Below are positions 1 through 64,000 of a stretch of 64,000 bases of DNA, in pieces. A program made the position numbers and the translations under genes. Location of the stretch: positions 2,976,001 to 3,040,000 of the forward strand of contig NC_013922.1 in assembly GCF_000025625.1 (NCBI RefSeq), written 5' to 3'. The notes beneath the pieces are model-generated. The model saw only the letters and a program-made list of their open reading frames with translations, did not search any database and was not told the DNA's origin. This stretch comes from Natrialba magadii ATCC 43099. GTDB taxonomy: Archaea > Halobacteriota > Halobacteria > Halobacteriales > Natrialbaceae. How positions within the stretch are numbered: the stretch's first letter is position 1; each line of letters starts with the position of its first letter.

Positions 1-931
1 CATCGGCGAACTGGTCGTCGCGCTCGCCGGCGAGGACGGCCTCGGTGATCGCCGCGGAATCGGCGGTCACGTCGTCGACCGCGAGGTCGTCGCCCTCCAT
101 CTCCATGCCGTACTCGGCGGTCTCGATCTCGTAATCTGCGAGGTCCTCGCCCTCGTCCCACTCGGCAACCTTCGTATACCCCGGGCGGATGTCGTCGTAG
201 CCTTCCATTCCCTGGAAGAAAATCGCGCGGGTGAACTCGAGTGCCTCGCTCTCTTTGAGCAAGTCGGTCATCTTCTTCGCGAACGCGAGGTGGTAGAACG
301 AGCCGAGGTGAACGTCGGCGTTCGCCGGGTTAGCGACGGTTTCGATGGTGTTGACGAAGGTACGGACGCCCATCTGGTCGCGCCGGTCGAAGAGGTCGTG
401 GACGCCGGGGTTGAACTCGGGCTGGTAGTAGAAGCCGAATCCGGTCTCGTCGACCATGTCGGCGCTCTCCTGCGGTGCGAGTTCGGTCCGGACACCGAGT
501 TCGTCGAGGACGTGCTTGTAGGCAGTCTCCTTCTGCGTGGGCACGCCGTCGCCGGAGTGGACGACGACGGGGGTTCCCGCAGCCGCAGCGACGACGCCGG
601 CACCGACGCCGAGCAGGGCGGAGGTGTGCTTGCCGTCGTAGTTCGCGCCGCAGTCAACTGGATCACAGTCCGGTTCGGCGGTGATCACGGCCTCCTCGCG
701 CATCACGTCGGTGTAGGCCGCGAGCTCCTCGGGGTTGTTGCGTTTCCAGCGATTCGCCAGCCAGAACGCGCCGAGCGTCGTCTCGTCGGGTTCGCCCGCG
801 AGGATGCGCTGGAACGCCTCTCGCGCCTGCTCGCGGGTCATGTCGTCGGCGGACTTGTGCCCTGAGCCGACGACCTCGGTCATCAGCCGTTTGAGCGGCC
901 ACTCACCGAACTCCTGGGATGCCTGAGCCAT
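1..931 (-). CDS. TrpD-like phosphoribosyltransferase family protein, C-terminus cut by window edge
   Basis: The reading frame stays open from an ATG at 931 to the window edge (about 310 codons). The N-terminal part resembles the helical N-domain of the anthranilate phosphoribosyltransferase (TrpD)/glycosyltransferase family 3 fold: a start near FGEWPLKRL, an EQAREAF...ILAGEPDE segment, then GANYDGKHTS at about residue 95. This last motif sits where true TrpD has its GTGGD phosphoribosyl-diphosphate loop. Because that loop is altered, a TrpD paralogue (TrpD2-like) of unknown substrate is more likely than the tryptophan-pathway enzyme, and no other trp genes are nearby. Family assignment is fairly secure; function is inferred. 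Confidence 0.72.
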   Translation of the reverse strand, partial: MAQASQEFGEWPLKRLMTEVVGSGHKSADDMTREQAREAFQRILAGEPDETTLGAFWLANRWKRNNPEELAAYTDVMREEAVITAEPDCDPVDCGANYDGKHTSALLGVGAGVVAAAAGTPVVVHSGDGVPTQKETAYKHVLDELGVRTELAPQESADMVDETGFGFYYQPEFNPGVHDLFDRRDQMGVRTFVNTIETVANPANADVHLGSFYHLAFAKKMTDLLKESEALEFTRAIFFQGMEGYDDIRPGYTKVAEWDEGEDLADYEIETAEYGMEMEGDDLAVDDVTADSAAITEAVLAGERDDQFAD

Positions 932-1189
932 ACGAACAGCTTGGGACGGGCGGCGCAAAAGCTTCCCGTTTCCGCCGTCGGATACGCACCGAACACGATC
1001 GTTGGGAGGTATCACACCGTGCGTGTCACCTCGCTGAATCGCGGTGGGTTGTCCTCACGATCGGTGTTACGTGGACCTGCAGACAGACAGTGACGACACC
1101 AGACACAAGCCCCGTTAGACAGTCTCCCGGTCGCTATTTCGGCAAGATCTATTTCGCTCCGGACGCTACATCAAGCGTACGAGATATCT

Positions 1190-2560
1190 ATGTCTGCCCA
1201 CGACGAACGAACAGATGTCGACGTCGTCATCGTTGGTGCTGGGCTGTCCGGGCTCACAGCAGCGAGGGAACTGACGGCCGGCGGCCACGAGGTAGCGGTG
1301 CTCGAGGCCAGAAACCGTGTTGGCGGACGACTCGCTTCCCACAAACTCCCAGATGGCACCGTCGCCGATCTTGGTGCCCAGTGGATCGGGGCGTCCCACG
1401 ATGCCGTCATGTCGCTCGTCGAGACGTTCGATCTCGAGCTGACAGCACAGTACGAGGACGGGCGTGATCAGCTCGTTATCAGCTCCGAGCAGCTAGAAGC
1501 AACGGACGCGACCCAGGCGCTCCCGTCACAGGCCGACGCGGAGTTGACTGCAGCGGTCGACGAGCTTGAAACGCTCACAGCACAACTCGACTCTGACACC
1601 CCCTCTGCGACGCCGCACGCTGCAACACTGGATGCAACCACACTCGAGTCGTGGAAGCGAGACAGGATCGACTCGGCAGTCGCTCGCACGGCGTTCGATG
1701 CGTTCTTCCAGTCTGAGTTCCCCGTCGAGACAACCGATATTTCGGTGCTGTACTTCCTCACGCTTCTCGACGGGGTCGGCGGCATCGAACGACTGGTTGG
1801 CGAAACCGCGACGACCGAATCCTACCGACTCGTCGGTGGGTGCCAGCAACTCGCGAAACGGCTGGCCGACGACCTCGGTGACGCGGTTCGACTTGAAACA
1901 CCCGTGCGTGCAATCGAGCGGAGCGATGACAGCATCTGCGTTCGGGCTGCTGACACACAGGTCACCGGATCGTACGCCATCGTCGCCGTCCCACCAGCGG
2001 TAGCCGGACAGATCGAGTACTCGCCGCCGCTCCCCGTCCGACGAGATGGACTTCACCAGCGCATGCCGATGGGCGCGGTTATCAAGTTCGTCGTGGCGTA
2101 CGAGGACCCGTTCTGGCGTGCTGAGGGCTATTCGGGGACGGTAGTCGACGGCGATGGTCCTGTCAGAGCAGTCGCCGACAGTACGCCACCCAACGGAGAG
2201 TGTGGCGTCCTCGTCGGCTTTCTTACAGCAGACGACGCTGTCGAGTGGAGCGACCGGCCGACCGACGACCGACGCGAGTGCGTACTCTCAGCACTCCAGA
2301 ACTACTTCGGCCCCGACGCGGGCGAGCCACTCGAGTACGTCGACTGTTCGTGGTCGACCCAGCAGTGGTCACGCGGGGGGTATGCTGGCAACATGACGCC
2401 GGGAACGCTAACGAGCTACGGTGCTGCGCGGTCGACGCCGGTTGGACGGCTCCACTGGGCGAGCACGGAGACCGCACACGAGTGGAGCGGTTACATGGAA
2501 GGAGCCGTTCGCTCGGGCAGACGTGCGGCGGCGACAATCGGAGACCAGTTGGGAGCGTAG
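1190..2560 (+). CDS. Flavin-containing amine oxidase (monoamine oxidase-like), 456 aa
   Basis: An FAD-dependent oxidoreductase of the amine oxidase/phytoene-desaturase superfamily. The dinucleotide-binding Rossmann motif VIVGAGLSG lies at about residues 13-21, followed by the acidic ribose-binding residue in VLEARNRVGGR. The C-terminal FAD-contact region LHWASTETAHEWSGYMEGA is typical of monoamine oxidases and related polyamine or amino-acid oxidases. The protein has full family length and no signal peptide, so it is predicted to be cytoplasmic. It likely oxidises a primary or secondary amine to an aldehyde and H2O2, but the substrate cannot be read from sequence. It stands alone, 60 bp upstream of the siroheme decarboxylase gene on the same strand. 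Confidence 0.85.
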   Translation: MSAHDERTDVDVVIVGAGLSGLTAARELTAGGHEVAVLEARNRVGGRLASHKLPDGTVADLGAQWIGASHDAVMSLVETFDLELTAQYEDGRDQLVISSEQLEATDATQALPSQADAELTAAVDELETLTAQLDSDTPSATPHAATLDATTLESWKRDRIDSAVARTAFDAFFQSEFPVETTDISVLYFLTLLDGVGGIERLVGETATTESYRLVGGCQQLAKRLADDLGDAVRLETPVRAIERSDDSICVRAADTQVTGSYAIVAVPPAVAGQIEYSPPLPVRRDGLHQRMPMGAVIKFVVAYEDPFWRAEGYSGTVVDGDGPVRAVADSTPPNGECGVLVGFLTADDAVEWSDRPTDDRRECVLSALQNYFGPDAGEPLEYVDCSWSTQQWSRGGYAGNMTPGTLTSYGAARSTPVGRLHWASTETAHEWSGYMEGAVRSGRRAAATIGDQLGA

Positions 2561-2620
2561 CGGGCCGGTGCGTTCGAACGACCCGAAAGCGATACAGTAC
2601 CCGTTTCCCTAGAACAGCTA

Positions 2621-3670
2621 ATGACCACATCGGCGGGAACCTGGCGCGACGCCATCGACGACGTCGACGCAGCGCTGATCGACGGCTACCAGAGCGGCTT
2701 CCCGATCGAGGAACGGCCGTTCCAACGGGTCGCAACCGACCTCGGAATCGAGGAAGACGCCGCCGTCGACCGCGTGCAGGCACTCATGGACGCCGGCATC
2801 GTCCGCCGGTTCGGTGCCGTGCTCAACCCGCCGGTGATCGGCTCCTCGACGCTCGCAGCAGTCAAAGCCCCCGAGGACCGGTTCGACGAGGTTGCGGAAA
2901 CGATCAACGACTACCGGCAGGTCAACCACAACTACGCCCGCGACCACGAGTGGAACATGTGGTTCGTCGTCACTGCCGGCTCACAGGCCACACGCGACGC
3001 GATCCTCACCGAGATCGAGGAGAAAACGGGGTGTACGGTGCTCACCCTTCCGATGCTCACCGACTACTACATCGACCTCGAGTTCCCCGTCGTCAACACC
3101 GACCGCTTCGCCCGCGAGTCACTCACCGCACAGACCGACGCGTCGGCGACCCGGATCAGCGAATCTGCGACTGGCTCACTGTCGGTACTCGAGTCCGAGC
3201 TCTTGCTCGCAATTCAGGACGGGTTTCCGCTGTCGGCGACGCCGTACCGAGACGTGGCCGACGAACTCGATGCAGAGGTCGAGGCTGTCCTGGCTGCAAT
3301 CGAGCGGCTGCACGGTAACGGCTGCATCAAGCGAATCGGCTGTATCATCAACCACGTCGTGACTGGCTTCGATTCGAACTGTATGGTCGTCTGGGACGTA
3401 CCGGACGAAAAACTCGACGAGTGGGGCGAGCGTGCTGGCGGGCTGCCGTACGTAACGCTGTGTTATCACCGACCCCGCCGGCCCGAGCAGGACTGGCCGT
3501 ACAACCTGTTCACGATGATTCACGGCAGGGATTCCGACGCCGTCGACGAGAAAATCGACGAGTTGGCGGCAGACTACCTGCCAGTCGACCACGATCGGCT
3601 CTATTCGACGGAGACGCTGAAACAGACGGGTGCGCGGTACGACGAAATCGTTAGTTCAGCCGACGAGTGA
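2621..3670 (+). CDS. ahbAB: Siroheme decarboxylase, AhbA/AhbB-type Lrp/AsnC domains fused, 349 aa
   Basis: The protein contains two successive Lrp/AsnC-type modules, about residues 5-165 and 185-345. Each starts with a helix-turn-helix-like segment (LIDGYQSGFPIEERPF and LLLAIQDGFPLSATPY), followed by a GxI-R-R/K-x-G strand (GIVRRFGAVLN and GCIKRIGCIIN) and a ferredoxin-like fold with YARDHEWNMWFV in the first half and YHRPRRPEQDWPYNLFTMIHG in the second. These conserved His/Arg/Tyr stretches are characteristic of siroheme decarboxylase AhbA/AhbB (NirDLGH family). The enzyme converts siroheme to 12,18-didecarboxysiroheme in the archaeal alternative haem pathway. The subunits are usually separate proteins, so this is a natural fusion. 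A DNA-binding role cannot be excluded. Confidence 0.85.
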   Translation: MTTSAGTWRDAIDDVDAALIDGYQSGFPIEERPFQRVATDLGIEEDAAVDRVQALMDAGIVRRFGAVLNPPVIGSSTLAAVKAPEDRFDEVAETINDYRQVNHNYARDHEWNMWFVVTAGSQATRDAILTEIEEKTGCTVLTLPMLTDYYIDLEFPVVNTDRFARESLTAQTDASATRISESATGSLSVLESELLLAIQDGFPLSATPYRDVADELDAEVEAVLAAIERLHGNGCIKRIGCIINHVVTGFDSNCMVVWDVPDEKLDEWGERAGGLPYVTLCYHRPRRPEQDWPYNLFTMIHGRDSDAVDEKIDELAADYLPVDHDRLYSTETLKQTGARYDEIVSSADE

Positions 3671-3706
3671 ACGGTCATTGTTGTAGCGTCAGACCACAGC
3701 GTCGAA

Positions 3707-4006
3707 CTACGCCTCAGCCGAACTTCTCATTCTCCGGATGCGTGGCGCTTCGTGCCTCCCGATGTTCCTGCTCTTGGTGTGCTTGCTGTGCCTGTGCGGC
3801 CTGTTCTGCGTCGAACTGGCCGCTCTCACGGCCGACGTTCGTGCAAGCCAGACGGCACCGTAACTCACCGCGACGAACCAGATGACGGCGATGAGCACCA
3901 GCGACCAGCCGCCGAGAGCCACGATGGCGACGGCACCGATGCCACCGAGGGACACACCAGCAGCGGAGACTGCTTGTCCCGCTCTCGGCGAGAGCGTGGG
4001 GCGCAT
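3707..4006 (-). CDS. Small basic two-TM membrane protein, 99 aa
   Basis: A short open frame whose product has two hydrophobic segments (about residues 10-32 and 35-55) followed by a His/Arg/Ser-rich basic tail. The N-terminus MRPTLSPRAGQAVSAAG and a Gly/Ala-rich TM pair are typical of small haloarchaeal membrane proteins, but I recognise no family. The basic tail is unusual for a haloarchaeal protein and may mean the true stop lies elsewhere or that the 3' half is degenerate. It lies between the convergent siroheme decarboxylase and the FAD/Fe-S dehydrogenase, 69 bp downstream of the latter gene on the same strand. Confidence 0.5.
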   Translation of the reverse strand: MRPTLSPRAGQAVSAAGVSLGGIGAVAIVALGGWSLVLIAVIWFVAVSYGAVWLARTSAVRAASSTQNRPHRHSKHTKSRNIGRHEAPRIRRMRSSAEA

Positions 4007-4075
4007 ACGTGTTCGTTCAGTCTAATCGGTGATAAGTATTGGTCGCAGAATACGTTTTCGCAGGGCGCTACCGAA

Positions 4076-7000
4076 TCAGTTCTCGAGTTCCTGCTCGACG
4101 AGTTCGATCGGTGTTGGCGGCTTTTCGTCTGTACTCGAGCGGGCCTCGAGTTGGCTGCGACAGGAGGCACCGGGGGCGACGACGCGGTCGCCGTCGCTGT
4201 CGTCAACCTGGTCGAACAGGATCTCCGCGATAGCGTCGCTCATCGAGGCGTGTTCGGCTTCGTAGCCGAAACTGCCGGCCATGCCACAGCAGCCGGAGTC
4301 GAGCGGGTCGACTTCGTAGCCGGCGCGTCGAAGGACGCCGACGGCGTGGTGGTCCTTCTTGGTCGCCTTCTGGTGGCAGTGGCCGTGGTAGGTGAGCGAC
4401 CGACTGGGTGCGCTGTCGCCATCAGCGCCAGCAGCAGACGCGAAGTCGATCGCATCGTCCAGCCGGAAGACGTCGAGGTACTCACAGACGCCGTAGCTCG
4501 CTCCGGCGAGTCGCTTCGCGGACTCACTCGAGAGCAAGTCGAGGTAGTCCGACTGGAACATGACCGCGTCGGAGGGTTCGATGACAACGACGTCCCAGCC
4601 GTCCGCGACGAGCGGCGAGAGGGTCGCGACGTTTTCGCGGGCTGTCTTTCGGGCCTTCTCGAGGAAGCCCTTCGAGAACGCCGGCCGGCCCGTGTCGTCG
4701 AGTTCGTCGGGAACGGTGACGTGGACGCCCGCGGCCTCGAGAACGCGGACGGCGGCCTTCCCGGCCGCCGGGTTGCTGTAGTTGGTGTACGTATCAGGGT
4801 AGACGACCGCCTTGTGTTCGGCCTCTGTTTCAGGGACGTGTGCGCCGCCGCGTTCCTGAAACCAGGTTCGGAACGTCACCGGTTCGAACGTCGGAATCGG
4901 GCGCTTCGAATCGATGCCGACGGTCGCCTCGAGGAGCGTGCGCGCGCCGGGGATCGACGCCATGGCGTTCGAGAGCGGCGCGAGCCGCGAGCCCCACCGC
5001 GAGAGCGTCGCGACGTTCGCAAACAGTCGATCCCGCAGGCTCGCCCCGTTTCGCTGGTGATACTCGTGAGTCACTTCGGCCTTGAGCTTCGCCATGTCGA
5101 CCTCGCTCGGACAGTCGATCGCACAGCCCTTGCAGCCGATACAGAGGTCCATCACCTCCTCGACGAACTCGTCCGACGTCGCCTCGTCGGCATCCATCCC
5201 GCCGCTCATGGCCTGTCGGAGCGCGTTCGCCCGGCCGCGCGTGGCCGTGATCTCCTCCTGGCTTGCCCGGTAGGTCGGACACATCACGCCGCCGGTCGTC
5301 TCCTGCTCGCCGCGACAGCCGCCACAGCCGTGACAGAGTTCGACCATGCCCTGCATGCCGTTGTCGTTTTGCCACTCGAGTGTGGGCTCGAAGTCGGCCT
5401 CGAAGTCGTAGTCGGGATCGAACCGAAGATTCTCGCGCAGGTCGGTCGGGTTTTCCTCGCGGAAGACGACCTGCCCGGGGTTGAGAATCCAGTTGGGGTC
5501 GAACGCCGTCTTTAGGTCCTGGAAGGTTTCCCAGAGCTCCTCGCCGTAGAGTTTGCGGTTCCACTGGGTGCGTGCGCGGCCGTCGCCGTGCTCGCCCGAC
5601 ACCGATCCGCCCAGTTCGACGACGAGGTCGGTGACGTCGTCCGCGATGCCGTGGAGTTGATCGAGACCAAAATCGGTCTTCGTGTTGAGCAGCGGGCGAA
5701 CGTGGAGTACGCCGGGGCCGGCGTGGGCGTAGAAACTCGCGTAGGTATCGTGCTCCTCGAGAATGGTCTCGAAGCGTTCGACGAATTCGGGGAGCTTCGC
5801 GGGCGGGATGGCGGTGTCTTCGATGAACGAGATGTGTTTTTCGTCGGTCGTCCGCGAGAGCAAAATTGGGAGGCCGGACTTGCGGAGCTTCCAGAGCTTC
5901 GCGCGTTCTGCCTTCTCGTAGGCTTCGAGCCCGTCGATCGCGTGCCGGTCGGCGTCCGTCGTCGGGGCATCTGCGGCCGGCTCGCCCTCGGCCGTCGCAT
6001 CGGGACAGCGGTCGGCGAACAGGCCAGCGACCTGCTCGCGCCCGTGGTCCATATCCTCGGCGTAGAACTCGACGAGGAGCACGGCGTTCGTCCCCTCGGG
6101 CAGCATCTCGGCGACGGGGCCGAATTCGGCCGTATCGCGCGCGAGGTCGAGCAGCACGTCGTCTAACACCTCGACGGCGGCCGGGCTGTGTTCGAGAATC
6201 GGCGCGACATCTTCCATCGCCTGGTGGAGGTCGGGATAGCACAGCAACGAGACCGCCTTCGTTTCCGGCACCGGTTCGAGTGAGACCGTCGCCTCGGTGA
6301 CGACCGCAAGCGTGCCCTCACTTCCCGCGAGCAGCCGCGCGAGGTTGACGGAGCCGGGGTCGCCGGTATCGCCTGCGGTCTCGCCACCGGGGAGGTCCGC
6401 CCCACGGTCCTCCGCGACGAGACGGTCCAGGTTGTACCCCGAAACGTTGCGCTTGAGGTTCGGATAGGCTTCGTCGACGAGATCTGCTTTCTCGTCCAGA
6501 ATGTGTGCTACTTCGGCGTAGATTCGCGCCTCGAGGTCACCCTCCGGATCCGCCCGTTCGTCGATTTCCTCGCGGGTGACCTCACCGAACTCGGTAACGG
6601 TGCCATCCGCGAGGACGACCTCGCACGCCTCGATGTAGGCGTCCGTCTTCCCGTACTTGAGCGAGTGCGAGCCCGTCGAGTTGTTCCCGATTGCGCCGCC
6701 AATGGCGCTCTTGTCGCCCCAGGCTGGGTCCGGCGCGAACTTGAGATCGTGTTCGGAGAGCGTCTCGTTCAGCGTTCCGAGCACCGTCCCGGGCTGGACG
6801 GTCGCTGTTTCCCCGTCGAGGTCAATCTCCCGAATCGCGTTCATGTGGCGGGTGAAATCGAGGACGACGGCCCGGTTGACCGTCTGGCCCGCGAGGCTCG
6901 TCCCGCCCCCGCGGGGCAAGACTGGAATTTCTCGTTCGGCACAGTACTCGAGTATCCCCGAAACGTCGGCGGTCGATTCGGGGAAAGCGACGGCAATCGG

Positions 7001-7183
7001 CGTCACCTCGTAGGCGCTCGCGTCGGTCGCGTAGAGCTGTCGAGAGTAAGAGTCGGCACGGACGTCGCAGTCGACGAGCCGCGTGAGGTCGTCGACCAGC
7101 GCGGGCCGATCGACGTCCGAACTCTGATAGTCGTAGGTCGCACGTCGGTCGGCGGCCGGGTCGACACTCGGCTCCAGGGACAT
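4076..7183 (-). CDS. FAD-binding and Fe-S/CCG-domain fusion dehydrogenase (D-lactate or D-2-hydroxyglutarate dehydrogenase-like), 1035 aa
   Basis: An N-terminal PCMH-type FAD domain has PRGGGTSLAGQ near residue 90 and NNSTGSHSLKYG. It is followed by a FAD-linked oxidase C-terminal domain and a 4Fe-4S module with CHGCGGCRG (about residue 615) and CIGCKGCAIDCP (about residue 680). Two CCG (heterodisulfide-reductase-like) segments include the SGCCGMAGSFG motif near residue 963. The order and length match the GlcD-GlcF fusion type, which includes bacterial YdiJ (a D-2-hydroxyglutarate dehydrogenase) and the archaeal D-lactate dehydrogenases. It probably oxidises a D-2-hydroxy acid and passes electrons to the quinone pool. 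The adjacent acyl-CoA gene block suggests an organic-acid role. The substrate is not determinable here. Confidence 0.85.
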   Translation of the reverse strand: MSLEPSVDPAADRRATYDYQSSDVDRPALVDDLTRLVDCDVRADSYSRQLYATDASAYEVTPIAVAFPESTADVSGILEYCAEREIPVLPRGGGTSLAGQTVNRAVVLDFTRHMNAIREIDLDGETATVQPGTVLGTLNETLSEHDLKFAPDPAWGDKSAIGGAIGNNSTGSHSLKYGKTDAYIEACEVVLADGTVTEFGEVTREEIDERADPEGDLEARIYAEVAHILDEKADLVDEAYPNLKRNVSGYNLDRLVAEDRGADLPGGETAGDTGDPGSVNLARLLAGSEGTLAVVTEATVSLEPVPETKAVSLLCYPDLHQAMEDVAPILEHSPAAVEVLDDVLLDLARDTAEFGPVAEMLPEGTNAVLLVEFYAEDMDHGREQVAGLFADRCPDATAEGEPAADAPTTDADRHAIDGLEAYEKAERAKLWKLRKSGLPILLSRTTDEKHISFIEDTAIPPAKLPEFVERFETILEEHDTYASFYAHAGPGVLHVRPLLNTKTDFGLDQLHGIADDVTDLVVELGGSVSGEHGDGRARTQWNRKLYGEELWETFQDLKTAFDPNWILNPGQVVFREENPTDLRENLRFDPDYDFEADFEPTLEWQNDNGMQGMVELCHGCGGCRGEQETTGGVMCPTYRASQEEITATRGRANALRQAMSGGMDADEATSDEFVEEVMDLCIGCKGCAIDCPSEVDMAKLKAEVTHEYHQRNGASLRDRLFANVATLSRWGSRLAPLSNAMASIPGARTLLEATVGIDSKRPIPTFEPVTFRTWFQERGGAHVPETEAEHKAVVYPDTYTNYSNPAAGKAAVRVLEAAGVHVTVPDELDDTGRPAFSKGFLEKARKTARENVATLSPLVADGWDVVVIEPSDAVMFQSDYLDLLSSESAKRLAGASYGVCEYLDVFRLDDAIDFASAAGADGDSAPSRSLTYHGHCHQKATKKDHHAVGVLRRAGYEVDPLDSGCCGMAGSFGYEAEHASMSDAIAEILFDQVDDSDGDRVVAPGASCRSQLEARSSTDEKPPTPIELVEQELEN

Positions 7184-7615
7184 ACCTGACCCTTGCCCGT
7201 CGGTGGCTTAAATGATCGTCCTTTGCGGAAAGATACCGTATCAATATGTACCGATTAGCAAGTCTCCCACAGCCATACTCATAAACCTGTATTCATACAC
7301 TGTTTTCTGATATTTTCACAACAGTTGAACGGAGTTGGGCCCGACGGACACCGGCACAGGATCAAAAAACACGGTTCAGTGGGCGTCCGTGGTGCTCCCA
7401 CACTCATAGGTGCACAAGTGGTGAGGAACGGAGGGAGACATCACTCAGCAGTAGCGTCTTCCCACAGAGAGAGGCAGTATCCACCACGTTCGCACGCTAT
7501 CGGACACAGGTAGCGCGACTATCTAAAAACGAAGTGGAAGCATATTCTGTCCGAGGGGTTTACCAAAATGAAATGAATGAAAGCTATGTCCCAAGTTACC
7601 AACTGCCGCGGTTGT
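7184..7615. other. Intergenic region, no gene seen
   Basis: This 430-bp stretch separates the FAD/Fe-S dehydrogenase from the enoyl-CoA hydratase on the same strand. It is AT-richer than its surroundings, with short AT runs around 7235-7330 that may hold the upstream gene's promoter. The short open frames here lack coding character, and I see no strong hairpin or repeat. Confidence 0.6.
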
Positions 7616-8431
7616 TTACTCGCCAGTGAACTCCGGCTCGCGCTTCTCGAGGAACGCCTCGATTCCCTCGTCCTTGTCCGTCGTCGCGAACAGCTGTACG
7701 AACAGTTCCGCCTCGTAGTCGAGTCCCTCCTCGAGTCCCATGCGGGAGCCAGCCTTCACCGCATTCATGGCGAACTCGAGTGCGATCGGACTCTTTTCGG
7801 CCATCGATTCGGCGAGGTCGTAGACGGCTTCATCCAGGTCGGTCGCGTCGTAAACCTCGTCTACGAGGCCGATCTCGTGGGCCTCCTGGGCGTCGATCAG
7901 TTCGCCGGAGAGGATAAGCCGCATTGCCTGCCCCTCGCCGACGAGGCGGGCGAGACGCTGGGTGCCGCCGCCGCCCGGAATAAGGCCGAGGTTGATTTCG
8001 GGCTGGCCGAGTTTCGAGCCCTCGGCGGCGATGCGGACGTCACAGGCCTGTGCGAGTTCACAGCCACCGCCGAGCGCGTGGCCGTTGATCCGCGCGATGA
8101 CGGGAATCGACGCATCGTCGACGGTCTCGTAGACCCGCGGGCGCTGACTGGCCTCGCGCTGCTCGACGAGGCTGCGGTCTTTGAACTCCGTCACGTCCGC
8201 ACCGGCGACGAACGCGCCAGAGCCCTCGCCACCGGTGAGCACGAGCACGCGCACGTCATCGTCGTCTTCAGCGGCCGCGACGGCCTCCTTCAATTCTGTG
8301 CGAACCTGGCCGTTGAGCGCGTTGCGCGCGTCGGGACGCTCGATTGCGATCGTCGCGACCTTCTCGGCGTGCTCGCCGACTGAGACGGAGACCAACTCGA
8401 GTTCGGTCTCGAGCGCAGCGAGGTCGCTCAT
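7616..8431 (-). CDS. Enoyl-CoA hydratase/isomerase (crotonase family), 271 aa
   Basis: Crotonase fold with an oxyanion-hole segment and both catalytic glutamates in the expected contexts, GGGCELAQACD and GQPEINLGLIPGGGGTQRL. These correspond to the two Glu residues of rat crotonase, which supports true 2-enoyl-CoA hydratase activity (crotonyl-CoA to 3-hydroxybutyryl-CoA and homologues) rather than only isomerase activity. The protein is cytoplasmic and has normal family length. Its start codon overlaps the 3' end of the 3-hydroxyacyl-CoA dehydrogenase gene by 4 bp (8428-8431), so the two are translationally coupled and catalyse consecutive beta-oxidation steps. Confidence 0.92.
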   Translation of the reverse strand: MSDLAALETELELVSVSVGEHAEKVATIAIERPDARNALNGQVRTELKEAVAAAEDDDDVRVLVLTGGEGSGAFVAGADVTEFKDRSLVEQREASQRPRVYETVDDASIPVIARINGHALGGGCELAQACDVRIAAEGSKLGQPEINLGLIPGGGGTQRLARLVGEGQAMRLILSGELIDAQEAHEIGLVDEVYDATDLDEAVYDLAESMAEKSPIALEFAMNAVKAGSRMGLEEGLDYEAELFVQLFATTDKDEGIEAFLEKREPEFTGE

Positions 8432-9315
8432 TCGTCTTCACCCCACTCGCCGCTCATGCCGACACGCTCGCCGTCCTCCCAGACGTAGAAGCCCTCACCG
8501 GACTTCCGGCCGAGGTTGCCCGCGCGAACCTTCCGGCGCAGCGCCTGCGGCGGCTTGAATCGTTCACCGAGTTCCTCGCGGAGGTGTTCGGCGATGTGCA
8601 GGCGCACGTCGAGACCGACGTGATCGCCGAGTTCGATCGGCCCCATCGGATAGCCGTAGCCGAGTTTCATCGCCTCGTCGATGTCCGCCGGGCTGGCGAC
8701 ACCTTCCTCGACCATTCGGATCGCCTCGAGTCCCGTCACGAGTCCGAGTCGAGAGGTCGCAAAGCCGGCGCTGTCGCGGACGACCACATCCTCCTTCTCG
8801 ATCTCGCGGACGTACTCGACCGCGAACTCCTCAGTCCGGTCGTCGGTCTGCTCTGCGATCACAATCTCGACCAGGTCCATCAGATGCGGCGGATTAAAGA
8901 AGTGCAGCCCGACGACGCGCTCGGGGGACTCGAGTGCGCTCGCCATCTCCGTGACGGAGAGCGAGGACGTGTTCGAGGCGATCACCGTCTCGTCGCCGGT
9001 TTCTGCCTCCACGTCGGAGAGGACGTCCTTCTTCAGGTCCATGTCCTCGGGGACGGCCTCGATGACGAGGTCGGCGTCGACGACGGCGTCGGCGAGGTCG
9101 GTCATCCCCTCGATGCGCTCGAGCGTGGCGTCCATCTCGTCTTCGGTGAGTTTGTCTCGATCGACACCGCCCTGGAGGTTCTCGCGAATGCCCTCGAGTC
9201 CCTTCTCGACGAGGTCGTCCTCGATGTCTCGCAGGACGACATCGTAGCCCGCCATCGCGGAGACCTGTGCGATTCCATGGCCCATACTACCGGCTCCGAG
9301 TACCGTGACTTGCAT
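8428..9315 (-). CDS. 3-hydroxyacyl-CoA dehydrogenase, NAD-dependent, 295 aa
   Basis: The N-terminal NAD Rossmann domain starts at residue 3 (VTVLGAGSMGHGIAQ) and includes the conserved IEAVPED and SNTSSLS segments. The catalytic His is in GLHFFNPPHLMDLVE. The C-terminal helical domain carries GYGYPMGPIELGDHVGLD and ends near GEGFYVWEDG. Length and motifs match short-chain 3-hydroxyacyl-CoA (3-hydroxybutyryl-CoA) dehydrogenase, which oxidises L-3-hydroxyacyl-CoA to 3-oxoacyl-CoA. It is the first gene of a two-gene operon with the enoyl-CoA hydratase, which follows with a 4-bp overlap. Confidence 0.93.
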   Translation of the reverse strand: MQVTVLGAGSMGHGIAQVSAMAGYDVVLRDIEDDLVEKGLEGIRENLQGGVDRDKLTEDEMDATLERIEGMTDLADAVVDADLVIEAVPEDMDLKKDVLSDVEAETGDETVIASNTSSLSVTEMASALESPERVVGLHFFNPPHLMDLVEIVIAEQTDDRTEEFAVEYVREIEKEDVVVRDSAGFATSRLGLVTGLEAIRMVEEGVASPADIDEAMKLGYGYPMGPIELGDHVGLDVRLHIAEHLREELGERFKPPQALRRKVRAGNLGRKSGEGFYVWEDGERVGMSGEWGEDE

Positions 9316-9443
9316 GATCGAAACTCACACAGGAATCGATCAAAAGCGTTCCTGTTCGCACACCGCGCCAGTCTATTACGGTATGTGGATGCCATATAGT
9401 TACCGTCAAAAAACACTTACCAAGCACACGTCAATAGCACTTA

Positions 9444-10193
9444 ATGAACTCCCGCGCCCTCCTGATCGCAGCCTTCCTCGTCGGGATACTGCTCCCGGGA
9501 GCACTGATAGCGTCACCCGGCGTGTACTACGTCCCACTCGAGTCCCACAGTTACGGCGTCGCCAACGAGTCGACTGTCGCGTTTCACACGACGGTCGGTG
9601 AAGCCGATCTCGACAGGGAGGACGCGACGGCAGTTAGCGATCTCTCGCCCGCGACGCAGCGCGCGTTCGACGAACCCCGCTCGGAACTGACGGATGGCGA
9701 ATCCGGCTGGCAAGCGGTCACGGTGACGGTCTGTCACGACTCGCTGCTTGTCTGTCCGGTCTACGACGAACCTCCTGATTTCCCGCGCGACGGAATGACG
9801 GATCCCGGAGCGCGAACTGGAAACAGTTACGGACTCGTCGAGGCCGACGACGAGCAGTACGTCGTCGAAACGCGAGACGTAACCAGCCTCGGATTCGGAT
9901 TTTTCGTTGTCCACCCGATTGCGCTGAGTTCGGTCATACTGTACGCGTTCTATCTTGGACTCACGGCGATTCACTATCACGACTCACAGCCCGCCAGAGT
10001 TGTTGGTTGTACGGGTTACGGCGTGCTGTTACTCTGCTGGCCGCTCGTCGTCGCCGCCGGGTACACGCTGGGGCTGAATATGTCCGTCCTGTACCTTCCA
10101 GTCGCCGCACTCGGTGGCATCGGTGCGACAGCCCTCTGGTATGGCGTCATCAGAACGCGCCTCGGCCGGGCAGTGAATCGGTCCTGCCAGTGA
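9444..10193 (+). CDS. Uncharacterised membrane protein with large extracellular domain, 249 aa
   Basis: No family is recognised. The N-terminus has a hydrophobic segment (about residues 5-23) that could be a signal anchor. It is followed by about 120 mostly polar, acidic residues including a Cys pair in VCHDSLLVCPVYDEPPD, and then by three C-terminal hydrophobic helices (about 150-172, 185-207, 210-232). The likely topology is one N-terminal anchor, an external domain and a three-helix membrane bundle. It lies between the divergent 3-hydroxyacyl-CoA dehydrogenase and the thiolase, and nothing in its sequence links it to fatty-acid metabolism. Confidence 0.7.
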   Translation: MNSRALLIAAFLVGILLPGALIASPGVYYVPLESHSYGVANESTVAFHTTVGEADLDREDATAVSDLSPATQRAFDEPRSELTDGESGWQAVTVTVCHDSLLVCPVYDEPPDFPRDGMTDPGARTGNSYGLVEADDEQYVVETRDVTSLGFGFFVVHPIALSSVILYAFYLGLTAIHYHDSQPARVVGCTGYGVLLLCWPLVVAAGYTLGLNMSVLYLPVAALGGIGATALWYGVIRTRLGRAVNRSCQ

Positions 10194-10377
10194 ATCGCTG
10201 AAGGCCGTCGAGAGACGAACGGATGATGAGCCAGCCGAGGAAAACCGCCGGTTCGGTGGGAGCGCAGTTCGCACTCGAGTACCCGCCCCGACCACCAGAC
10301 TGCAACGTAGGCACACAGGCGATGTCTGCGAAGAACGGAGCGATTTTACCCCTCCCCCTGAAACACCGTGACAACCG

Positions 10378-11523
10378 ATGAGCGACACCCAGCCAGTAGT
10401 CGTCCAAGCAGTCAGGACTCCACAGGGAAAACACGGCGGCGTCTTCGCCGAAACCGGCAGCGAGGAACTGTCTGTCCCGCTGGTCGACACGATACTCGAG
10501 CGCACCGGGCTCACGGGCGCAGACGTCGACGACATCCGGTGGGGCTGTGCGAAGCAGGTCGACGAGCAGAGTAACAACATCGCCCGCGTGATCGCGCTCT
10601 GCTCCGAACTCGGCGAGGATGTGCCGGGGACCACCATTGACCGGCTCTGTGCCTCCTCCGCGGAGGCGATCATGAGCGCGAGCGACGCTATCCGCGCGGG
10701 CCAGCGTGAGGTCATCATCGCCGGCGGTGTCGAGAACATGAGCCGCACCGAGCGCCGGAAGGGGATCGGCTCCTACGACGGCATCGCCGAACAGTACGAC
10801 GCCGCGGACCTCCAGATGGGCCAGACGGCCGAGACCGTCGCGGACCGATACGATATCAGCCGGGAGGAGCAAGACGCCTACGGCGCACGCAGCCAGCAGC
10901 GCGCCTGTGAGGCCACCGAGGAGGGCCGCTTCGACGACGAAATCGTCCCGATCGACACCGGCGAACAGGTCGTCGAAGAAGACGAGGGTCTCCGGCCCGG
11001 TACGACCCAGGAGAAGATTTCGGGGCTACCACCCGCCTTCGAAGAGGACGGCTCCGTTACTGCCGCCAACGCCTCCCAGATATCCGACGGCGCAGCGGCC
11101 GTCATGCTCACAAGCAAAGCGTTCGCCGAGGACAATGGACTCGAGATCATGGCCGAAGTCGGCGATCACGACGTCGCCGGCGTCGATCCCGAAGTGATGG
11201 GGATCGGGCCCGTCCCAGCCGTTCGGGGTATCTGGGAGCGAAACGGCCGCTCAGCCGACGACTACGACCTCGTCGAACTCAACGAGGCCTTCGCCAGCCA
11301 GACGCTGTACTGCCAGGACGAACTCGGCTTCGACGACGACGTGTTCAACGTCAACGGCGGCGCAATTGCGTTGGGCCACCCGCTCGGTGCCTCTGGCGCG
11401 CGGCTCCCGGTGACGTTGCTCCACGAGTTGCAGAAACAGGGCGGTGGCCTCGGTCTGTCGACGATGTGTGTCGGCTACGGACAGGGGGCTGCAGTCGAGT
11501 TCCGCGTGCCTGACGAAAAATAG
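10378..11523 (+). CDS. Thiolase (acetyl-CoA C-acyltransferase), 381 aa
   Basis: Thiolase superfamily with all three diagnostic regions. The acyl-accepting Cys is in [11 protein letters not shown] (about residue 87), the conserved His is in [19 protein letters not shown], and the general-base Cys is in [13 protein letters not shown] near the C-terminus. An internal NEAFASQ motif is also present. It cleaves 3-oxoacyl-CoA with CoA to acetyl-CoA plus a shortened acyl-CoA (or two acetyl-CoA from acetoacetyl-CoA). With the adjacent hydratase and dehydrogenase it completes a beta-oxidation spiral. The start ATG at 10378 follows a short leader. The gene is convergent with the acyl-CoA dehydrogenase, with 15 bp between stops. 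Confidence 0.93.
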
Positions 11524-11538
11524 CGTCTCGAACGGCGC

Positions 11539-12678
11539 TTACAGCAGCTGATCCGCGATGATGTTCTTCTGAATCTCCGAGGTACCCTCGTAGATCTTCG
11601 TAATACGGGCGTCACGGTAGTAGCGTTCTGCGGGATAGTCCGTGACGTAGCCCGAGCCGCCGTGCACCTGGATACCCTCGTCGGCGACTTCGACCGCAAT
11701 CTCGCTAGCGAACAGCTTCGCCATACTCGAGAACTGCGCAGCGACGTCCTGGTTGTTCTGCTCGACTTCGGTTGCAGCGCGGTAGGTCAGTGAGCGGGCT
11801 GCCTCGACGCGGGTCGCCATCTCGGCGAGCTTGTGCTCGATGGCCTGGAACTCCTTGATCTTCTGGCCGAACTGCTCGCGCTCGCCGGCGTAGTCGATCG
11901 CGGCGTCGAGTGCACCCTGTGCGGCACCGACCGCCTGGGAGGCGACGCTCGTGCGGCCGGAGGCGAAGAACTCCATCAGCTGGTAGAAGCCCTTGTCGAC
12001 CTCGCCGATGACGTTCTCTTCGGGGACGCGCACGTCGTCGACGACGACCTCTGCGAGGTCCGAGGCGCGGATGCCGAGTTTGTTGTCGATCTTCTCGGTC
12101 GAGATGCCGTCAGTGTCCATCTCGACGAGAAACGCGGTGATCCCGCGGTGGCCCTCGTCCGGGCTGGTCTTGGCCATCAGAACGCCGACGTCGGCGACCG
12201 TGCCGTTCGTGATCCACATCTTGTTTCCGTTCAGGACGTAGCCGTCGCCGTCCGCTTCGGCGACCGTCTCGATGCCGGCGACGTTCGAGCCGTGTGCGGG
12301 CTCGGAGATCATCGAACAGGAGGCCGTCTCGCCGTTTGCGACCTTCGGCAGCCACTCCTCTTTCATCCACTCGTCACCGAACTCGATGATCATGTTCGTC
12401 CCGAAGCCGGCGGAGCCGACGGCCGAGCCGATACCGGGGTCCGCTCGCCAGAGCTCTTCGGTGACAATCGTACTCGAGATCTTGTCCATGCCGGCACCGC
12501 CGTACTCGATCGGGATGCCCGGCGCGACGAAGTCGTACTCTGCGGCCTTCTTGCGCAGTTCGAGTGGGTATTTCCCCTCGCGGTCGTACTCCTCTGCGAC
12601 CGGCTTGATTTCGTTCTCACCGAACTCACGAACGGCGTCGCGAATCGCTTCGTGTTCGTCGGATAGACTGAAAGCCAT
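11539..12678 (-). CDS. Acyl-CoA dehydrogenase, 379 aa
   Basis: A standard acyl-CoA dehydrogenase. An N-terminal alpha domain begins MAFSLSDEHEAIRDAV, a middle beta domain contains the FAD-contact segment ISEPAHGSNVAG and the WITNG motif, and the C-terminal helical domain has REQFGQKIKEFQAIEHKLAEM and the GGSGYVTDYPAERYYRDARI-type ending with YEGTSEIQKNIIA. The Glu of YEGTSEIQ is in the position of the catalytic base of short/medium-chain enzymes. I chose the ATG at 12678 because an in-frame extension up to 12786 has no homology. It oxidises acyl-CoA to 2-enoyl-CoA, passing electrons to ETF. Confidence 0.92.
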   Translation of the reverse strand: MAFSLSDEHEAIRDAVREFGENEIKPVAEEYDREGKYPLELRKKAAEYDFVAPGIPIEYGGAGMDKISSTIVTEELWRADPGIGSAVGSAGFGTNMIIEFGDEWMKEEWLPKVANGETASCSMISEPAHGSNVAGIETVAEADGDGYVLNGNKMWITNGTVADVGVLMAKTSPDEGHRGITAFLVEMDTDGISTEKIDNKLGIRASDLAEVVVDDVRVPEENVIGEVDKGFYQLMEFFASGRTSVASQAVGAAQGALDAAIDYAGEREQFGQKIKEFQAIEHKLAEMATRVEAARSLTYRAATEVEQNNQDVAAQFSSMAKLFASEIAVEVADEGIQVHGGSGYVTDYPAERYYRDARITKIYEGTSEIQKNIIADQLL

Positions 12679-13139
12679 ACGGGATGCTCGTGGGCAAGTT
12701 ACAAAATAGCTTCGATGGTTCCAAACGCTGCAAAATATTCTGGCCAGTATATTACCACTGTAAAGTAACCTCGGTGTCAGATGCAAGTGGCTATCGGTGC
12801 CACCACGTGGTCAAGAGACGGTGACACTGGTGGGTTGCGTCAATTGTAGTCGGGGTCGCCGTCGGGAGTCGCGTTCTGCCCGGCTGTACTCGAGTACGAC
12901 GAGGTCTGATCACCAGCGTCCGACTGGCGAGGGTCGACCGGCTAGGGCTGCTCGCCACCGAACTCGAGTCGTGTCGAACGGTGGTTTGTTCGACGGTGAC
13001 CGTGTGTTCGATGGTGACCGTGTGTTCGACGGTGACCGTGTGTTCGATGGTGACCGTGTGTTCGACGGTGACCGTGTGTTCGACGGTGACCTGTACACTC
13101 GTACACTCGCACTCGAGTTACCCGTGGATGCGGGTTCGC
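12679..13139. other. Intergenic region containing a tandem repeat
   Basis: No gene is supported here. The short open frames exist because the 18-bp repeat (see the separate entry) is a multiple of three and lacks stops. AT-rich sequence at 12700-12775 is the probable promoter area of the acyl-CoA dehydrogenase. ACTCGAGT octamers occur near 12890 and 13107. Confidence 0.6.
12989..13092. repeat. 18-bp tandem repeat, about 6 copies
   Basis: Unit TTCGACGGTGACCGTGTG begins at 12989, 13007, 13025, 13043, 13061 and 13079; the last copy is incomplete. Copies differ only by C/T at one position, in the order C,T,C,T,C,C. The array lies between two genes on the minus strand (acyl-CoA dehydrogenase and acyl-CoA ligase). 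It is likely a minisatellite produced by slippage, and no replication genes are nearby. Confidence 0.9.
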
Positions 13140-14711
13140 TTACTCCTCGTCGCGAATCTTGAACTTCTGGACCTTTCCGGTCGTCGTTCGTGGCAGTTCG
13201 TCGACGAACTCGACCTCACGGGGGTGCTTGTACTCCGCGAGGCTCTCGAGGCAGTACTGTTTGAGGTCTTCCGGCGTAGCGTCGGCGTCCGGCGTCGGCA
13301 CAACCAGCGCCTTCACCGTCTCGCCGCGGCGTTTGTCCGGCACGCCGACGACGGCGGCGTCGGCGACGGCCTCGTGCTCGAAGAGCAACTCTTCGACCTC
13401 GCGCGGGTAGACGTTGTAGCCGCCCGTGACGATCATGTGCTTCTCGCGGTCGACGACGAAGAAGAAGTCGTCCTCGTCCCAGTAGCAGATGTCGCCGGTG
13501 TGGAACCAGGTCGTCCCGTCTTCCTCGGTGAAGGCGTCCTCGTTCGCCTCGGGCAGTTCGTAGTAGCCCTGCATCACGTTCGGTCCTGAGATGACGAGTT
13601 CGCCCGTGATTTCGTGGAGGTCTGCCTCCTCTTCGTCGATTGGTCCCTCCTCGACGCGGGGAACCGTCTCGAAGTCGTCATCGACGACCTTCGCCTCAAC
13701 GCTGGTGTCGCCGGGGCCGTCGAGCGGCGTCCCGATGCTGCCCTTCCGGCGCGCCCCTTCGTGGTTTGCGTGCGTAACCGGACTCGTCTCTGTCAGGCCG
13801 TAGCCCTCGTAGAGTTCGACACCGTACAGTTCCTCGAAGCGCTCGAGCACCTCGTGTGGGAGACTGGCACCACCGGAGTTAACGAACCGGAGCGCCTCGA
13901 GGTCGTATTCTGCGGCGTCGGGCTGGTTGATCATGTCGTTGAACATCGCCGGAACGCCGAACATGATGGAGAGGTCTTCCTCCTCGATCAGGTCCATCAC
14001 AGTTGGTGCGTCCCACTCGGGGATCGGATAGTAGGCACCGCCGCTGTACATCGCGCCGTTCATCACGACGGACATGCCGTAGATGTGAAAGAGCGGCAGG
14101 GTACCGACGAGGCGGTCTGTCGCCTGGAAGCCGCCGTGGGGGACGTCGGCGTTAGCTTCGGTCGTCCAGCGGATGTTGTTATGGGTGAGCAGAACGCCCT
14201 TCGGCGTGCCGGTGGTGCCCGACGTGTAGGGCTGGACCGCCACGTCGTCGTCCGCGCGGTCGACGATCGCTTTCGTCTCGTCTGCGAGGAAGTCCTCGAA
14301 GGCCGTTGCGCCCTCGGCGTCGCCGCCGACGCTGATAACCTGTTCGACGTCAGTGTCGTCGAGCACATCACGGACGTTTGGGACGTTATCCGCGAGCGAG
14401 ACGACGGCTTTTGCCCCGCTGTCGCCCAGTAGATGGCCGATCTCGCGGGCCTTGTACTGCGGGTTCATCGGCACGACGATACCACCAGCACGCAGCGTGC
14501 CGTAGAACGCCGTCACGAACTGCGGCAGATTCGGGAGGTAGATACCGACGCGGTCGTCCTCGCCGATGCCGTTGTTCTCGAGTGCCTGTGCGAACTGCCC
14601 CGCGCGCGTCCAGAACTGTTCGTAGGTGAGTTCGGAACCGTCGTAGACAATTGCGGGGGAATCCGAGTTCGATTCGACAGTCTCGGCGACAGTTGTGACG
14701 AGATTGGTCAT
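13140..14711 (-). CDS. AMP-forming acyl-CoA synthetase (class I adenylate-forming), 523 aa
   Basis: An ANL-superfamily ligase. The P-loop-like AMP-binding motif YTSGTTGTPKGV is present, with LYEGYGLTETSPV, the hinge/ATP motif WFHTGDICYWDEDDFFFVVDR (residue stretch shown in part: TGDICYWDE), and the C-terminal catalytic Lys in TTTGKVQKFKIRDEE. It activates a carboxylic acid with ATP and CoA, giving acyl-CoA, AMP and PPi. The ATG at 14711 (MTNLVTTVAE) is preferred over the upstream in-frame ATG at 14759. It is 165 bp downstream of the TRAP permease on the same strand, which suggests that it activates the imported acid. Confidence 0.92.
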   Translation of the reverse strand: MTNLVTTVAETVESNSDSPAIVYDGSELTYEQFWTRAGQFAQALENNGIGEDDRVGIYLPNLPQFVTAFYGTLRAGGIVVPMNPQYKAREIGHLLGDSGAKAVVSLADNVPNVRDVLDDTDVEQVISVGGDAEGATAFEDFLADETKAIVDRADDDVAVQPYTSGTTGTPKGVLLTHNNIRWTTEANADVPHGGFQATDRLVGTLPLFHIYGMSVVMNGAMYSGGAYYPIPEWDAPTVMDLIEEEDLSIMFGVPAMFNDMINQPDAAEYDLEALRFVNSGGASLPHEVLERFEELYGVELYEGYGLTETSPVTHANHEGARRKGSIGTPLDGPGDTSVEAKVVDDDFETVPRVEEGPIDEEEADLHEITGELVISGPNVMQGYYELPEANEDAFTEEDGTTWFHTGDICYWDEDDFFFVVDREKHMIVTGGYNVYPREVEELLFEHEAVADAAVVGVPDKRRGETVKALVVPTPDADATPEDLKQYCLESLAEYKHPREVEFVDELPRTTTGKVQKFKIRDEE

Positions 14712-14875
14712 TCGCTTGTTCGTGAGTTGCGTGAGAACTACTAAAGGATTGCTGTCCAATAGCGTGGAGAGTTGCGAACGGCCACGGCTGCAGTGGCTAC
14801 AGGCGGGTACTCGAGTTGCGGGGACTCGAGACAGCCGATGCGAGAACGGAGCCGACCTGCCGGGTGGTGCCGGAC

Positions 14876-17272
14876 TCAGTCCAAGGTGGACTCAGCGTTG
14901 CGGTCGGACTCGGTTCCAGCCCCCGTTTCGGCGTCGACGGCGTAGCCGACAACGAACTTCGCGTGGGCTAACGCGCCAACGATGGCGGCGGCAGCCACGA
15001 CCTGCACCAGGACACTGGCGAGCGAGCCGAACATCGCGCCGAACGCGGCGATAGCGTACAGCCCGCGGGCAGGATAGGAGAGGTCGCGTGCGCCGTCGAA
15101 GCCAATCGTGGCCACGATGAGCGCGACCGTTCCGGCGAGGACGACGGGGAACGCGAGCAGCGTCTCCTGGGTCCAGTAGATGAGGCTGTTGTTCGTCACG
15201 AACGCGAACGGGATGATGAATCCGGGTGCACCGATACGAAGCGCCTGGATACACGACCGGACGAAGTCCGTGCCGGCGATGCGCGATCCGATCGCGACCG
15301 AGATCGCGACCGGCGGCGTGATCGCCGAGAGCATCGCGAAGTAGAAGACGAACATGTGTGCCGTGATGTCCGGGACACCCATCTCGGTGACGCCGGGAAC
15401 GACGAGCACGACGACCAGCACGTACGCAGCGGGCGTCGGCATGCCGAGCCCGAACAGGATACTCGCGATCATCGCGAGGACGAGCACGACGACCAGCAGT
15501 CCGCCGCCGAGACCCAGAATACCGGTGCTCACACGCGGTGCGAGCCCGGTAAACGTGAGCATCTCGATGATGACACCCATCGCGGCGAGGACACCGACGA
15601 GCGGGGCCATCTCGAGTCCACCTCGCCGGAGGCCGAGGGCGATTTGCTCGATCACACGATAGCACTCGCGGAAGACCCAGTAAACGCGGTAGCCGATCGA
15701 CGAGTACTCGGCGTCCGTCTTGCGAGCCTCCAGGATGTCGACCGCGACGAGCTTCAGGCTGCCGACGACGAAGATCGTCACGATGGTGTAGAGCCCCGCA
15801 TAGAGCGGTGTGTATCGCAGGACGACGAGCGTCACGATCAACACACCGAGCGGGACCGCGAAGTGGATGCCCTGCAGGAGCATCCGCCAGTCGAACGAGC
15901 CCCTGTTCGGCGTCGTCCAGCCGAATTTGAGGATCGCGAAGTGGATCCCGATACCGACGCTCAGATAGAACAGCGCGGCCGGAATCACGCCGGCCTGGAC
16001 GATAGTGAGGTAGCTCTCTCCGAGCAGGTCGGCCATCAGGAACGCGGCGACACCCATCACGGGCGGGAGCATCTGCCCGCCAGCGGAGGCGACAGACTCG
16101 ATCGCCGCAGAGAAGTCGTCGCGGACCCCCTGATCCTGCATCATCGGAATCGTGAAACTCCCGGTAGTCGCGGTGTTCGCCGCGGCGCTGCCGGTGATCG
16201 ACCCCATCACCATGCTGGCGATGACTGCGATCTGGACGACACCAGTGCGGAGCGTCTTGCCGAGTTCACGACCCACATCGAGGACGAAATCCATGAGGCC
16301 GTAGGCTTTCGCGATCCCGGCGAACATGATGAAGATCGCGACCCAGGTGGAACCGATCCCCATCAGGGTATCGTGGTAGACACCGGTGAGATCGATCGCC
16401 CCCTGTCGCGCGATGCGCTCCCAGCCGTAGCCGGTGTGGCGGAGCACGCCTGGCAGAATCGTCGCGAACAGAACGTGTGCGTAGGCGATTGAGACGACGG
16501 TAACGCCGGCAATGATGTTTCCGAACGCCCGCCGCGTCGCGTCGACGACGAGCAGGATCAACAGCGCACCAACGTAGAGGTCCGTCTGGGTGTGCCCCAT
16601 CAGGTGGACGTCCTCGTGGAGCCGCTGGAAGTTGAGTTCGACGTAGGCCGTCGCCAGTAACGCGAGCGCGGCGAACGAGAGCGCAACGTACGGGTCAATG
16701 CGATCGTACGCCGCTCGGAGGCGAGCAACCCGTTCGCTCCAGTGCGGACCGAGACGCGAAGCAACACTCGGTGAGCCCACATCCGCACTCGAACTCGCAC
16801 TCGAGTTCGAGCTCGACTGTGCGTTCGACTCTGCCGCAGCGGACGACGAGGGTTCGGATTCGGCTGCTGAGACACTGGCGGTGTCGGTGTCGGTGTCAGC
16901 GGGAGTGTCGGTGTCAGTGTCAGCGGGAGTGCCACTGTCTGCTTCGGTTTCAGCTTCAGCTTTGGCCTCCGCTTCAGCTTCAGCTTCAGCTTCAGCTTCG
17001 GCTTCGGCTTCGGCTTTGTACCGCCGTCTCACCACATCGAGATAGTACAGCGCCAGTCCCAGACCGAGAAACACGTTCGAGTACCGAAGCCGCATCCACA
17101 TCAGCGAGTACGCGTAGTAGATCGTCCACACCGTGAAGGAGATTGCAAACAGCGTCACCAACACGTTGAGCACGAGCAACCGCGTTACCGTCACTCGCCG
17201 CGGGATATCCGTCGCTACGAACGGCGGCAACCGGTCGTTGATCGGAGCTGCAAGTGGAATCGGGAGTTCCAT
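14876..17272 (-). CDS. TRAP transporter fused permease (TAXI type, 4TM plus 12TM), 798 aa
   Basis: An N-terminal hydrophobic bundle (about residues 25-80) corresponds to the small DctQ-like subunit. A low-complexity Ala/Glu, Thr/Asp and Ser linker (about residues 80-168) comes next, followed by a 12-helix DctM-like permease domain. Signature stretches include GSITGSAAANTATTGSFTIP, LPPVMGVAAFLMADLL and FGLGMPTPAAYVLVVV. TAXI systems use such fused permeases with a dedicated binding protein, which is encoded 12 bp upstream. It mediates ion-coupled uptake of a small organic acid across the membrane. The linker is encoded by CT-rich hexamer repeats and is probably variable in length. Confidence 0.93.
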   Translation of the reverse strand: MELPIPLAAPINDRLPPFVATDIPRRVTVTRLLVLNVLVTLFAISFTVWTIYYAYSLMWMRLRYSNVFLGLGLALYYLDVVRRRYKAEAEAEAEAEAEAEAEAKAEAETEADSGTPADTDTDTPADTDTDTASVSAAESEPSSSAAAESNAQSSSNSSASSSADVGSPSVASRLGPHWSERVARLRAAYDRIDPYVALSFAALALLATAYVELNFQRLHEDVHLMGHTQTDLYVGALLILLVVDATRRAFGNIIAGVTVVSIAYAHVLFATILPGVLRHTGYGWERIARQGAIDLTGVYHDTLMGIGSTWVAIFIMFAGIAKAYGLMDFVLDVGRELGKTLRTGVVQIAVIASMVMGSITGSAAANTATTGSFTIPMMQDQGVRDDFSAAIESVASAGGQMLPPVMGVAAFLMADLLGESYLTIVQAGVIPAALFYLSVGIGIHFAILKFGWTTPNRGSFDWRMLLQGIHFAVPLGVLIVTLVVLRYTPLYAGLYTIVTIFVVGSLKLVAVDILEARKTDAEYSSIGYRVYWVFRECYRVIEQIALGLRRGGLEMAPLVGVLAAMGVIIEMLTFTGLAPRVSTGILGLGGGLLVVVLVLAMIASILFGLGMPTPAAYVLVVVLVVPGVTEMGVPDITAHMFVFYFAMLSAITPPVAISVAIGSRIAGTDFVRSCIQALRIGAPGFIIPFAFVTNNSLIYWTQETLLAFPVVLAGTVALIVATIGFDGARDLSYPARGLYAIAAFGAMFGSLASVLVQVVAAAAIVGALAHAKFVVGYAVDAETGAGTESDRNAESTLD
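16790..17022. repeat. Coding microsatellite in TRAP permease (Ala-Glu, Thr-Asp and Ser runs)
   Basis: Within the permease gene, repeated GTGTCGGTGTCA-like and CTTCAGCTTCAG hexamers (plus-strand view) encode alternating Ala-Glu dipeptides, then Thr-Asp dipeptides, then a Ser-rich stretch. The run falls between the DctQ-like and DctM-like domains, where it can vary in length without affecting the membrane helices. Confidence 0.9.
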
Positions 17273-17284
17273 CGTGACTCAGTC

Positions 17285-18328
17285 TCAGGGCTCGTCGGCG
17301 CGTTCGAACTCGTCCTGCCAGATACCCAGTTCCTCGTAGAAGTCCGCCGCCGCCGCGTGGAACGGAATATCGTCGTAGGCATTCTCCAGCCAGAACTCCT
17401 CGTCCTCGAGTGGTGCGAGCACAGCACTGTACTCTTCGAGTTCCGCGCGGTGCTCGTGCATGAGCTCTAAGAAGTTGTAGACGAGGTCGTAGTCGAGGTC
17501 AGCCCGCGACATGAAATTGTACGCAAACGTCGGGCAGTGGACCTCGTCGGGGACCGACGCTGGCGTGGCCTCGCCCTCCTCGAGTTCCGCGCCGTCAAAG
17601 GACTCGATGAGCAGGCGATCGTCGTCTTCCCACTCGGCGAGCACATCGTCGTCGACGTCGAGAATCGAGAGATCGACCGTGCTCATCATCTCCTGGAGCC
17701 AGCCGGGCTCGATGTCGAAGTTCATGTAGGTGCCGACGCCGACATCGAGGCGACCCTCCTGCATCGCACTGCTCTGCTCGCCGTAGGTGAGGCTCTCTCG
17801 TTCGTAGTCATCGACCGCCGCGTCGAGGGCGTGCTCGAGTGCGGGTGCAGTCCCAGACCCTTCTGGCGTTGGTGAAACGCCGTGGTCTTCGGTGATGTCG
17901 GTGAGAGTCTCGAGGTCCTCGTTTGCGGTACAGAAGAACCACGGGAGGTCGTAGTAGTGAAAGACTTGCGAGATCTGGAAGTCGAGATCACCGAGTTGGC
18001 CGGTGCCTTCGGAAATTTCGTGCGCCGACCAGTTCTGGAGATAAACCATTTCGGCCTCCTCGTTGGAGAGTGCGCCGATGTTGGCTTCAGTTCCGCGACT
18101 CGTCTGGGCTTCGGCGAAGAGGTTGTCAGTATATTCGTTGACAACCGCCGTAATTCCCTGGTTGGCGGCGTAGGCGGTCGTCCCTTCTGTGGCGGTTCGC
18201 ATTCGAACGGGGTCCTCATCTTGACTGTCAGAACAACCCGCGAGTGCTGCCGTCACGCCGGCACCGGCGGCGCTCAACACTGCGCGTCGACTCGTCAGTT
18301 TGGACTGACCACTCGGTTGGTGTGCCAT
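17285..18328 (-). CDS. TAXI-family TRAP transporter solute-binding lipoprotein, 347 aa
   Basis: The N-terminus has a Tat-type signal: twin arginine in TSRRAVLSAAG, a hydrophobic stretch, then a lipobox LAGC, which predicts a lipid-anchored extracellular protein. The mature protein shows TAXI-family features: TATEGTTAYAANQGI near the start, repeated recognition of an extended ligand, and LYN-like GALSNEEAEMVYLQN. It binds the substrate and delivers it to the permease encoded just downstream (12 bp). The start at 18328 is chosen because a TATA-like element at 18349-18361 lies about 27 bp upstream (leaderless). A GTG at 18337 is also possible. Ligand unknown; glutamate, glutarate and aromatic acids are known TAXI ligands. 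Confidence 0.9.
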   Translation of the reverse strand: MAHQPSGQSKLTSRRAVLSAAGAGVTAALAGCSDSQDEDPVRMRTATEGTTAYAANQGITAVVNEYTDNLFAEAQTSRGTEANIGALSNEEAEMVYLQNWSAHEISEGTGQLGDLDFQISQVFHYYDLPWFFCTANEDLETLTDITEDHGVSPTPEGSGTAPALEHALDAAVDDYERESLTYGEQSSAMQEGRLDVGVGTYMNFDIEPGWLQEMMSTVDLSILDVDDDVLAEWEDDDRLLIESFDGAELEEGEATPASVPDEVHCPTFAYNFMSRADLDYDLVYNFLELMHEHRAELEEYSAVLAPLEDEEFWLENAYDDIPFHAAAADFYEELGIWQDEFERADEP

Positions 18329-18348
18329 GCCATGCACGTCTGTAAGCC

Positions 18349-18361
18349 ATTATTATATATG
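18349..18361 (-). promoter_or_regulatory. TATA-box for TAXI binding-protein gene
   Basis: The AT-only run ATTATTATATATG is centred about 27 bp upstream of the ATG at 18328. This fits an archaeal TATA element and a leaderless transcript. The region 18329-18489 is shared with the divergent glutaryl-CoA dehydrogenase, so a regulator bound here could control both. Confidence 0.65.
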
Positions 18362-18489
18362 TACCGAAACAAACCTAAGCACAGGAAATCAGTTCACAGT
18401 TTTTGTAAAATCAAACGTCGGCTACACGAAGGCGTGTGGATGACAGGCAAACCATAATACCTATGCTTCCGTTGGCTGATGTTCAATCC

Positions 18490-19653
18490 ATGCTGGATTT
18501 CGTTCAGCTCGAAGCGGATTTAGACCAGGAAGAACGGTTGATCCGGGACACTGCCCGGGAGTTCGTCGAGGAGCACGTCAAGCCTGACATCGGCGAACAC
18601 TTCGAAGAGGGAACGTTCCCAACCGAACTGATTTCCGAGATGGGCGAGCTCGGCTTCTACGCGCCCAACCTCGAGGGATACGGTTCACCGAACGTCTCCG
18701 AGACGGCCTACGGGCTGTTGATGCAGGAGCTCGAGGCCGGCGACTCGGGACTGCGCTCGATGGCCTCCGTACAGGGTGCGCTCGTCATGTACCCGATCCA
18801 CGCCTACGGCAGCGAGGAACAAAAGGAAGAGTGGCTTCCAAAGCTCGGTCAGGGTGAGGCCGTCGGCTGTTTCGGCCTCACCGAACCCGAACACGGCTCG
18901 AACCCGTCGGGAATGGAGACCTACGCCGAAGCGGACGGCGACGGCTACGTTCTCAACGGTTCGAAGACCTGGATCACGAACTCACCAATTTCGGACGTCG
19001 CCATCGTCTGGGCGCGCGACCGCTCGAGTGAAGACAATCCCGTTCGCGGCTTCCTCGTCGAGACCGACCGCGACGGTGTCTCGACGAACAAGATCACCGA
19101 GAAGCTCTCGCTGCGCGCGTCGATCACCGGCGAGATTGGATTGAACAATGTTCACGTTCCGGAGGAGAACGTCCTGCCGGGCGTCTCCGGCATGAAAGGA
19201 CCACTCTCCTGTCTCACGCAGGCCCGCTACGGCATCGCCTGGGGGGCGATCGGTGCAGCGCGTGACGCCTTCGAGGAGGCACGACAGTACGCACAGGACC
19301 GCGAACAGTTCGGCGGCCCGATCGGTCGATTCCAGCTCCAGCAGCGCAAGCTCGCGGAGATGGCGACCCAGATCACGCTCGCACAGTTGCTCGCCTACCG
19401 ACTGGCCGAGCTCAAAGAGCGCGGTGACATGCAGCCACACCACGTCTCGCTGTCCAAGCGCAACAACGTCCGCATGGCTCGCGACCAGACCCGCGTCGCC
19501 CGCGAGATGCTCGGCGGCAACGGCATCACCACGGACTACTCGCCGATGCGTCACATGGCGAACATGGAGACGGTCTACACCTACGAAGGTACCCACGACA
19601 TCCACACGCTGGTGCTCGGCGAGGAGCTAACCGGTATCAAGGCTTACCAGTAA
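18490..19653 (+). CDS. Glutaryl-CoA dehydrogenase-like acyl-CoA dehydrogenase, 387 aa
   Basis: An acyl-CoA dehydrogenase of the glutaryl-CoA type. Features shared with human GCDH are GYG...AYGLLMQELE, the substrate-carboxylate-binding region SGLRSMASVQGALVM (conserved Arg and Ser), the GCFGLTEPEHGSNPSGMET FAD segment, and the C-terminal TYEGTHDIHTLVLGE containing the catalytic Glu. The enzyme oxidatively decarboxylates glutaryl-CoA to crotonyl-CoA, the substrate of the hydratase in this block. The start at 18490 (MLDFVQLE) is preferred because a TATA-like ACCATAATAC at 18451-18460 lies about 33 bp upstream; ATGs at 18463 and 18436 are alternatives. It is transcribed divergently from the TRAP operon. 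Confidence 0.88.
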   Translation: MLDFVQLEADLDQEERLIRDTAREFVEEHVKPDIGEHFEEGTFPTELISEMGELGFYAPNLEGYGSPNVSETAYGLLMQELEAGDSGLRSMASVQGALVMYPIHAYGSEEQKEEWLPKLGQGEAVGCFGLTEPEHGSNPSGMETYAEADGDGYVLNGSKTWITNSPISDVAIVWARDRSSEDNPVRGFLVETDRDGVSTNKITEKLSLRASITGEIGLNNVHVPEENVLPGVSGMKGPLSCLTQARYGIAWGAIGAARDAFEEARQYAQDREQFGGPIGRFQLQQRKLAEMATQITLAQLLAYRLAELKERGDMQPHHVSLSKRNNVRMARDQTRVAREMLGGNGITTDYSPMRHMANMETVYTYEGTHDIHTLVLGEELTGIKAYQ

Positions 19654-20162
19654 GCGAACGCTGGCGTCAGCGCCTTCACCTTCACCTTCGACTTCCGACT
19701 ACCACATCGCTGTCTTCTCTGCTCTGCTCGTTTTGTCTCTCTCCGTCTCCGCTCACACTGCTCGTCTCTCACTCTGCTCGCCTCTCACTAACTCGGTTCT
19801 AGACACCCGTCCGTTGCACGCTCCGAAATATGCTACCTCACACTGAGCAGGGCCGAACAGCGGACAACAGTAGTCTCCAACGACGGTGCCAAACGAGTTG
19901 TACTCGAGACACTGAAGCGGGCGCGTGGAGCCGGTCAGTCGTACTCGACAGTTGGAATCTGGACTCGTGTTCCAGAGAGCGGACACACCAGTTCGCATGG
20001 TGAAACACCGCAGTTACTGTGTGAAATGGACGTTACACGGTAGCAGCCAGCACTGGTCGCAAACAGGCTCAAGCGTCACATTTGCCATCGTCTGTTTCAC
20101 GCTGAGGTAGTCTCGTTTTACTCTCCGGAACATTCATTGGCGCGCCGCCGGAACGCGCTGCT
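19654..20162. other. Intergenic region, no gene seen
   Basis: About 500 bp without a supported gene. The first 150 bp downstream of the glutaryl-CoA dehydrogenase are strongly C/T-rich on the plus strand (around 19670-19795, repeated CTCTGCTCG- and TCTCAC-type words). The rest is unremarkable. A T-rich run near 20113-20120 may belong to the IclR-gene promoter. Confidence 0.6.
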
Positions 20163-20927
20163 ATGCGCACCGACCGAACCGACCGGGACGATGTGGGGGT
20201 TTCCACGACCCGCAAAACGTTCGAAATCCTCGAAACGCTCGCGGACGAGGACGGCGTGACGATCACGGAACTCACCCGTCGAACGTCGTTCACCAAGAGC
20301 ACCGTCTACCGCCACCTCTCGACGCTCGTCGACCTCGGCTACGTCGTCGAGCGCGACGGCGCGTACTTCGTTGGTTTTCGGTTCCTCGAGATCAGCGAGC
20401 AGGCCCGCGGCCGCAAGAAGGGGTACACCGCGGCGAAACGGAAGGTGTTCGAACTCGGCAAGGAGACTGACGAGCGCGCCGTCTTCATCGTCGAGGAGGA
20501 CTACGAGGGGGTCTACATCCACCGATATGGAAGCCTCTCCGATACGATGATCGGCAAACGCCGCCCGCTGCACTCACTGGCCGCCGGAAAGACGATCCTC
20601 TCGGAGTGGGACGACGACGCCGTCGCCGAGTTCATCGACACCGTCGGGCTGGATCCCAGCACGGACAACACCATCACCGATCCCGACGAACTGTACGCCG
20701 AACTCGAGACGATTCGCGAGCGCGGTTACGCGGTGAACAACGAGGAGCACATGGCCGGCCTCCGTGGCGTTGCCGTCCCGGTCTATACACCGGACGAGAC
20801 GCTGCTCGGTGCACTGAGTGTGTTCGGGCCGACGAGTCGGTTCAAGGACGAGTACGTCCACGAGGAACTGCCAAATCGCCTCTGGGACAAGGCGGGCGAA
20901 ATCAAAGTGACGCTGGCGTACGGCTGA
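20163..20927 (+). CDS. IclR-family transcriptional regulator, 254 aa
   Basis: The N-terminal winged helix-turn-helix (about residues 15-75) includes TRKTFEILETLADEDGVTITELTRR and FTKSTVYRHLSTLVDLGYV (recognised in parts). The C-terminal IclR effector-binding domain (about 80-250) has RRPLHSLAAGKTILSEW, RERGYAVNNEEHMAGLRGVAVPV and LLGALSVFGPTSRF. Length is typical. IclR proteins usually control adjacent catabolic genes in response to a small organic ligand. Its position beside glutaryl-CoA dehydrogenase and the TRAP operon makes it the likely regulator of this block, although its operator cannot be identified from one sequence. Confidence 0.93.
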   Translation: MRTDRTDRDDVGVSTTRKTFEILETLADEDGVTITELTRRTSFTKSTVYRHLSTLVDLGYVVERDGAYFVGFRFLEISEQARGRKKGYTAAKRKVFELGKETDERAVFIVEEDYEGVYIHRYGSLSDTMIGKRRPLHSLAAGKTILSEWDDDAVAEFIDTVGLDPSTDNTITDPDELYAELETIRERGYAVNNEEHMAGLRGVAVPVYTPDETLLGALSVFGPTSRFKDEYVHEELPNRLWDKAGEIKVTLAYG

Positions 20928-21333
20928 GCTACAGGCGCTGGTCGCAGTATTCGGTTCTCGTTCTCGTTCTCGTTCTCGCTCTTGCTCTTGCTCTCTGTCT
21001 ATCCGTTGTATACACCTCATAGCCCGCCTGAACGAAAGGCACCAGCCAGTCCAATTTCGGCATACGAAACGAGCCCCAGCGAGTGTCGGACTGGGGACTA
21101 CCGCCTTGCTATGAAGGGACACTATCAGCCGTCGCTGTTTCACCAGTATCCCAGATGGTGGTAGCAAGTGTCCGCCATGCGGAACGAGCGTCTTATCGGA
21201 CGGGCGTGCCACCACCGAAACGACTTTCGGGGGCTGACCGAAAGTCGTCGCAAACGATGGATCACGAGAACGATCGGTGGGGTTGGAATCAACGCGAGAT
21301 ACAGCCATCGAAGCCGGGAGCTGCCAGCTCACC
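20928..21333. other. Intergenic region with short CT-rich hexamer repeat
   Basis: Contains a TCTCGT/TCTTGC hexamer run at about 20953-20999 (roughly seven units), downstream of the IclR gene. No gene is supported before the RdfA start at 21334; the upstream in-frame ATG at 21277 adds a segment without family similarity. An AC/GA-rich region follows with no clear structure. Confidence 0.6.
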
Positions 21334-21957
21334 ATGACCGACGAATCGTCGACGCCAGGTCCGAAGCCGAAAGTCGCCCGTCTCATCGACGCGTACGGGC
21401 CCGAACTCGCTGGAATCGGTGAGGAACTCGAGGCACGGTGGACGGACCCCGAGACCGACGACAGCCTGCGGACGCTCGCAGACTGGTTCAACGAGCAACT
21501 GCTACAGGCGGCGCTCGCCGACGCCGGCGTCGAGACGGTCACCGACGACGTCTCACAGCTCTACTCGCTGCTCGCAGGTGATACCGGGAGTCGCGGCGAA
21601 CGAACACAGATCGAGCGTCGACTCGAGCGCCAGGGCGTCGACGTGGCGTCACTCACCGACGAGTTCGTCTCCTACGGCGCGATCCGGTCGTATTTGACCG
21701 GCTACCGAAACGCGTCACCGCCGCCGGCCGACGGACGGGCGAACGCGGCGACGACGGCCCGAACGATCGATGGCCTTCGCCAGCGGACGGTCGCCGTTAC
21801 GGAAAGTAAACTCGACCGATTACAGGACACCGACCAGCTACGAGTGGGTCCACATCGAGTGTTCGCAGACGTGCAGGTACTCTGCGAGCGCTGTGGAAAG
21901 CAGTACGACGTGGCAGATCTGCTGGATGCGGGCTCGTGTGACTGTTATGAGTCCTGA
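21334..21957 (+). CDS. rdfA: RdfA-family protein (rod-determining factor-like), 207 aa
   Basis: I recognise the haloarchaeal RdfA family. Its features are an N-terminal KVARLIDAYG segment, RWTDPE...SLRTLADWFNEQLL (a probable HTH-like helical region, about residues 30-60), the GVDV...LTDEFVSYGAIRSYL block, and TIDGLRQRTVAVTESKLDRL. The protein ends in a small zinc-binding module with CERCG and a final CDC motif. In Haloferax volcanii, RdfA is needed for the rod cell shape; its biochemical activity is not well defined. The protein is soluble. The start at 21334 is the first ATG with family similarity. It lies 213 bp from, and convergent with, an archaeal SMC-like gene; family members commonly sit next to such genes. 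Confidence 0.8.
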   Translation: MTDESSTPGPKPKVARLIDAYGPELAGIGEELEARWTDPETDDSLRTLADWFNEQLLQAALADAGVETVTDDVSQLYSLLAGDTGSRGERTQIERRLERQGVDVASLTDEFVSYGAIRSYLTGYRNASPPPADGRANAATTARTIDGLRQRTVAVTESKLDRLQDTDQLRVGPHRVFADVQVLCERCGKQYDVADLLDAGSCDCYES

Positions 21958-22170
21958 GGACTGGCGCACGGACCGGCTGTCGGGCGTAGATGGTACGTGT
22001 TACGCGTTACGTGTCATGTGTTACGTGTCACGTGCCATGTGCCATATACCGTCGAATACCGACAGTCGCGCCGCTCTCGAGACGTAACTGCAAACAGCGG
22101 TCGAGCTAGTTCGGATACTGAACCCATAACACCGATACCGGTGTTACGAGATACGTCCAACGGGCCGTGA

Positions 22171-24153
22171 TTAAATCTCGGTCACGCGGTCGTACTCGTC
22201 GTCGATCGCCGCTGCGTCCTCGGGCAGCAAGGCAACGACGAGGAAGTCGGTGTGTGATTCGAAGTACTCTACAAGCGATGCGATTCGGTTCGAGTCAAGC
22301 GCTTCCAGCGAGTCGAGCAGCATGAACGGCACCTCCTCGTAGACTTCGTGGACGAGATAGCCCGCGAGTCCGAAGATCAGGCCCGTCACCTCCCGTTCAC
22401 TCTCGCTCAGGTGGTCGATTGTATCCTCGTAAGTCCGCCCATCTGCCGTGCTGCGGACGATGTGCAGATCGAACGCCGTCTGTTCGACCTTCCGGCGACC
22501 TTCCCGAACCGTCTTCCCAACCCGCTCGATCCAGATCCGGTCGATATTGTCGTACTCGAGTACCTCGAGCACGGCGTCCATGTGCTCGTTGAACGACTCG
22601 ACGGCCTCGCGTTCGATTCGGTCGATACGAGTGCGCAGTTCCTCGAGTTCGTCGCGAATTTCCTCACGGCGCGCTTCGAGACGCGCCTGTTCGTCGAGGT
22701 CGGATTCGATCTCCTCGATGCGTTCGGTCGTCGTCTCGAGGTCGCGCTCGAGCCGTCCGAGGGAGAACTCGAGTTCGTTTGCGCGGCGGTTGAGGTCGAG
22801 GAGACTCTCCTCATCGTCCTCGCTCTCGTCGTCGGATTCAGCCTCGAGTTCCGCGGCTTCGGTTTCGAGGGCGTCAATTTCGGCTTCGAGTTCCTCGCGG
22901 CGGTCGGTGAGGTCGTCGAGACGGGCCTCGCGCTGGTCGATCTCGTCGCTGACGGACTCGAGACGGCGGTCGACGCGTTCGTGGCGCTGGCGTGTCTGGT
23001 TAATCTCACGGCGCTCAGTACGAAGCGATTCGATCCGGTCTTCGAGGTCGTCGCGCTCTGCGAGTTTCGTCTCCTGGTGGTCGCGCAGGCGCTCGATCGT
23101 GCCCTCGATTTCGTCGCGCTCGACCTGTGTTCCGCAGGTCCAACAGCGGACGGTTTCCTGGTCCTCGACGAGCTGGTCGGTGAGCGATTCGGCGTCCGAC
23201 TCGTGTTCGACGCCGTCGGCCAGCAACTGCCGAATTTCGGGGTGCGATCCCTCGAGCATCTCCTCGTTGAACTGGACGATGCTCTGTAGCTGACTGATGA
23301 CGCCGTCGATCGACTGCGACTGGCGCTGGAGGCGGTCGATTTCGTCGTCGACCTCCTCGCGGTCGAGTGAGTCGAGATCGGGGAGATCTGCGCGTTCGTC
23401 CTCGAGTTCCTCGCGCTCTCCGCGCAGTGCGGAGAGACTCTCCCGTTCAGTTTCGAGATCGAAGCGGACGTCCTCGAGTGCAGACCGTCGCTCACGGAGT
23501 TCGCTCAGTTTTGCCTCGAGTTCGTCCTGGCCCTCCTGCTGGGCGTCGGCGCTAGCTTCGGCCTCCTCGATCGCCTCTTTGACGACCTCGAGTTCCTCGC
23601 GCTTGTCCTCGATTTTGTTCTGAAGGTCGGTACGCTCCTGTTCGAGCCCCGGGAGCTCGTTCTTGAGCGACTCGAGTCGATCGAGTTCGCTCGAAAGTTC
23701 GTTCTTCTCGTCGGTCAGCCGCGAGATTTCCCGTTCGATTTCGTCGGTGTCGACCGGCCGAAGGATGATCTCGCGCAGGTCGTCCTCCATCGTGACGGCG
23801 CGGCGCGCCGGGTTGGACTCGAGAAGGAACGCGTAGAGGTCGGCGAGTTTCGGATCGTCGAGATACGGGTCGCCGTCGGTGACGACAGAGTTCCCCGTGC
23901 GTGTAAGCGTCCGAGTGTACGTTTCGCCGTCGAGTTCGAGTTCGGCATACCCCTCCTCGGCGTCGGCCTTGAGTGAGGCAGATTCGCCACCAAGTGCGGC
24001 CATAAACGCCTGGAGAAGCGATGTTCGGTTCGTCGCGTTGCGCCCGGCGAGGACGGTTATACCCGACTCGAGTTCGACTGTCGTCTCATCGATCCCACCA
24101 ATGTTCTGCGCCCGTAATCGCGCCTCGTGGGCAATCGACTCCTGTGTAGCCAT
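22171..24153 (-). CDS. Archaea-specific SMC-related protein (Sph/ASRP type), 660 aa
   Basis: An SMC/Rad50-like ATPase. The N-terminal half-domain has an unusual Walker A, LAGRNATNRTSLLQAF (about residues 35-50), with an Asn-Arg pair where Gly-Lys is expected; this is typical of haloarchaeal ASRPs. A long coiled coil (about 150-540) is interrupted by a CxxC zinc hook, RCWTCGTQV (about residue 340). The C-terminal half-domain has an ABC-signature-like LSESEREVTGLIFGLAGYL and a Walker B, PFMLLDSLEALDS. Haloarchaeal Sph proteins are implicated in chromosome organisation or repair. Convergent partner of the RdfA gene. ATGs at 24156 and 24153 are equivalent starts. Confidence 0.9.
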   Translation of the reverse strand: MATQESIAHEARLRAQNIGGIDETTVELESGITVLAGRNATNRTSLLQAFMAALGGESASLKADAEEGYAELELDGETYTRTLTRTGNSVVTDGDPYLDDPKLADLYAFLLESNPARRAVTMEDDLREIILRPVDTDEIEREISRLTDEKNELSSELDRLESLKNELPGLEQERTDLQNKIEDKREELEVVKEAIEEAEASADAQQEGQDELEAKLSELRERRSALEDVRFDLETERESLSALRGEREELEDERADLPDLDSLDREEVDDEIDRLQRQSQSIDGVISQLQSIVQFNEEMLEGSHPEIRQLLADGVEHESDAESLTDQLVEDQETVRCWTCGTQVERDEIEGTIERLRDHQETKLAERDDLEDRIESLRTERREINQTRQRHERVDRRLESVSDEIDQREARLDDLTDRREELEAEIDALETEAAELEAESDDESEDDEESLLDLNRRANELEFSLGRLERDLETTTERIEEIESDLDEQARLEARREEIRDELEELRTRIDRIEREAVESFNEHMDAVLEVLEYDNIDRIWIERVGKTVREGRRKVEQTAFDLHIVRSTADGRTYEDTIDHLSESEREVTGLIFGLAGYLVHEVYEEVPFMLLDSLEALDSNRIASLVEYFESHTDFLVVALLPEDAAAIDDEYDRVTEI

Positions 24154-24575
24154 CATTCGAATAACTTCCTAGCCGAGTGATAAACCTTTGGAGGGGAACG
24201 ATAAGTGTGGGTGGGGACTCGACCGAGGAACCGCCGAGTTACCGCGAACACATATAGAAGTGTTATAGAGATTAGTTATATTTCTTTCTTATGTATAAGG
24301 TGCTATTCTCGAACGATGGTATGCATACAGTATGGCTACCTCCATAGTAGTCGGTATATACCGTATAACCTGCATATCTCTGTCTGCAGGAAACGCGTGG
24401 GACAAAACTGAGACTGTGGTGAATTAATCAGGATACAAACACATATCAGTAAATATCGATGGAAAATACAATTGGGTACGTAGTATTAAATTCTGGCCTA
24501 CACTTCTATGCCACCTGTTATCTCTTGATCCATTCCATCTGGTGGTTTATATACAATAACGCAACCAGCGAAGCT
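24154..24575. other. AT-rich intergenic region with palindromes
   Basis: About 420 bp, clearly AT-richer than the rest of the window. It contains the perfect palindromes GTATGCATAC (24319-24328) and CGGTATATACCG (24352-24363), several TATA-like words, and the leaderless promoter of the DUF3006 gene at its right end. The upstream in-frame ATG at 24459 gives a hydrophobic extension of uncertain reality. No other gene is seen. Confidence 0.6.
24546..24554 (+). promoter_or_regulatory. TATA box for DUF3006 gene
   Basis: TTTATATAC is centred 26 bp upstream of the ATG at 24576. This is the spacing expected for a leaderless haloarchaeal transcript, and it supports the 24576 start over the upstream ATG. 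Confidence 0.75.
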
Positions 24576-25031
24576 ATGGCCTCACAGAAGACGCCATCGC
24601 GACGCACTGCACTCCGAACGCTGACCACCCTCGCAACTGGCCTGACACTCGGCGGTCCGAGTGTCGCTGGGTCCGTGGGTGCACAAACCGACGCAGACTC
24701 CGATGGACCTGCCGATACCGAACGGTACGTCGCCGTCGTCGACCGGATCGTCGACGGCGAACACGTCGTCTTGCTACTCGAGGAGGACGGCCAGATCGTG
24801 GACGAGTTGGTCGTTCCACGGTCAGAGTTCGATACCGTCTCCGAGAGTGATATTCTGGCCGTGATCATCGCGGACGACGAACTGCTCGACTACCGAATCC
24901 TGCCGGAGCGACCCTGTGATATCGACGCTGTGGACATCGCTGCCGACAGCCAGGACGACCTGGATGCCGACCGTGAGACGACGCCAGCACCATCCCGTCA
25001 GAGTCGTGCTGAAGAAGCCGACTGTCTCTAG
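24576..25031 (+). CDS. Exported DUF3006-domain protein, 151 aa
   Basis: The N-terminus has a Tat-like signal: an RR pair in PSRRTALRTLTTLATG, a hydrophobic stretch and an AQ-type cleavage region near VGAQTDAD. A DUF3006 domain follows (about residues 48-100), YVAVVDRIVDGEHVVLLLEEDG ... VVPRSEF, an SH3-like beta barrel found in exported or lipoprotein contexts in Bacillota and archaea. The tail is acidic and Ser/Arg-rich. The function of DUF3006 is unknown; it often sits near metallo-beta-lactamase nucleases or is fused to them, but none is present here. The TATA box 26 bp upstream sets the start. Confidence 0.78.
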   Translation: MASQKTPSRRTALRTLTTLATGLTLGGPSVAGSVGAQTDADSDGPADTERYVAVVDRIVDGEHVVLLLEEDGQIVDELVVPRSEFDTVSESDILAVIIADDELLDYRILPERPCDIDAVDIAADSQDDLDADRETTPAPSRQSRAEEADCL

Positions 25032-25109
25032 CACATCCGCTACCATTGTTTCCAGAGTAGACGCCGTTGCCGAACAACGGCAATCTCTGGCGGGGAAACA
25101 ATGAACGAA

Positions 25110-25120
25110 TTTATATATGG
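25110..25120 (+). promoter_or_regulatory. TATA box for SDR gene at 25140
   Basis: TTTATATATGG is centred about 25 bp upstream of the ATG at 25140. It indicates a leaderless mRNA and argues that the ATG at 25101, which lies upstream of the promoter element, is not the start. Confidence 0.78.
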
Positions 25121-25139
25121 TCCGGATGATGGCGTACCC

Positions 25140-25895
25140 ATGCGACTCGCTGACAAAACCGTGGTCATCACCGGTGCAGCGGCAGGGATCGGACGGGCAA
25201 CCGCCGAACGGTGTGCCGAGGAGGGCGCACACGTCATCGTCACGGACATCAACGACGACGGCGTGGCCGTCGCCGAGGCCATCGAGGAGGCAGGCGGCTC
25301 CGCCGCGTTCTACAAACTCGACGTGACCGACGCCGAGCAGTTCCACGACGTAATCGACGACATCGTCGCCGAGCACGGACTCGACGTTCTCGTCAACAAC
25401 GCCGGCACCGGCCACCCCAGTGGCAGTCTGGAAACCATCGACGAGTCGATCCGCGACTTCGTCGTCGACGTGAACATCAACGGTGTCTGGAACGGCTGTC
25501 ACGCCGCGTTACCGCACCTGAAAGAGCAAGGCCACGGCGCAATCGTCAACGTCGGCTCGCTGGCGAGCCTCCTTGGACTCCCGAAACAGGCAGCCTACTC
25601 GCTGACGAAGGGGGCCGTCCTGAACATGACTCGTGCCGTCGCGGCCGAGGCTGGTCCCTACGGCATCCGCGCGAACACGGTCTGTCCGGGCTTTACTGAA
25701 ACGCAGTTGCTCGACCAGTATCTGGCCACTCGAGACGACCCCGAGGCAGCGCGCGAGCAGATGGCCGAAGAGTACCCACTGAAACGCCTCGCCACGCCGG
25801 AGGAAATCGCCGATGCGATTCTCTTCCTCGCAAGCGACGAGGCCTCGTTCGTGACCGGCCATGGACTGGTCGTCGACGGTGGGTTCTCGGCATAG
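25140..25895 (+). CDS. SDR-family oxidoreductase (3-oxoacyl-ACP reductase/glucose dehydrogenase-like), 251 aa
   Basis: Classical short-chain dehydrogenase. The N-terminal TGAAAGIGRATAERC cofactor motif is followed by the acidic VTDIND, which favours NAD(H), then NNAGTG. The catalytic Ser is in NVGSLASLLG, and YSLTKGAVLNMTRAVA carries the catalytic Tyr and Lys. The C-terminus is the typical FLASDEASFVTGHGLVVDGGF. Full length (about 250 residues), cytoplasmic. Substrate specificity cannot be inferred. The start is fixed by the TATA box at 25110. It forms a single-gene unit between DUF3006 and a convergent deacylase. Confidence 0.92.
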   Translation: MRLADKTVVITGAAAGIGRATAERCAEEGAHVIVTDINDDGVAVAEAIEEAGGSAAFYKLDVTDAEQFHDVIDDIVAEHGLDVLVNNAGTGHPSGSLETIDESIRDFVVDVNINGVWNGCHAALPHLKEQGHGAIVNVGSLASLLGLPKQAAYSLTKGAVLNMTRAVAAEAGPYGIRANTVCPGFTETQLLDQYLATRDDPEAAREQMAEEYPLKRLATPEEIADAILFLASDEASFVTGHGLVVDGGFSA

Positions 25896-25934
25896 CGCCG
25901 TCCCGCGGGTACCGTTTCACCAACCCGCGACCCC

Positions 25935-26005
25935 GGCGCAGTTGCAGTTGCAGTTGCGGTTCCAGTTTCAGCTCCAGCACCAGTTTCAGTTCCAGTCGCA
26001 GTTAC
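25935..26005. repeat. CAGTTGCAG/CAGTTTCAG hexamer run
   Basis: Intergenic run of degenerate 6-bp units (CAGTTG, CAGTTT, CAGTTC, CAGCTC) just downstream of the SDR stop and upstream of the convergent deacylase stop. It is probably produced by slippage. It might contribute a transcription stop between the convergent genes, but no U-rich tract is evident. Confidence 0.75.
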
Positions 26006-26020
26006 ACCCCGTCGCTCTCA

Positions 26021-27034
26021 TCAGTTCTCCGACTCGCGAACCAGCGCAACACTCGCAAGCGTCTCTCCCTCCACAACAGTCGCCTCCTGTGTAAGCGCGT
26101 ACAACACTCCCGATCGCTCCGTCGTCGCCGTCGCCAACGGCTCGTAGGTCGCCGGATCGAACACCGTCCCCAGGGTCGTCCCCGCCGAAATGAACTCGCC
26201 TAACTCGAGTGCCTGCTCGGGACGGAAGAGGCCGGATTCGGGTGTCGTCACCTTTCCAAGGTGGTTCCGGGCGATGGTCTGGTCGTGGTCGATGACGTCG
26301 CCTGGAAGGAGTTCAAGTGTGCGACAGACGTTGAACAGGCCATCGACACCGGTTTCGACAGCACTCTCGACGATCTGTTTGTTGTGCGCGAGTTCGGGGG
26401 TGATCGCCGGAATGCCTTCCTCGGCGGCGGCGACGCGGAGTTTACCGGCGAAGCCGCGGCGGTGCCACTCCTCGGAGGCGTCGTCGTTCGCCTCCTCTGA
26501 GAGGAGTAAGTCGGTCCCGAACGCGGTGGCGAGGTCGCGGGCACGGTCGTCGCCCTCGCGGTAGACGACGTGTGGGTACATGTCGGGACTGCCGGTGTGG
26601 AGGTCGACGATCGCATCGGCCTGTGTTACGTACTCCCAGAGCGTGGCGGCCATGCGCTGGTGGAGGCTGCCATCAGCGTCGCCCGGCCAGACCCGATTCA
26701 TATTGCTGTTGACGCTGTCGAAGGCCTCTGGGGCGGTGTAAGAGACGCGGTCGAAGGTGAGTGGATTCGCGACAGGGACGGCGATGATGGTCCCCGACAG
26801 GGGTTCCTGCAGGAGCCGCTCGTGAAAGCGCCGCAGGGTTTCGGTACCGTTCACCTCGCGGCCGTGCTGGGCAGCCTGGATGTACAGCGTCGGTGCGTCG
26901 TCGGTGCTGGGGTCGTCAGCCGTGTCGGCGTCCGCGCCGGCAGGACGATAGGTGTGAACCGTCGTCGTAAGCGCAACGCCGGACGGGAGCCGTGCGAGTG
27001 TCACCGTCTCGGACGTATGCTCCGTCTCGGTCAT
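26021..27034 (-). CDS. Succinylglutamate desuccinylase/aspartoacylase-family zinc hydrolase, 337 aa
   Basis: An M14-like metallo-acylase. Zinc ligands appear as AAQHGREVNGTE (His and Glu) near residue 55 and as the second His in VDLHTGSPDMYPHVV. The catalytic Glu is in ITPELA. The C-terminal beta domain includes AGTTLGTVFDPATYEP. Family members deacylate N-acyl amino acids (aspartoacylase, succinylglutamate desuccinylase, ectoine-derivative deacylases such as DoeB). In haloarchaea the exact substrate is unassigned. I chose the ATG at 27034 (MTETEH); an ATG at 27049 is 5 codons upstream. It is convergent with the SDR gene and divergent from cyclophilin. Confidence 0.85.
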   Translation of the reverse strand: MTETEHTSETVTLARLPSGVALTTTVHTYRPAGADADTADDPSTDDAPTLYIQAAQHGREVNGTETLRRFHERLLQEPLSGTIIAVPVANPLTFDRVSYTAPEAFDSVNSNMNRVWPGDADGSLHQRMAATLWEYVTQADAIVDLHTGSPDMYPHVVYREGDDRARDLATAFGTDLLLSEEANDDASEEWHRRGFAGKLRVAAAEEGIPAITPELAHNKQIVESAVETGVDGLFNVCRTLELLPGDVIDHDQTIARNHLGKVTTPESGLFRPEQALELGEFISAGTTLGTVFDPATYEPLATATTERSGVLYALTQEATVVEGETLASVALVRESEN

Positions 27035-27150
27035 ACCCGACGATACCACCGCCTGATGTATGTAGTTGCGGTCCGCGAGGGACAGCCAGCGGCTGTCCAG
27101 TAGCGAGTCGAGACCACTACCGTTTTCACTCGTCCCGTCGACCCCGACGT

Positions 27151-27669
27151 ATGGGCAACGTTACTGCAACCCTGCACACGAACCGGGGCGACATCGAGGT
27201 CGAACTCTACGACGAGCGCGCACCAAGCACCGTCGACAATTTCGTCGGGCTCGCGACCGGCGGCAAGACCTGGGAAGACCCTGAGACCGGCGAGGAAGTC
27301 GACGGCGAGCCGCTGTACGACGACGTTGCCTTCCACCGCGTCATCGAGGGCTTCATGATTCAGGGCGGTGACCCAACTGAAACCGGCCGCGGCGGCCCGG
27401 GCTACCAGTTCGACGACGAGTTCCACGAGGAACTGCGCCACGACGACGCCGGCATCCTGAGCATGGCGAACTCCGGCCCGAACACCAACGGCTCGCAGTT
27501 CTTCATCACGCTCGACGCCCAGCCACATCTCGACGACCGCCACTCCGTCTTCGGCAAGGTCACCGACGGCATGGACGTCGTCGAAGAGATCGGCAGCGTC
27601 GACACCGACCGCAACGACAAGCCGCGTGAAGAAGTCGTACTCGAGTCGGTTTCGGTCGACTACGAATAA
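27151..27669 (+). CDS. Cyclophilin-type peptidyl-prolyl cis-trans isomerase, 172 aa
   Basis: Single-domain cyclophilin of the cytoplasmic prokaryotic type. It has the start TATLHTNRGDIEVELYDERAP, the catalytic-region FHRVIEGFMIQGGDP with the conserved Arg, then GPNTNGSQFFITLDAQPHLD and HSVFGKVTDGMDVV. It catalyses proline isomerisation during protein folding. No signal peptide. The start ATG at 27151 fits the family; an upstream in-frame extension from 26992 lacks similarity. Single-gene unit, divergent from the deacylase. Confidence 0.95.
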   Translation: MGNVTATLHTNRGDIEVELYDERAPSTVDNFVGLATGGKTWEDPETGEEVDGEPLYDDVAFHRVIEGFMIQGGDPTETGRGGPGYQFDDEFHEELRHDDAGILSMANSGPNTNGSQFFITLDAQPHLDDRHSVFGKVTDGMDVVEEIGSVDTDRNDKPREEVVLESVSVDYE

Positions 27670-27778
27670 GCAGTGTTGTTCGGGCTGGCACAGTTCGGTC
27701 CAGTCCGGTTTCGTTCAGTTCCACTCTGTATCGAGTGACAACGCTATTTGCGGGCGGTGAACTGGGACAGTCCTGCAG

Positions 27779-28018
27779 TCATCCGGAGTTGGACTCGAGT
27801 TCAGAAACGGGAGTGAGGTCGAGTTCAAAATCCGGCTCGAAGAGCTCCTCGATGTGACACTCGAAGAAGGCGGCCAGTTTGAACGCGAGTTCCAGCGACG
27901 GATCGTAGCGTTCGCGCTCGATTGCGTTGATCGTCTGGCGTGTCACGTCGACGGCCTCGGCGAGGTCGCCCTGACTCAGTCCCGCTTCTTCCCGCCGTTC
28001 GGTGAGTTGGTTTTCCAT
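27779..28018 (-). CDS. XRE-family HTH transcriptional regulator, 79 aa
   Basis: A compact Cro/C1-type regulator. The HTH spans about residues 3-57, with LTERREEAGLSQGDLAEAV and the recognition helix VTRQTINAIERERYDPS, then LAFKLAAFFECHIEELF. The same type (YozG/PrgR-like, with the QTINAIE helix) is often paired with a small membrane protein. Here the partner is the DUF2178 gene immediately upstream on the same strand, 10 bp apart. The ATG at 28018 is chosen because an upstream extension overlaps the partner gene. It probably binds the palindromic operator at 28462-28484 and represses its own operon. Confidence 0.9.
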   Translation of the reverse strand: MENQLTERREEAGLSQGDLAEAVDVTRQTINAIERERYDPSLELAFKLAAFFECHIEELFEPDFELDLTPVSELESNSG

Positions 28019-28028
28019 GCTGGAGCAA

Positions 28029-28460
28029 TCAGGAGCGACGACTGACGATCGTATAACAGACACCGTAGAAGAGCCCAAAGGCTGAGAACAGGTAGATCCC
28101 GCCCCAGACTGTCGGCGAGATCGTGATGTAGTTGCCCGCGTTCAGGACGTAGAGCGCTGGAATGATCCCGACTCCGACCATGAACGCGATGCCGATCATC
28201 ATCCCGCTCGCGCGGTTGTGAAGGCGCTCGTCGCGCTCGTCGACGAGTTTCGTGTCGCTGACGTATGGAACCGCCACTGCGACGATCATCGCCGCCCACA
28301 CCGTCACGAGATACGTGGCGGTTCCAACAAGCTGCTCGCCAAGGAGGATGCCAGCGAGAAGGCCGAGGCAACCAATCCCAACGAGTCCCCAGACTGATCG
28401 TTCGTACGTTTGCCTCCCGATTCCGAATACCGTGTTCACCTGCTGTCTGGTGTCGGACAT
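28029..28460 (-). CDS. DUF2178-family four-TM membrane protein, 143 aa
   Basis: Four predicted membrane helices, two in the first half (about residues 25-42 and 46-65) and two in the second (about 88-106 and 115-138). Between them is a conserved polar loop, VSDTKLVDERDERLHNRASGMM, whose DERDxxxHNRA pattern is typical of DUF2178 proteins paired with XRE regulators. The function of the family is unknown; the loop may sense a signal and sequester the regulator. It is the first gene of a two-gene operon, and the operator palindrome lies 2 bp upstream of the start codon. Confidence 0.85.
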   Translation of the reverse strand: MSDTRQQVNTVFGIGRQTYERSVWGLVGIGCLGLLAGILLGEQLVGTATYLVTVWAAMIVAVAVPYVSDTKLVDERDERLHNRASGMMIGIAFMVGVGIIPALYVLNAGNYITISPTVWGGIYLFSAFGLFYGVCYTIVSRRS

Positions 28461-28461
28461 G

Positions 28462-28484
28462 CTTTACAGTAAAGCGTACTTTAC
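28462..28484. promoter_or_regulatory. Triple CTTTAC/GTAAAG palindromic operator
   Basis: Three half-sites occur in a row: CTTTAC (28462-28467), A, GTAAAG (28469-28474), CGTA, CTTTAC (28479-28484). The first pair is a perfect palindrome with a 1-nt centre and the second pair a perfect palindrome with a 4-nt spacer. It lies 2 bp upstream of the DUF2178 start and about 40 bp upstream of the divergent SDR start at 28522, so it overlaps the core promoter of the former. It is a strong candidate site for the XRE regulator. Confidence 0.75.
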
Positions 28485-28521
28485 ACCAGTGCTTAAAGCT
28501 ACCGTTGGTTGTTCGACGCGT

Positions 28522-29502
28522 ATGGGCTGGACAACTGACGACATCCCCGACCAACAGGGCCGGACAACCGTCGTTACGGGCGCGAACAGCGGTATCGGAC
28601 GCGAGACCACCTGCGAACTCGCGCGCAACGGTGCGACCGTGATCATGGCATGTCGGAGCCTCGACCGCGGCGAGAAGGCCGCCGTCGACATCTGTCGGGA
28701 GGTTCCGGACGCAGACCTCCGCGTCAAACAGTGTGACCTTGCCAGCCTCGAGTCAGTCCGGGAGTTCGCGGCGCGTGTTGACGATCCGATCGACGTCGTG
28801 ATCAACAACGCCGGGACAATGGCAATCCCGCGCTCAGAGACGGCGGACGGTTTCGAAACGCAGTTCGGCGTCAACCACCTCGGTCACTTCGCACTCACCG
28901 GATTGCTGCTTGATCGGTTACAGACCGCCGCCGACGAGAGCGGGGACGACGCTCGTATCGTCACCGTCTCGAGTGGTATGCACGAACGCGGCGATATCGA
29001 CTTCGACGACCTCCATCACGAGTCGTCGTACGACCCCTGGGATGCCTATGCGCAGTCGAAACTCGCGAACGTACTCTTTGCGTACGAACTCGAGCGGCGG
29101 TTGCTCACCGCGGATGCGAACGCAAAGAGTATTGCTGTCCATCCAGGCTACGCGGCGACCAAGCTCCAGTTTCGTGGTCCCGAAGAAACGGGCGCGCGGG
29201 GGAGAAAAGCAGTGCGGTGGCTGCTCAACACTCTTCTTGCGCAGTCGTCTAAACGCGGGGCGCTTCCGACGTTGTACGCTGCAACTGTCCCAGACGCCAA
29301 GGGTGGGGCGTACTACGGTCCCGGTGGACTCGCAAATATGCGCGGCACACCGGAGCGACAGGCTTCCGCAGGTCGGTCGTACGACGAGGAGACAGCCCGC
29401 CGTCTCTGGAAGGTTTCGCGCGAATTGACCGGCGTCACGTACGACCTGCCACAGCCAGACTCTGAGTCGTCGACACCGGCTGGCAGCTCACCGCAATCGT
29501 AA
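28522..29502 (+). CDS. SDR-family oxidoreductase (retinol dehydrogenase/WWOX-like), 326 aa
   Basis: An extended-length classical SDR. It has TGANSGIGRETTCELARNG cofactor binding and the MACRSLDRGEKA basic patch favouring NADP(H). NNAGTMAIP and FGVNHLGHFALTGLL follow, then the catalytic Ser in VTVSSGMHERG and the Tyr/Lys in YAQSKLANVLFAYELERR. HPGYAATKLQ and a C-terminal YYGPGGLANMRGTP region match the retinol dehydrogenase/protochlorophyllide-reductase-like subgroup. The substrate is unknown. The ATG at 28522 is preceded by an AT-rich CTTAAAG at about -27. Divergent from the DUF2178/XRE operon. Confidence 0.9.
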   Translation: MGWTTDDIPDQQGRTTVVTGANSGIGRETTCELARNGATVIMACRSLDRGEKAAVDICREVPDADLRVKQCDLASLESVREFAARVDDPIDVVINNAGTMAIPRSETADGFETQFGVNHLGHFALTGLLLDRLQTAADESGDDARIVTVSSGMHERGDIDFDDLHHESSYDPWDAYAQSKLANVLFAYELERRLLTADANAKSIAVHPGYAATKLQFRGPEETGARGRKAVRWLLNTLLAQSSKRGALPTLYAATVPDAKGGAYYGPGGLANMRGTPERQASAGRSYDEETARRLWKVSRELTGVTYDLPQPDSESSTPAGSSPQS

Positions 29503-29534
29503 CGCGAAAGGCGACGTAGCCGAACAGCCATATA

Positions 29535-29882
29535 ATGACTGACGACGGCGACGACGGCATCCAGCGCGCGAGCGACGTCGGCTCAGCCGACGCGCCGCCG
29601 ATCGAGGAGAAGCCTTACAAGATCATTTTCGAGGCGAACAAGTGCTTCGGGGCCGGGAAGTGCGCCGAAGTCAGTGACAACTGGGAGATGTCGATTGCGT
29701 CCGGGATCGCCAAACCGAACGAGTACTTCATCGACGAGGAAGAGCTGGACCACAACGTCCGTGCGGCGGAGGTCTGCCCAGCGAAGAAAGATGACGGCTG
29801 CATCCACGTCATCGATCGCCGAACTGACAAGGAAATCGCGCCGGACCCACACGGTGATGGGACGCTGAGCGTCGACTGGTAG
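29535..29882 (+). CDS. Ferredoxin-like single-cluster Fe-S protein, 115 aa
   Basis: Acidic protein with a cysteine pattern fitting one Fe-S cluster: CFGAGKC near residue 37, and later VCPAKKDDGC near residue 82. Flanking segments such as IIFEANKC and NEYFIDEEEL resemble archaeal single-[3Fe-4S]/[4Fe-4S] ferredoxins, with an extra Lys/Asp-rich loop before the final Cys. It probably donates electrons to a nearby redox enzyme. It starts 33 bp downstream of the SDR gene on the same strand, so the two may be cotranscribed. The C-terminal tail is halophilic-acidic. Confidence 0.82.
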   Translation: MTDDGDDGIQRASDVGSADAPPIEEKPYKIIFEANKCFGAGKCAEVSDNWEMSIASGIAKPNEYFIDEEELDHNVRAAEVCPAKKDDGCIHVIDRRTDKEIAPDPHGDGTLSVDW

Positions 29883-30040
29883 ACTGGGATACTGGTAGGC
29901 CGGTAGGCCGGGAGACTGGTTGCACCAGTTGCACCGGTTACGTTCACTGCGGGTGACTCCAGTGATTCCAGTGATGTTTCTGAGAGACGAACACCGAAAC
30001 GCACATTTTAGCGGGGCGGATATCCACGAGTGCCTTTTGT

Positions 30041-30124
30041 GCGAGGGTAGCCAAGCAGGCCAACGGCGGTGGGCTTAAGACCCGCTCCCGTAGGGGTCCG
30101 AGGGTTCAAATCCCTTCCCTCGCA
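30041..30124 (+). tRNA. tRNA-Leu (anticodon UAA)
   Basis: Class II tRNA of 84 nt. The acceptor stem GCGAGGG pairs with CCCTCGC (30117-30123), discriminator A. The D arm contains AGCCAAGCAGGCCAA. The anticodon loop CTTAAGA (30074-30080) gives anticodon TAA at 30076-30078. A long variable arm follows, then GGTTCAAATCC as T-arm. CCA is not encoded. A TTTTA element near 30006 could be its promoter. Confidence 0.95.
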
Positions 30125-30453
30125 TGTTACCGCGAACATCCGTGAGCGGTGACTGCGAGATGACGGGATGTGAACGACGGAACGAGGGAGCGAAGCGACC
30201 GAAGTTCAGGTGGTTCAAATCCCTTCCCTCGCGGCGTGTTACTCCAACCGGTATTTGTCACCTGTTCGCTATAGCAACAACTGCAACTGCTTACACACGG
30301 ACCGTACAGCAGTCACACGACCAGGTGCTCATCGACTTGCAGGGGCTACTATAGTTCAGTCCGTCAGCTCTCGTTCCACACGCTCCCCAAACAGCGTCTG
30401 TTTGCATCGCCGGTAAAAGCTTCACGAGGGTGGCCGCGATAGAACGTCCGGCT
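30125..30453. other. Intergenic region downstream of tRNA-Leu
   Basis: Apart from the duplicated tRNA 3' end (30212-30232), no gene is supported up to the membrane protein at 30454. The block GAGGGAGCGAAGCGACCGA (30184-30202) also echoes part of the tRNA acceptor region. The rest is unremarkable. Confidence 0.55.
30212..30232 (+). repeat. Duplicate of tRNA-Leu 3' end, att-like scar
   Basis: The 21-nt GGTTCAAATCCCTTCCCTC plus GC at 30212-30232 is identical to the last 21 nt of the tRNA (30103-30123), 109 bp away in direct orientation. Such duplications mark tRNA-targeted integration or excision sites (attL/attR). No integrase gene is near, so this would be a remnant. Confidence 0.7.
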
Positions 30454-31437
30454 ATGTCCGACGACGCGAACGAGCGAGGCCGCAACGTCTTTCACTGGAC
30501 TGTCATCGAAGGAAACCGGTTCGCGGTCGCGGGCGTACTCCTCGGCGGGATTTTCGTCCTCCTCTGTGCACTCCTCGCCGTGAATCTCTTTCCCAGTGAG
30601 CCCGGCGAACCGCTGTACTTGCTGTTCAGCGCATTTCTCGGTGGCAACCTCACACTGATCACAGTCGTCATCGCGATCAACCAACTCGTCTTCTCGCGGG
30701 AACTCGGATCACCTGGTGACTTAGAACAGCGGACACGGAACGCTGTCGAGTACAGGAACGAAGTCCAGTCGGTGATGGACCGCGAGGTGAGTCCGGTGAT
30801 GCCCGGCTCGTTCTTGCTCGTCCTCCACGAGAACCTGGGGAACCGGGCGCAGCAATTACGCGAGACGAACACGGGCGGAGAGTCGGACACCCTCTCGGCC
30901 GAACTCGACGAACTCATCCGCGCGCTTCGGGAGGACGTTCGCCGGGTGACGCAAGCGCTCGACACACCCGCAGCCGACGAGCAAATCTTCGGTGCAATTG
31001 CGGCGACGCTCGGGACGACGCAGGCCGAACAACTGTACGAACTCACACGGATCGAAACCGAGTACGCAGAACAACTGTCTGAGGAGCAGCGAGAGCTCTT
31101 CGAGTCGATCCGTGAACATCTGCTCCACATCGACGTGGCACGGAAGTACTTTCGAACCGTCTACATCACGAAGGAGCTCTCGTTCCTCTCGCGGACGCTG
31201 CTATTCGTCGGCCTCCCAGCGCAGTTTCTCACCGCCGCGACGCTCGCAGTGTACGACCTCGCGGCGATCGAAGCGCTGCCGGCGGCCGCCATCGTCGGTG
31301 CAACGCTCGTCGCCATGATCGCCTGTTTCGCACCGCTCGCGATCCTCGCCTCGTTCGTTCTGCGTCTCTCGTGGGTCGCACAACGAAACGCGACTGTCAT
31401 GCCGTTTGCGGCCTCGGAGAAGGATTACACGCTCTAG
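30454..31437 (+). CDS. Uncharacterised four-TM membrane protein with coiled central domain, 327 aa
   Basis: No named family is recognised. Two N-terminal hydrophobic helices (about residues 25-48 and 58-85) are followed by a long acidic, helical cytoplasmic-like region (about 90-225) rich in Glu/Arg, with REDVRRVTQALD and LFESIREHLLHIDVARKYF. Two C-terminal helices follow (about 243-265 and 270-295). The pattern is conserved in haloarchaeal membrane proteins of unknown role. The start ATG at 30454 (MSDDANERG) is chosen over 30430. It stands alone between the tRNA and a convergent aldehyde dehydrogenase. Confidence 0.75.
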   Translation: MSDDANERGRNVFHWTVIEGNRFAVAGVLLGGIFVLLCALLAVNLFPSEPGEPLYLLFSAFLGGNLTLITVVIAINQLVFSRELGSPGDLEQRTRNAVEYRNEVQSVMDREVSPVMPGSFLLVLHENLGNRAQQLRETNTGGESDTLSAELDELIRALREDVRRVTQALDTPAADEQIFGAIAATLGTTQAEQLYELTRIETEYAEQLSEEQRELFESIREHLLHIDVARKYFRTVYITKELSFLSRTLLFVGLPAQFLTAATLAVYDLAAIEALPAAAIVGATLVAMIACFAPLAILASFVLRLSWVAQRNATVMPFAASEKDYTL

Positions 31438-31485
31438 CAGAAGTTGCAGGGTGACCCGCCAGGCCGCCGGGATAGACCCAACAAG

Positions 31486-32979
31486 TCAGAACGGATACTC
31501 CCGCGGCTCACGCTGCACCGAAATCCACTTCGTCGTCGTTACCTCCTCGAGTATCGACTCGCCGTTGTACCGTCCCAACCCGGACTGCTTCATCCCGCCG
31601 AACGGAACGTGAGGTTCGTCGTTGACCGGCTGGTCGTTGATGTGGATCATCCCCGTCTCGATCCCGTCTGCAATCCGGCGCGCCTGGGCGAGATCCTGGC
31701 TGTGCACCGAACCCGAAAGCCCGTGAATCGTGTCGTTCGCCAGTTCGATCGCCTCCTCGGTACTCGAGTACGGGATCACTGGCGCGACGGGGCCGAAGTG
31801 CTCGTTGCAGGCGGCGGGCATGTCGTTGTTGGCGTCCGAGAGCACCGTTGGTTCGACGACGAGGCCGTCGTGGTCGCCGCCGGCTTCGACTGTGGCACCC
31901 TCCGCGACGGTGTCCTCGACGTACTCGACGATCTGGTCGCGCTGGCTCTCGTCGATGATTGGACCGATGATCGTCTCCTCGTCGGTCGGGTCGCCGGTCG
32001 GCAGGCTCGCGGCGCGCTCGGCCAACTGGTCGACGTACTCGTCGTAGACCTCCTCGTGGACGAGGTGGCGGTTGGCCGAGATGCAGATCTGGCCCTGGTG
32101 GAGGAACGAGCCGAAGGCACCGGCGTCGGCGGCCTGTTCGACGTCTGCCCGGTCAGTGACGACGTGAACGTTGTTCCCGCCGAGTTCGAGCGCCGGCAGC
32201 GCGCAGTTGCCCGCGGCCTGCTCGGCGACGGAGAGGCCGACCGGCGTCGAACCGGTGAACGCGACCACGCGCGGGATATCGTGGCCAGCAATTTCGTCGC
32301 CGATTTCGGAGCCGGAACCGGGAACGACACTAATCAGTCCTTCCGGCGCGCCCGCTTCTTCGAAGATGCGGGCCAGCAAGAGACCACCCGTGATCGGCGT
32401 GTTGGAGGCTGGCTTGAGCACCACCCCGTTGCCCGCCGCAATTGCCGGCGCAACCGCCCGCATCGAGAGATGTAGCGGGAAGTTCCACGGTGAGATCACG
32501 CCGACGACGCCGACCGGGACGCGCTCGACGGTGTTTTGCTTGCCCGGGACGATCGATTCCGCCTGCTGGCCGTCCATTCGGAACGGAAAGCTCGCCGCCT
32601 GCTGCATCATTCCCGTCGCCGTCTGTATCTCGGCGACTCCCTTGACCCGCGCGCTCCCTGCCTCGAGTGCGAGCAACTCGAGTACCGCCTCGCGATTGTC
32701 GCGGACGAACTCGAGTGCGGCGGTGACGACCTGGGCGCGGTCCTGCGGTGGCTGGTCGGCCCACTGTTCCTGTGTCGCTGCAGCGGCTTCGTAGGCTTGA
32801 TCCACGTCGTCTGGCGTGCCGGTGGGGACCGTCGTGAGTTCCTCTCGTGTGAATGGGTTCTCGACGGAAATCGAGTCTCGGTCACCCTGTTCGGTCCACT
32901 CGCCGGTGAGATACAGCGCGTTCCAGCCGTCAGTCTCTGCATCGGTTCCGGCGTCGGGAGAAAGGGGAAGTTCCGTCAT
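31486..32979 (-). CDS. NAD(P)-dependent aldehyde dehydrogenase, 497 aa
   Basis: Full-length aldehyde dehydrogenase. It has the cofactor-binding PWNFPLHLSMR segment, KPASNTPITGG, FTGSTPVG, the general-base Glu in LELGGNN and the nucleophilic Cys in GQICIS. NDTIHGLSGSVHSQD and HVPFGGMKQSGLGRYNG follow near the C-terminus. It resembles benzaldehyde/salicylaldehyde-type or general ALDHs, oxidising an aldehyde to its acid. Haloarchaeal members include glyceraldehyde and succinate-semialdehyde types, so the substrate is uncertain. Single-gene unit, convergent with the membrane protein. Confidence 0.93.
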   Translation of the reverse strand: MTELPLSPDAGTDAETDGWNALYLTGEWTEQGDRDSISVENPFTREELTTVPTGTPDDVDQAYEAAAATQEQWADQPPQDRAQVVTAALEFVRDNREAVLELLALEAGSARVKGVAEIQTATGMMQQAASFPFRMDGQQAESIVPGKQNTVERVPVGVVGVISPWNFPLHLSMRAVAPAIAAGNGVVLKPASNTPITGGLLLARIFEEAGAPEGLISVVPGSGSEIGDEIAGHDIPRVVAFTGSTPVGLSVAEQAAGNCALPALELGGNNVHVVTDRADVEQAADAGAFGSFLHQGQICISANRHLVHEEVYDEYVDQLAERAASLPTGDPTDEETIIGPIIDESQRDQIVEYVEDTVAEGATVEAGGDHDGLVVEPTVLSDANNDMPAACNEHFGPVAPVIPYSSTEEAIELANDTIHGLSGSVHSQDLAQARRIADGIETGMIHINDQPVNDEPHVPFGGMKQSGLGRYNGESILEEVTTTKWISVQREPREYPF

Positions 32980-33093
32980 GGCCCGGCCTACCTGACTAGC
33001 GACGAAAAACGACTGACCGGCAGTCGCAACCTGGAAAGGGCGGTGAACAGAGACGGTTGCGGGGGAGAGCGTGCAGGCGGGAGCAGCGTCCGG

Positions 33094-33528
33094 CTACTCG
33101 AGTTGGGCGTTCGGAAGCAGCCACGCGAGCGGGACGTAGAGGCCGGCACCGGCGAGGAGTGCGATAGCGAGTCCGAGGAATGGATCGAGCTCGACGAACT
33201 GCGTGGTAAACAGGACGATGCCGGCGGGCGGGAGTGCCATGCCGGCGGCGAGTCGGTGGAACGAGCGGAACGGCCCGCCGCCGTTCTCAGGAACCATGTT
33301 CTCGAGGCCACCGTGTGGCTCCGCCCACATGAACAGCGGGAGGAACAGGAAGATACCGCCGCCGACGAAGGCGCCAGCGAGCGCACCGAGTGCAGGGTCC
33401 TCGAACGTGAAGTGGCCGATGACGGCGAAGACACCGATGTCGACGAGCCCCACTGCCGCACCGATTCGCTCGGGTGTGACGGGACCATCCTCGAACTGCG
33501 CAGTGTTTGTTTCGTGAACGTCTTCCAT
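33094..33528 (-). CDS. Four-TM membrane protein, 144 aa
   Basis: No characterised family. After a short acidic N-terminus (MEDVHETNTAQ), four hydrophobic segments can be read (about residues 21-40, 45-65, 90-110 and 118-138), with a MWAEPHGG loop and an EPHGGLENM-type polar turn between the second and third. The start at 33528 is preferred over 33570. It lies between the convergent-side aldehyde dehydrogenase and nadC on the same strand. Its role is unknown. Confidence 0.7.
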   Translation of the reverse strand: MEDVHETNTAQFEDGPVTPERIGAAVGLVDIGVFAVIGHFTFEDPALGALAGAFVGGGIFLFLPLFMWAEPHGGLENMVPENGGGPFRSFHRLAAGMALPPAGIVLFTTQFVELDPFLGLAIALLAGAGLYVPLAWLLPNAQLE

Positions 33529-33666
33529 GAGCAGTAGACAGGTCCTTACACCATCATTTTTTCGTTTCATCGAGAGACGGAGGATTCCAACGGCAGGGCG
33601 TCGACTGGAGGGACCGACAGCAACGGACGTCGAGTTACAAACGGCGACTTGTAACGAGTGGGTCGA

Positions 33667-34569
33667 TCACTCCCCCGTCCGGAACGACAGGTCCAGCGAC
33701 GGTGCGGAGTGAGTCAGTGATCCCATCGAAATCACGTCTACGCCTGTGGCCGCGTAGTCGGCGACGGACTCGAGTGTGATCCCGCCGCTGGCTTCGGCTA
33801 GCACGCCCTCGTACTCTGCGAGCAGCGAGACGGCGTCGCGGGTCTGTGCCGGCGTCATATTGTCGAGCAGGACGATATCCGCACCCGCCGCCGCTGCTCG
33901 CGGTGCGTCCTCGACTGTTTCCACTTCGACGTCGAGTTTCGTCGCGAACGACGCGCGATTTCGGAAGTGCTCGATTGCGCCCTCGAGACCCATCTCCGCG
34001 ATATGGTTGTCCTTTACCATGATCATGTGCGAGAGGTCGAGCCGGTGGGTGTCGCCGCCGCCGGCGACGACGGCGCGCTTCTCGAGTCCGCGCAGGCCGG
34101 GCGTCGTCTTTCGGGTTGCAGCGATTCGCACGTCGGTAGAACTGGGTCTGGAGCCGGAATCGGAGTCGGATTTGGATTCGGTTCCCTGCTCGCGGTCTGC
34201 GGCCGCTTGCGTCTGCGGGGCGCGTTGTGCCTCGCGCGCCTCGTCGACGACTCGACGCGTCCGCGTCGCGATGCCCGAGGCGTGGCCCGCGAGGTTGACC
34301 GCGACGCGCTCTCCGCGGAGGACATCGCGGGCGCTCCCCTCGACGGCGAGCAGTTCGTCGCCCGCCTCGATTCGCGCGCCCGACTCGAGTTGGGCCGTCA
34401 CTGTCACGCCGAGGTACTCGAAGACGGCGGCTGCAGCCTCGAGGCCGGCGGCGACGCCGTCCGCTTTGGCGACGAGTCGGCCGGTCGTCTCGCCGGGCAC
34501 CTGATTCGTCACGTCGTGGTGGCCGACGTCTTCGCGGAGCCAGCGGTCGATCTGTTGGTCGGTGATCAT
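33667..34569 (-). CDS. nadC: Nicotinate-nucleotide pyrophosphorylase (carboxylating), NadC, 300 aa
   Basis: Quinolinate phosphoribosyltransferase: converts quinolinate and PRPP to nicotinate mononucleotide, CO2 and PPi. Recognisable regions are the N-terminal DVGHHDVTNQ, the RVAVNLAGHASGIATRTRRVV helix, ATRKTTPGLRGLEKRAVVAGGG, SHMIMVKDNHI, and the C-terminal LLDNMTP and EASGGITLE plus ISMGSLTHSA. A Glu/Ser/Asp-rich insert (about residues 120-145) between the RRV helix and the ATRKT motif is longer than usual. It is the third gene of the nadABC operon, 38 bp after nadB. Confidence 0.95.
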   Translation of the reverse strand: MITDQQIDRWLREDVGHHDVTNQVPGETTGRLVAKADGVAAGLEAAAAVFEYLGVTVTAQLESGARIEAGDELLAVEGSARDVLRGERVAVNLAGHASGIATRTRRVVDEAREAQRAPQTQAAADREQGTESKSDSDSGSRPSSTDVRIAATRKTTPGLRGLEKRAVVAGGGDTHRLDLSHMIMVKDNHIAEMGLEGAIEHFRNRASFATKLDVEVETVEDAPRAAAAGADIVLLDNMTPAQTRDAVSLLAEYEGVLAEASGGITLESVADYAATGVDVISMGSLTHSAPSLDLSFRTGE

Positions 34570-34607
34570 GGTAGGTGATGGGTGTGGTGATCAGTGATCA
34601 TCGGTCG

Positions 34608-36203
34608 TCAGTCGTCCGCTGTCTGCTCCGGCGCTTGCTCGTCCCCGACGACGTGATGACACCCCACGGATTCCGTGTTCTCGCTGGCAGCGCGTGCGAT
34701 CAACAGCGCGACGACGCTCGCGTTCCGCAGTTCGTAGAGATCACGCGCCGTCCGCGTGCGGGTGTAGGCGTCCACCTCGCCCTTGAGTCGCCGGAGGACG
34801 GCACCCGCGCGAGCGACCTCCTCGGGGTCGCGCTCGAGTCCGAGGTACTCGTCCATCGTCCGCTGAAGTCGTTCGAACTTCTCGGCGGCGAAGCGCTCGG
34901 GGAGGTCGGGATCACGGTTCAGGAGGTCCGGCGCATCGACGCCTGTGGGGTCAGGGTCGGAGTCCGCCCCAGCCCCGGCCGCGTCCTCTCCCGCCCGCAG
35001 TCCCCAGACGAGCCCCTCGAGAAGGCTCGTACTCGCGAGGCGGTTCGCGCCGTGGACGCCCGTCCGGGCACACTCGCCGACGGCGTAGAGCCGGTCCAAC
35101 GAGGTGCGCCCGCGGTCGTCGACCGCGATGCCGCCACAGAGGAAGTGCTCACAGGGCGCGACGGGAATTTCGTCGCCCTCAATGCCGCGGTCGCGACACT
35201 TTGCGGCGATGGTCGGGAACTCGGCGTCGAACTCGAGTGGGCTCACGTCGAGCACGACCTCGCCGGTCGCCTCGCGCTCGGTTTCGACTGCGCGAGCGAC
35301 GACGTCTCGCGGCGCGAGTTCGGCGTCGGAGTGGTAGTCGGGCATGAACCGTTCTCCGTCGGCGTTGCGGAGGAGTGCGCCCTCACCGCGGAGGGCTTCG
35401 GAGAGGAGGAACGTGTCCTGCTTTGCGGCACCGTCGCGTCGCCTCGAGGTGCTACGCGCCTCGTTGCCGGCGTAGGCCGTTGGATGAAACTGCACGTACT
35501 CGAGATCGGCCACGTCCGCGCCGGCGAGTGCGGCCATCGCGATTCCGTCGCCGGTGGCGTCGTCGGGATTGGTCGACCGGCTGTAGAGGGCACCGATTCC
35601 GCCGGTCGCAAGGATCGTCGTCCCGGCGTAGATCGGGTGGCCGTCGGGCGCTTCGTCCGTGACCACGCCGTGGACTCGGCCCTCGTGGGTGATGAGCTCG
35701 AGTGCAGCCGTATCCTGGCGGACCTCGATCCGCTCGTGGTCGTCGACGTAGTTGAGAAACGGACGGAGGATGTGGGTGCCCGTCGCCGCGTCGACGTGGA
35801 GAATGCGATTCTCGGAGTGGGCGGCCTCGCGAGCGTAGTCGAACTCGCCGCTGTCGGTCTCGTCGAACCCGATCTTCAGTGTGTCGAGGAGTACGTCCTC
35901 GACCGCCGCATCGGCGTGCTCGACGAGGACGTCGACGGCGTCGGGATCGGCAGTGCCGTCGCTGGCTGCAATAATGTCCTCCGTGAGCGCGGCGGGATCG
36001 CCGCGGGTGGTCGAGATGCCGCCTTGCGCCCAGTCGGTGCTGGCGTCGTCGGGTTTCGTCGCTTTGGTCAGCAAGAGCACTTCGGCTCCCTCGCGAGCGG
36101 CGGCGAGTGCGGCCGAACAGCCCGCGATGCCGCTACCGACGACGAGCACGGCTGCGGTTTCGGTGGTCGCTGCGACGTTCGGAGAGGATTGTGTGTCGGT
36201 CAT
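34608..36203 (-). CDS. nadB: L-aspartate oxidase, NadB, 531 aa
   Basis: FAD flavoprotein of the succinate dehydrogenase/fumarate reductase family. The VLVVGSGIAGCSAALAAAREG FAD motif is near residue 15, then TDWAQGGIS and HSENRILHVDAATGTHI. HPTAYAG with the active-site region, APCEHFLCGGIAVDDRGRT and GLYAVGEC-like LYAVGECARTGVHGANRLAS follow. The C-terminal helical domain ends near SENTESVGCHH. It oxidises L-aspartate to iminoaspartate, which NadA condenses with DHAP. Start chosen at 36203, 4 bp after the nadA stop. In haloarchaea it functions without other succinate dehydrogenase subunits. Confidence 0.95.
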   Translation of the reverse strand: MTDTQSSPNVAATTETAAVLVVGSGIAGCSAALAAAREGAEVLLLTKATKPDDASTDWAQGGISTTRGDPAALTEDIIAASDGTADPDAVDVLVEHADAAVEDVLLDTLKIGFDETDSGEFDYAREAAHSENRILHVDAATGTHILRPFLNYVDDHERIEVRQDTAALELITHEGRVHGVVTDEAPDGHPIYAGTTILATGGIGALYSRSTNPDDATGDGIAMAALAGADVADLEYVQFHPTAYAGNEARSTSRRRDGAAKQDTFLLSEALRGEGALLRNADGERFMPDYHSDAELAPRDVVARAVETEREATGEVVLDVSPLEFDAEFPTIAAKCRDRGIEGDEIPVAPCEHFLCGGIAVDDRGRTSLDRLYAVGECARTGVHGANRLASTSLLEGLVWGLRAGEDAAGAGADSDPDPTGVDAPDLLNRDPDLPERFAAEKFERLQRTMDEYLGLERDPEEVARAGAVLRRLKGEVDAYTRTRTARDLYELRNASVVALLIARAASENTESVGCHHVVGDEQAPEQTADD

Positions 36204-36207
36204 CGTC

Positions 36208-37341
36208 TCAGATCTCGAGCATTCGATCGAGTGCGACCTGTGCAAGCTCCTTTTCCTCGGGTGCGACCTCGATCACGTTTCGCTCTCGGCCGGCGACGAG
36301 TTCTTCCAGGACCCACGTCAGATAGTTGGGGTCGATCTGGCGCATGGCGTTGCAGTCCATACAGGCGTCGCCACAGAGGGGAAGCACGTTCACCTCAGGG
36401 TGCCAGCGCTGGAGGTGGCGGGTGAGGTGAATTTCGGTGCCGATCGCCCACGTGTCGCCTGGCTCGGCGTTCGCGACAGTGTCGCAGATGGTCGCAGTCG
36501 AGCCGGCCACGTCGGCAGCTTCGACGACCTCACGGCGACACTCAGGGTGGACGATGACGTTCGCATCCGGATCGTCCGCGCGAACCTGTTCGATGTGCTC
36601 CTCACGGAAGCGCTCGTGAACCTGGCAGTAGCCGTCCCAGAGGATGATGTCGCTCTCAGCGACTTCCTCGGCGTCCTTGCCCTCGGGATCCCAGGGGTCC
36701 CACTCGGCGATGGCGTCTTCCATGCCGAGTCGGTGGGCAGTGTTCTCACCGAGGTGCTTATCGGGCAGGAACAACACCTTGTCGCCGCGGTCGAACGCCC
36801 ACTCGAAGGCTCGGTGTGCGTTCGAGGAGGTGCAAACGAGGCCGCCCTGGCTGGCACAGAAGGCCTTCAGGTCGGCGTAGGAATTCATGTACGTGATTGG
36901 GATGATGTTCTCGTCGGGCGCGGCGGCGGTGATCTCCGCCCACGCGGCGTCGACCTGGAGCGCCTCGGCCATGCCGGCCATCGGGCAGGACGCCTCCATG
37001 CTCGGGAGGATTACCGTCTGCTCGTCGTCGGTGATGATGTCCGCGCTCTCGGCCATGAACGTCACGCCGCCGAAGATAACGTACTCGGCGTCCGCCTCGG
37101 CGGCCTCCTTCGAGAGCTGGTAGGAGTCACCCACGAAATCGGCGTGCTCGACGATCTCGCGTCGCTGGTAGTTGTGCCCCAGAATAACGACATCGTCGCC
37201 GAGTTCGGCGAGCGCCGTTTCGATGCGGTCCGTTCGTTCTGCCTCGTCTAACTCCCGGTAGGCTGCCGGGAGTTGTTCTAACGAGTCGTACTTGAACAGA
37301 CTCAGGTCGGTTTCCAGTTCCGCAGTTTCCATCGTGACCAT
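36208..37341 (-). CDS. nadA: Quinolinate synthase A, NadA, 377 aa
   Basis: A 4Fe-4S enzyme condensing iminoaspartate with dihydroxyacetone phosphate to quinolinate. Characteristic segments are VILGHNYQRREIVEHADFVGDSYQL (read in parts), VIFGGVTFMAE, CPMAGMA, NSYADLKAFC, CTSSNAHRAFEWAF, FLPDKHLG and HPECRREVVEAAD. The C-terminal CGDACMDCNAMRQI supplies cluster cysteines. It is the first gene of nadA-nadB-nadC (4 bp gap to nadB). Start ATG at 37341 or 37332; both precede the ETDLSLFKY family N-terminus. The operon runs the de novo aspartate route to NAD. Confidence 0.95.
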   Translation of the reverse strand: MVTMETAELETDLSLFKYDSLEQLPAAYRELDEAERTDRIETALAELGDDVVILGHNYQRREIVEHADFVGDSYQLSKEAAEADAEYVIFGGVTFMAESADIITDDEQTVILPSMEASCPMAGMAEALQVDAAWAEITAAAPDENIIPITYMNSYADLKAFCASQGGLVCTSSNAHRAFEWAFDRGDKVLFLPDKHLGENTAHRLGMEDAIAEWDPWDPEGKDAEEVAESDIILWDGYCQVHERFREEHIEQVRADDPDANVIVHPECRREVVEAADVAGSTATICDTVANAEPGDTWAIGTEIHLTRHLQRWHPEVNVLPLCGDACMDCNAMRQIDPNYLTWVLEELVAGRERNVIEVAPEEKELAQVALDRMLEI

Positions 37342-37821
37342 TGTATGGTACCTATCGGTACTTCGACCACACACGGCAGTATTGAATAACTTTTTCCTTC
37401 AATTCGGCACACCGGTTGTGTTCGAGAGTAGTAAGTCCACGATTGAGACGGAAACTGCCGTAAATCAGGCTGCACGATAAGTTCAATTCGTGGCTGATCC
37501 GCTGTTGCTGAAAGCAGCTTTCGGGTCGGCTACCAGAGTAACTCGAGACGGGTACTCGAGTACCCCGCCGCGCAGTGGTGTGAGTCCCGGAAGAAGATCA
37601 TGGTGCACAAGGCGGACGAGACGCGCTGCTTGTGGGGTCTGAGTGTAGTGGAGCGGTGGGTCGGTGGAGCAGTGGAGCGGTGAGGCGGTGGGTCGGTGGA
37701 GCAGTGGAGCGGTGGGTCGGTGGAGCGGTGGAGCGGTGAGGCGGTGGAGCGCTGGAGTAGTGATGATGGAGGAAACTGGCAGATAGACAGCAGTTGTGAC
37801 TTGCAGACCGCTCCCGGCCGG
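37342..37821. other. Intergenic region with palindrome and tandem repeats
   Basis: No gene is supported. It includes the AT-rich nadA promoter area (37381-37405), the 14-bp palindrome GGTACTCGAGTACC (37551-37564), and a purine-rich GGTGGAGCG array (37650-37760, separate entry). The long frames on the plus strand arise from the stop-free repeats. Confidence 0.6.
37650..37760. repeat. GGTGGAGCG-type 9-bp tandem repeat array
   Basis: Degenerate 9-bp units (GGTGGAGCG, GGTGGGTCG, AGTGGAGCG, GTGAGGCGG) repeat over about 110 bp between nadA and the LLM oxidoreductase. Strong G/C strand asymmetry. Probably a minisatellite; the GGTGGG clusters could form unusual DNA structures. Confidence 0.85.
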
Positions 37822-38805
37822 TTACAGGCGCGTAGGCGCCAACGCGTCGATCGTCGCCTCGGTCACGGCGTTCGAGGCCGGCTCTGGCACAACGACGATT
37901 GGGTGGTCGATGCCGGTCTCCGACACCAGCGACCGGAGCTGGTCGCGTGCGTCGTCGGGCGTGCCTGCGATGCCAAGGTCTCCGAGCATCTCGTCGGAAA
38001 CTGCATCTGTGGCGGTCGCCCGGTCTCCCTCGCGCCAGGCCGTCGCGATTCGGTCCGCCCGGTCGGGATAGACCGTCGAAACCGCACGCCGGTAGCCCTC
38101 GCCGCTACCGACGTAGTAGGCAACGTGCTGGCGTAGCGTCTCTCGGGCCTCGTCTGCGTCCGCGCTGACCGCCGATGGGACGTACGGTGCGATGGTGATC
38201 TCGTCGGGATCTCGGTCGCGTTCGCGCGCGGCATCCGCAACCTCCTCGAAGGCCGAGTCAAGATTCGAGAATGGGATGTTGTGCGGGATCCAGCCGTCAC
38301 AGAGGCGACCGACGACGCGCCGGTTCGCTGGGCCGAGTCCCGCGTGGTAGATCGGTACCGGGGCGTCGACCGAAGGGAAGTCCGCGGCCTGGAGGAGTTG
38401 TCCCTCGTAGTCGACCGGCTCGCCGTCGCCTGTGGTGAACTCGCGGACCAGCTCGATCGTCTCGTGGGCGCGCCGAACGGGCCGATCGAAGGACATGCCG
38501 TGGAGGTCTTCGACAGCTTTCGGCGTGCTCGTTCCGAGCCCAAGTCTGAATCGTCCGTCGGAGGCCTGCGAAAGCGAGGCCGCGGTCATCGCGAGCACGG
38601 CCGGCGACCGGGAGTAGACGTTCAAAATCGCGCTGCCGAGGTCGATTTCGTCAGTCCGACAGGCCATCTTCGTGAGTTGGACGACGCCGCTCGCGCCCCA
38701 GAGTTCCCCGACCCAGACGGCGTCGTACTCGCGTTCTTCCGCCCGAACGGCGACGTCTGCCTGGTCGACGTCACCGAACGACGTGACCATGAGTCCTACG
38801 TCCAT
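37822..38805 (-). CDS. LLM-class flavin-dependent oxidoreductase (F420-type likely), 327 aa
   Basis: Bacterial luciferase-like monooxygenase fold. The N-terminal MDVGLMVTSFGDVDQADVAVRAEE is followed by the conserved YDAVWVGELWG, LGSAILNVYSRSPAVLAMTAASL, and GRFRLGLGTSTPKAVEDLHG, and a PVPIYHAGLGPANRRVVGRLCDGW block. LLM proteins in haloarchaea mostly use F420, such as F420-dependent glucose-6-phosphate dehydrogenase-like and methylene-H4MPT reductase-like enzymes. The substrate is unknown. I chose the ATG at 38805, since the upstream ATG (38820) adds only five residues. Single-gene unit. Confidence 0.85.
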   Translation of the reverse strand: MDVGLMVTSFGDVDQADVAVRAEEREYDAVWVGELWGASGVVQLTKMACRTDEIDLGSAILNVYSRSPAVLAMTAASLSQASDGRFRLGLGTSTPKAVEDLHGMSFDRPVRRAHETIELVREFTTGDGEPVDYEGQLLQAADFPSVDAPVPIYHAGLGPANRRVVGRLCDGWIPHNIPFSNLDSAFEEVADAARERDRDPDEITIAPYVPSAVSADADEARETLRQHVAYYVGSGEGYRRAVSTVYPDRADRIATAWREGDRATATDAVSDEMLGDLGIAGTPDDARDQLRSLVSETGIDHPIVVVPEPASNAVTEATIDALAPTRL

Positions 38806-39021
38806 GGCCGGAGGATACATGCGAATTGATAAAAGTGTCCGTACTCACTCCACGCTGGAGCGGTGACAGATACATTGTGAAGACGGTCCCAACACAACCC
38901 ATACGTCTGGGTGGTTCGCATACTGTCGGACAAAAGTCAGTGAGACGGGTCGATGCGACGTTTCACTGGTAGTCACGTCCTCGGTCGAACGATTGTCGAT
39001 ACCAAATCGCAATAGATCGTT

Positions 39022-39504
39022 TCACTCAGGGTAGACAGTCAACGACGGATAGTACGTTTCGTAGAAGGCGGTATCGAAACTGAGCAACGCGTCAGCGTCT
39101 ACAGTCGCGTGTGCGCCGATAACGAAGTCCGCAGCAATGTGCTGGCGCGGTGAGAGGTCGTTACTGCACTCTTCGCAGTGAATGCGTTGTTTCGTCCCGC
39201 AGGATGGACACTGGAGACCATCGGGTCGACGTTCAGTGTATCGCTGGAATCCCTCGCCTGCCTGGAACAACGCTTCTTGTGACGGGTCGACGACCTGAAT
39301 ACTGAAGTCGGACAGAAACCGATCTAGCTCGACCGTCGTATCGAAGTGACCGTCTGCTGCAAGCTCAGCGTACGCGACCGAGGTAATAACGAGTCGTCCC
39401 CGCCGATAGGCCCGCCGTAGTTCCGCTTCGCTAGCGTTCGCGTAGTCGTCTTCGTAGAGCAGCGCAAGAAGAGCGTTCGTATCAACTGCTGTCGCTGTCG
39501 TCAC
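39022..39504 (-). CDS. PIN-domain toxin (VapC-like) with internal zinc ribbon, 160 aa
   Basis: PIN-domain nuclease fold. The first acidic residue is in TAVDTNALLALLYEDDY (residue 8 region), a second acidic region is in ITSVAYAELAADG, and the later acidic cluster is AADFVIGAHATVDADALLSFDTAFY. A zinc ribbon with CPSC and CEEC (about residues 98-113) sits inside the PIN fold, before the last acidic cluster, which is unlike the usual short VapC. It probably cleaves RNA when free of the antitoxin. It overlaps the AbrB-type antitoxin gene by 4 bp (39501-39504), the standard two-gene toxin-antitoxin layout. Confidence 0.85.
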   Translation of the reverse strand: MTTATAVDTNALLALLYEDDYANASEAELRRAYRRGRLVITSVAYAELAADGHFDTTVELDRFLSDFSIQVVDPSQEALFQAGEGFQRYTERRPDGLQCPSCGTKQRIHCEECSNDLSPRQHIAADFVIGAHATVDADALLSFDTAFYETYYPSLTVYPE

Positions 39505-39785
39505 GCGTTCTCCTCCGAACCAGAGTCATCGGATTCATCACTGACATCACGGGGGTATTCGCCGCGAAGTCGGCGCATTCGTTCGGGCATCGTTTCATCA
39601 CTGTCTGCGCTCCCGCGATATTTCTCGAAGGGATCTTCACCATCCGCAGTCGTCGGTTCCTTCTTCCGAATTTTGTAGCCGGAGCGGACCTCTTCGAAGG
39701 CAACTTCGTCACCGGGTTCGATTCCGAGCGCCTCTCGAATTTCCTTTGGGATGGTGACCTGTCCCTTGGTAGTGACGCGTGGCAT
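39501..39785 (-). CDS. AbrB/SpoVT-type antitoxin (VapB-like), 94 aa
   Basis: Swapped-hairpin AbrB domain at the N-terminus (about residues 1-45), VTTKGQVTIPKEIREALGIEPGDEVAFEEV (read in parts), which binds DNA and represses the operon. The C-terminal half is acidic and disordered-looking (DETMPERMRRLRGEYP then Asp/Ser/Glu-rich), the part expected to wrap around and inhibit the PIN toxin. Upstream is a 25-bp palindrome (39804-39828) that fits an autoregulatory operator. The toxin gene follows with a 4-bp overlap. Confidence 0.92.
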   Translation of the reverse strand: MPRVTTKGQVTIPKEIREALGIEPGDEVAFEEVRSGYKIRKKEPTTADGEDPFEKYRGSADSDETMPERMRRLRGEYPRDVSDESDDSGSEENA

Positions 39786-39828
39786 GTATTACATCTATCT
39801 ACGGAGTAATACTGAATAAGTATTACTC
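39786..39828. promoter_or_regulatory. 25-bp palindromic operator (39804-39828) plus third GTATTAC half-site for toxin-antitoxin operon
   Basis: GAGTAATAC (39804-39812), a 7-nt spacer TGAATAA, then GTATTACTC (39820-39828) form a perfect inverted repeat. It lies 18 nt upstream of the antitoxin ATG and overlaps the -27 TATA region. A further half-site GTATTAC is at 39786-39792. AbrB-type antitoxins generally repress their own promoter at such sites. Confidence 0.78.
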
Positions 39829-39964
39829 ACAGCGTTGCCTTCGATCTGTGCTCCATCTTTCAGGAAGACTGGCACTGCTTGCGCTGGCTCGCTATCACTC
39901 TACAACACGAGTCAATCTCCTCTCCGTACGCAGAAGAATCGTACTTTGGAAGTCCTGCTCCAGT

Positions 39965-40723
39965 TTAGAATACCGTTGCAGCCGTCATCCAGAGCCCGAA
40001 GACCAAGACGATCGAACTGATCGCGAGCCACGAGAGTTTCTGCCTGACGAGCAGTCTGGCGGCCCCGTCCTGACACGAGTCCGCGACAACGAACGCCGGC
40101 GTATCCGGCCCATCGCCGACGACAGCACTGATGTCGCGCATCGTCTCCCGAGCTTCCACGTCATAGCGCGACTGGCCGAAGACGTACGCCTCCTCGCCGG
40201 GGTCGAGCCGGCGTTCGTGGTACTTTCGATCGTTCCCCGTCGCGAATTCGACCACGCCAAGATCGAGTGAGGTGTTCTCGGACTCGAGATCCGACTCGTG
40301 CTCGAGGAACCGTCGGATCGACTCGGGTTCACGCTCGCCGCCGTCGATTCTGGTGCTGGCCGACGTAGAGAGGGCGAGGTCGGCACCGGCCGGTTCGACG
40401 CGGACGCTCGCCGTGCGGTCCTCGAGTCGGAACGGGAGCCCGCCCATCCCGCTGTCGACGGTGTCCCACGAGGAGTTCTTCCCGCTCGACTGGAGTTCTT
40501 CGACCTCGTACTCGTAGACGAGACAGGGCGTGCCGGTCAGCGGGGCCTCGACGGTGCCGTCGATCTCGCTCGCGGTGCCCTCGAGTTCGACCGGGCCGTC
40601 GGCGCGCTCGGCGGCGATCACGTCGTCGGTGTCGCCGCGGTAGACGTGGTAGGCGGGGCGAAGTCGGTAGCCGGTGTAGAGGAAGCCGGCGATGCCGAGG
40701 AGGAGTACTGCGGGTCCAATCAT
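39965..40723 (-). CDS. GIDE-domain membrane protein, 252 aa
   Basis: An N-terminal membrane helix (about residues 3-20) is followed by a mixed domain with VELEGTASEIDGTVEAPLTGTPCLVYEYEVEE and a Ser-rich turn. PFRLEDRTASVRVEP and the YHERRLDPGEEAYVFGQSRYD region resemble the GIDE domain (the non-RING part of eukaryotic mitochondrial MUL1/GIDE ligases; found widely in prokaryotes without the RING). The C-terminal helix is about residues 228-248. Function unknown; it may present a soluble domain between two membrane anchors. Its start at 40723 is 90 bp downstream of the permease gene, same strand. Confidence 0.75.
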   Translation of the reverse strand: MIGPAVLLLGIAGFLYTGYRLRPAYHVYRGDTDDVIAAERADGPVELEGTASEIDGTVEAPLTGTPCLVYEYEVEELQSSGKNSSWDTVDSGMGGLPFRLEDRTASVRVEPAGADLALSTSASTRIDGGEREPESIRRFLEHESDLESENTSLDLGVVEFATGNDRKYHERRLDPGEEAYVFGQSRYDVEARETMRDISAVVGDGPDTPAFVVADSCQDGAARLLVRQKLSWLAISSIVLVFGLWMTAATVF

Positions 40724-40813
40724 CGGCGGAACGTCTCAGTTTGTGACCATAACGATAGCGATTCCCCCATTCGTCGTCCGCTTGGGCATGTGCCGACACG
40801 CACACCGGATGGC

Positions 40814-42043
40814 TCACTCGTGGCGCAACGCCTCGATCGGATCCACCCTCGCCGCTCGCCAGGCCGGATACAGCCCCGAAACGACACCCACACCGATCCC
40901 GACCGCCGCCGCGATGGCGATCCACTCGAGTGGGTAGACCATCGGCCACCCGATGAGTTGCACGCCGAGGTAGCCGACGCCGAGGCCGAGTGCGATGCCG
41001 AAGACGGCACCGACGAGCCCGAGGATGACGGATTCGATGAGGAACAGCTGCATGATGTCTCGCTTCGTTGCGCCGATGGATTTCATGACCCCAATCTCGC
41101 GGGTGCGTTCGGTGACGCTGACGATCATGATGTTCGCGATGCCGATGGAGCCGACGACGAGCGCGATGGCGGCGACGGCGGCGACGAAGCCGGTGAGCTG
41201 GTTCACGAGGTCCATGAACTGGTCGATAGCGTCCTCGACGGTCTGGACCTCGATCTGGTCGCCATCCTGTTTCAGTTCGGCGGCGTGGGAGTCTGTTTCG
41301 AGATAGTCGGTGACAGCGTCCTGTGTGGGTTCGACCGCCTCAACGTCCTCAGCACCGATTTGGAGGAGCGGATACGCGTGCTCCTCGTCGCCGTCGGGCG
41401 TTTCGATCGTCGTCGTGTAGTACGACTCGGCGGGAACGTAGACGTGTGGCGGCGTCTGGCCACCGAACTCTTCCTCGACGACGCCAGTTACCGTTACAGT
41501 CGTCGTTTCACCGTCCTCGAAGGTGAGCGTGAGTTCGTCGCCTGCCGAAGCGTTCTCTTCGAAGACCTGGCTCGCGGGTTCGTTGATTACCGCCTCGTCC
41601 TCGGCGTCGCCGTCGAAGGTCTCACCGTCGACGAACGGTGTGAACTCGAACGCATCGTCCGTCGTCGCCTGTACGTCGACGAGGCCGGTCATCTGCTCTT
41701 CGTCTGTTTCGGTCTGGACCACGTCGAGTGATCCCTCTGGCGCGACGAACTCGACGCCGTCGATCTCCTCGAGTGCCTCGATGTCGCTCTCCGTGTAGAT
41801 CGGCGTCTCGACCGGCATGATGCCGAATCCGTCCTCCGGTTCGGTCTGGGTCTGGACGAGCATTACCGGCTCCTGGTCGTCCTCGATATCGCCGACGATG
41901 CTCTCGGAGAAGCCCGAGCCGAGCACCATGAAGGTGATCACCGCCGCGATACCGATGATGACGCCGATGGTGGTCAGCGTCGAGCGAAGCTTGTGGGAGG
42001 TGATCGACCGCCAGCTAATTCGGAGACTCTCGAGTAGGTTCAT
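40814..42043 (-). CDS. MacB/FtsX-type ABC transporter permease, 409 aa
   Basis: The N-terminus MNLLESLRISWRSITSHKLRS plus first membrane helix and GVIIGIAAVITFMVLGSGFSESI are typical of MacB/LolC-FtsX permeases. A large extracytoplasmic MacB_PCD region (about residues 50-260) is followed by three C-terminal helices with IANIMIVSVTERTREIGVMKSIGATKRDI and the end WRAARVDPIEALRHE. It would couple with an ATP-binding subunit for export or lipoprotein handling, but no ABC ATPase gene is adjacent in this window. The start at 42043 is preferred (three codons after 42052). Confidence 0.92.
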   Translation of the reverse strand: MNLLESLRISWRSITSHKLRSTLTTIGVIIGIAAVITFMVLGSGFSESIVGDIEDDQEPVMLVQTQTEPEDGFGIMPVETPIYTESDIEALEEIDGVEFVAPEGSLDVVQTETDEEQMTGLVDVQATTDDAFEFTPFVDGETFDGDAEDEAVINEPASQVFEENASAGDELTLTFEDGETTTVTVTGVVEEEFGGQTPPHVYVPAESYYTTTIETPDGDEEHAYPLLQIGAEDVEAVEPTQDAVTDYLETDSHAAELKQDGDQIEVQTVEDAIDQFMDLVNQLTGFVAAVAAIALVVGSIGIANIMIVSVTERTREIGVMKSIGATKRDIMQLFLIESVILGLVGAVFGIALGLGVGYLGVQLIGWPMVYPLEWIAIAAAVGIGVGVVSGLYPAWRAARVDPIEALRHE

Positions 42044-42239
42044 GTCGACCACGGCCCGCGCGAGCGCATGGCGCTCGCTACCTCGTACAGCCAGTTAGTC
42101 GTTTCAATCGGTCAACAGGCGTGAGAATCGAGCGGTTGGTATACAGACGGCGAAACGTTGACCGCTGGACTGTCGTTCGCTCTGGTCCAAGTGCGTCAAG
42201 TTCCACCAGTCGCACCCAGTCAGTCACAGTTAGTCCCAG

Positions 42240-43928
42240 TCACTCAGCGGCGTCGTACACCACATCGCCGTCGACCAGCGTCATCGCCACGTCAATCTCG
42301 TCGATCGCCTCGGGCTGCTCCCACGGCGACTCCTCGAGGACGACCAGATCGGCGCGCTTGCCGACCTCGACGGTTCCCAGTCGATCCTCGTCGAAACCGG
42401 CGTACGCACCGCCGCACGTGTAGGCCCGGATCGCCTCGGTGACCGAGAGACGCTGAGCGTCCGTGCCGGCGGTGACCGCGTGGTGGATGCCGAGCAGCGG
42501 GTCGAGCGGCATGCAGTCCGAACTGAACGCGAGCGGGGCACCGGCCTCGAGAACACGGCGGAATCGGTTGGTCTGCTTGCGCCGCTCCTCGCCGAGGCGC
42601 TGATCGTAGAGCCCGCCCTCGTCGGCCCAGCGGTGGAAGTTGGGCTGCATCGAGGCGACGATTCCAGCGTCTGCCATCCGGGCCAACTGGTCGTCGTCGA
42701 CGAGTTCGGCGTGCTCGATACGGTGGCGCGAGCCGGCCGGATCGTCGGTGGACTCGAGTAGGGTGAGCGTTTCCTCGATGGCCTCGTCGCCGATGGCGTG
42801 GATGGAGAGCTGGAAGTCGGCTTCGTCGGCACGGTCGACGATGTCGCCGAGTTCGTCGGGATCGACGACCCATTGGCCGCGTCCGTCGTCTGCGTCCGTG
42901 TCTGCGCTTGTGCTTGCGTCGTCTCCATCTCCATCTCCATCTCCATCTCCATCTTCATCTCCGTCTTCGTCCCCGCCTGCACCAACGTACGGCTCGTACA
43001 CCTTCGCCGTCTCACCGCCGAAACTGCCGTCAGAGAAGGACTTGATCGCACCTACCTGGACGCGTTCGCTGCCCGCGTTCGTCGGCATGCCAGCCGCGCT
43101 GAGGTGCTCGAGGAAGTCACTCCAGTAGTTGATCCGCACGCGAAGCGGCAGGTCGCCGTCGGCTGCCAGGTCGCGGTAGGCCCGAGCGGCCGTCGAGCGC
43201 TGCACCATGTCGTGAACGCCCGTCACACCGAGTTCGACCGCATGTTCTGCGGCCGCCGAAATGATCTCGCGCATCTCCGCGCGACTGGCTGCGACCTCGT
43301 CTTTGACGACACCGATTGCGTCCTCGACGATGACGCCGGTTGGTTCGCCGGCCTCGACGTGGACCTCCTCGTCTGGCAGGTCGTCCTCGAGTCGCTCCAG
43401 TGCGACGGAGTTCAGCGAGGCCGTGTGGCCGTCGACCCGAATCGCGGCGATGGGGCGCGTCTCGGACACCTGATCGAGGTCCTCGCGCGTGAGGTACTCT
43501 GCTCCGGTTTCCCCTTCGCCGCCCCACGTGCTCTCGTCGTAGCCGAATCCGAGAATCCAGTCGTTCTCGGCGCTGGCAGCCCCATCCTCCACGCCCACTG
43601 CGTCCTCCACGCCCGCTGTTTCGTCTCCGCGCGCGGCGAGGGACTCGAGTGCCGCCTCCCGCGAGTCGACGTTCGAGAGGTCGGCGTGAACGATGTGTTC
43701 GCCGAGGTGGTCGAGGTGGGTGTGGGCGTCGATGAATCCCGGGAGGACGGTGCGGCCCTCGCAGTCGATGACCTCGGTTTCGACGCCCTCGAGGAACTCG
43801 ATTTCGTAGGTGTCGCCGAGACGGACGAGTTCGCCGTCGCGGATTGCAGCGGCTTCGTGGACGGTGTCTGGCTCCGTCAGGCTGTGGATCTCTGCGTTCG
43901 TGAGCAGCAGATCGGCGGCTTCGGTCAT
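42240..43928 (-). CDS. Amidohydrolase (YtcJ-like metallo-hydrolase), 562 aa
   Basis: Amidohydrolase superfamily, YtcJ-like subgroup. The N-terminal beta-sandwich (DLLLTNAEIHSL, LVRLGDTYEIEFLEG) is followed by the metal-binding FIDAHTHLDHLGEHI, VDGHTASLNSVAL, TGVHDMVQRSTA and IHAIGDEAI, and RIEHAELVDDDQL. The C-terminal segment has DCMPLDPLLGIHHAVTAG and RADLVVLEESPW. It probably deaminates or deacylates a small amide, but the substrate is not predictable. An Asp/Gly-rich insert (about residues 320-345) from GAATGG-type repeats interrupts the barrel region. The ATG at 43928 is chosen. Single-gene unit. Confidence 0.9.
   Translation of the reverse strand: MTEAADLLLTNAEIHSLTEPDTVHEAAAIRDGELVRLGDTYEIEFLEGVETEVIDCEGRTVLPGFIDAHTHLDHLGEHIVHADLSNVDSREAALESLAARGDETAGVEDAVGVEDGAASAENDWILGFGYDESTWGGEGETGAEYLTREDLDQVSETRPIAAIRVDGHTASLNSVALERLEDDLPDEEVHVEAGEPTGVIVEDAIGVVKDEVAASRAEMREIISAAAEHAVELGVTGVHDMVQRSTAARAYRDLAADGDLPLRVRINYWSDFLEHLSAAGMPTNAGSERVQVGAIKSFSDGSFGGETAKVYEPYVGAGGDEDGDEDGDGDGDGDGDDASTSADTDADDGRGQWVVDPDELGDIVDRADEADFQLSIHAIGDEAIEETLTLLESTDDPAGSRHRIEHAELVDDDQLARMADAGIVASMQPNFHRWADEGGLYDQRLGEERRKQTNRFRRVLEAGAPLAFSSDCMPLDPLLGIHHAVTAGTDAQRLSVTEAIRAYTCGGAYAGFDEDRLGTVEVGKRADLVVLEESPWEQPEAIDEIDVAMTLVDGDVVYDAAE
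42915..42985. repeat. CATCTC/CTTCGT hexamer repeat coding Asp-Gly run in amidohydrolase
   Basis: Plus-strand CATCTC hexamers, repeated about six times and followed by CTTCAT/CTTCGT variants, encode a (Asp-Gly)n and Asp-Glu run on the minus strand. The run is in an exposed loop and probably varies in length among strains. Confidence 0.85.
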
Positions 43929-44067
43929 GATCGTGGTGTGGGAAACCAGGGGCAAAGAGAAACCGGTTTGGAATGCGACTGATTCGTGATCGTCTCAGTG
44001 GTGGGGCCCCACGAAGCACCCGCGCGAATCAGCAACCCTTAGGAGACACCGCTGTCTCCACCAACGC

Positions 44068-45300
44068 ATGACCACGACCGATCCGGAGGCTCTCGCCGAC
44101 CGCGTCCAGAATGGCGACCTCCGCATCCACGAACTCGAGGAGCATGTCGACGCCGACACCGCGGCCGAGGCCCGCCGCCTGTTCGTCGAACGCGAGACGG
44201 GAACCGACCTCAGCACCACTGGCGACTACGCCTTCCCCGCGGAGGAGGCCGACTCCGCAGTCGAAAACATGATCGGCGCGGCCCAGATCCCGATGGGCGT
44301 CGTCGGTCCGGTCGACGTCTCCGGTAGCGCGGCCGACGGCGAGCACTACCTGCCGATGGCGACGACCGAAGGGGCGCTGCTGGCGTCGGTCAACCGCGGC
44401 CTCTCGGTGATCCGGTCGGCTGACGGCGCAGACGCCCGCGTGACGAAGAACGGGATGACCCGCGCCCCCGTGTTTCGGGTCGAGGGCGTTGCGGAGGCTG
44501 CTGAAACCGTCGAGTGGGTCGACGACAACGTCGATGCCCTGCGGGAGGCCGCCGAGTCGACCACCAGCCACGGCGAACTGCTCGCTGTCGACACCTACGT
44601 CGTCGGCGACTCGGTCTTCCTGCGCTTTGCTTACGACACGAAGGACGCGATGGGAATGAACATGGTCACCATCGCCACCGGCGAGGCCTGCGAACTCGTC
44701 GAAGCCGAGACGCCCGCCTCGCTCGTCGCCGTCTCGGGCAACCTCTGCTCGGACAAAAAGCCGGCGGCCATCAACGCCGTCGAGGGCCGCGGGCGCTCGG
44801 TCACCGCCGACGTGCTGATTCCGGGCGAACTCGTCGAGGAGCGCTTGCACACGACCGCCGACGCGATTGCGGAGGCCAACACCCGAAAGAACCTGACCGG
44901 CAGCGCCAAGGCCGGCAGCCTCGGGTTCAACGCCCACGCGGCGAACGTAATCGCCGCGGCCTTCCTCGCGACCGGCCAGGACGAAGCCCAGGTCGTCGAA
45001 GGCGCAAACGCCATCACCACGATGGAGGCCCGCGAGCGCGAGGACGGCACGACGGACCTCTATGCTGCCGTCTCGCTCGCCTCGCTCGAGGTCGGCACCG
45101 TCGGCGGCGGAACGAAGCTCCCGACACAGGCGGAGGCACTCGAGATCCTCGGGCTCCGCGGCGGCGGCGACCCAGCCGGATCGAACGCCGACGCGCTGGC
45201 AGAAATCATCGCGGTCGGTGCGCTGGCTGGTGAGCTCTCCTTGCTCGCTGCACTCTCCTCACGGCATTTGGCGAGTGCACACGAGGATCTCGGCCGATAG
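44068..45300 (+). CDS. hmgA: Hydroxymethylglutaryl-CoA reductase (class I), HmgA, 410 aa
   Basis: Class I HMG-CoA reductase, the committed step to mevalonate and archaeal isoprenoid lipids (target of mevinolin/statins). Conserved regions are ENMIGAAQIPMGVVGPV, PMATTEGALLASVNRG (catalytic Glu), the MGMNMVTIATGEACE stretch, CSDKKPAAIN (catalytic Lys), GQDEAQVVEG (Asp) and a C-terminal RHLASAHEDLGR (His). Full length with no N-terminal membrane domain, as expected in archaea. TTAGG at about -27 relative to 44068 supports a leaderless promoter. Divergent from the amidohydrolase. Confidence 0.97.
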   Translation: MTTTDPEALADRVQNGDLRIHELEEHVDADTAAEARRLFVERETGTDLSTTGDYAFPAEEADSAVENMIGAAQIPMGVVGPVDVSGSAADGEHYLPMATTEGALLASVNRGLSVIRSADGADARVTKNGMTRAPVFRVEGVAEAAETVEWVDDNVDALREAAESTTSHGELLAVDTYVVGDSVFLRFAYDTKDAMGMNMVTIATGEACELVEAETPASLVAVSGNLCSDKKPAAINAVEGRGRSVTADVLIPGELVEERLHTTADAIAEANTRKNLTGSAKAGSLGFNAHAANVIAAAFLATGQDEAQVVEGANAITTMEAREREDGTTDLYAAVSLASLEVGTVGGGTKLPTQAEALEILGLRGGGDPAGSNADALAEIIAVGALAGELSLLAALSSRHLASAHEDLGR

Positions 45301-45402
45301 AGCCGGCGAAAATCCGCAGAGACAGTACTGAAGAATCAGGCTGAATGCCGTCCCGCTTCGTCTGAAACGTCCATCTTGTTCTGTCTGAACTGTCCGTCTC
45401 GG

Positions 45403-45765
45403 TTACTCTGAACCGGCCGCTTCGTTCAGTTCCCGTCGCACGCGAATCGTCGTGATCGCGATGTAAATACCGCCGCCGAGGAGTAACAGTAGTCCCAGAA
45501 GCGCCTGCCGGCCGTCCGAGGCAAGCAAGAAGACTCCCAATCCGAGTGCGGCGGTTCCGTGTGCGGCCGCGAAGTCCCGTCGGCCGTACGCGCCGTGAAA
45601 GACGGCGACTGCGGCGAACGTCCCGACGAAGACCCACATCGCGAGCGTCGTCGCCTCGTAGCCGAACAGCGTCTCGTCGACGAACGTTCCGTAGCCATAG
45701 AGCACCAGCGCGGCTACCGTTCCGACTCCGATCGTCTCCTGCTGGACATCCACCATTTCGGCCAT
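45403..45765 (-). CDS. Small four-TM membrane protein, 120 aa
   Basis: Four close hydrophobic helices (about residues 8-25, 35-55, 65-82, 88-108), Gly-rich, with a FHGAYGRRDFAAAHG loop and a basic end, VRRELNEAAGSE. No characterised family. The start at 45765 (MAEMVDVQQ) is preferred over the longer frame from 45852. It is 91 bp downstream of the zinc-ribbon/winged-helix gene on the same strand and convergent with hmgA. Confidence 0.7.
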   Translation of the reverse strand: MAEMVDVQQETIGVGTVAALVLYGYGTFVDETLFGYEATTLAMWVFVGTFAAVAVFHGAYGRRDFAAAHGTAALGLGVFLLASDGRQALLGLLLLLGGGIYIAITTIRVRRELNEAAGSE

Positions 45766-45856
45766 TGCGTCTGCGCTGACGTTTTCGCGCCCGGCGGAAA
45801 GCTTTGCCGTTCGAGTCCGGCGAACAACGGACTCCTCCCCAGAAATCACCACCCTC

Positions 45857-46381
45857 TCACAGCAGCCGATACTCCCCTCGACTCTCGCTCACTGTTCCCT
45901 GTCTCGTGAGCTTCTCGAGTGCCCGCTGAACGTACCCGGCCGAGACCCCGCGCTCGCCGGCGTAGGAGATGATCTCGTCCTCGGTGGGAGAGTCGAGTTC
46001 AGCAAGCGCCCGTTCGACAATTTCCTTCTTGCTCCCGCTGCGTGTCGACCCGCGCGGGTCGCGGTCACCAGCCGCCTCGACCTCGTCCACGTCGAGGCCG
46101 GACTCCGCCAGGTATTCCGTGTCGTCGACCACCCCGTCTGCGACGTTGGACTCGAGTACCTCGAAGGACTCGAGTTCGGCGAAGGCCTCGCCCTGGCCCT
46201 GCCGGTTCGCGAGCATCGAGGCGCGGACCTCGCGGGCGTGGTTGGCGTCGTCAGTTTCGACGAACTTCTTCCGGCGCTCGTAGGGGCGACGGGCACCACA
46301 GCGGGGACACTGCGTGGTTTCCGAGCGTCCCTCGATGATCCAGAGGTTCGAACACTCGCTACAGCCGACGACGGCGTACAT
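45857..46381 (-). CDS. Zinc-ribbon plus winged-helix protein (DUF5817 type), 174 aa
   Basis: The N-terminal zinc ribbon has CSEC near residue 7 and CPRC near residue 25, with GRSETTQCPRCGARRPYERRKKF around it. A conserved ETDDANHAREVRASMLANRQG stretch follows, then an acidic linker. The C-terminal winged helix (about residues 115-172) has KKEIVERALAELDSPTEDEIISYAGERG and VQRALEKLTRQGTV. Such proteins are common to all haloarchaea; the winged helix suggests nucleic-acid binding, but the precise role is not established. ATG at 46381 (MYAVVGCSEC) is the family start. Confidence 0.82.
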   Translation of the reverse strand: MYAVVGCSECSNLWIIEGRSETTQCPRCGARRPYERRKKFVETDDANHAREVRASMLANRQGQGEAFAELESFEVLESNVADGVVDDTEYLAESGLDVDEVEAAGDRDPRGSTRSGSKKEIVERALAELDSPTEDEIISYAGERGVSAGYVQRALEKLTRQGTVSESRGEYRLL

Positions 46382-46483
46382 GGCTCTTCGTGGGTGAGCG
46401 ACGTAGTTCAAGGTTAGGCAACCGGAGCGAAAGTGGTCCGCTGGTGGGCAAATAGCTATGGGGCCGACGGTCAATGCGGAAAC

Positions 46484-46849
46484 ATGGAACGCGTTTCCCT
46501 CGCCGACCTCGATCCGTCGGAAGCGGCAGACGGCGTCAATCTGGCACTGATGGCCGGCTCGGAGTCGATGAACGTCCAGCACTTCGAAATCGAACCCGGG
46601 GCAACCGTCGAGGAGCATAGCCACCCCCACGAGCAGGCCGGCTTCATTTACGAGGGCGAACTAACCTTCCTGACCGATGGCGAGGAAATCGTCTGCGGTC
46701 CCGGCGATTCCTACGCGCTGCCGGGTAACCAGCCCCACGCAGCCGAGAATCGCGGCGATGAACCGGTTCGCGGGGTAGACATCTTCAGCCCGCCACGCGA
46801 GAATCCGAACTGGCAGTCAGCGTCCGATTCTGACGCTGCACCAGAGTAG
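46484..46849 (+). CDS. Cupin-domain protein, 121 aa
   Basis: A single cupin beta barrel. Motif 1 is EEHSHPHEQAGFIYEGE, with His, His and Glu in metal-binding positions, followed by motif 2, CGPGDSYALPGNQPHAAENRG, with the last His. It may bind a divalent metal and act as a small isomerase, dioxygenase or sensor. No partner gene fixes the role. The ATG at 46484 is preferred over 46433. It starts 102 bp from the divergent zinc-ribbon gene, in front of the metal transporter at 46916. Confidence 0.88.
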   Translation: MERVSLADLDPSEAADGVNLALMAGSESMNVQHFEIEPGATVEEHSHPHEQAGFIYEGELTFLTDGEEIVCGPGDSYALPGNQPHAAENRGDEPVRGVDIFSPPRENPNWQSASDSDAAPE

Positions 46850-46884
46850 CCGTTCAGGTCCCGAACCACACCCGAATACCACGA

Positions 46885-46893
46885 GGTTATATG
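46885..46893 (+). promoter_or_regulatory. TATA box for Nramp-family gene
   Basis: GGTTATATG is centred about 27 bp upstream of the ATG at 46916, consistent with leaderless transcription. Confidence 0.7.
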
Positions 46894-46915
46894 CACCCAT
46901 TGGCAAGCACGTCCG

Positions 46916-48277
46916 ATGGCAGCCGAGACGCAGTCGACCGACTGGTCGTTCGGACGGATTGAGTCGTTTGTCAGACGACTGGGGCCGACGTGGCTTGCGG
47001 GCGCGATCGCAGCCGGGCCGGCAACGATGGTCAGTTTACTGGCAGCGGGCGCGGGCTACGGCTATACACTACTCTGGGTCGTCGTCCTCGCGGCGGTCCT
47101 CGGAACCGTCGGCCAGTACCTCGCGATGCGACTGGGGCTGCTCACCGAGGCGGGAATCGTTTCTGTCGTCGAAGCGCACCTCGGCTCGTTCTGGGCCTGG
47201 GTGCTCGTGATCGACGTCGTCCTCGCGGCGGGGCTCGCACAGCTCGTGATCATGAAGACACTCGCGGACGTCAGCGCGACGGTGATCGCGAGCGCGGGCA
47301 TTGCAGCGCTCGCAGACCCGCGGATATGGGGCGTTCTCTGGGCAATCATCCTCGCACTTGGGCTCGCGGGCGGCGGCTATCGCGTCGCCGAAATCGGGGC
47401 CAAGGTGCTCGTCTCGTGTGTCGTCCTCGCGTTCGTCGCCTCGCTGTTCGTGGTGCCGGTCGATCCTGCTGCGGCGGCAACCGGACTCGTTCCCGAGCTG
47501 CCCGGCGTCGGTGGCGCCGTCGTCGCTGCCGGTGTTCTCGGCGGTGCGGTCCACATCACCTTACTGACGATGCAGAGCTACACGATGCGGACTCGCGGCT
47601 GGACCGAAGCCGATCGGGACATCGCCATCTTCGACGTTGTGAGTTCGATGCTCGTCGCATTCGGCATCTTCAGCCTCGCTGTCTTCCTCGTCGCGGCGAG
47701 TGTGCTCCCCGAGAGCGGCCTCGATCCGGCGACGATCGACGAAATCCAGGCCGCAGAGGCACTCGGCCCAATCGCCGGCGAGCACGCGATGTGGGTGTTC
47801 CTGCTCGGACTGCTCGGTGCGGCCGTCTCGACGCTTGGTGGGAACACGATCGTCCCACCGTACCTTCTGGCCGACAAGCTCGGCTGGGAACAGTCCGTTT
47901 CGGATCCGCGCTACCGGGCTGCTATCGTTGTCGTCGCACTCGCCTCCGCGGTCGGCGTGTTCCTCGAGGGCGCGTTCTTCCAGCTGCTCGTGATCATGCT
48001 CGCGTTCGGCCTCGTCGGCACGCCGTTCGCGCTCGCCGTGATCCTCTACCTGCTCAACGACCCTGATGTCGTCCCGGAGACGAACTCGTGGCTCGAGAAC
48101 CTCGGCGGTGTCGTTCTCTTCGGAATCGCGACCGTCCTCGCCGCCGAGTTCGTCCAAGAGGAACTCCCCGGCGCAATGGACGGCGAGCTATCCTCGCTGT
48201 TCGTCGTCGCCTTCGCGGTCGCGATGGGGCTCGCAATGTGCGGTCTCGCTGTGCGATACGTCCGCGAACGGTACTGA
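46916..48277 (+). CDS. Nramp-family transporter with altered metal-binding motif, 453 aa
   Basis: Eleven or so membrane helices with LeuT-fold Nramp features: LGPTWLAGAIAAGPATMVSLLAAGAGYGYTLLWVV as TM1, ARGVLWAII-type TM4, TM6 region GGAVHITLLTMQSYTMRTRGW, and GNTIVPPYLLADKLGW. The canonical Nramp TM1 DPGN is replaced by GPAT and the TM6 MPH-type site by AVHIT. This suggests altered metal ligands and a different ion or a transported substrate other than Mn/Fe. The family (NRAMP/SLC11 superfamily) is clear; specificity is not. A TATA box at 46885 sets the start. Confidence 0.85.
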   Translation: MAAETQSTDWSFGRIESFVRRLGPTWLAGAIAAGPATMVSLLAAGAGYGYTLLWVVVLAAVLGTVGQYLAMRLGLLTEAGIVSVVEAHLGSFWAWVLVIDVVLAAGLAQLVIMKTLADVSATVIASAGIAALADPRIWGVLWAIILALGLAGGGYRVAEIGAKVLVSCVVLAFVASLFVVPVDPAAAATGLVPELPGVGGAVVAAGVLGGAVHITLLTMQSYTMRTRGWTEADRDIAIFDVVSSMLVAFGIFSLAVFLVAASVLPESGLDPATIDEIQAAEALGPIAGEHAMWVFLLGLLGAAVSTLGGNTIVPPYLLADKLGWEQSVSDPRYRAAIVVVALASAVGVFLEGAFFQLLVIMLAFGLVGTPFALAVILYLLNDPDVVPETNSWLENLGGVVLFGIATVLAAEFVQEELPGAMDGELSSLFVVAFAVAMGLAMCGLAVRYVRERY

Positions 48278-48425
48278 CAACGGACAACGGACAGCAGACA
48301 ACAGATAACGGACAACGGGCAACGGACAACGGACAACGGACAGCAGACAACGGGCAACGGACAACGGACAGCAGACAACGGGCAACGGACAACGGACAGC
48401 AGACAACAGATAACGGACAACAGAC
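48276..48425. repeat. ACAACGG/ACAGCAG tandem repeat array, about 150 bp
   Basis: An array of short A/C/G-rich units (GACAACGG, CAACGGAC, CAGCAGA, CAACGGG). A higher-order unit of about 29 bp repeats roughly four times between the Nramp gene and the next gene, starting right at its stop codon. The strand is strongly purine-biased. It looks like a minisatellite produced by slippage; it is not a CRISPR because there are no spacers of constant length between identical repeats. Confidence 0.85.
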
Positions 48426-48460
48426 GAATGCTTTTGAGACCGCCAGCCGAATACACTCCC

Positions 48461-49168
48461 ATGAGTGATCACGCCCCTGCTCGGGGCGGTGAGAACCGAC
48501 TTCGCTCGTTCGTCGGCGTCGCCGGCGAGCCCCAGACCTATCGCAACCTCGCCTACCTGCTGCTGGCGATTCCGATCGGTATTGCGTACCAGTTCGGACT
48601 CATGCTCGGCTTTTTCGGCGGACTCATCCTCACGTTCATGCTCGTTGGCATCCCGATTCTGGTCGGCACTATCGTTGGCTCGCGATATCTCGCCGAACTC
48701 GAGCGCCTGCTCGCAAACCGCCTGTTAGGGACGGAGATCCAACGACCGGGTGGCGGTCCGATACGCGGTACTGACGCCGGTGTTCTCGGCTCGCTGAAGG
48801 GGATCATCATCTCGGAGGTTACCTGGAAGGGCGTCGGCTTTCTCGTTCTGCGGTCGTTTCTCGCCCTCGTCGTCCTCTTTCTGGTCATACTCGGTGGCTT
48901 CGTCTCGCTCGCACTCGTGTTTGCACCGTTCTCTAGTTCGACCATCGTGCTGGGGTGGGAGATCGACACACTCGCCGAGTCACTGCTTGCGGTGCCGCTG
49001 GGGATCGTGCTGGGGCTGGTGTTCTTGCACGTCACGAACGGCGTTGCGCGGGTTGTCGGATCGATCGCAACGGCATTGCTCGGCGACGAGTCGGCTCCAA
49101 ATCCAGGCCCTCAGAGCGGAGGCGGGAACGGGACCGATCCAGAACCCGGCAAACGGGCGGCTCCTTGA
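48461..49168 (+). CDS. Sensor-domain-like four-TM protein, 235 aa
   Basis: Begins with polar RSFVGVAGEPQTYRNLAYLLLAIP, then three to four hydrophobic helices including GLILTFMLVGIPILVG, SRYLAELERLLANRLLG, then a second pair, with GSLKGIIISEVTWKGVGFLVLRSFL before them. The layout matches the putative sensor domain (PF13796-type) seen in haloarchaeal and actinobacterial membrane proteins, usually fused to a kinase but standalone here. C-terminal tail rich in Gly/Pro. The ATG at 48461 is chosen; the extension upstream to 48428 lies in the repeat array. Confidence 0.75.
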   Translation: MSDHAPARGGENRLRSFVGVAGEPQTYRNLAYLLLAIPIGIAYQFGLMLGFFGGLILTFMLVGIPILVGTIVGSRYLAELERLLANRLLGTEIQRPGGGPIRGTDAGVLGSLKGIIISEVTWKGVGFLVLRSFLALVVLFLVILGGFVSLALVFAPFSSSTIVLGWEIDTLAESLLAVPLGIVLGLVFLHVTNGVARVVGSIATALLGDESAPNPGPQSGGGNGTDPEPGKRAAP

Positions 49169-49314
49169 GCGGGCAGACGTAAGATGCATCGTCGGGTAGA
49201 TCCGACTGGACATCGTACCCAATGCTCGATCATCACGACCTGCTCGTTTTTCAAGACTGCTGAACTATACGGTTCTTGAGAAAGTTAATAGTATCCTATA
49301 ATAACTACACAGAT

Positions 49315-50097
49315 ATGAACCGTCGGGTTTTGATCGGAAGTGTGGCAATCGTACTAATGTTCATTGGGCTCACATCCATGTTTTTGCTCCCTTTGAGCGT
49401 TGATTCGACAGATAGCCCGGTGGAGCTTGGTGAGTCCGAGTCGTACATCACCTCGGGAGAAATATCGGCGGAGAACGATGGAGTACTAGTCGCACACGAG
49501 GGGACGGTCCTCGCTGACGACGACGCACACCTTACGTTTGAATACGGAAACAGGACCATCGAACACGTCTACGACGACGAAACAATCTACACGAAGTACG
49601 AGACCAACACCACCGACGAGGACTGGATAGAGTCGATCGGGTCAACCGACGCGGAGGAGATACACTTCGGAGAGCACCAGGACAGGGTCGTCCGGATAAC
49701 CGAAGAGAACGGAACCGTAGACTCCTCGGATATGACGTTCGTACGCACACAGACCAGTCACCACCTGCAGAATCTGGAGTACGAGCAGAGCAACGAGCAG
49801 GACAACCGGACGGTCTACGTTCCGTCGTCGACGTGGACCACGGTGAATACAGAGACGATGCATGCCAGTCCAGAGGTGGGTGAGCTCAGCGTCGACACAG
49901 AAACTGGGGTCTTACGGGAAGCGTCCTTGCAGTATCAGCTGACCAATGCGTCATCGTACGGGGAATCTCTGCTTCGATTAGGCGAAACAACGACGGTAGA
50001 CGTACGATACGAGTACGACCCCGATCCCTATATTGATGACATCGAGACGCCCGCGTGGGTAAATCAGTGTGTCGGGAACGATCGCTGTGAGTTCTAA
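49315..50097 (+). CDS. Uncharacterised membrane-anchored extracellular protein, 260 aa
   Basis: A single N-terminal hydrophobic helix (about residues 5-28), then an entirely polar, acidic ectodomain of about 230 residues, rich in Asp/Glu/Thr/Ser/Asn and containing several N-x-T/S sequons (NRT, NTT, NGT, NAS). A CVGNDRC pair sits at the extreme C-terminus. No family is recognised. It probably faces outside and may be glycosylated. The ATG at 49315 is preceded by an AT-rich stretch (49281-49305) compatible with a promoter. It stands alone; its low GC compared with neighbours may hint at foreign origin. Confidence 0.7.
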   Translation: MNRRVLIGSVAIVLMFIGLTSMFLLPLSVDSTDSPVELGESESYITSGEISAENDGVLVAHEGTVLADDDAHLTFEYGNRTIEHVYDDETIYTKYETNTTDEDWIESIGSTDAEEIHFGEHQDRVVRITEENGTVDSSDMTFVRTQTSHHLQNLEYEQSNEQDNRTVYVPSSTWTTVNTETMHASPEVGELSVDTETGVLREASLQYQLTNASSYGESLLRLGETTTVDVRYEYDPDPYIDDIETPAWVNQCVGNDRCEF

Positions 50098-50219
50098 CCT
50101 GAACCGAATCGGCTCTCCCGACGGCAACGACTCTGGTCTCGAGGCCGAAACTGAACCCGTACCTCAATAGCCACCGCCGGTTCAGACGGCCTCTGCCAAG
50201 CGGAGCGGGTTCGTGTGGA

Positions 50220-51077
50220 TTATCTTTCGCAAATTTCTAACTCCTCACCAGTGTCAATACTCCTGATCCCAAACGGAAGCGCGACGACTGGCTCATCCGA
50301 ACCATCGTCCACGACGGTGACCGCAAGATCGTAGGACCCTGTCGTGTTGAACACCAGTTCTTGGGTGAGGTCGAAGTCGATGTCCGGTGGGAACTCGATC
50401 GGTTCGTCCGTGAGCGTGCCGATAAGCGTACCATTGTCTTCCTCAAGATCCTCCCCGCTCGCGAATTCGACTTCAGTTTCGGAGACACCTTCTTCGCTCG
50501 TGATCTCGATTTCGAGTCGGATGTCGCCACCGGCCTCGTCTGACCTATTGGCAAGTGAGAATTCGAGGTCGGTGAAGGACCCAGTCTCGACGACGGATGG
50601 CGCCATAATATCGAGGTCGACCGCGGTCTGGATGACGACCTGATCGCCGCCGATCGCAGCAGGCGGCCGATCGCTTTGCTGTGCGTTCCGTATTAGAACA
50701 TCGAGGAAATCGGGTATTGAGTCCTCCTCGAACGATTCATGATAGCAACACCAGCCACCCATGCCACTCTGTGTCAAGCCGAGTTCTTCGCCTGCTGCCG
50801 TGACGTCCACCGAGGAAAAGCTGGTTTCGATCGGATCTATGTCTGCGATCTCGCTGACATAGGCCCAGGAGTCGTCCAGGCCATCCTGTGTCTTGCCTAG
50901 GAGTCCACCGCCGTCGTTTACGAACTCCGCAATGTCGCTTTGCCGGTCGATGAGCGCCTGATTCTCGCTGTCGACGAGGCCGTTGCTGATCTGACCTGTA
51001 CTACTGACAATCCCGATCATCGCGTACCCCTCGAAGTCGACGTCACGATACTCCGTTCGCTCCTTGAGGACGGGGGC
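50220..51077 (-). pseudogene. C-terminal fragment of a secreted/surface protein, 5' end missing
   Basis: The frame runs from the stop at 50220 up to an in-frame TAA at 51078-51080; an ATG at 51020 could start a 266-residue product. Coding-looking sequence continues upstream of that ATG to 51077 (ERTEYRDVDFEGYA), so the 5' part of the ancestral gene appears lost. The product begins with a GATase/flavodoxin-like segment (DRQSDIAEFVNDGGGLLG) and continues with a beta-rich CARDB-like domain (TDLEFSLANRSDEAGGDIRLEIE) typical of haloarchaeal surface proteins. No signal peptide remains, supporting loss of the true N-terminus. It ends at a junction with the broken SDR gene. Confidence 0.55.
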
Positions 51078-51088
51078 TTAGCGCCCTC
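51072..51088. mobile_element. Hairpin at gene-breakpoint, possible IS200/IS605 right-end remnant
   Basis: GGGGGC (51072-51077), loop TTAGC, GCCCTC (51083-51088) form a 6-bp stem with one G-T pair. On the minus strand the flanking sequence reads as APVLKERT, which resembles the C-terminus of haloarchaeal TnpB proteins. Both flanking genes are broken here. No transposase is intact, so the assignment is tentative. Confidence 0.4.
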
Positions 51089-51092
51089 TTCT

Positions 51093-51743
51093 TCAGCTAA
51101 ACACGCTGTGAAGGGGTTCACCGACGCGCTGCGGATGGAACTCGAGGAGGAGGGCGCGCCAGTGTCGGTGACGCTCGTCAAACCCGGTGCGATCGACACG
51201 CCGTATCCGGAGCACGCGAAGAACTACATGGACCAGGAGGCGACGGTTCCAGCGCCCGTCTATGCCCCGGAAACGGTCGCACGAGCGATTCTTCATGCAG
51301 CCGAGAAGCCACAGCGCGAAGTGACCGTCGGCGGCGGTGGCAAGGCCCTCACCGTCGCGAGCCAGTACGCACCGCGGCTCCTCGACCGCGTCATGGAAGC
51401 GATGTTTATCGAGCAGCAACAACGGGACCAACCGGCCAGCGAGGGGACCGAAGCCGAGTCGGACAGCGGCCTCGAGGAACCCTCCGCGGGCGGCGAACTC
51501 GCCGAACGCGGCGAGTACGAGGGCCACGTTGCCGAGACGAGCCTCTACACGAGACTCACCCAGCGGCGATCGGTTCCAACCTCAGCACTCGCCGGCCTGG
51601 GCGCAGTCGCTGGGTACGCGATCTATAGAGTCCTCCGCGGCGTAACGTCGGGAGAAACGAACCCGGAATCGGCAGGAGAAGTCGCCGAAGCGGACGACGG
51701 CATCACCTCACGTCTCCGTTCCCGTACTCGAGTACGCGAGTGA
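51093..51743 (+). pseudogene. C-terminal remnant of an SDR oxidoreductase
   Basis: From 51093 the sequence matches the second half of a short-chain dehydrogenase: SAKHAVKGFTDALRMELEEEGAPVSV, VKPGAIDTPYPEHAKNYMDQE and a typical TVARAILHAAEKPQREVTVGG. The dinucleotide motif, the NNAG motif and the Tyr of the YxxxK catalytic site are missing; only the Lys of SAKHAV remains. An in-frame extension to an ATG at 50940 reads antisense to the neighbouring gene. The C-terminus is a long disordered tail plus a membrane helix (SALAGLGAVAGYAIYRVLRG), characteristic of this haloarchaeal SDR subgroup. It is unlikely to be active. Confidence 0.75.
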
Positions 51744-52241
51744 GTGCTCCATCGCCACGTGCGGAATCCCCGCTTCGTCGAACTCGTCGCCGTAGGTCTC
51801 GTAGCCGAGTCCCTCGTAGAAGCCCGCGGCGTGTGTCTGTGCGTGCAATGTGAGCGTCTCGAGTGACTGCTCGCGGGCCTCCGCCTCGAGTGCCTTCATG
51901 AGCGCGCGGCCGACGCCCGTGTCGCGGTGGGACTCGAGTACGGCGACGCGTTCGACCTTCCCGGTCGTCTGGTCGACGGCGCGGAGGCGGGCAGCGCCGA
52001 TGGGGGTGGCCGTCTCGGGTTCGGTGTCGCTTGCGCTGGCGCTGTCGGCAGCGTACGCCACGAAGTGCACCGCCTCTGCCTCCGGTTCGTCGTGCACGTC
52101 GTACTCGAGTTCTTCGTCGACGTCTTGCTCCTCGACGAAGACATCGTAGCGGACATCGAAGGCGTCCTCGAGTTCGGTCTGTGTGGTGGCGACGCGGACG
52201 GTTGCGAGGTCGGCTGTGCCTGCGTCTGCGTTCGGCCTCAT
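51708..52241 (-). CDS. GNAT-family N-acetyltransferase, 177 aa
   Basis: GNAT fold. The N-terminal VRYDVFVEEQDVDEELEYDVHDEPEA is followed by an Ala/Ser-rich loop and GAARLRAVDQTTGKVERVAVLESHRDTGVGRALM, in which RDTGVGRALM is the acetyl-CoA-binding motif A. HAQTHAAGFYEGLGYETYGDEFDEAGIPHVAMEH completes the fold. It resembles the ElaA/YjcF-type acetyltransferases. The acceptor is unknown. It overlaps the end of the broken SDR gene by 36 bp on the opposite strand. Confidence 0.9.
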   Translation of the reverse strand: MRPNADAGTADLATVRVATTQTELEDAFDVRYDVFVEEQDVDEELEYDVHDEPEAEAVHFVAYAADSASASDTEPETATPIGAARLRAVDQTTGKVERVAVLESHRDTGVGRALMKALEAEAREQSLETLTLHAQTHAAGFYEGLGYETYGDEFDEAGIPHVAMEHSLAYSSTGTET

Positions 52242-52422
52242 TGTGTCTGTGTTCTGGCTGGGATGTGGAGAGCGTTACGGGACGCTGTGGGTTGGAGTGG
52301 GTGTAACCGTGAGCGTGTCCGAGAGGGAGACGCGACAAAAAATCGAGTTCCGAAGTGTGTAGACGCTCTCCGAGAGCGTTTCAACGTTCTGGCGGCAACG
52401 CCGCCAGCGGACGGGAAGCGCT

Positions 52423-53685
52423 CTACGACAGCTTCTCGATATTTGCGACGACTTCGTCGGCGAACTCGCTCGTTGCGAGCTTCTCTGCGTCGTCGAGCTG
52501 GCGCTCGAGGTCGTACGTGACCTTGCCCGAGGAAATCGTCTCCTCGACGGCGTCGCGAACGAGGTCTGCGGCGTCGTCCCAGCCCATGTACTCGAGCATC
52601 ATGCGGCCCGAGAGGATCATCGCGGTCGGGTTGACCTTGTCCTGGCCCTCGTACTTCGGTGCGGAGCCGTGAACTGGCTCTGCGAGCAGGCGGCCGTCGC
52701 CGAAGTTGGCGCCGGGTGCGATGCCGAGACCACCGATCTGGGCACCACAGGCGTCGGACATGTAGTCGCCGTTCAGGTTCATCGTCGCGACGACGTCGTA
52801 CTCGTCGGTGCGGGTGAGGATCTGCTGGAGCATGTTGTCCGCGATGCGGTCGTTGACGACGACGGCGTCTTCTGGTGCCTCGCCGTCGCGCTCCTCCCAG
52901 AGGGTGTCCTCGGTGATGACTTCGTCGCCGTACTCCTCGTTGGCGACCTCGTAGCCCCAGTCACGGAACTGGCCTTCGGTGAACTTCATGATGTTACCCT
53001 TGTGGACGAGGGTAACGGAGTCACGGTCGTGCTCGAGTGCGTAGTCGATTGCGCGGCGAACGAGGCGCTTCGTTCCGAACTCCGTAATCGGCTTGACGCC
53101 GATGCCGACAGGGCCGTCGTGGATGACGTCGTCATCGCCCATCTCGTCCTCGACGAACGCCTTGACCTGCTCGACTTCGTCGGTACCGGCTTCCCACTCG
53201 ATGCCGGCGTAGACGTCTTCCGTGTTCTCACGGAAGGTGACCATGTCCATTTTCTCCGGCTCCTTTACGGGCGATGGAACGCCGTCGAGGTGGTAGGTCG
53301 GGCGAACGTTTGCGTAGAGATCCAGCAGCTTGCGCAGACCGACGTTCAGCGAGCGGAAGCCGGCACCGACCGGCGTCGTGAGCGGGCCCTTGATGGCGAC
53401 GCGGTGTTCCTTGATCGCCTCGACGGTTTCGTCCGGAAGGTTCTCGTCGTACTTCTCGCGGGCGGACTCGCCGGCGTAGACGCGCATCCAGTTGATCTCG
53501 CGACCAGTTTCCTCTGCAGCGGCCTCGAGGACCTTCTGGGCGGCAGGGCCGACGTCGCTACCGACGCCGTCGCCGTGGATGATCGGGATAATCGGGTTGT
53601 CAGGGACTTCGAGCTCGTTCTCGCTTCCCTCTTTCAGCGTGATCTTTTCTCCCTCTTCAGGGACCTCGATCTTGTCGTAGCTCAT
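52423..53685 (-). CDS. icd: NADP-dependent isocitrate dehydrogenase, 420 aa
   Basis: A TCA-cycle enzyme converting isocitrate to 2-oxoglutarate and CO2. It has IPIIHGDGVGSDVGPAA, the isocitrate-binding VRPTYHLDGVPSP region, the MVTFRENTEDVYAGIE stretch, LVHKGNIMKFTEGQFRDWGY, ATMNLNGDYMSDACGAQIGG and VHGSAPKYEGQDKVNP. The KYEGQ sequence after VHGSAP matches the NADP-binding loop (Lys-Tyr) of NADP-specific enzymes. Start chosen at 53685 (MSYDKIEVPEEG). Single-gene unit. Confidence 0.96.
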   Translation of the reverse strand: MSYDKIEVPEEGEKITLKEGSENELEVPDNPIIPIIHGDGVGSDVGPAAQKVLEAAAEETGREINWMRVYAGESAREKYDENLPDETVEAIKEHRVAIKGPLTTPVGAGFRSLNVGLRKLLDLYANVRPTYHLDGVPSPVKEPEKMDMVTFRENTEDVYAGIEWEAGTDEVEQVKAFVEDEMGDDDVIHDGPVGIGVKPITEFGTKRLVRRAIDYALEHDRDSVTLVHKGNIMKFTEGQFRDWGYEVANEEYGDEVITEDTLWEERDGEAPEDAVVVNDRIADNMLQQILTRTDEYDVVATMNLNGDYMSDACGAQIGGLGIAPGANFGDGRLLAEPVHGSAPKYEGQDKVNPTAMILSGRMMLEYMGWDDAADLVRDAVEETISSGKVTYDLERQLDDAEKLATSEFADEVVANIEKLS

Positions 53686-53880
53686 CTCGTCTATACGGTT
53701 CTTCGACTGGGGTAAAAGGGCTACCATTTCGTTCGAAGAACGGCAAATATTGCACAGGCCGGGCCGCTGTCAGGATTCGTCTAGAGTGGAGTCTATCGTT
53801 TCGGAGAGGCTCGTAGATGGCGGTTCGATCGCAGACGTCGGTGTGACCATCGACACCGTGCGGTGACAGAACTGGCTCTC

Positions 53881-54237
53881 TCAGTCAGATTGCAGGTCGT
53901 CGGAGCCGCCGTCTCTGTCCTCGTTTTCGGAGCGAGAACGACCGCTATTTGACTGGCGAATCGGCGTCGTATCGTGCCAGTAGCGGACGATCACCCCGAC
54001 ACCGACGGCGACGGTTCCGATCCCGAAAAGGCCCAGCAAGAGTTGTAACTCAGTCGAGAGCAAGCCCTCCTGATACGTTGCCCAGAACGTCGCGAGAAGC
54101 GTGATTCCGAGAATGACGACGGCCGAGCCGAGGTCGACCTGATCCGCCTCGTCGTCGACAACCAGCCGCCCAGCTGCGAGAAGCGACAGCACCGCGCAGA
54201 ACCCGGCGAGCAACAGGGCTGGCGTCATCGTCGTCAT
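53881..54237 (-). CDS. Three-TM membrane protein, 118 aa
   Basis: Three hydrophobic segments (about residues 5-24, 34-54, 63-85), an intervening polar DDEADQVDL turn, and a hydrophilic C-terminal tail of about 30 residues rich in Ser/Asp/Arg. No family is recognised. It lies between icd (convergent side) and the divergently oriented isoaspartyl peptidase. Confidence 0.65.
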   Translation of the reverse strand: MTTMTPALLLAGFCAVLSLLAAGRLVVDDEADQVDLGSAVVILGITLLATFWATYQEGLLSTELQLLLGLFGIGTVAVGVGVIVRYWHDTTPIRQSNSGRSRSENEDRDGGSDDLQSD

Positions 54238-54354
54238 CGGTTCTCAGGCATCGGCCGTAAGTGTGTGGGTTTCGGCCGGTCTGTTCCCCGATTCGGGCCC
54301 GTCGCGAACCGTCACCGTGCCTGCCGTGCCTGGATCGCTGGAACCCAAAGGCCG

Positions 54355-54362
54355 TTATAATA
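54355..54362 (+). promoter_or_regulatory. TATA box for isoaspartyl peptidase gene
   Basis: TTATAATA is centred about 24 bp upstream of the ATG at 54382, which fits a leaderless transcript. Confidence 0.7.
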
Positions 54363-54381
54363 CGTCTGTGAAAGCCCGCCC

Positions 54382-55332
54382 ATGCACGTACTCGTTCACG
54401 GCGGAGCCGGTAGCGATCCCGACGAACCAGTGCCGCGACAGGCCGTCCTCGACGAGGCAGCCGAAACCGGCGCAGCGACGAGCGACCCGGTCGACGCCGT
54501 CGAGGCAGCGATTCACGTTCTCGAGTCCTCGCCGCGGTTCAACGCAGGTGTCGGCAGCGCCGTCCAGAGCGACGGCAACATCCGCACGGATGCAGGTATC
54601 ATGACCGACGACCGCGCAGTCGGCGCAGCCTGCTCGATGCCGAGCGTCGAACACGCCGTCAGCGTCGCCCGCGTCGTCATGGAGGAAACCCCCCACGGAT
54701 TCGTCTCCGGCGAGCACGCCGTCTCACTCGCCGAGGCGTTCGACGTCGAAACCGGCGTCGACCTCTGGTCCGAACGCACGCGCGAAAAGTGGGCCGAGAC
54801 CGAAGCAGATCGACCGACCGACGGCGTGGCGAGCGAACTCGAGTGGATCCAGAACCAGTACGGACAGACGGATCCGGGTGGGCGTGACGAAGCTAGCGGC
54901 AGGGAGACAGACACCACGGAACAGACGGAGACCGGTTCGCGAGACGGCGATCTGGACCACGACACGGTCGGTGCGGTGGCGTTCGACGGCGAGCACCTCG
55001 CGGCGGCGACCTCGACGGGCGGGCGCTGGCTCGCGCTCGCGGGCCGCGTCGGCGACGTACCGCAGGTCGGCTCCGGCTTCTACTGCTCGCCCGCTGCTGC
55101 GGTCAGCGCAACCGGTGCCGGCGAGGACATCGCCCGCGTCACGCTCTCCCGGCGGGTCGCGCGACACGTCGAGCGCGGACTCGACGCCGACGCGGCAGCC
55201 GAACTCGCGATCGACGAGTTCGCCGAACTCACCGGATCGACGGCCGGCGTGATCGCAGTGGACTCGAGTGGGACGCTCGGATCGGCGTTCAACAGTTCGA
55301 TGATGCAGACGGCGCGGGCGACGAAGCGCTGA
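54382..55332 (+). CDS. Isoaspartyl peptidase/L-asparaginase (plant-type, Ntn hydrolase), 316 aa
   Basis: Family T2 Ntn hydrolase. It starts VLVHGGAGS, then AVEAAIHVLESSPRFNAGVGSAVQSDG and GAACSMPSVEHAVSVARVV. After a long acidic, Thr/Asp/Gln-rich segment the nucleophile Thr is at about residue 195 in HDTVGAVAFDG, followed by AAATSTGG. Autoproteolysis at this Thr gives the mature alpha/beta enzyme, which hydrolyses isoaspartyl dipeptides or asparagine. The linker before the Thr is longer than in bacterial homologues. A TATA box at 54355 sets the start. Upstream of map by 71 bp, same strand. Confidence 0.93.
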   Translation: MHVLVHGGAGSDPDEPVPRQAVLDEAAETGAATSDPVDAVEAAIHVLESSPRFNAGVGSAVQSDGNIRTDAGIMTDDRAVGAACSMPSVEHAVSVARVVMEETPHGFVSGEHAVSLAEAFDVETGVDLWSERTREKWAETEADRPTDGVASELEWIQNQYGQTDPGGRDEASGRETDTTEQTETGSRDGDLDHDTVGAVAFDGEHLAAATSTGGRWLALAGRVGDVPQVGSGFYCSPAAAVSATGAGEDIARVTLSRRVARHVERGLDADAAAELAIDEFAELTGSTAGVIAVDSSGTLGSAFNSSMMQTARATKR

Positions 55333-55403
55333 AAAGCGGTTTCGATACGTCTGCGACGACGCGAGGCGGAACCTCTTTTTGATGACCGGTCCAACCCGAA
55401 GGC

Positions 55404-56303
55404 ATGGCCGAATCCGAGGACGTGGATCTTCAGTCCGAGAAGTACGAAAAGCACCGTGAAGCGGGCGAAATCCTCGCCCAGGTGCGCGAAGAGACAGCCG
55501 ACCGCGTCGAGGTCGGCGCGAGCCATCTCGAGGTTGCCGAATACGCCGAGGACCGCATCCGCGAACTTGGCGGGAAGCCGGCGTTCCCGGTCAACATCTC
55601 GATCGACGAGGAGGCAGCCCACGCGACCCCCTCGATCGACGACGACTCGACGTTCGGTGAGGAAATGATCAACCTGGACATCGGTGTCCACGTCGACGGC
55701 TGGCTCGCCGACACCGCGATCACCGTCGACCTCTCGGGCAACCCGGAACTCGCCGAGGCGTCAGAGCAGGCGCTCGAGGCCGCCCTCGAGGTCGTCGAAC
55801 CCGGCGTCGAGACGGGCGAGATCGGTGCGGAGATCGAGGACGTGATCAACGGCTACGGCTACAACCCGGTCGTCAATCTGACGGGCCACGGACTGGATCA
55901 CTGGGAACAGCACACCAGTCCGAACATCCCGAATCGAGCGGTTTCACAGGGTGCAACGCTCGAAGTCGGCGACGTGGTCGCCATCGAGCCGTTCGCCACC
56001 GACGGCGGTGGGAAGGTCACCGAGGGCGCAAGCGAGGAAATTTTCGCACTCGAACGCGAAGGGACTGTCCGAAACCGACAGGCCCGCGAGGCACTCGAGC
56101 AGATCACTGAGGAGTTCCGAACGTTGCCGTTTGCGACTCGCTGGCTCGACACCGACCGCGCAGAGATGGCGCTGCGCAGACTCAAGCGCAACAACATCGT
56201 CCACGGCTACCCGGTGCTTCAGGAGGACGAGGGTCACCTCGTCAGTCAGAAGGAACACACGCTGATCGTCACCGAAGATGGGTGTGAAGTGACGACCAGG
56301 TAG
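55404..56303 (+). CDS. map: Type II methionine aminopeptidase, 299 aa
   Basis: Removes N-terminal Met co-translationally. A type II insert and pita-bread fold are visible: the metal ligands Asp in NLDIGVHVDGWLADTAITVDL, His in TGHGLDHWEQH, Glu in AIEPFATDGGGK and the C-terminal region RTLPFATRWLDTDRAEMALR, then LIVTEDG near the end. Length (about 300) matches archaeal MetAP2. The acidic helix insert is consistent with the type II class. Follows the isoaspartyl peptidase gene closely, so both proteolytic genes may be cotranscribed. Confidence 0.96.
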   Translation: MAESEDVDLQSEKYEKHREAGEILAQVREETADRVEVGASHLEVAEYAEDRIRELGGKPAFPVNISIDEEAAHATPSIDDDSTFGEEMINLDIGVHVDGWLADTAITVDLSGNPELAEASEQALEAALEVVEPGVETGEIGAEIEDVINGYGYNPVVNLTGHGLDHWEQHTSPNIPNRAVSQGATLEVGDVVAIEPFATDGGGKVTEGASEEIFALEREGTVRNRQAREALEQITEEFRTLPFATRWLDTDRAEMALRRLKRNNIVHGYPVLQEDEGHLVSQKEHTLIVTEDGCEVTTR

Positions 56304-56451
56304 TCACACAGGGCCGGCCGCTGTGCTTGCCGGATCGTGTTGTGTGTCGAATTGGGAGGACACAAAGCGGTCGACGAATCCTCGAAGAGGAGACAGACCA
56401 CGGACGGGGATGCGATTCTGCAGCGATCGAATCGGGAACGAGGTCAGTCGC

Positions 56452-56652
56452 TCAGGCGTTGTTCATCCGCTGACTCGTGCGGTTGCCACAGCGCTGGCAC
56501 TCGCTGACGCGATACGGTTCACGGGAGAACTGTGCGTTCTCCTTCTTGATGCTCTCCGTTCGAATCTGCACCGACACTTCGTGAAGCGTATTCAGGTCGC
56601 AATCGTCGCAGTACTCTGTAAGTCCGTTTATAGAGTCGTCCGTCGTTGCCAT
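56452..56652 (-). CDS. Small zinc-ribbon protein, 66 aa
   Basis: Two CxxC pairs, CDDC (about residue 15) and CQRC (about residue 53), separated by about 38 residues with HEVSVQIRTES and QFSREPYRVSE. This is a zinc beta-ribbon fold common among the very small haloarchaeal zinc-finger proteins, and probably binds nucleic acid or protein. The ATG at 56652 is preceded by AT-poor sequence. It is convergent with map. Confidence 0.8.
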   Translation of the reverse strand: MATTDDSINGLTEYCDDCDLNTLHEVSVQIRTESIKKENAQFSREPYRVSECQRCGNRTSQRMNNA

Positions 56653-56950
56653 TGGCGAAAGAGTTGCGACAGTGAACTCATAAATGCGCGTCTCATTTCG
56701 AGTTCTGAGTCATAGGTTCTGACATGTGTGTCGACGGGCGCATCATGGAGAAGAAACGGTATAGAGCGTCCAGCAACCCTCGTTCTCACTTCGAGCCACC
56801 AGTTACCAAGACAACAGTCAACAACCACCCATAAAACAGTTGGGTATTTCCATTGGCGTCCGGATAGACTGCCGAACTCCGAGTGCCATGCCCCAGCCAC
56901 GACGCTCACGAGACACAACCAGTATACGGTTGCCACGACTCACACATCCC

Positions 56951-57490
56951 ATGGAACAGGTGTTTGCACCCTGGCGAATCGAATGGGTCAAACGGGACAA
57001 GGAAAACCCCGACATCGACGGCTGTGTCTTCTGCGAATTTCCGGCACAGGACGATGACCGAGAGAACCGCATCGTCGCCCGCAGCGAGCACGCGTTCGTC
57101 CTCCTGAACAACTATCCGTACAATCCGGGTCACGTAATGGTGATCCCGCGCCGCCACACCGGTGACTACACCGCGCTCACCGACGAAGAACTGCTCGATC
57201 ACGCTCGGCTGAAACAGCGAACGTTCGATGCACTCGAGTCCGCCCTGCAGCCGGATGGCTTCAACGCAGGCCTCAACCTCGGGGACGGGGCCGGTGGCTC
57301 GATCAGCGATCACCTCCATACGCACGTCGTCCCGCGCTGGCAGGGTGATACAAACTTCATGCCGGTGATCAGCGACACGGCGGTGATCATCGAGGCGCTT
57401 GCAGAAACCTACGCGCATCTCCACGACGCCTTTGCCGCACAGGATGGGGCAACCGTCACCGACGAGTCGCGAGCAGTCAGCTTTGAGTGA
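56951..57490 (+). CDS. HIT-domain protein (Ap4A/AMP-type nucleotidyl hydrolase), 179 aa
   Basis: Histidine-triad domain. FAPWRIEWVK near the start and CVFCEFPA resemble the Cx2C of GalT/Ap4A-hydrolase-like HIT proteins. The triad is HLHTHVVPRW (H-x-H-x-H) near residue 120. FVLLNNYPYNPGHVMVIPRRHTGDY and NAGLNLGDGAGGSI are typical. It likely hydrolyses dinucleoside polyphosphates or adenylylated products. The start at 56951 is chosen over the in-frame ATG at 56840. Unlinked to its neighbours. Confidence 0.93.
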   Translation: MEQVFAPWRIEWVKRDKENPDIDGCVFCEFPAQDDDRENRIVARSEHAFVLLNNYPYNPGHVMVIPRRHTGDYTALTDEELLDHARLKQRTFDALESALQPDGFNAGLNLGDGAGGSISDHLHTHVVPRWQGDTNFMPVISDTAVIIEALAETYAHLHDAFAAQDGATVTDESRAVSFE

Positions 57491-57579
57491 GCGCGTGAGG
57501 ACCAAGACGCCACTGTAACAGGCCTGACACCCCAGTTGGCCGTACGTTTTTGCACTCGTGTCCCGTGTCCACAGACAGT

Positions 57580-57990
57580 ATGGAGTACGACGTAGTTCAC
57601 ACCGACGACGTCCCACTGACGGATCTCTCGGAGACCGACGAGGTACCACCGGATCTCCAGATCAGGGCCATCGACGACTTTCTGCCGACTGACCATCTCC
57701 AGCTCAAGCTCTGGTACTTCGAGCCCGGCGAGGAGATTCAGTATCACGCTCACGCGGAGCAAGAAGAGCTGTACTACGTGCTCGAGGGCGAGTTTTCACT
57801 GAAACTCGGGCGCTCCGGCGCGGAAGAGTACGTCGAGGCCGGACCGGGTACGTTCTGGGTTGCCAAGCCCGAAGTCGGCCACGGGCATCGGAACGTCGGC
57901 GACGAAGAAGGCGTCGTGCTTGCGATCGGTGCACCAGCGGTCGATGATCCAGGCCTGGATCCACACGAACTTGACGACGCTGACGACTGA
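57580..57990 (+). CDS. Cupin-domain protein, 136 aa
   Basis: Single cupin with motif 1 YHAHAEQEELYYVLEGEF (His, His, Glu) and motif 2 AGPGTFWVAKPEVGHGHRNVG (His), giving a probable divalent-metal site. The acidic C-terminus is typical of halophiles. The substrate cannot be inferred. The ATG at 57580 (MEYDVVHTDD) is chosen. Lies 89 bp after the HIT gene, same strand, so cotranscription is possible. Confidence 0.88.
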   Translation: MEYDVVHTDDVPLTDLSETDEVPPDLQIRAIDDFLPTDHLQLKLWYFEPGEEIQYHAHAEQEELYYVLEGEFSLKLGRSGAEEYVEAGPGTFWVAKPEVGHGHRNVGDEEGVVLAIGAPAVDDPGLDPHELDDADD

Positions 57991-58053
57991 TCGGCCTCAC
58001 GGGAGTCGGTTGTTGGCAGTGTCCACACCCGAGTTCGTTGCCGTGTGCGCCAC

Positions 58054-58290
58054 TCAGGCGTACGTCGACTCGAGATACTCGAGTATCCGTTCGGACTCGG
58101 CCATCGTCACGCCGTACTCGTCGTCGACGACGACCGGTACCTGACGCTGGCCGGAGACACGCTTGACTTCGTTTCGCTTCGAGTGCAGCCCTTCGACCCA
58201 GACGCTCTCGAACGCTACGTCGAGTTCCTCGAGTTCGTCGACGATAATCTCACAGAACGGACAGCCCTCGAGCCGGTAGAGCGTAACCAT
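58054..58290 (-). CDS. Glutaredoxin-like/GST N-terminal-domain protein, 78 aa
   Basis: A small thioredoxin-fold protein with the redox motif CPFC in LYRLEGCPFCEIIVDEL (residue 9 region), followed by the cis-Pro segment RQVPVVVDDEYGVTMAESERILEYLE. The CPFC and VPVVVDD features match glutaredoxins and the N-terminal domain of glutathione S-transferases. Haloarchaea use gamma-glutamylcysteine rather than glutathione, so it likely serves thiol exchange. The ATG at 58290 is the family start. Convergent with the cupin gene. Confidence 0.9.
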   Translation of the reverse strand: MVTLYRLEGCPFCEIIVDELEELDVAFESVWVEGLHSKRNEVKRVSGQRQVPVVVDDEYGVTMAESERILEYLESTYA

Positions 58291-58411
58291 ACGCCCGCGT
58301 TCGTGGCGCTGTCGTAAAAGCGTAGGTGGCGGTGTCGACCGTCCCCCGCCAGTTGTGGGCGGCGGTCTGGAGCGACCGGAGCTTTTTGTCACCTGCAGCC
58401 AACGACCAGCT

Positions 58412-58894
58412 ATGGCACCGACCGAGGGAGACGTGATACCAGACGTCGAGGCGCCGCTGTGTGACGGCGAAACGTTCCGGTCGACCGCACTCTCCGACGC
58501 GCTCGGACCGCGCGGCGGCGTGCTCGTCTGCACCGGCTTCGCGTTCAGCGCCATCGCACAGAACTGGTGGACGCGCCTCGTCGCTGCCGGCTGGGCGGAG
58601 TTCGACGACGTGTCCGTCCTCGGCGTCAGCCGCGACGGCCCCTACGCCCAGAACGAGTTTCTCCGCTGGCTCGGCTCTCCCGACCTCCAGTTCGTCGCCG
58701 ATGTCGACGGCGTCGTGAGCGATGTACTCGAGTTACGCACGTCCAGAGACGGGATGGCAAACGTGTCGACGCCGTGGAGGGCGGCGTTCGTGCTCGATTC
58801 GGATCGCCGGGTACAGTACGCGTTCGTAGCAGACGACTGGATTTCGCCGTTGCCGCGAGACGAAATTGAGGCGGCAATCGACTCGCTGTCGTGA
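58412..58894 (+). CDS. Redoxin/peroxiredoxin-like protein lacking the peroxidatic Cys, 160 aa
   Basis: Thioredoxin-fold AhpC/TSA-like frame: GDVIPDVEAPLCDGETFRSTAL, then GVLVCTGFAFSAIAQNWWTRL, VSVLGVSRDGPYAQNEFLRWL and FVADVDGVVSDVLEL. In haloarchaeal peroxiredoxins the position after the FxFSP-type turn carries the peroxidatic Cys; here the aligned sequence is FAFSAIAQ, with no Cys. One Cys occurs earlier (LVCTG) and could act differently. Likely structural or a degenerate peroxiredoxin. Divergent from the glutaredoxin-like gene, 121 bp apart. ATG 58412 is chosen. Confidence 0.8.
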   Translation: MAPTEGDVIPDVEAPLCDGETFRSTALSDALGPRGGVLVCTGFAFSAIAQNWWTRLVAAGWAEFDDVSVLGVSRDGPYAQNEFLRWLGSPDLQFVADVDGVVSDVLELRTSRDGMANVSTPWRAAFVLDSDRRVQYAFVADDWISPLPRDEIEAAIDSLS

Positions 58895-58963
58895 GAAACT
58901 CGAGTGGGTGGAACGCAGAGAGTGTGGCAGCGCCCCGGAGACAGCGAACCTACTGGCGGACCA

Positions 58964-58973
58964 ACATATATTT
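58964..58973 (+). promoter_or_regulatory. TATA box for membrane protein at 59000
   Basis: ACATATATTT is centred about 31 bp upstream of the ATG at 59000. It supports that start over the longer frame from 58904, whose N-terminus would lie upstream of the promoter. Confidence 0.65.
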
Positions 58974-58999
58974 CTACCTGGCAGCGGCACCCGGAACTA

Positions 59000-59407
59000 A
59001 TGGCCCCGCCATCCTCACCACCGTCCCCACCCTCCTCCGGGTCGTGGCCGACCGACGACTCGAACGACAGGTCGCGTTCACCGTCGCGGTCGAACGACGG
59101 CATACCACTCGGACTGTGGATTATCGTCGGCATCGGCTTCCTCGGCGTTTTGCTCGGCCTATTCGCCTCGCTCGCACTCATTGGCGAAGGGGCAGGCACC
59201 ATCGGCGTGCTGCTTCTCGCATTGACTACACTCGAGGTCGTCGTACTCATTGGACTCCTCGGATTGCGATCCTGGGCGCTCGTACTCGCGCTCGTGGTCT
59301 ACAGTTTCGGGGCGCTGTTCGATCTGTTGACGGGCGAACTGTTGGGGTTCGTCGTCAGCGTCGTCATCATCGGCTACCTGCTCTCGATTTCGGGGCGATT
59401 CGAGTGA
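59000..59407 (+). CDS. Pro/Ser-rich N-terminus, three-TM membrane protein, 135 aa
   Basis: The first about 40 residues are Pro/Ser/Asp-rich and unstructured. Three or four hydrophobic helices follow: GLWIIVGIGFLGVLLGLFASLAL, GVLLLALTTLEVVVLIGLLGL, SWALVLALVVYSFGALFDLL and a last SVVIIGYLLSISG. No family is recognised. It lies upstream of the AN1 zinc-finger gene (57 bp) on the same strand. Confidence 0.7.
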   Translation: MAPPSSPPSPPSSGSWPTDDSNDRSRSPSRSNDGIPLGLWIIVGIGFLGVLLGLFASLALIGEGAGTIGVLLLALTTLEVVVLIGLLGLRSWALVLALVVYSFGALFDLLTGELLGFVVSVVIIGYLLSISGRFE

Positions 59408-59464
59408 CCACCTGCCGTCGTTGGAGGTAGCGTTATGCCTGAACGAACGAAATAACAACGTAGG

Positions 59465-59737
59465 ATGGCCAACTGTCACGTGTGCCACGAGCAGCTCTCC
59501 CTGCCGAACGCCTGCAATTACTGTGGAGAGTATTACTGCAGCGCCCACCGGTTGCCCGAGAACCATCAGTGTCCACACCTCGATCAGGTACAGACACTCG
59601 GTCCGGAATTTCGGCGCGGCGCAGCGGTCATCGACGGCGACACTGACGACAGCGATAGTAATCTCTCACGCGTAGTGATCGGCGCAGGCGTGGTGTTCAT
59701 CGCGATAATGCTCGTCGCGATGGTGCTCCTTCTCTGA
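59465..59737 (+). CDS. AN1-type zinc finger with C-terminal TM helix, 90 aa
   Basis: An N-terminal AN1-like finger with CHVC, CNYC, YYCSAHR and CPH cysteine/histidine spacing (about residues 4-37; ligands Cys4, Cys7, Cys17, Cys20, Cys25, His28, His34, Cys36), like the AN1 domains of eukaryotic ZFAND proteins. Then an acidic linker and a single C-terminal membrane helix (about residues 69-89). In archaea these proteins are of unknown role but are often found beside rhomboid proteases; no rhomboid is adjacent here. Confidence 0.88.
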   Translation: MANCHVCHEQLSLPNACNYCGEYYCSAHRLPENHQCPHLDQVQTLGPEFRRGAAVIDGDTDDSDSNLSRVVIGAGVVFIAIMLVAMVLLL

Positions 59738-59892
59738 GACGGTTTCCTGTCAGTCATTTCCGGCACAACCGCCGCACTGGTCGGGGTTGTAGTGGCCGAC
59801 GGCCGGAACCACTGTAGCTGGACTCGCTTGAGCGATCACGATCCCTATTGTTCACCCCGAGTGTAACTAACTACTACTCTCACAATCGATGT

Positions 59893-60120
59893 TTATGCGG
59901 GGCTCACCTCATTGTCAACCAGATACGCATCAATCGACCGGAACAGCAACTGCAGCCAGAACCAAAGCCCAATCACCCAGATAGGTATACCAGTACCAAC
60001 CATGGATTCAGCGAAAATAGCACCATTAAGACAGAGAATAAATAGAATCGTGGATCTCAGAAACAGCCAATTTGCGATATCTGATGATAATTGGGTCGAA
60101 TCTGGTTCAAATACGTCCAT
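59893..60120 (-). CDS. Small AT-rich membrane protein, 75 aa
   Basis: A short product with a hydrophobic N-terminal helix (about residues 18-38) and another (about 46-66), followed by a few polar residues. The gene is much more AT-rich than its neighbours, and its codon use differs, suggesting recent acquisition or relaxed constraint. An inverted repeat AGTTAAAAATTAACT at 60141-60155 lies just upstream, close to the expected TATA position. No homology can be claimed. Confidence 0.45.
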   Translation of the reverse strand: MDVFEPDSTQLSSDIANWLFLRSTILFILCLNGAIFAESMVGTGIPIWVIGLWFWLQLLFRSIDAYLVDNEVSPA

Positions 60121-60140
60121 GAAATGTATGTGAACATATT

Positions 60141-60155
60141 AGTTAAAAATTAACT
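60141..60155. promoter_or_regulatory. AT-rich palindrome upstream of small membrane protein
   Basis: AGTTAA, AAA, TTAACT is a perfect inverted repeat 20-35 bp upstream of the ATG at 60120. It overlaps where a TATA box would lie, so it may be the promoter, an operator, or both. Confidence 0.5.
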
Positions 60156-60342
60156 ACATTTTCCACTTTATATAGACAAGGCTCTCCAGGGTGGCAAATT
60201 GGATTACTTCCATCATATCCCTGAGGACTTACTTTGACGTGGTTGATCCACAATCCAGGGAGTAAACCATCTCTTCCACCTGCTGCGACATAGTATCGAT
60301 GACGCGCACAAACGAACTGGAGTCCAGTCGGACACTCAAGTA

Positions 60343-61596
60343 TTAGACTGGCGTTCCGAACGCGTACATCGTCTCGTGGGCCGTCACTTCGAGGTCGACG
60401 AAATCGCCCGGCTCGAGTCCGTACTCACTCGCGTTCTGCACGATAATCTGCCGGTAGGCGGCGTCCCGACACTTCACAGAGTCGGCAGTCCCCTGCTCGA
60501 CGACCAGCACGTCTTCACGTGTCTCGCCGACCATCTCAGCGTAGGCCTCGCCGACGAGTTCGCGCTTCGCCGCGCTCATCTCCTTCGAGCGGTCCTTCTT
60601 GACCTGGCCGCCGAGACCCTTCATTTCCGCCGCATCGGTGCCCGGCCGCTTCGAGAACCGCGTGACGTTGATCTTCTCCGGGCGCGTCTCGCGCAGCAGC
60701 GCCATCGACTGCTCGTGATCGTGGTCCGTCTCCGTCGGGAAGCCCACGATGAAGTCCGTCGACAGCGTCCAGTACTCGAGTACATCGTCGAACGTTTCGA
60801 TGACCTCGAGATACTCGCTTACCTGGTGCTGGCGGCGCATGTCGCCGAGGACGTCGTCGCTGCCGGACTGGACAGGGGCGTGCAGGAAGTCGTAGAGTTC
60901 GTCGTTGGCGGCGAAGACGTCTGCCAGCTCCTCACGGATGCCGTGGACGCCCTTGGGGTTGGCCATGCCGACGCGGACGCGAAAGTCCCCCTCGATGGCA
61001 CAGATTTCCTCGAGCAGGCGGTGGAGCTTTCGTTCGCCCTCGTCCCAGCCGTAGACGCCGGTGTCCTGGCCGGTAATGCGGATTTCCTTCGCGCCGGCGT
61101 GGATGAGCGCGCGGGCCTTTTCGACGTTTTCCTCGATTGAAGGGGAGTCGATCTTGCCGGTCGCCTTCTTCGTGATACAGTACGAACAGTCGGACATACA
61201 GCCCCGGGCGATGGGGAGGATGCCGACGACGCCGTCCAGAATCGGCTCGGCGTCGGGAGTCGTCGTCGGACACTCACCGTTGGTGACGGCCTCGGGGACC
61301 TCGTCCCAGTGCAGCACCTGCCCGTCGACGTCGGCCTGGGCGAACTCCTCGCCCTGCGCGAGGGCCATACAGCCGGTGATGAAGAGGTCTGCCGTCTCCG
61401 TGGAGAGCTCCTCAGCCCGGCGGAGCATGTTGCGCTCGGTCTTCTCGACGACGGTACAGGTGTTCAGAATGGCGACATCGGCCTCGTCCGGTCCGTCGAC
61501 CCGGTAGTGGCCGGCATCACGGAGCCGTCGCTCGATCTCGCGACTCTCTCCGCGATTGGACGTACAGCCGTACGTTTCGATGTGATACCGGGCCAT
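60343..61596 (-). CDS. tRNA t6A37 2-methylthiotransferase (e-MtaB/CDKAL1-type), 417 aa
   Basis: A radical-SAM methylthiotransferase. The N-terminal UPF0004 domain has YHIETYGCTSNRGES plus later cysteines in ILNTCTVVE and FITGCMAL. The radical-SAM motif is CMSDCSYC (about residue 142), and the SAM domain continues through TGQDTGVYGWDEG, RVGMANPKGV and HAPVQSGSDDVLGDM. A C-terminal TRAM domain (VGETREDVLVVEQGTA...) follows. It forms 2-methylthio-t6A at position 37 of tRNAs reading ANN codons. ATG 61596 (MARYHIETYGC) is the family start. Confidence 0.94.
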   Translation of the reverse strand: MARYHIETYGCTSNRGESREIERRLRDAGHYRVDGPDEADVAILNTCTVVEKTERNMLRRAEELSTETADLFITGCMALAQGEEFAQADVDGQVLHWDEVPEAVTNGECPTTTPDAEPILDGVVGILPIARGCMSDCSYCITKKATGKIDSPSIEENVEKARALIHAGAKEIRITGQDTGVYGWDEGERKLHRLLEEICAIEGDFRVRVGMANPKGVHGIREELADVFAANDELYDFLHAPVQSGSDDVLGDMRRQHQVSEYLEVIETFDDVLEYWTLSTDFIVGFPTETDHDHEQSMALLRETRPEKINVTRFSKRPGTDAAEMKGLGGQVKKDRSKEMSAAKRELVGEAYAEMVGETREDVLVVEQGTADSVKCRDAAYRQIIVQNASEYGLEPGDFVDLEVTAHETMYAFGTPV

Positions 61597-61734
61597 CGTC
61601 GTACACCGGTATCGGATCCGGGCGGCCAAAAGCCCGACGGATCACGGCCGCGGTGCACGCTGGCTCCAGCGAGTAGATGACCGTCACACAACATTTTTGG
61701 TAATTCACTGAGAACCTACAGAAAACTCCCCTCC

Positions 61735-62919
61735 ATGCGTCTTCGCCTCCGGATCGCTGCCGTCCTTGGCGTCTTCGTCGCGGTAAACGCCCTCTTCGTC
61801 CTCGCAGTCGTGTGGGCCTACGGCGTCTTGCTCCCGGCGATCGTCGGCGGCACGTTCGTCCTCCTCTCCGACGGCCGGCTTGCCCTCCGACTAGCCCAAT
61901 TTCCGGTCTCGTGGCCGACCGCCCTCCTCCTCGTCGGTCTCTTCCTCGCCGGGCAGCTCTACTACGGCTACCGGAGAGTGCTCGCACACACTGGCCAGCG
62001 CGCCGGCGAGCACGAAGCTAGAACAGACACCACCGACGACACGGACGACCACAACGTCGACCGCATCGTCCGGCGACTGTCGATGACCGCTGATATCCCG
62101 GAACCCACGATCCGCGTCGTCGACGACGACACTCCCAGTTGCTACACTATCGGCCGATTCACCGACGCAACCATCGTCGTCACGACAGGACTTATCGACC
62201 GCCTCGATGCAGCCGAACTCGAGTCCGTTCTCGCACACGAAATCGGCCACATCGCAAACCGGGACGTGACCCTGATGACGGTCACGACGCTCTTTCTGGA
62301 GATTACGGACCGGGTCTACCACAGTTCGATGCTCGCGCGGCGGGCGGTGTTGAATCCCGGCAGCCTCTCAGAGCAAGACCGGGCGGCGCTAACGTGGTTC
62401 CTGCCGCTCGTCGCGCTCACGTCGGTGTTCGTCGCGCCGATCCTCTGGCTGTTCCCGCGGGTGGCCGACTGGGCAACACGGACGCTCTCACAGACGCGTG
62501 AGTTCGCCGCCGACGCTGCGGCGGCTGAGATTACTGGCAACCCGCTCGCGCTCGCGACCGCACTGATCGACCTCACCGACGCATCGGAGACGCCCGCGAC
62601 GGACCTCCGGACAACCAAAATTCGTGCGCTGTGTATCGTCCCCTCGGAACTCGTGAACGGCCGCGAGGCGTCCGCACTGCCGGCGGTGTCGCCGCCAGCG
62701 GCCGACGAAGACCGAGACCGCGAACAGCGAGTCCGGGCGTGGCTCGACGGAACCACGCCAGCAACGGGCGATGAGACACCGGCTGAAACACAAACACAAA
62801 CACAAACACAAACACAAACGCATCCCGCAGTCGACGAACGTGTCGAACGACTCGCCGCGCTCGCGGCTGGCGAGGAACGAACTCGAGTACGAGTACGAAC
62901 GCAGGTGGGACGGACGTGA
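61735..62919 (+). CDS. M48-family HtpX-like zinc metalloprotease, 394 aa
   Basis: Two or three N-terminal membrane helices (about residues 5-25, 27-45, 60-80), then the ATDIPEPTIRVVDDD pre-catalytic region. The catalytic HEIGH is in VLAHEIGHIANRDVTLM (about residue 165), and the third ligand is in SQTREFAADAAAAEITG. Homologous to HtpX membrane protein quality-control proteases. The C-terminus has a Thr-Gln-rich low-complexity run from ACAAAC repeats (62790-62820). The stop overlaps the following GTG start by 4 bp (62916-62919), so the next gene is translationally coupled. Confidence 0.93.
   Translation: MRLRLRIAAVLGVFVAVNALFVLAVVWAYGVLLPAIVGGTFVLLSDGRLALRLAQFPVSWPTALLLVGLFLAGQLYYGYRRVLAHTGQRAGEHEARTDTTDDTDDHNVDRIVRRLSMTADIPEPTIRVVDDDTPSCYTIGRFTDATIVVTTGLIDRLDAAELESVLAHEIGHIANRDVTLMTVTTLFLEITDRVYHSSMLARRAVLNPGSLSEQDRAALTWFLPLVALTSVFVAPILWLFPRVADWATRTLSQTREFAADAAAAEITGNPLALATALIDLTDASETPATDLRTTKIRALCIVPSELVNGREASALPAVSPPAADEDRDREQRVRAWLDGTTPATGDETPAETQTQTQTQTQTHPAVDERVERLAALAAGEERTRVRVRTQVGRT
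62789..62819. repeat. ACAAAC hexamer repeat coding a Thr-Gln run in the M48 protease
   Basis: About five consecutive ACAAAC units encode alternating Thr-Gln near the C-terminus of the protease. The run is located after the last membrane-proximal region, so length changes would be tolerated. Confidence 0.9.
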
Positions 62920-64000
62920 GCGACGCGCGACGCATCCTGTTCGTCGCGGGGTGTCTCGTCTGCCTGCTCGCGGTCGCTAGCGCGTTACCGGCGGCCGATC
63001 CGCGACTCGATGCGCCGGGGAGCGAGGAGAATGTGACGACTGGAAGCTGGGACACACTCGTAGATCCCTTTGATCCGATGGCTGCGGTGACCAATACCTC
63101 GGTAACGGGCGGAGAGGGGTCCTCGGACACGGACACGGACACGGACTCGGACAGCACAGAAACCGACGAGCCGACCCGTGCAATCGAACTCGAGGGCGAT
63201 CCTGAACCGGGGAGCGAGCGGACGGTAACGGTCGAGGACACGGGTGCGTTCACGGAGCGGACGCTCACTGTCAACGGTGAGCACGCTGGCGAGACGGACC
63301 ACTTCGGGGAGGCCACGATCACCGTCCCCTACGCCGAGGAGATGACGATCGACGTCACCGAAACGGATCAATCAAGAACGTTCGATATCGACACAGCGGC
63401 CGCCATCGAGCACGAACCCGGTGCGGCACCGACCCGGGACCTCGAAATCGCGACGGCCGTCGGCTCGACGCCGGTCGCAAACGGAACAGTGTATATCGAG
63501 GACGAACGGGTCGGGACGACCGCCGAAAACGGCACGGCGACCGTTCCATTGCCGGAGAGTGCGGAGCCAACGACGGTTCGCGTCGAACGCGGCCCCGTAA
63601 CCGGTACAGAAACGATCGACGTGGCGGAGCCAACGGTCGAGTTCGCCTCGCCGCTGTTGCTCCCCGGCATGCCGGCTCCGGTGCACGTCTCTGCTGACGG
63701 TGCTGGGGTCCCTAATGCGAGCGTGTCGGTCGCCTCGGACGGTTCTGGGACGACTGGTTCGGATGGGACGACCTACGTCCGCCTTCCGTTCGACGACGAG
63801 GCGACGGTGACCACCACGCTTGGTTCGGAGACCGCAACGGCGACGGTAGACGACCTCTATCTTCGGCTGACCGCTATCGTCGTGATCGTTCCCGGATTCG
63901 TTCTCGGGGGAGTCCTGACGTATATACGGTACATCCCGTCCAGGCAGGAGCGGCGTCAACAGCGTCTCTCTGGCTTCTTCGTCGGACTTGCTGGCGCGTT
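62916..64000 (+). CDS. Membrane-anchored protein with large extracellular domain, partial at window end
   Basis: A GTG start at 62916 overlaps the M48 stop by 4 bp, and the frame stays open to the window edge (over 361 codons). The product has an N-terminal hydrophobic segment (about residues 6-24, FVAGCLVCLLAVASALPAA), an Asp/Thr/Ser-rich linker (SDTDTDTDSD), then a Thr-rich extracellular region of repeated beta segments. A membrane helix follows at about residues 322-342 (LTAIVVIVPGFVLGGVLTYI), before a basic cytoplasmic start. The order resembles the DUF4129/transglutaminase operon proteins of haloarchaea, but the decisive C-terminal part is off the window. Confidence 0.75.
   Translation, partial: MSDARRILFVAGCLVCLLAVASALPAADPRLDAPGSEENVTTGSWDTLVDPFDPMAAVTNTSVTGGEGSSDTDTDTDSDSTETDEPTRAIELEGDPEPGSERTVTVEDTGAFTERTLTVNGEHAGETDHFGEATITVPYAEEMTIDVTETDQSRTFDIDTAAAIEHEPGAAPTRDLEIATAVGSTPVANGTVYIEDERVGTTAENGTATVPLPESAEPTTVRVERGPVTGTETIDVAEPTVEFASPLLLPGMPAPVHVSADGAGVPNASVSVASDGSGTTGSDGTTYVRLPFDDEATVTTTLGSETATATVDDLYLRLTAIVVIVPGFVLGGVLTYIRYIPSRQERRQQRLSGFFVGLAGA

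Follow-up and report, generated by a model that had tools for sequence, protein, structure and literature searches.

Why haloarchaea need an SMC-like protein for rod formation is the question raised by a pair of neighboring genes in the 64,000-bp window analyzed here (positions 2976001-3040000 of a 3.75-Mb contig in a haloarchaeal genome of 4.44 Mb). The pair consists of an RdfA-family gene (21334..21957, plus strand, 207 aa) and a Sph-type SMC-like gene of the ASRP (archaea-specific SMC-related protein) family (22171..24156, minus strand, 661 aa), which are directly adjacent and convergently transcribed, with 213 bp between their stop codons (21958..22170). Because the genes are convergent at this locus, each of them needs its own promoter. 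The earlier note had described the facing genes and the gap, the zinc end of RdfA, and the NATNRTS Walker A and CWTC hook of its neighbor, all of which agree with the coordinates, strands and protein sequences reported below; it had further suggested that the two proteins may belong to one conserved module, putatively tying chromosome or envelope organization to cell shape. A simple scan of the intergenic region found no terminator-like hairpin. Degenerate 7/14/21-bp repeats (TACGTGTCACGCGT-like) are located inside it at 21994-22045.

The RdfA protein matches PF21811 along nearly the whole profile (positions 1-194 of 195; E 5.6e-69, 232 bits against a gathering cut-off of 27). It is composed of a helical N-terminal domain (residues 13-125), a long helix (134-165) and a C-terminal zinc knuckle (184-204) with the ligands C184-x-x-C187 and C202-x-C204. 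The four cysteines are invariant over 72 relatives, as are K13, V14, W36, R46, L48, N53, L80, V112 and L121. The AlphaFold model (pLDDT 91.5) contains the same three parts; Foldseek gave no PDB match to it at E <= 0.001, and a PDB sequence search gave no convincing match. A resemblance to P450 was rejected, since these hits are mere look-alikes of the helical core with Z about 5. No RdfA relatives were found in the viral contigs searched. The profile search of the source genome contigs identified two RdfA genes and a single ASRP gene. The second RdfA gene (C1:813388-813966) is surrounded by unrelated genes with no adjoining ASRP, and its product has an N-terminal CxCKVGR stretch that could supply extra zinc ligands. 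Interrupted RdfA genes with internal stops were observed in Halomarina oriensis and Natrinema gelatinilyticum, the latter having a second, intact RdfA gene on the other side of its ASRP.

The SMC-like protein is covered completely by the ASRP family model NF045487 (positions 1-593 of 593; E 1.3e-203, score 678 bits with the cut-off at 300). Its N-terminal head is followed by an outgoing coiled coil (138-301), the CWTC zinc hook (338-341), a returning coil (347-533) and the C-terminal head. It thus shares the family model, the zinc hook and the 660-aa head-coil-hook-coil-head layout with the other ASRPs (Sph, coalescin/ClsN), whose family and hook were defined by Yoshinaga et al. 2022 (PMC9389158). 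The AlphaFold model (pLDDT 84.2) comprises a Rad50-like head and a folded antiparallel coiled coil with the hook, and its best solved match is Rad50 (7zr1, Foldseek E 1.2e-16).

The pairing of RdfA with SMC-like proteins and its link to cell shape were already published in 2024, thus the core observation is not new. Schiller et al., who named RdfA, found that deletion of either rdfA or sph3 in Haloferax leaves only disks and abolishes motility with no growth defect, and that 42 of 54 RdfA genes and 42 of 50 SMC-like genes are directly adjacent in 24 genomes (PMC10869688). The H. volcanii pair rdfA-sph3 (HVO_2174-HVO_2175) resembles the window pair in both protein families and in direct adjacency. 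Both Haloferax genes are needed for rods (PMC10869688). The window pair differs in being convergent and in having an IclR gene upstream. The shape link proposed in the earlier note therefore stands for the Haloferax orthologs, and the evidence for it comes from them and not from the window copy. The window locus adds a member to this published pairing; what we further add is the order in which catalytic residues were lost, a methanogen cassette with intact residues and a recurrent IclR neighbor, for which no report was found in the literature searched, a body that mostly leaves out subscription journals.

Co-occurrence of the two families was assessed in 145 haloarchaeal genomes from 58 genera. 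RdfA is present in 125 genomes and ASRP in 123; both are found in 123 genomes, neither in 20, RdfA alone in two (G071 and G110, both with divergent RdfAs) and ASRP alone in none, in support of the single conserved module that had been suggested. Within six genera of mixed status, RdfA and ASRP vary jointly. Two divergent tandem RdfA genes are located on contig 26 of G071, a genome without an ASRP over the cut-off.

Adjacency was then counted by reading the flanking DNA of 149 haloarchaeal ASRP genes, which are the best-scoring matches, so that weak ASRPs are under-sampled. Among the matches listed, at least 123 of 149 ASRP genes directly adjoin an RdfA gene, none has RdfA nearby but separated, and 26 have no RdfA beside them; the count of 123 is a lower bound, since for six of the 26 the flanks read span only ~1.5 kb and a few others are found at the ends of contigs. 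The earlier statement that family members commonly sit together thus holds for this larger set as well as for the published one. Weak haloarchaeal ASRPs that were read separately, including a divergent clade, are also paired with RdfA. All four layouts occur among the matches listed: tandem with RdfA first (69), tandem with ASRP first (26), convergent (18) and divergent (10), so that the arrangement seen in the window is a minority layout (18/149). A FastTree phylogeny of the 176 ASRPs with a partner requires that the layout changed no fewer than 21 times while the genes stayed adjacent. These observations indicate that adjacency is conserved and operon order is not: the two genes have stayed neighbors through inheritance whatever their orientation, and they were gained or lost jointly.

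Phylogenies of the two families are in line with this history. RdfA and ASRP distances correlate with r 0.83 over 176 pairs, a value that partly reflects species history. Swapping of partners within multi-pair genomes showed that the adjoining RdfA fits the relatedness of an ASRP better than another RdfA from that genome does in 28 of 29 comparisons, which are not fully independent. Thus, RdfA and ASRP were co-inherited without partner swapping. Linkage alone could yield matching phylogenies and joint loss, and co-inheritance is therefore no proof of contact.

We consider it likely, with a probability of about 0.7, that RdfA and the Sph-type protein are cognate halves of one module, and that the Sph head is predicted not to hydrolyze ATP in haloarchaea. 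The two proteins would act together, probably as a complex, in a module required for rod shape and motility in Haloferax: Sph, with its zinc-hooked coiled coil, would provide a filament-like or scaffold-like element, and RdfA, a small zinc protein, may be the dedicated partner or adaptor of Sph. The 26 of 149 ASRPs (among the matches listed) and the second RdfA of the host that have no adjacent partner count against a single module.

A somewhat unlikely alternative is that the two proteins serve a shared pathway without contact, adjacency favoring co-inheritance and co-transfer, since many copies reside on plasmids or small replicons. The occurrence of all four layouts suits this alternative insofar as co-transcription is not the conserved feature, and the sporadic presence in methanogens (6 of 112 genomes, see below) fits transfer as a unit. 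In addition, residue-level coevolution of RdfA and ASRP is not clearly above a neighbor-swap null, as the top inter-protein couplings by mutual information (176 pairs) fall within the null range and the mean is only slightly above it. However, ASRPs without an adjoining RdfA are still confined to RdfA-bearing genomes, with no ASRP-only genome among 145, and linkage by itself does not explain this restriction.

DNA repair or gene conversion has also to be considered as the primary role, with Sph as a Rad50-like tether and the change of shape as a downstream effect. All four H. volcanii Sph proteins are needed for gene conversion, their deletions cut intermolecular conversion, and sph2 and sph4 are not deletable together (PMC11276520). 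The closest fold is that of Rad50, and the zinc hook CxxC is kept in all 149 haloarchaeal ASRPs among the matches listed. Against this possibility, which we regard as unlikely, the rdfA and sph3 deletions cause a specific defect of shape and motility while growth is normal (PMC10869688), the head motifs are unlike those of Rad50, and no Mre11-type partner is included in the pair. Deletions of sph2 and sph3 have opposite effects on shape (PMC11276520). A role in shape has also been proposed for another SMC-like protein, the crenarchaeal cytoskeletal Arcadin-4 (PMC10869688); it belongs to a different family, and the window ASRP matches the model Rkd4 only weakly (19.6 bits, cut-off 860).

The reading of the two proteins as one module includes the state of the Sph head, where three motifs depart from the canonical ABC pattern. 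In the window protein the Walker A motif reads GRNATNRTS (residues 38-46; 24019..24045, minus strand) with Arg at the P-loop Lys position of GxxGxGK[ST], the Walker B region reads LLDSLEALD instead of containing DE, with Ser at the catalytic Glu position (LDSLEALD, residues 614-621; 22294..22317, minus strand), and LSESE stands in place of the LSGG signature. The host Rad50 (GVNGSGKST) and SMC (GPNGSGKSN) both keep GxNGSGKS, and the N-terminal head of Rad50 aligns GVNGSGKST with GRNATNRTS. The host Rad50, with which the ASRP shares the zinc-hook coiled-coil ABC head, further has canonical Walker A and B motifs, LSGGE and a switch His, all of which the window ASRP lacks; equivalence at Walker B is based on the family alignment and a side-by-side reading of the motifs.

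These variants are characteristic of the main haloarchaeal clade. Among the matches listed, its Walker A motif is GxNATNRTS with Arg at the P-loop position in 143 of 149 proteins and Lys in the remaining six, and the catalytic Glu is found in none of 149, D-S or D-A being present instead. The signature of the main clade is LS[ED]SE; as LSxSE is common to most sampled ASRPs, this variant is not part of the clade-specific loss. By rooting a tree of 54 proteins on distant ASRPs we placed the losses in order. GK[ST] is retained both by the distant ASRPs and by the methanogen relatives; the latter also have DE at the catalytic position, where the distant ASRPs are mixed. The divergent haloarchaeal clade retains GKSS and has Glu replaced by G or R. 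In the main clade, including the window protein, Glu is lost and the P-loop Lys mostly so. The tree thus reads as loss of Glu first and of Lys afterwards, which suggests a stepwise decay, and we infer from these residues that ATP hydrolysis by the main-clade Sph is reduced or absent. Hence the haloarchaeal Sph clade differs from the sampled non-haloarchaeal relatives, which keep GK[ST]. The earlier designation of the window protein simply as an ATPase is doubtful, as active-site residues are consistently replaced. Loss of ASRP catalytic residues is not discussed in the accessible text of PMC9389158.

It could be argued that the main-clade Sph is still an ATPase with an unconventional site, in which the P-loop Arg and another acid (the invariant E618) as catalytic base would take over. 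The variant residues are near-invariant (GxNATNRTS, LSESE, LDSLEAID), and the site is thus under selection. Since Glu was lost before Lys on the tree, as in a stepwise decay, and no switch His is evident, we find this quite improbable. ATP binding can persist in ABC sites that have degenerated, and the P-loop Lys is still present in six main-clade proteins, so that absence of hydrolysis is a prediction from sequence. Near-invariance of the altered residues points to a role that was kept but changed. The remaining explanation, a chance neighborhood of RdfA and ASRP, is refuted by the adjacency counts, both among the matches listed and in the published genomes (PMC10869688).

Under the preferred reading of RdfA and Sph as cognate halves of one module, the changes of catalytic Glu to Ser and of P-loop Lys to Arg would have removed the normal ATP hydrolysis cycle in haloarchaea, and a head without this cycle would act not as a loop-extruding motor but as a clamp, either static or gated by a ligand. 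More tentatively, and at somewhat less than even odds when both parts are taken together, the haloarchaeal Sph may be a pseudo-ATPase whose hydrolysis was lost in two steps and which, together with RdfA, became a cytoskeleton-like shape scaffold, and the RdfA-ASRP pair may be older than haloarchaea or have been exchanged with methanogens. If true, an SMC-type machine would have lost its motor activity and become a structural shape factor. The proposal predicts that haloarchaeal Sph binds ATP weakly or fails to hydrolyze it, unlike its methanogen relatives.

Outside haloarchaea, some further members of the phylum have matches to PF21811 that exceed its cut-off. In a sample of 112 methanogen genomes, putatively Methanosarcinaceae, ASRP was found in six (E <= 1e-35) and RdfA in five, all of which are within those six; if the families were independent, the chance of this overlap would be ~4e-8. 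The RdfA relative of the sixth genome was detected only with a methanogen profile. All six related ASRPs have the same gene order, ASRP, RdfA relative and winged-helix protein (HTH_45 in some), and keep both the P-loop Lys and the catalytic Glu. Support is uneven across the cassettes, the RdfA relative of G293 falling short of the Pfam threshold. G164 has a second ASRP in a different context that lacks RdfA, and two genomes of another family (G319 and G327) have an RdfA relative and no ASRP over the cut-off. By its residues, the methanogen-type ASRP, a putative ancestor of haloarchaeal Sph, looks ATPase-competent, and the ancestral form may persist in these few methanogens within the ASRP-RdfA-winged-helix cassette. 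The cassette offers a system outside haloarchaea for studying RdfA.

The third addition concerns the regulatory context of the pair. An IclR-family transcription regulator (20163..20927, plus strand; IclR_C E 1.2e-33) is located upstream of rdfA in the window, and 59 of 165 RdfA-ASRP pairs, the window pair included, have an IclR gene no more than 700 bp away. After merging relatives under 35% divergence and removing overlapping ORFs, 29 of 65 ASRP clusters have such a neighbor. A sample of 39 haloarchaeal genomes contains 181 IclR genes (~4.6 each), for which uniform placement predicts ~0.7%; the excess may be partly due to uneven gene placement. In the IclR tree the pair-linked members are scattered (20 label changes versus ~30 when shuffled), which suggests repeated recruitment of different IclRs. 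The window IclR is a candidate regulator of rdfA, and the recurrence of IclR genes beside such pairs hints that nutrient sensing may feed into cell shape. Directly past the IclR gene, a pyrimidine-rich hexamer repeat (GTTCTC/TCTTGC) occupies 20954-20995. On the other side of the pair, the gene beside ASRP (24459-25031) encodes a protein that matches DUF3006 weakly and begins with a twin-arginine-like sequence (RRTALRTLTTLATGLTLGG).

Follow-up and report, generated by a model that had tools for sequence, protein, structure and literature searches.

The duplicated tRNA 3' end in the analysed region of the Natrialba magadii genome (4,443,643 bases in 4 contigs) is best explained as belonging to a family of small mobile DNA segments, most of them devoid of genes, that follow tRNA genes in Halobacteria either alone or in rows; positions 30125-30232 of the window, that is, of the whole 64-kb stretch of DNA studied here, constitute one unit of this family. 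Across the genomes compared, we observed a recurrent anatomy with definable borders, matching of the units to the adjoining tRNA, a signature that extends through the class, precise presence or absence of units in congeners, exchange of modules and re-ordering of units.

The unit behind tRNA-Leu(UAA)

The window contains a single tRNA gene, that of tRNA-Leu(UAA), detected both with the Rfam model RF00005 and with ARAGORN. The 21 nucleotides preceding its discriminator base, GGTTCAAATCCCTTCCCTCGC, are found at 30103-30123 and recur in direct orientation, at an offset of 109 bp, at 30212-30232. The duplication had been reported in a preliminary description of the sequence and is exact; a search for a third match with up to 3 mismatches in the window gave none, and 100 dinucleotide shuffles of the window produced no match to this sequence even at 3 mismatches. 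The copies are separated only by an 88-bp spacer that holds no element genes and no integrase. The locus comprises the following features:

30041-30124, + strand: tRNA-Leu(UAA) gene, anchor of the array (Rfam RF00005, 50.3 bits; ARAGORN 30040-30125)
30104-30124, + strand: S, proximal, the tRNA 3' end from the GTTC of the T-loop to the discriminator base, delimited from the sequence
30125-30232, + strand: one complete unit, H1 - S' - M - S
30126-30153, + strand: hairpin H1, directly 3' of the tRNA, with stem TTACCGC../..GCGGTGA and a loop with GA-AC..CG-TGA
30164-30175, - strand: S', inverted copy of the T-loop/T-stem (CGGGATGTGAAC on the + strand), 2/12 mismatches against the reverse complement of S
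30176-30212, + strand: module M, hairpin GACGGAACGAGGGAGCGAAGCGACCGAAGTTCAGGTG
30213-30232, + strand: S, distal, the second copy of the tRNA tail, with 20 nt counted from GTTC and 21 nt if the G before it is included

The inverted T-loop copy at 30164-30175, both hairpins and the recurrence of the arrangement throughout the genome had escaped the preliminary description, which was correct in stating that no integrase is present: all 13 matches to PF00589 in the N. magadii genome lie outside the window, and Pfam searches with the 9 ORFs between 26992 and 33570 recovered no integrase.

Among seven Natrialba genomes (with ~1-2 kb behind the tRNA fetched in the congeners), tRNA-Leu(UAA) is followed by a short unit in six and by no copy in one; thus, five of the six congeners have the copy, at a spacing of 104-118 bp, and the exception is the congener G001, with no copy in the ~1.3 kb fetched. 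The units of the congeners G004 and G005, both inspected in full, differ from that of N. magadii in either M or H1. In the N. magadii unit, the H1 seen in G004 is joined to the M seen in G005; in the latter, a near-identical module stands behind a different H1. The preliminary description had pointed to two things that relatives might show, a locus devoid of the duplicated segment and an integrase-bearing element at the same tRNA; G001 provides the former within the stretch fetched, and no example of the latter was seen at tRNA-Leu(UAA) in the ~1-2 kb covered.

Farther downstream in the window, positions 30269-30354 hold a palindromic repeat of 86 bp (CTATAG..CTATAG). It is dispersed through the N. 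magadii genome, where the chromosome and two plasmids contain at least 37 more matches at 76-85% identity. Because it is absent from the corresponding place in G004, this repeat is probably mobile, in the manner of SMRs or MITEs.

Recurrence behind tRNA genes of Natrialba

Copies were counted over the 21 positions from GTTC to the discriminator base, allowing 3 mismatches. By this measure, 23 of the 44 tRNA loci of N. magadii have at least one downstream copy of their own 3' end, and the copy is exact at 22 of these 23 (that of the window differs in the last base). There are 1-4 copies per locus, mostly 94-170 bp apart, with four in a row at Leu(UAG). The 39 raw copies correspond to 36 distinct ones once double counts are removed (one was the neighbouring tRNA-Asp gene itself and two had been counted from both tRNA-Asp genes). 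As a control, foreign tRNA 3' ends were sought in the same flanks and matched in 1 of 926 trials. The congeners G004 and G005 have own-3'-end copies at 17 of 42 and 14 of 38 loci, respectively (controls, 1/806 and 1/672). The loci used in N. magadii, G004 and G005 (44, 42 and 38) derive from 45, 43 and 47 tRNA matches, those that were not fetched, were duplicates or had less than 250 bp of flank being dropped. In many cases, a tRNA locus has copies in one Natrialba congener and none in another.

Anatomy and borders of the units

The usual order between copies is tRNA 3' end, H1, S' (an inverted T-loop matched to that tRNA), M and the next S, so that S', M and S make up one long hairpin. The tallies of the fit of S' and of proximal and distal copies, as well as the first tally of borders, pool unselected loci with loci fetched by the inverted-T-loop pattern; the border profile and the count of S' were recounted with unselected, pattern-picked and PDDEXK-picked loci kept apart. 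With at most 3/12 mismatches allowed, S' was detected at unselected loci in 27 of the 40 N. magadii units (3 after shuffling) and in 28 of the 53 units from G004 and G005 (1 after shuffling), and it is thus common, not universal: 38 of the 93 unselected Natrialba units (~40%) have no clear inverted T-loop. The corresponding counts in other genera are 107 of 122 units at pattern-picked loci (3 shuffled) and 15 of 18 at PDDEXK-picked loci (0 shuffled).

S' is closer to its own tRNA than to the mean of the other tRNAs in 250 of 276 comparisons (67/69 in Natrialba and 183/207 in the others, a group that includes some Natrialba loci). Where the S copies differ, S' matches the proximal one in 27 of 32 units and the distal one in 2, with 3 ties, a preference that decay of the distal copies may equally produce. 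An inverted copy spanning the whole tRNA 3' end, suggested by the fold of the window, failed to generalise; the acceptor part has little or no antisense counterpart (fit to the own tRNA, p 0.08 in Natrialba and 4e-4 in the others).

The copies start with the G of GTTC in the T-loop and end at the final base of the tRNA. In the border profile, for which copies at unselected loci were chosen by their middle 12 nt only (41 copies in N. magadii), agreement with the tRNA rises from 0.61 at -1 to 0.85 at the G of GTTC and 0.98 at +1, and drops from 0.90 at the last tRNA base to 0.51 behind it. In G004 and G005 together, the values at these five places are 0.66, 0.77, 0.92, 0.72 and 0.40. That agreement stays below 1 at positions 0 to +4 is in part because distal copies carry a one-base insertion in the T-loop. 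The 3' border is not sharp at the PDDEXK-picked loci of other genera (0.72 at +20, 0.78 at +21). The inserted base is found at the same place of the T-loop (TTCA[C/G/T]AATC) in several distal copies (loci L044, L048, L288, L293, L297 and L308). Where the S'-M-S hairpin is folded, it would appear as a bulge, which we take to be reminiscent of the extrahelical bases in attC sites.

An imperfect inverted-repeat site with a G^TTC border is present in 55 of the 93 unselected units of the three Natrialba genomes and in 4 of 93 after shuffling. Given that the borders are S copies in direct orientation and the inverted copy is internal, the units have no terminal inverted repeats of the MITE or SMR kind. 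They are mostly gene-less: among the units inspected, an ORF within an otherwise complete unit was found only in a 720-bp unit behind tRNA-Asn. Behind tRNA-Phe of G005, there is a 982-bp stretch with an ORF, the copies of which have diverged. The units at Arg(GCG) (259 bp) and Leu(GAG) (265 bp) resemble plain tandem duplications.

Distribution across Halobacteria

A search for one module type in 84,980 genomes yielded at least 120 matching stretches, which among the matches listed belong, by title, nearly all to Halobacteria. Of the matching stretches, 80 were analysed for modules and 40 were set aside. The 80 stretches contain, again among the matches listed, 86 modules, 80 of which have a tRNA gene upstream on the same strand (79 within 1.5 kb); for 59 of these 80, the 21-nt copy is the 3' end of that very tRNA, and 4 of the 6 modules that have no tRNA lie at the edge of the fetched DNA.

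A general signature of the units, consisting of an inverted T-loop, 22-52 nt and a T-loop, was detected in 215 of 242 Halobacteria genomes, representing 70 of 74 genera, and the reversed pattern in none. In a sample of the phylum, 79 of 392 genomes have the signature, 72 of 81 inside the class and 7 of 311 outside it; at least one of the 7 matches outside Halobacteria overlaps an apparent tRNA gene. All 10 distinct places of the signature in N. magadii are within 235 bp behind a same-strand tRNA. In the set fetched via PDDEXK, which covers other genera, own-3'-end copies were found at 17 of 78 tRNA loci. Viral contigs were also searched: the exact 21-mer had one match, in a contig with its own tRNA-Leu genes, which was rejected as unrelated, and the inverted T-loop pattern had matches in at least 120 stretches, which as raw pattern matches are uninformative.

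Changes between Natrialba species

We compared the tRNA loci of G004 and G005 with those of N. magadii; 50 of the 86 comparisons were not resolvable. Base-precise pairs of occupied and empty sites were observed for five tRNAs: Ala(GGC), Arg(CCG), Asn, Leu(CAA) and Pro(UGG). At Ala(GGC), N. magadii has a 130-bp unit and G005 has none. The tRNA-Asn site is empty in G004; a 720-bp unit that carries a PDDEXK_5 gene occupies it in G005 and, together with a 154-bp unit, in N. magadii. Because the PDDEXK_5 gene is an old neighbour of tRNA-Asn, the empty site of G004 probably reflects a loss. The order of the units at Leu(UAG) differs among the three species. At Arg(CCU), G004 departs from the others in its S-H1-S' block and in its T-loop allele alike, and in each of the three species S' goes with the proximal S. 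Chimeric-looking units with joints at S' or inside M were found at Leu(UAG) of G004 and at Gly(GCC) of G005. The H1 of the 720-bp tRNA-Asn unit (L059) is inverted within its own stem between N. magadii and G005; an inversion of the whole H1 between S and S' was considered here and dropped, since the inverted part is confined to that stem. Collectively, the precise occupied and empty sites, the swapped modules and the re-ordered units in congeners indicate change at the level of DNA.

The comparisons do not establish that rows grow solely at the tRNA side, because 9 of the 11 'proximal' cases are comparisons with an empty site, in which polarity is unreadable. In 14 resolved pairs the first unit is common and the difference lies farther out, namely three pairs with distal differences and 11 more with a common first unit and a different end flank.

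Integrase and PDDEXK_5 genes in the vicinity of units

Three of the 13 integrase matches of N. magadii are located ~1 kb behind tRNA-Gly(UCC), tRNA-Glu(CUC) and tRNA-Lys(UUU). At tRNA-Gly(UCC), a unit lies between the tRNA and the integrase gene, so that units and integrase elements appear to have common landing sites. In Haloterrigena salina, tRNA-Val(CAC) and its array are separated by ~3 kb of DNA (L096:1-3260) that contains a frame for an ORC/CDC6-like ATPase (Pfam E 5.8e-8). The interpretation of this stretch as an element with a broken integrase was abandoned: the two integrase-like frame fragments recognised by eye have no Pfam match, and none of the PF00589 matches of the H. salina genome falls within the stretch. 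With the integrase unconfirmed there, the tie between the units and tyrosine recombinases is weaker, which makes site-specific entry slightly less probable and recombination between short repeats slightly more so.

Genes of the PDDEXK_5 family have a same-strand tRNA at a distance of less than 750 bp at 49 of the 51 loci examined (median 73 bp; the two loci with no usable tRNA are L204, at a contig edge, and L234). At the Halobacteria loci L199-L248, most of these genes follow either tRNA-Asn, in which case tRNA-Met often flanks the other side, or tRNA-Asp. In N. magadii (L059:1843-2304) and G005, the gene (PF11645, E 8.5e-28) is inside the 720-bp tRNA-Asn unit, between the S copies, and the entire gene-bearing unit is precisely absent in G004. 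Behind tRNA-Asn, the gene is devoid of copies at 23 of 28 loci (L204 left out), and is possibly no more than a long-standing neighbour; moreover, the query used found it in 111 of 242 Halobacteria genomes and not in the other 131, which makes it a poor candidate for moving units with a signature in 215 of the 242. At L248:2582-3089, tRNA-Leu(UAA) begins at 3005, directly after the end of a PDDEXK_5 match at 3004.

Possible mechanism and alternative explanations

We give about an even chance to the possibility that the units are non-autonomous DNA elements that enter the T-loop by site-specific recombination, with a putative enzyme supplied in trans. A unit would enter the tRNA gene at the T-loop, at G^TTC, and bring along its own version of the tRNA 3' end (from the T-loop to the last base), H1, an inverted T-loop copy and M; the 3' end of the unit would complete the tRNA, and the old end would be displaced to the far side, where it would appear as the 'duplicate'. 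The recombinase would most likely be a tRNA-targeting tyrosine recombinase, and in cruciform DNA or a folded single strand the inverted T-loop might recreate a recombination site that is double-stranded. Speaking against site-specific entry, presence or absence between direct repeats can also come from short-repeat deletion, and such deletion, together with shuffling, probably adds to the dynamics of the units. A bolder, integron-like version appears rather unlikely to us: almost any tRNA gene would serve as a landing site for single-stranded mini-circles folded into rods by the H1 and M hairpins, with the T-loop arms S and S' forming the double-stranded recombination site, which would enter at G^TTC and replace the tRNA 3' end each time, arrays being built and shuffled and genes such as PDDEXK_5 taken up on the way. 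The attC sites of integrons have a G^TT-like border.

An old tRNA-trailer unit could also have been duplicated, deleted and shuffled via the 21-nt S and the ~10-nt S' solely by short-repeat recombination, homologous or of the microhomology type, and replication slippage, with no dedicated recombinase. This we consider possible, if doubtful: PMC3119063 describes the loss of DNA between short direct repeats in Haloquadratum, and the chimeric-looking units of G004 and G005, the tandem-duplication look of Arg(GCG) and Leu(GAG) and the inversion of H1 within its own stem in the 720-bp tRNA-Asn unit all fit, yet neither the common 5' border G^TTC behind many different tRNAs nor the presence of a few module types behind many tRNAs, with T-loop arms matched to each, is readily explained in this way. 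Homing is very unlikely; here, the PD-(D/E)XK nuclease encoded by the PDDEXK_5 genes beside tRNAs would cut unoccupied 3' ends and the units would spread by repair. The proximity of 49 of the 51 genes to a same-strand tRNA and the gene-bearing tRNA-Asn unit with its precise absence in G004 agree with such a role, which has to be set against the wider distribution of the unit signature than of PDDEXK_5 and against the preponderance of copy-free PDDEXK_5 loci behind tRNA-Asn.

Were the units instead structured non-coding RNAs in the tRNA trailer, H1 would be a K-loop-like, possibly L7Ae-binding element, S' and S would mimic a T-arm, and the variation in DNA would be secondary. The motif GA[AG]C..CG[TC]GA, which we presume to be a K-loop, occurs in 113 of 265 H1 sequences, the tRNA and trailer of the window are predicted to fold better than shuffled sequences (z -4.3), and the position of 80 of 86 modules of one type, among the matches listed, behind a same-strand tRNA is in line with an RNA role. 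However, hairpins of unselected Natrialba units show no excess of G-U over A-C mismatches (23 vs 23, and 1 vs 17 inside M); an apparent excess of 153 vs 58 came from a sample rich in loci picked by one module and vanished in the unselected set. In addition, the predicted RNA pairs the inverted copy with the real tRNA 3' end and would thus misfold the tRNA, copies of the acceptor strand would be unnecessary for an RNA, and many tRNA loci that have no copies in one congener have them in another, all of which renders this explanation unlikely. The preliminary description had favoured a tRNA-directed integration followed by loss of most of the element. Such an event does usually leave a copy of the tRNA 3' end as its footprint, and other tRNAs can have larger stretches in this position, as at tRNA-Val of H. 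salina (~3 kb), but a common unit anatomy is found behind roughly half of the N. magadii tRNAs and in rows, its signature is class-wide, five of six congeners have a unit at tRNA-Leu(UAA), and the 88-bp spacer includes no element gene, so that a large element that once occupied this tRNA and left a scar is extremely improbable. While the lone scar has to be given up, the very small satellite insertion that the same description had mentioned in brackets comes close to what the base-precise occupied and empty sites of the congeners reveal.

Relation to known systems

Like the integrative elements that use tyrosine recombinases to enter tRNA genes (SNJ2-type among others, as portrayed in the pertinent parts of PMC8371274), the units have a tRNA target region, a regenerated 3' end and a displaced copy as the far border. 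They differ from these elements in being ~110 bp long and nearly all non-coding, in the possible arrangement in rows, in the inverted T-loop and two hairpins, and in their frequency, behind about half of the tRNAs in N. magadii and at 17/42 and 14/38 loci in the congeners. With integron cassette arrays, including those of archaeal integrons in the parts of PMC9668308 that describe them, the units have in common the rows, a terminal inverted-repeat hairpin of which the last arm is the border, variable presence, absence and order, and one gene-bearing unit. Unlike in integrons, no IntI or attI was found (the window was searched for integrase), nearly all units are gene-less, and the arms are the T-loop of the adjoining tRNA rather than integron R/L boxes; the main text of PMC9668308 contains no words starting with haloarchae, halobacter or tRNA.

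The SMR-A/B of Haloquadratum, according to the relevant parts of PMC3119063, resemble the units in being 80-110 bp long and gene-less and in having inverted repeats; SMR-A enter palindromes, and their mobilisation is unexplained. Unlike the units, SMRs have terminal inverted repeats and lack a target copy, and SMR-A favour the palindromes of IS605/PATE; no link of SMRs to tRNAs is made in those parts of the paper. We place the units among small non-autonomous mobile repeats, SMRs being different in borders and targets. A 21-nt target duplication alone would also fit casposon- or CRISPR-like arrays. The elements that replace gene 3' ends in fungal mitochondria likewise bring in a new gene end and displace the old one, but concern protein genes, are larger and involve homing endonucleases. 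In Haloferax gibbonsii LR2-5, 11 partial tRNAs, several of them directly adjoining a full tRNA, are perhaps the same thing in one genome; in the parts of PMC7921747 that deal with them, they are listed as remnants, with no unit anatomy or family recognised. Besides these, our search of the literature, mostly open-access, gave no match to the tRNA-tail units.

A repeat of a tRNA 3' end in a genome of Halobacteria is, thus, not by itself evidence of a lost provirus. If the proposed site-specific entry is correct, very small DNA elements would exchange tRNA 3' ends across a whole archaeal class, an influence on tRNA genes for which we found no description in the literature, and the units would offer natural tRNA-specific recombination sites along with a testable question, that of the enzyme that moves them.
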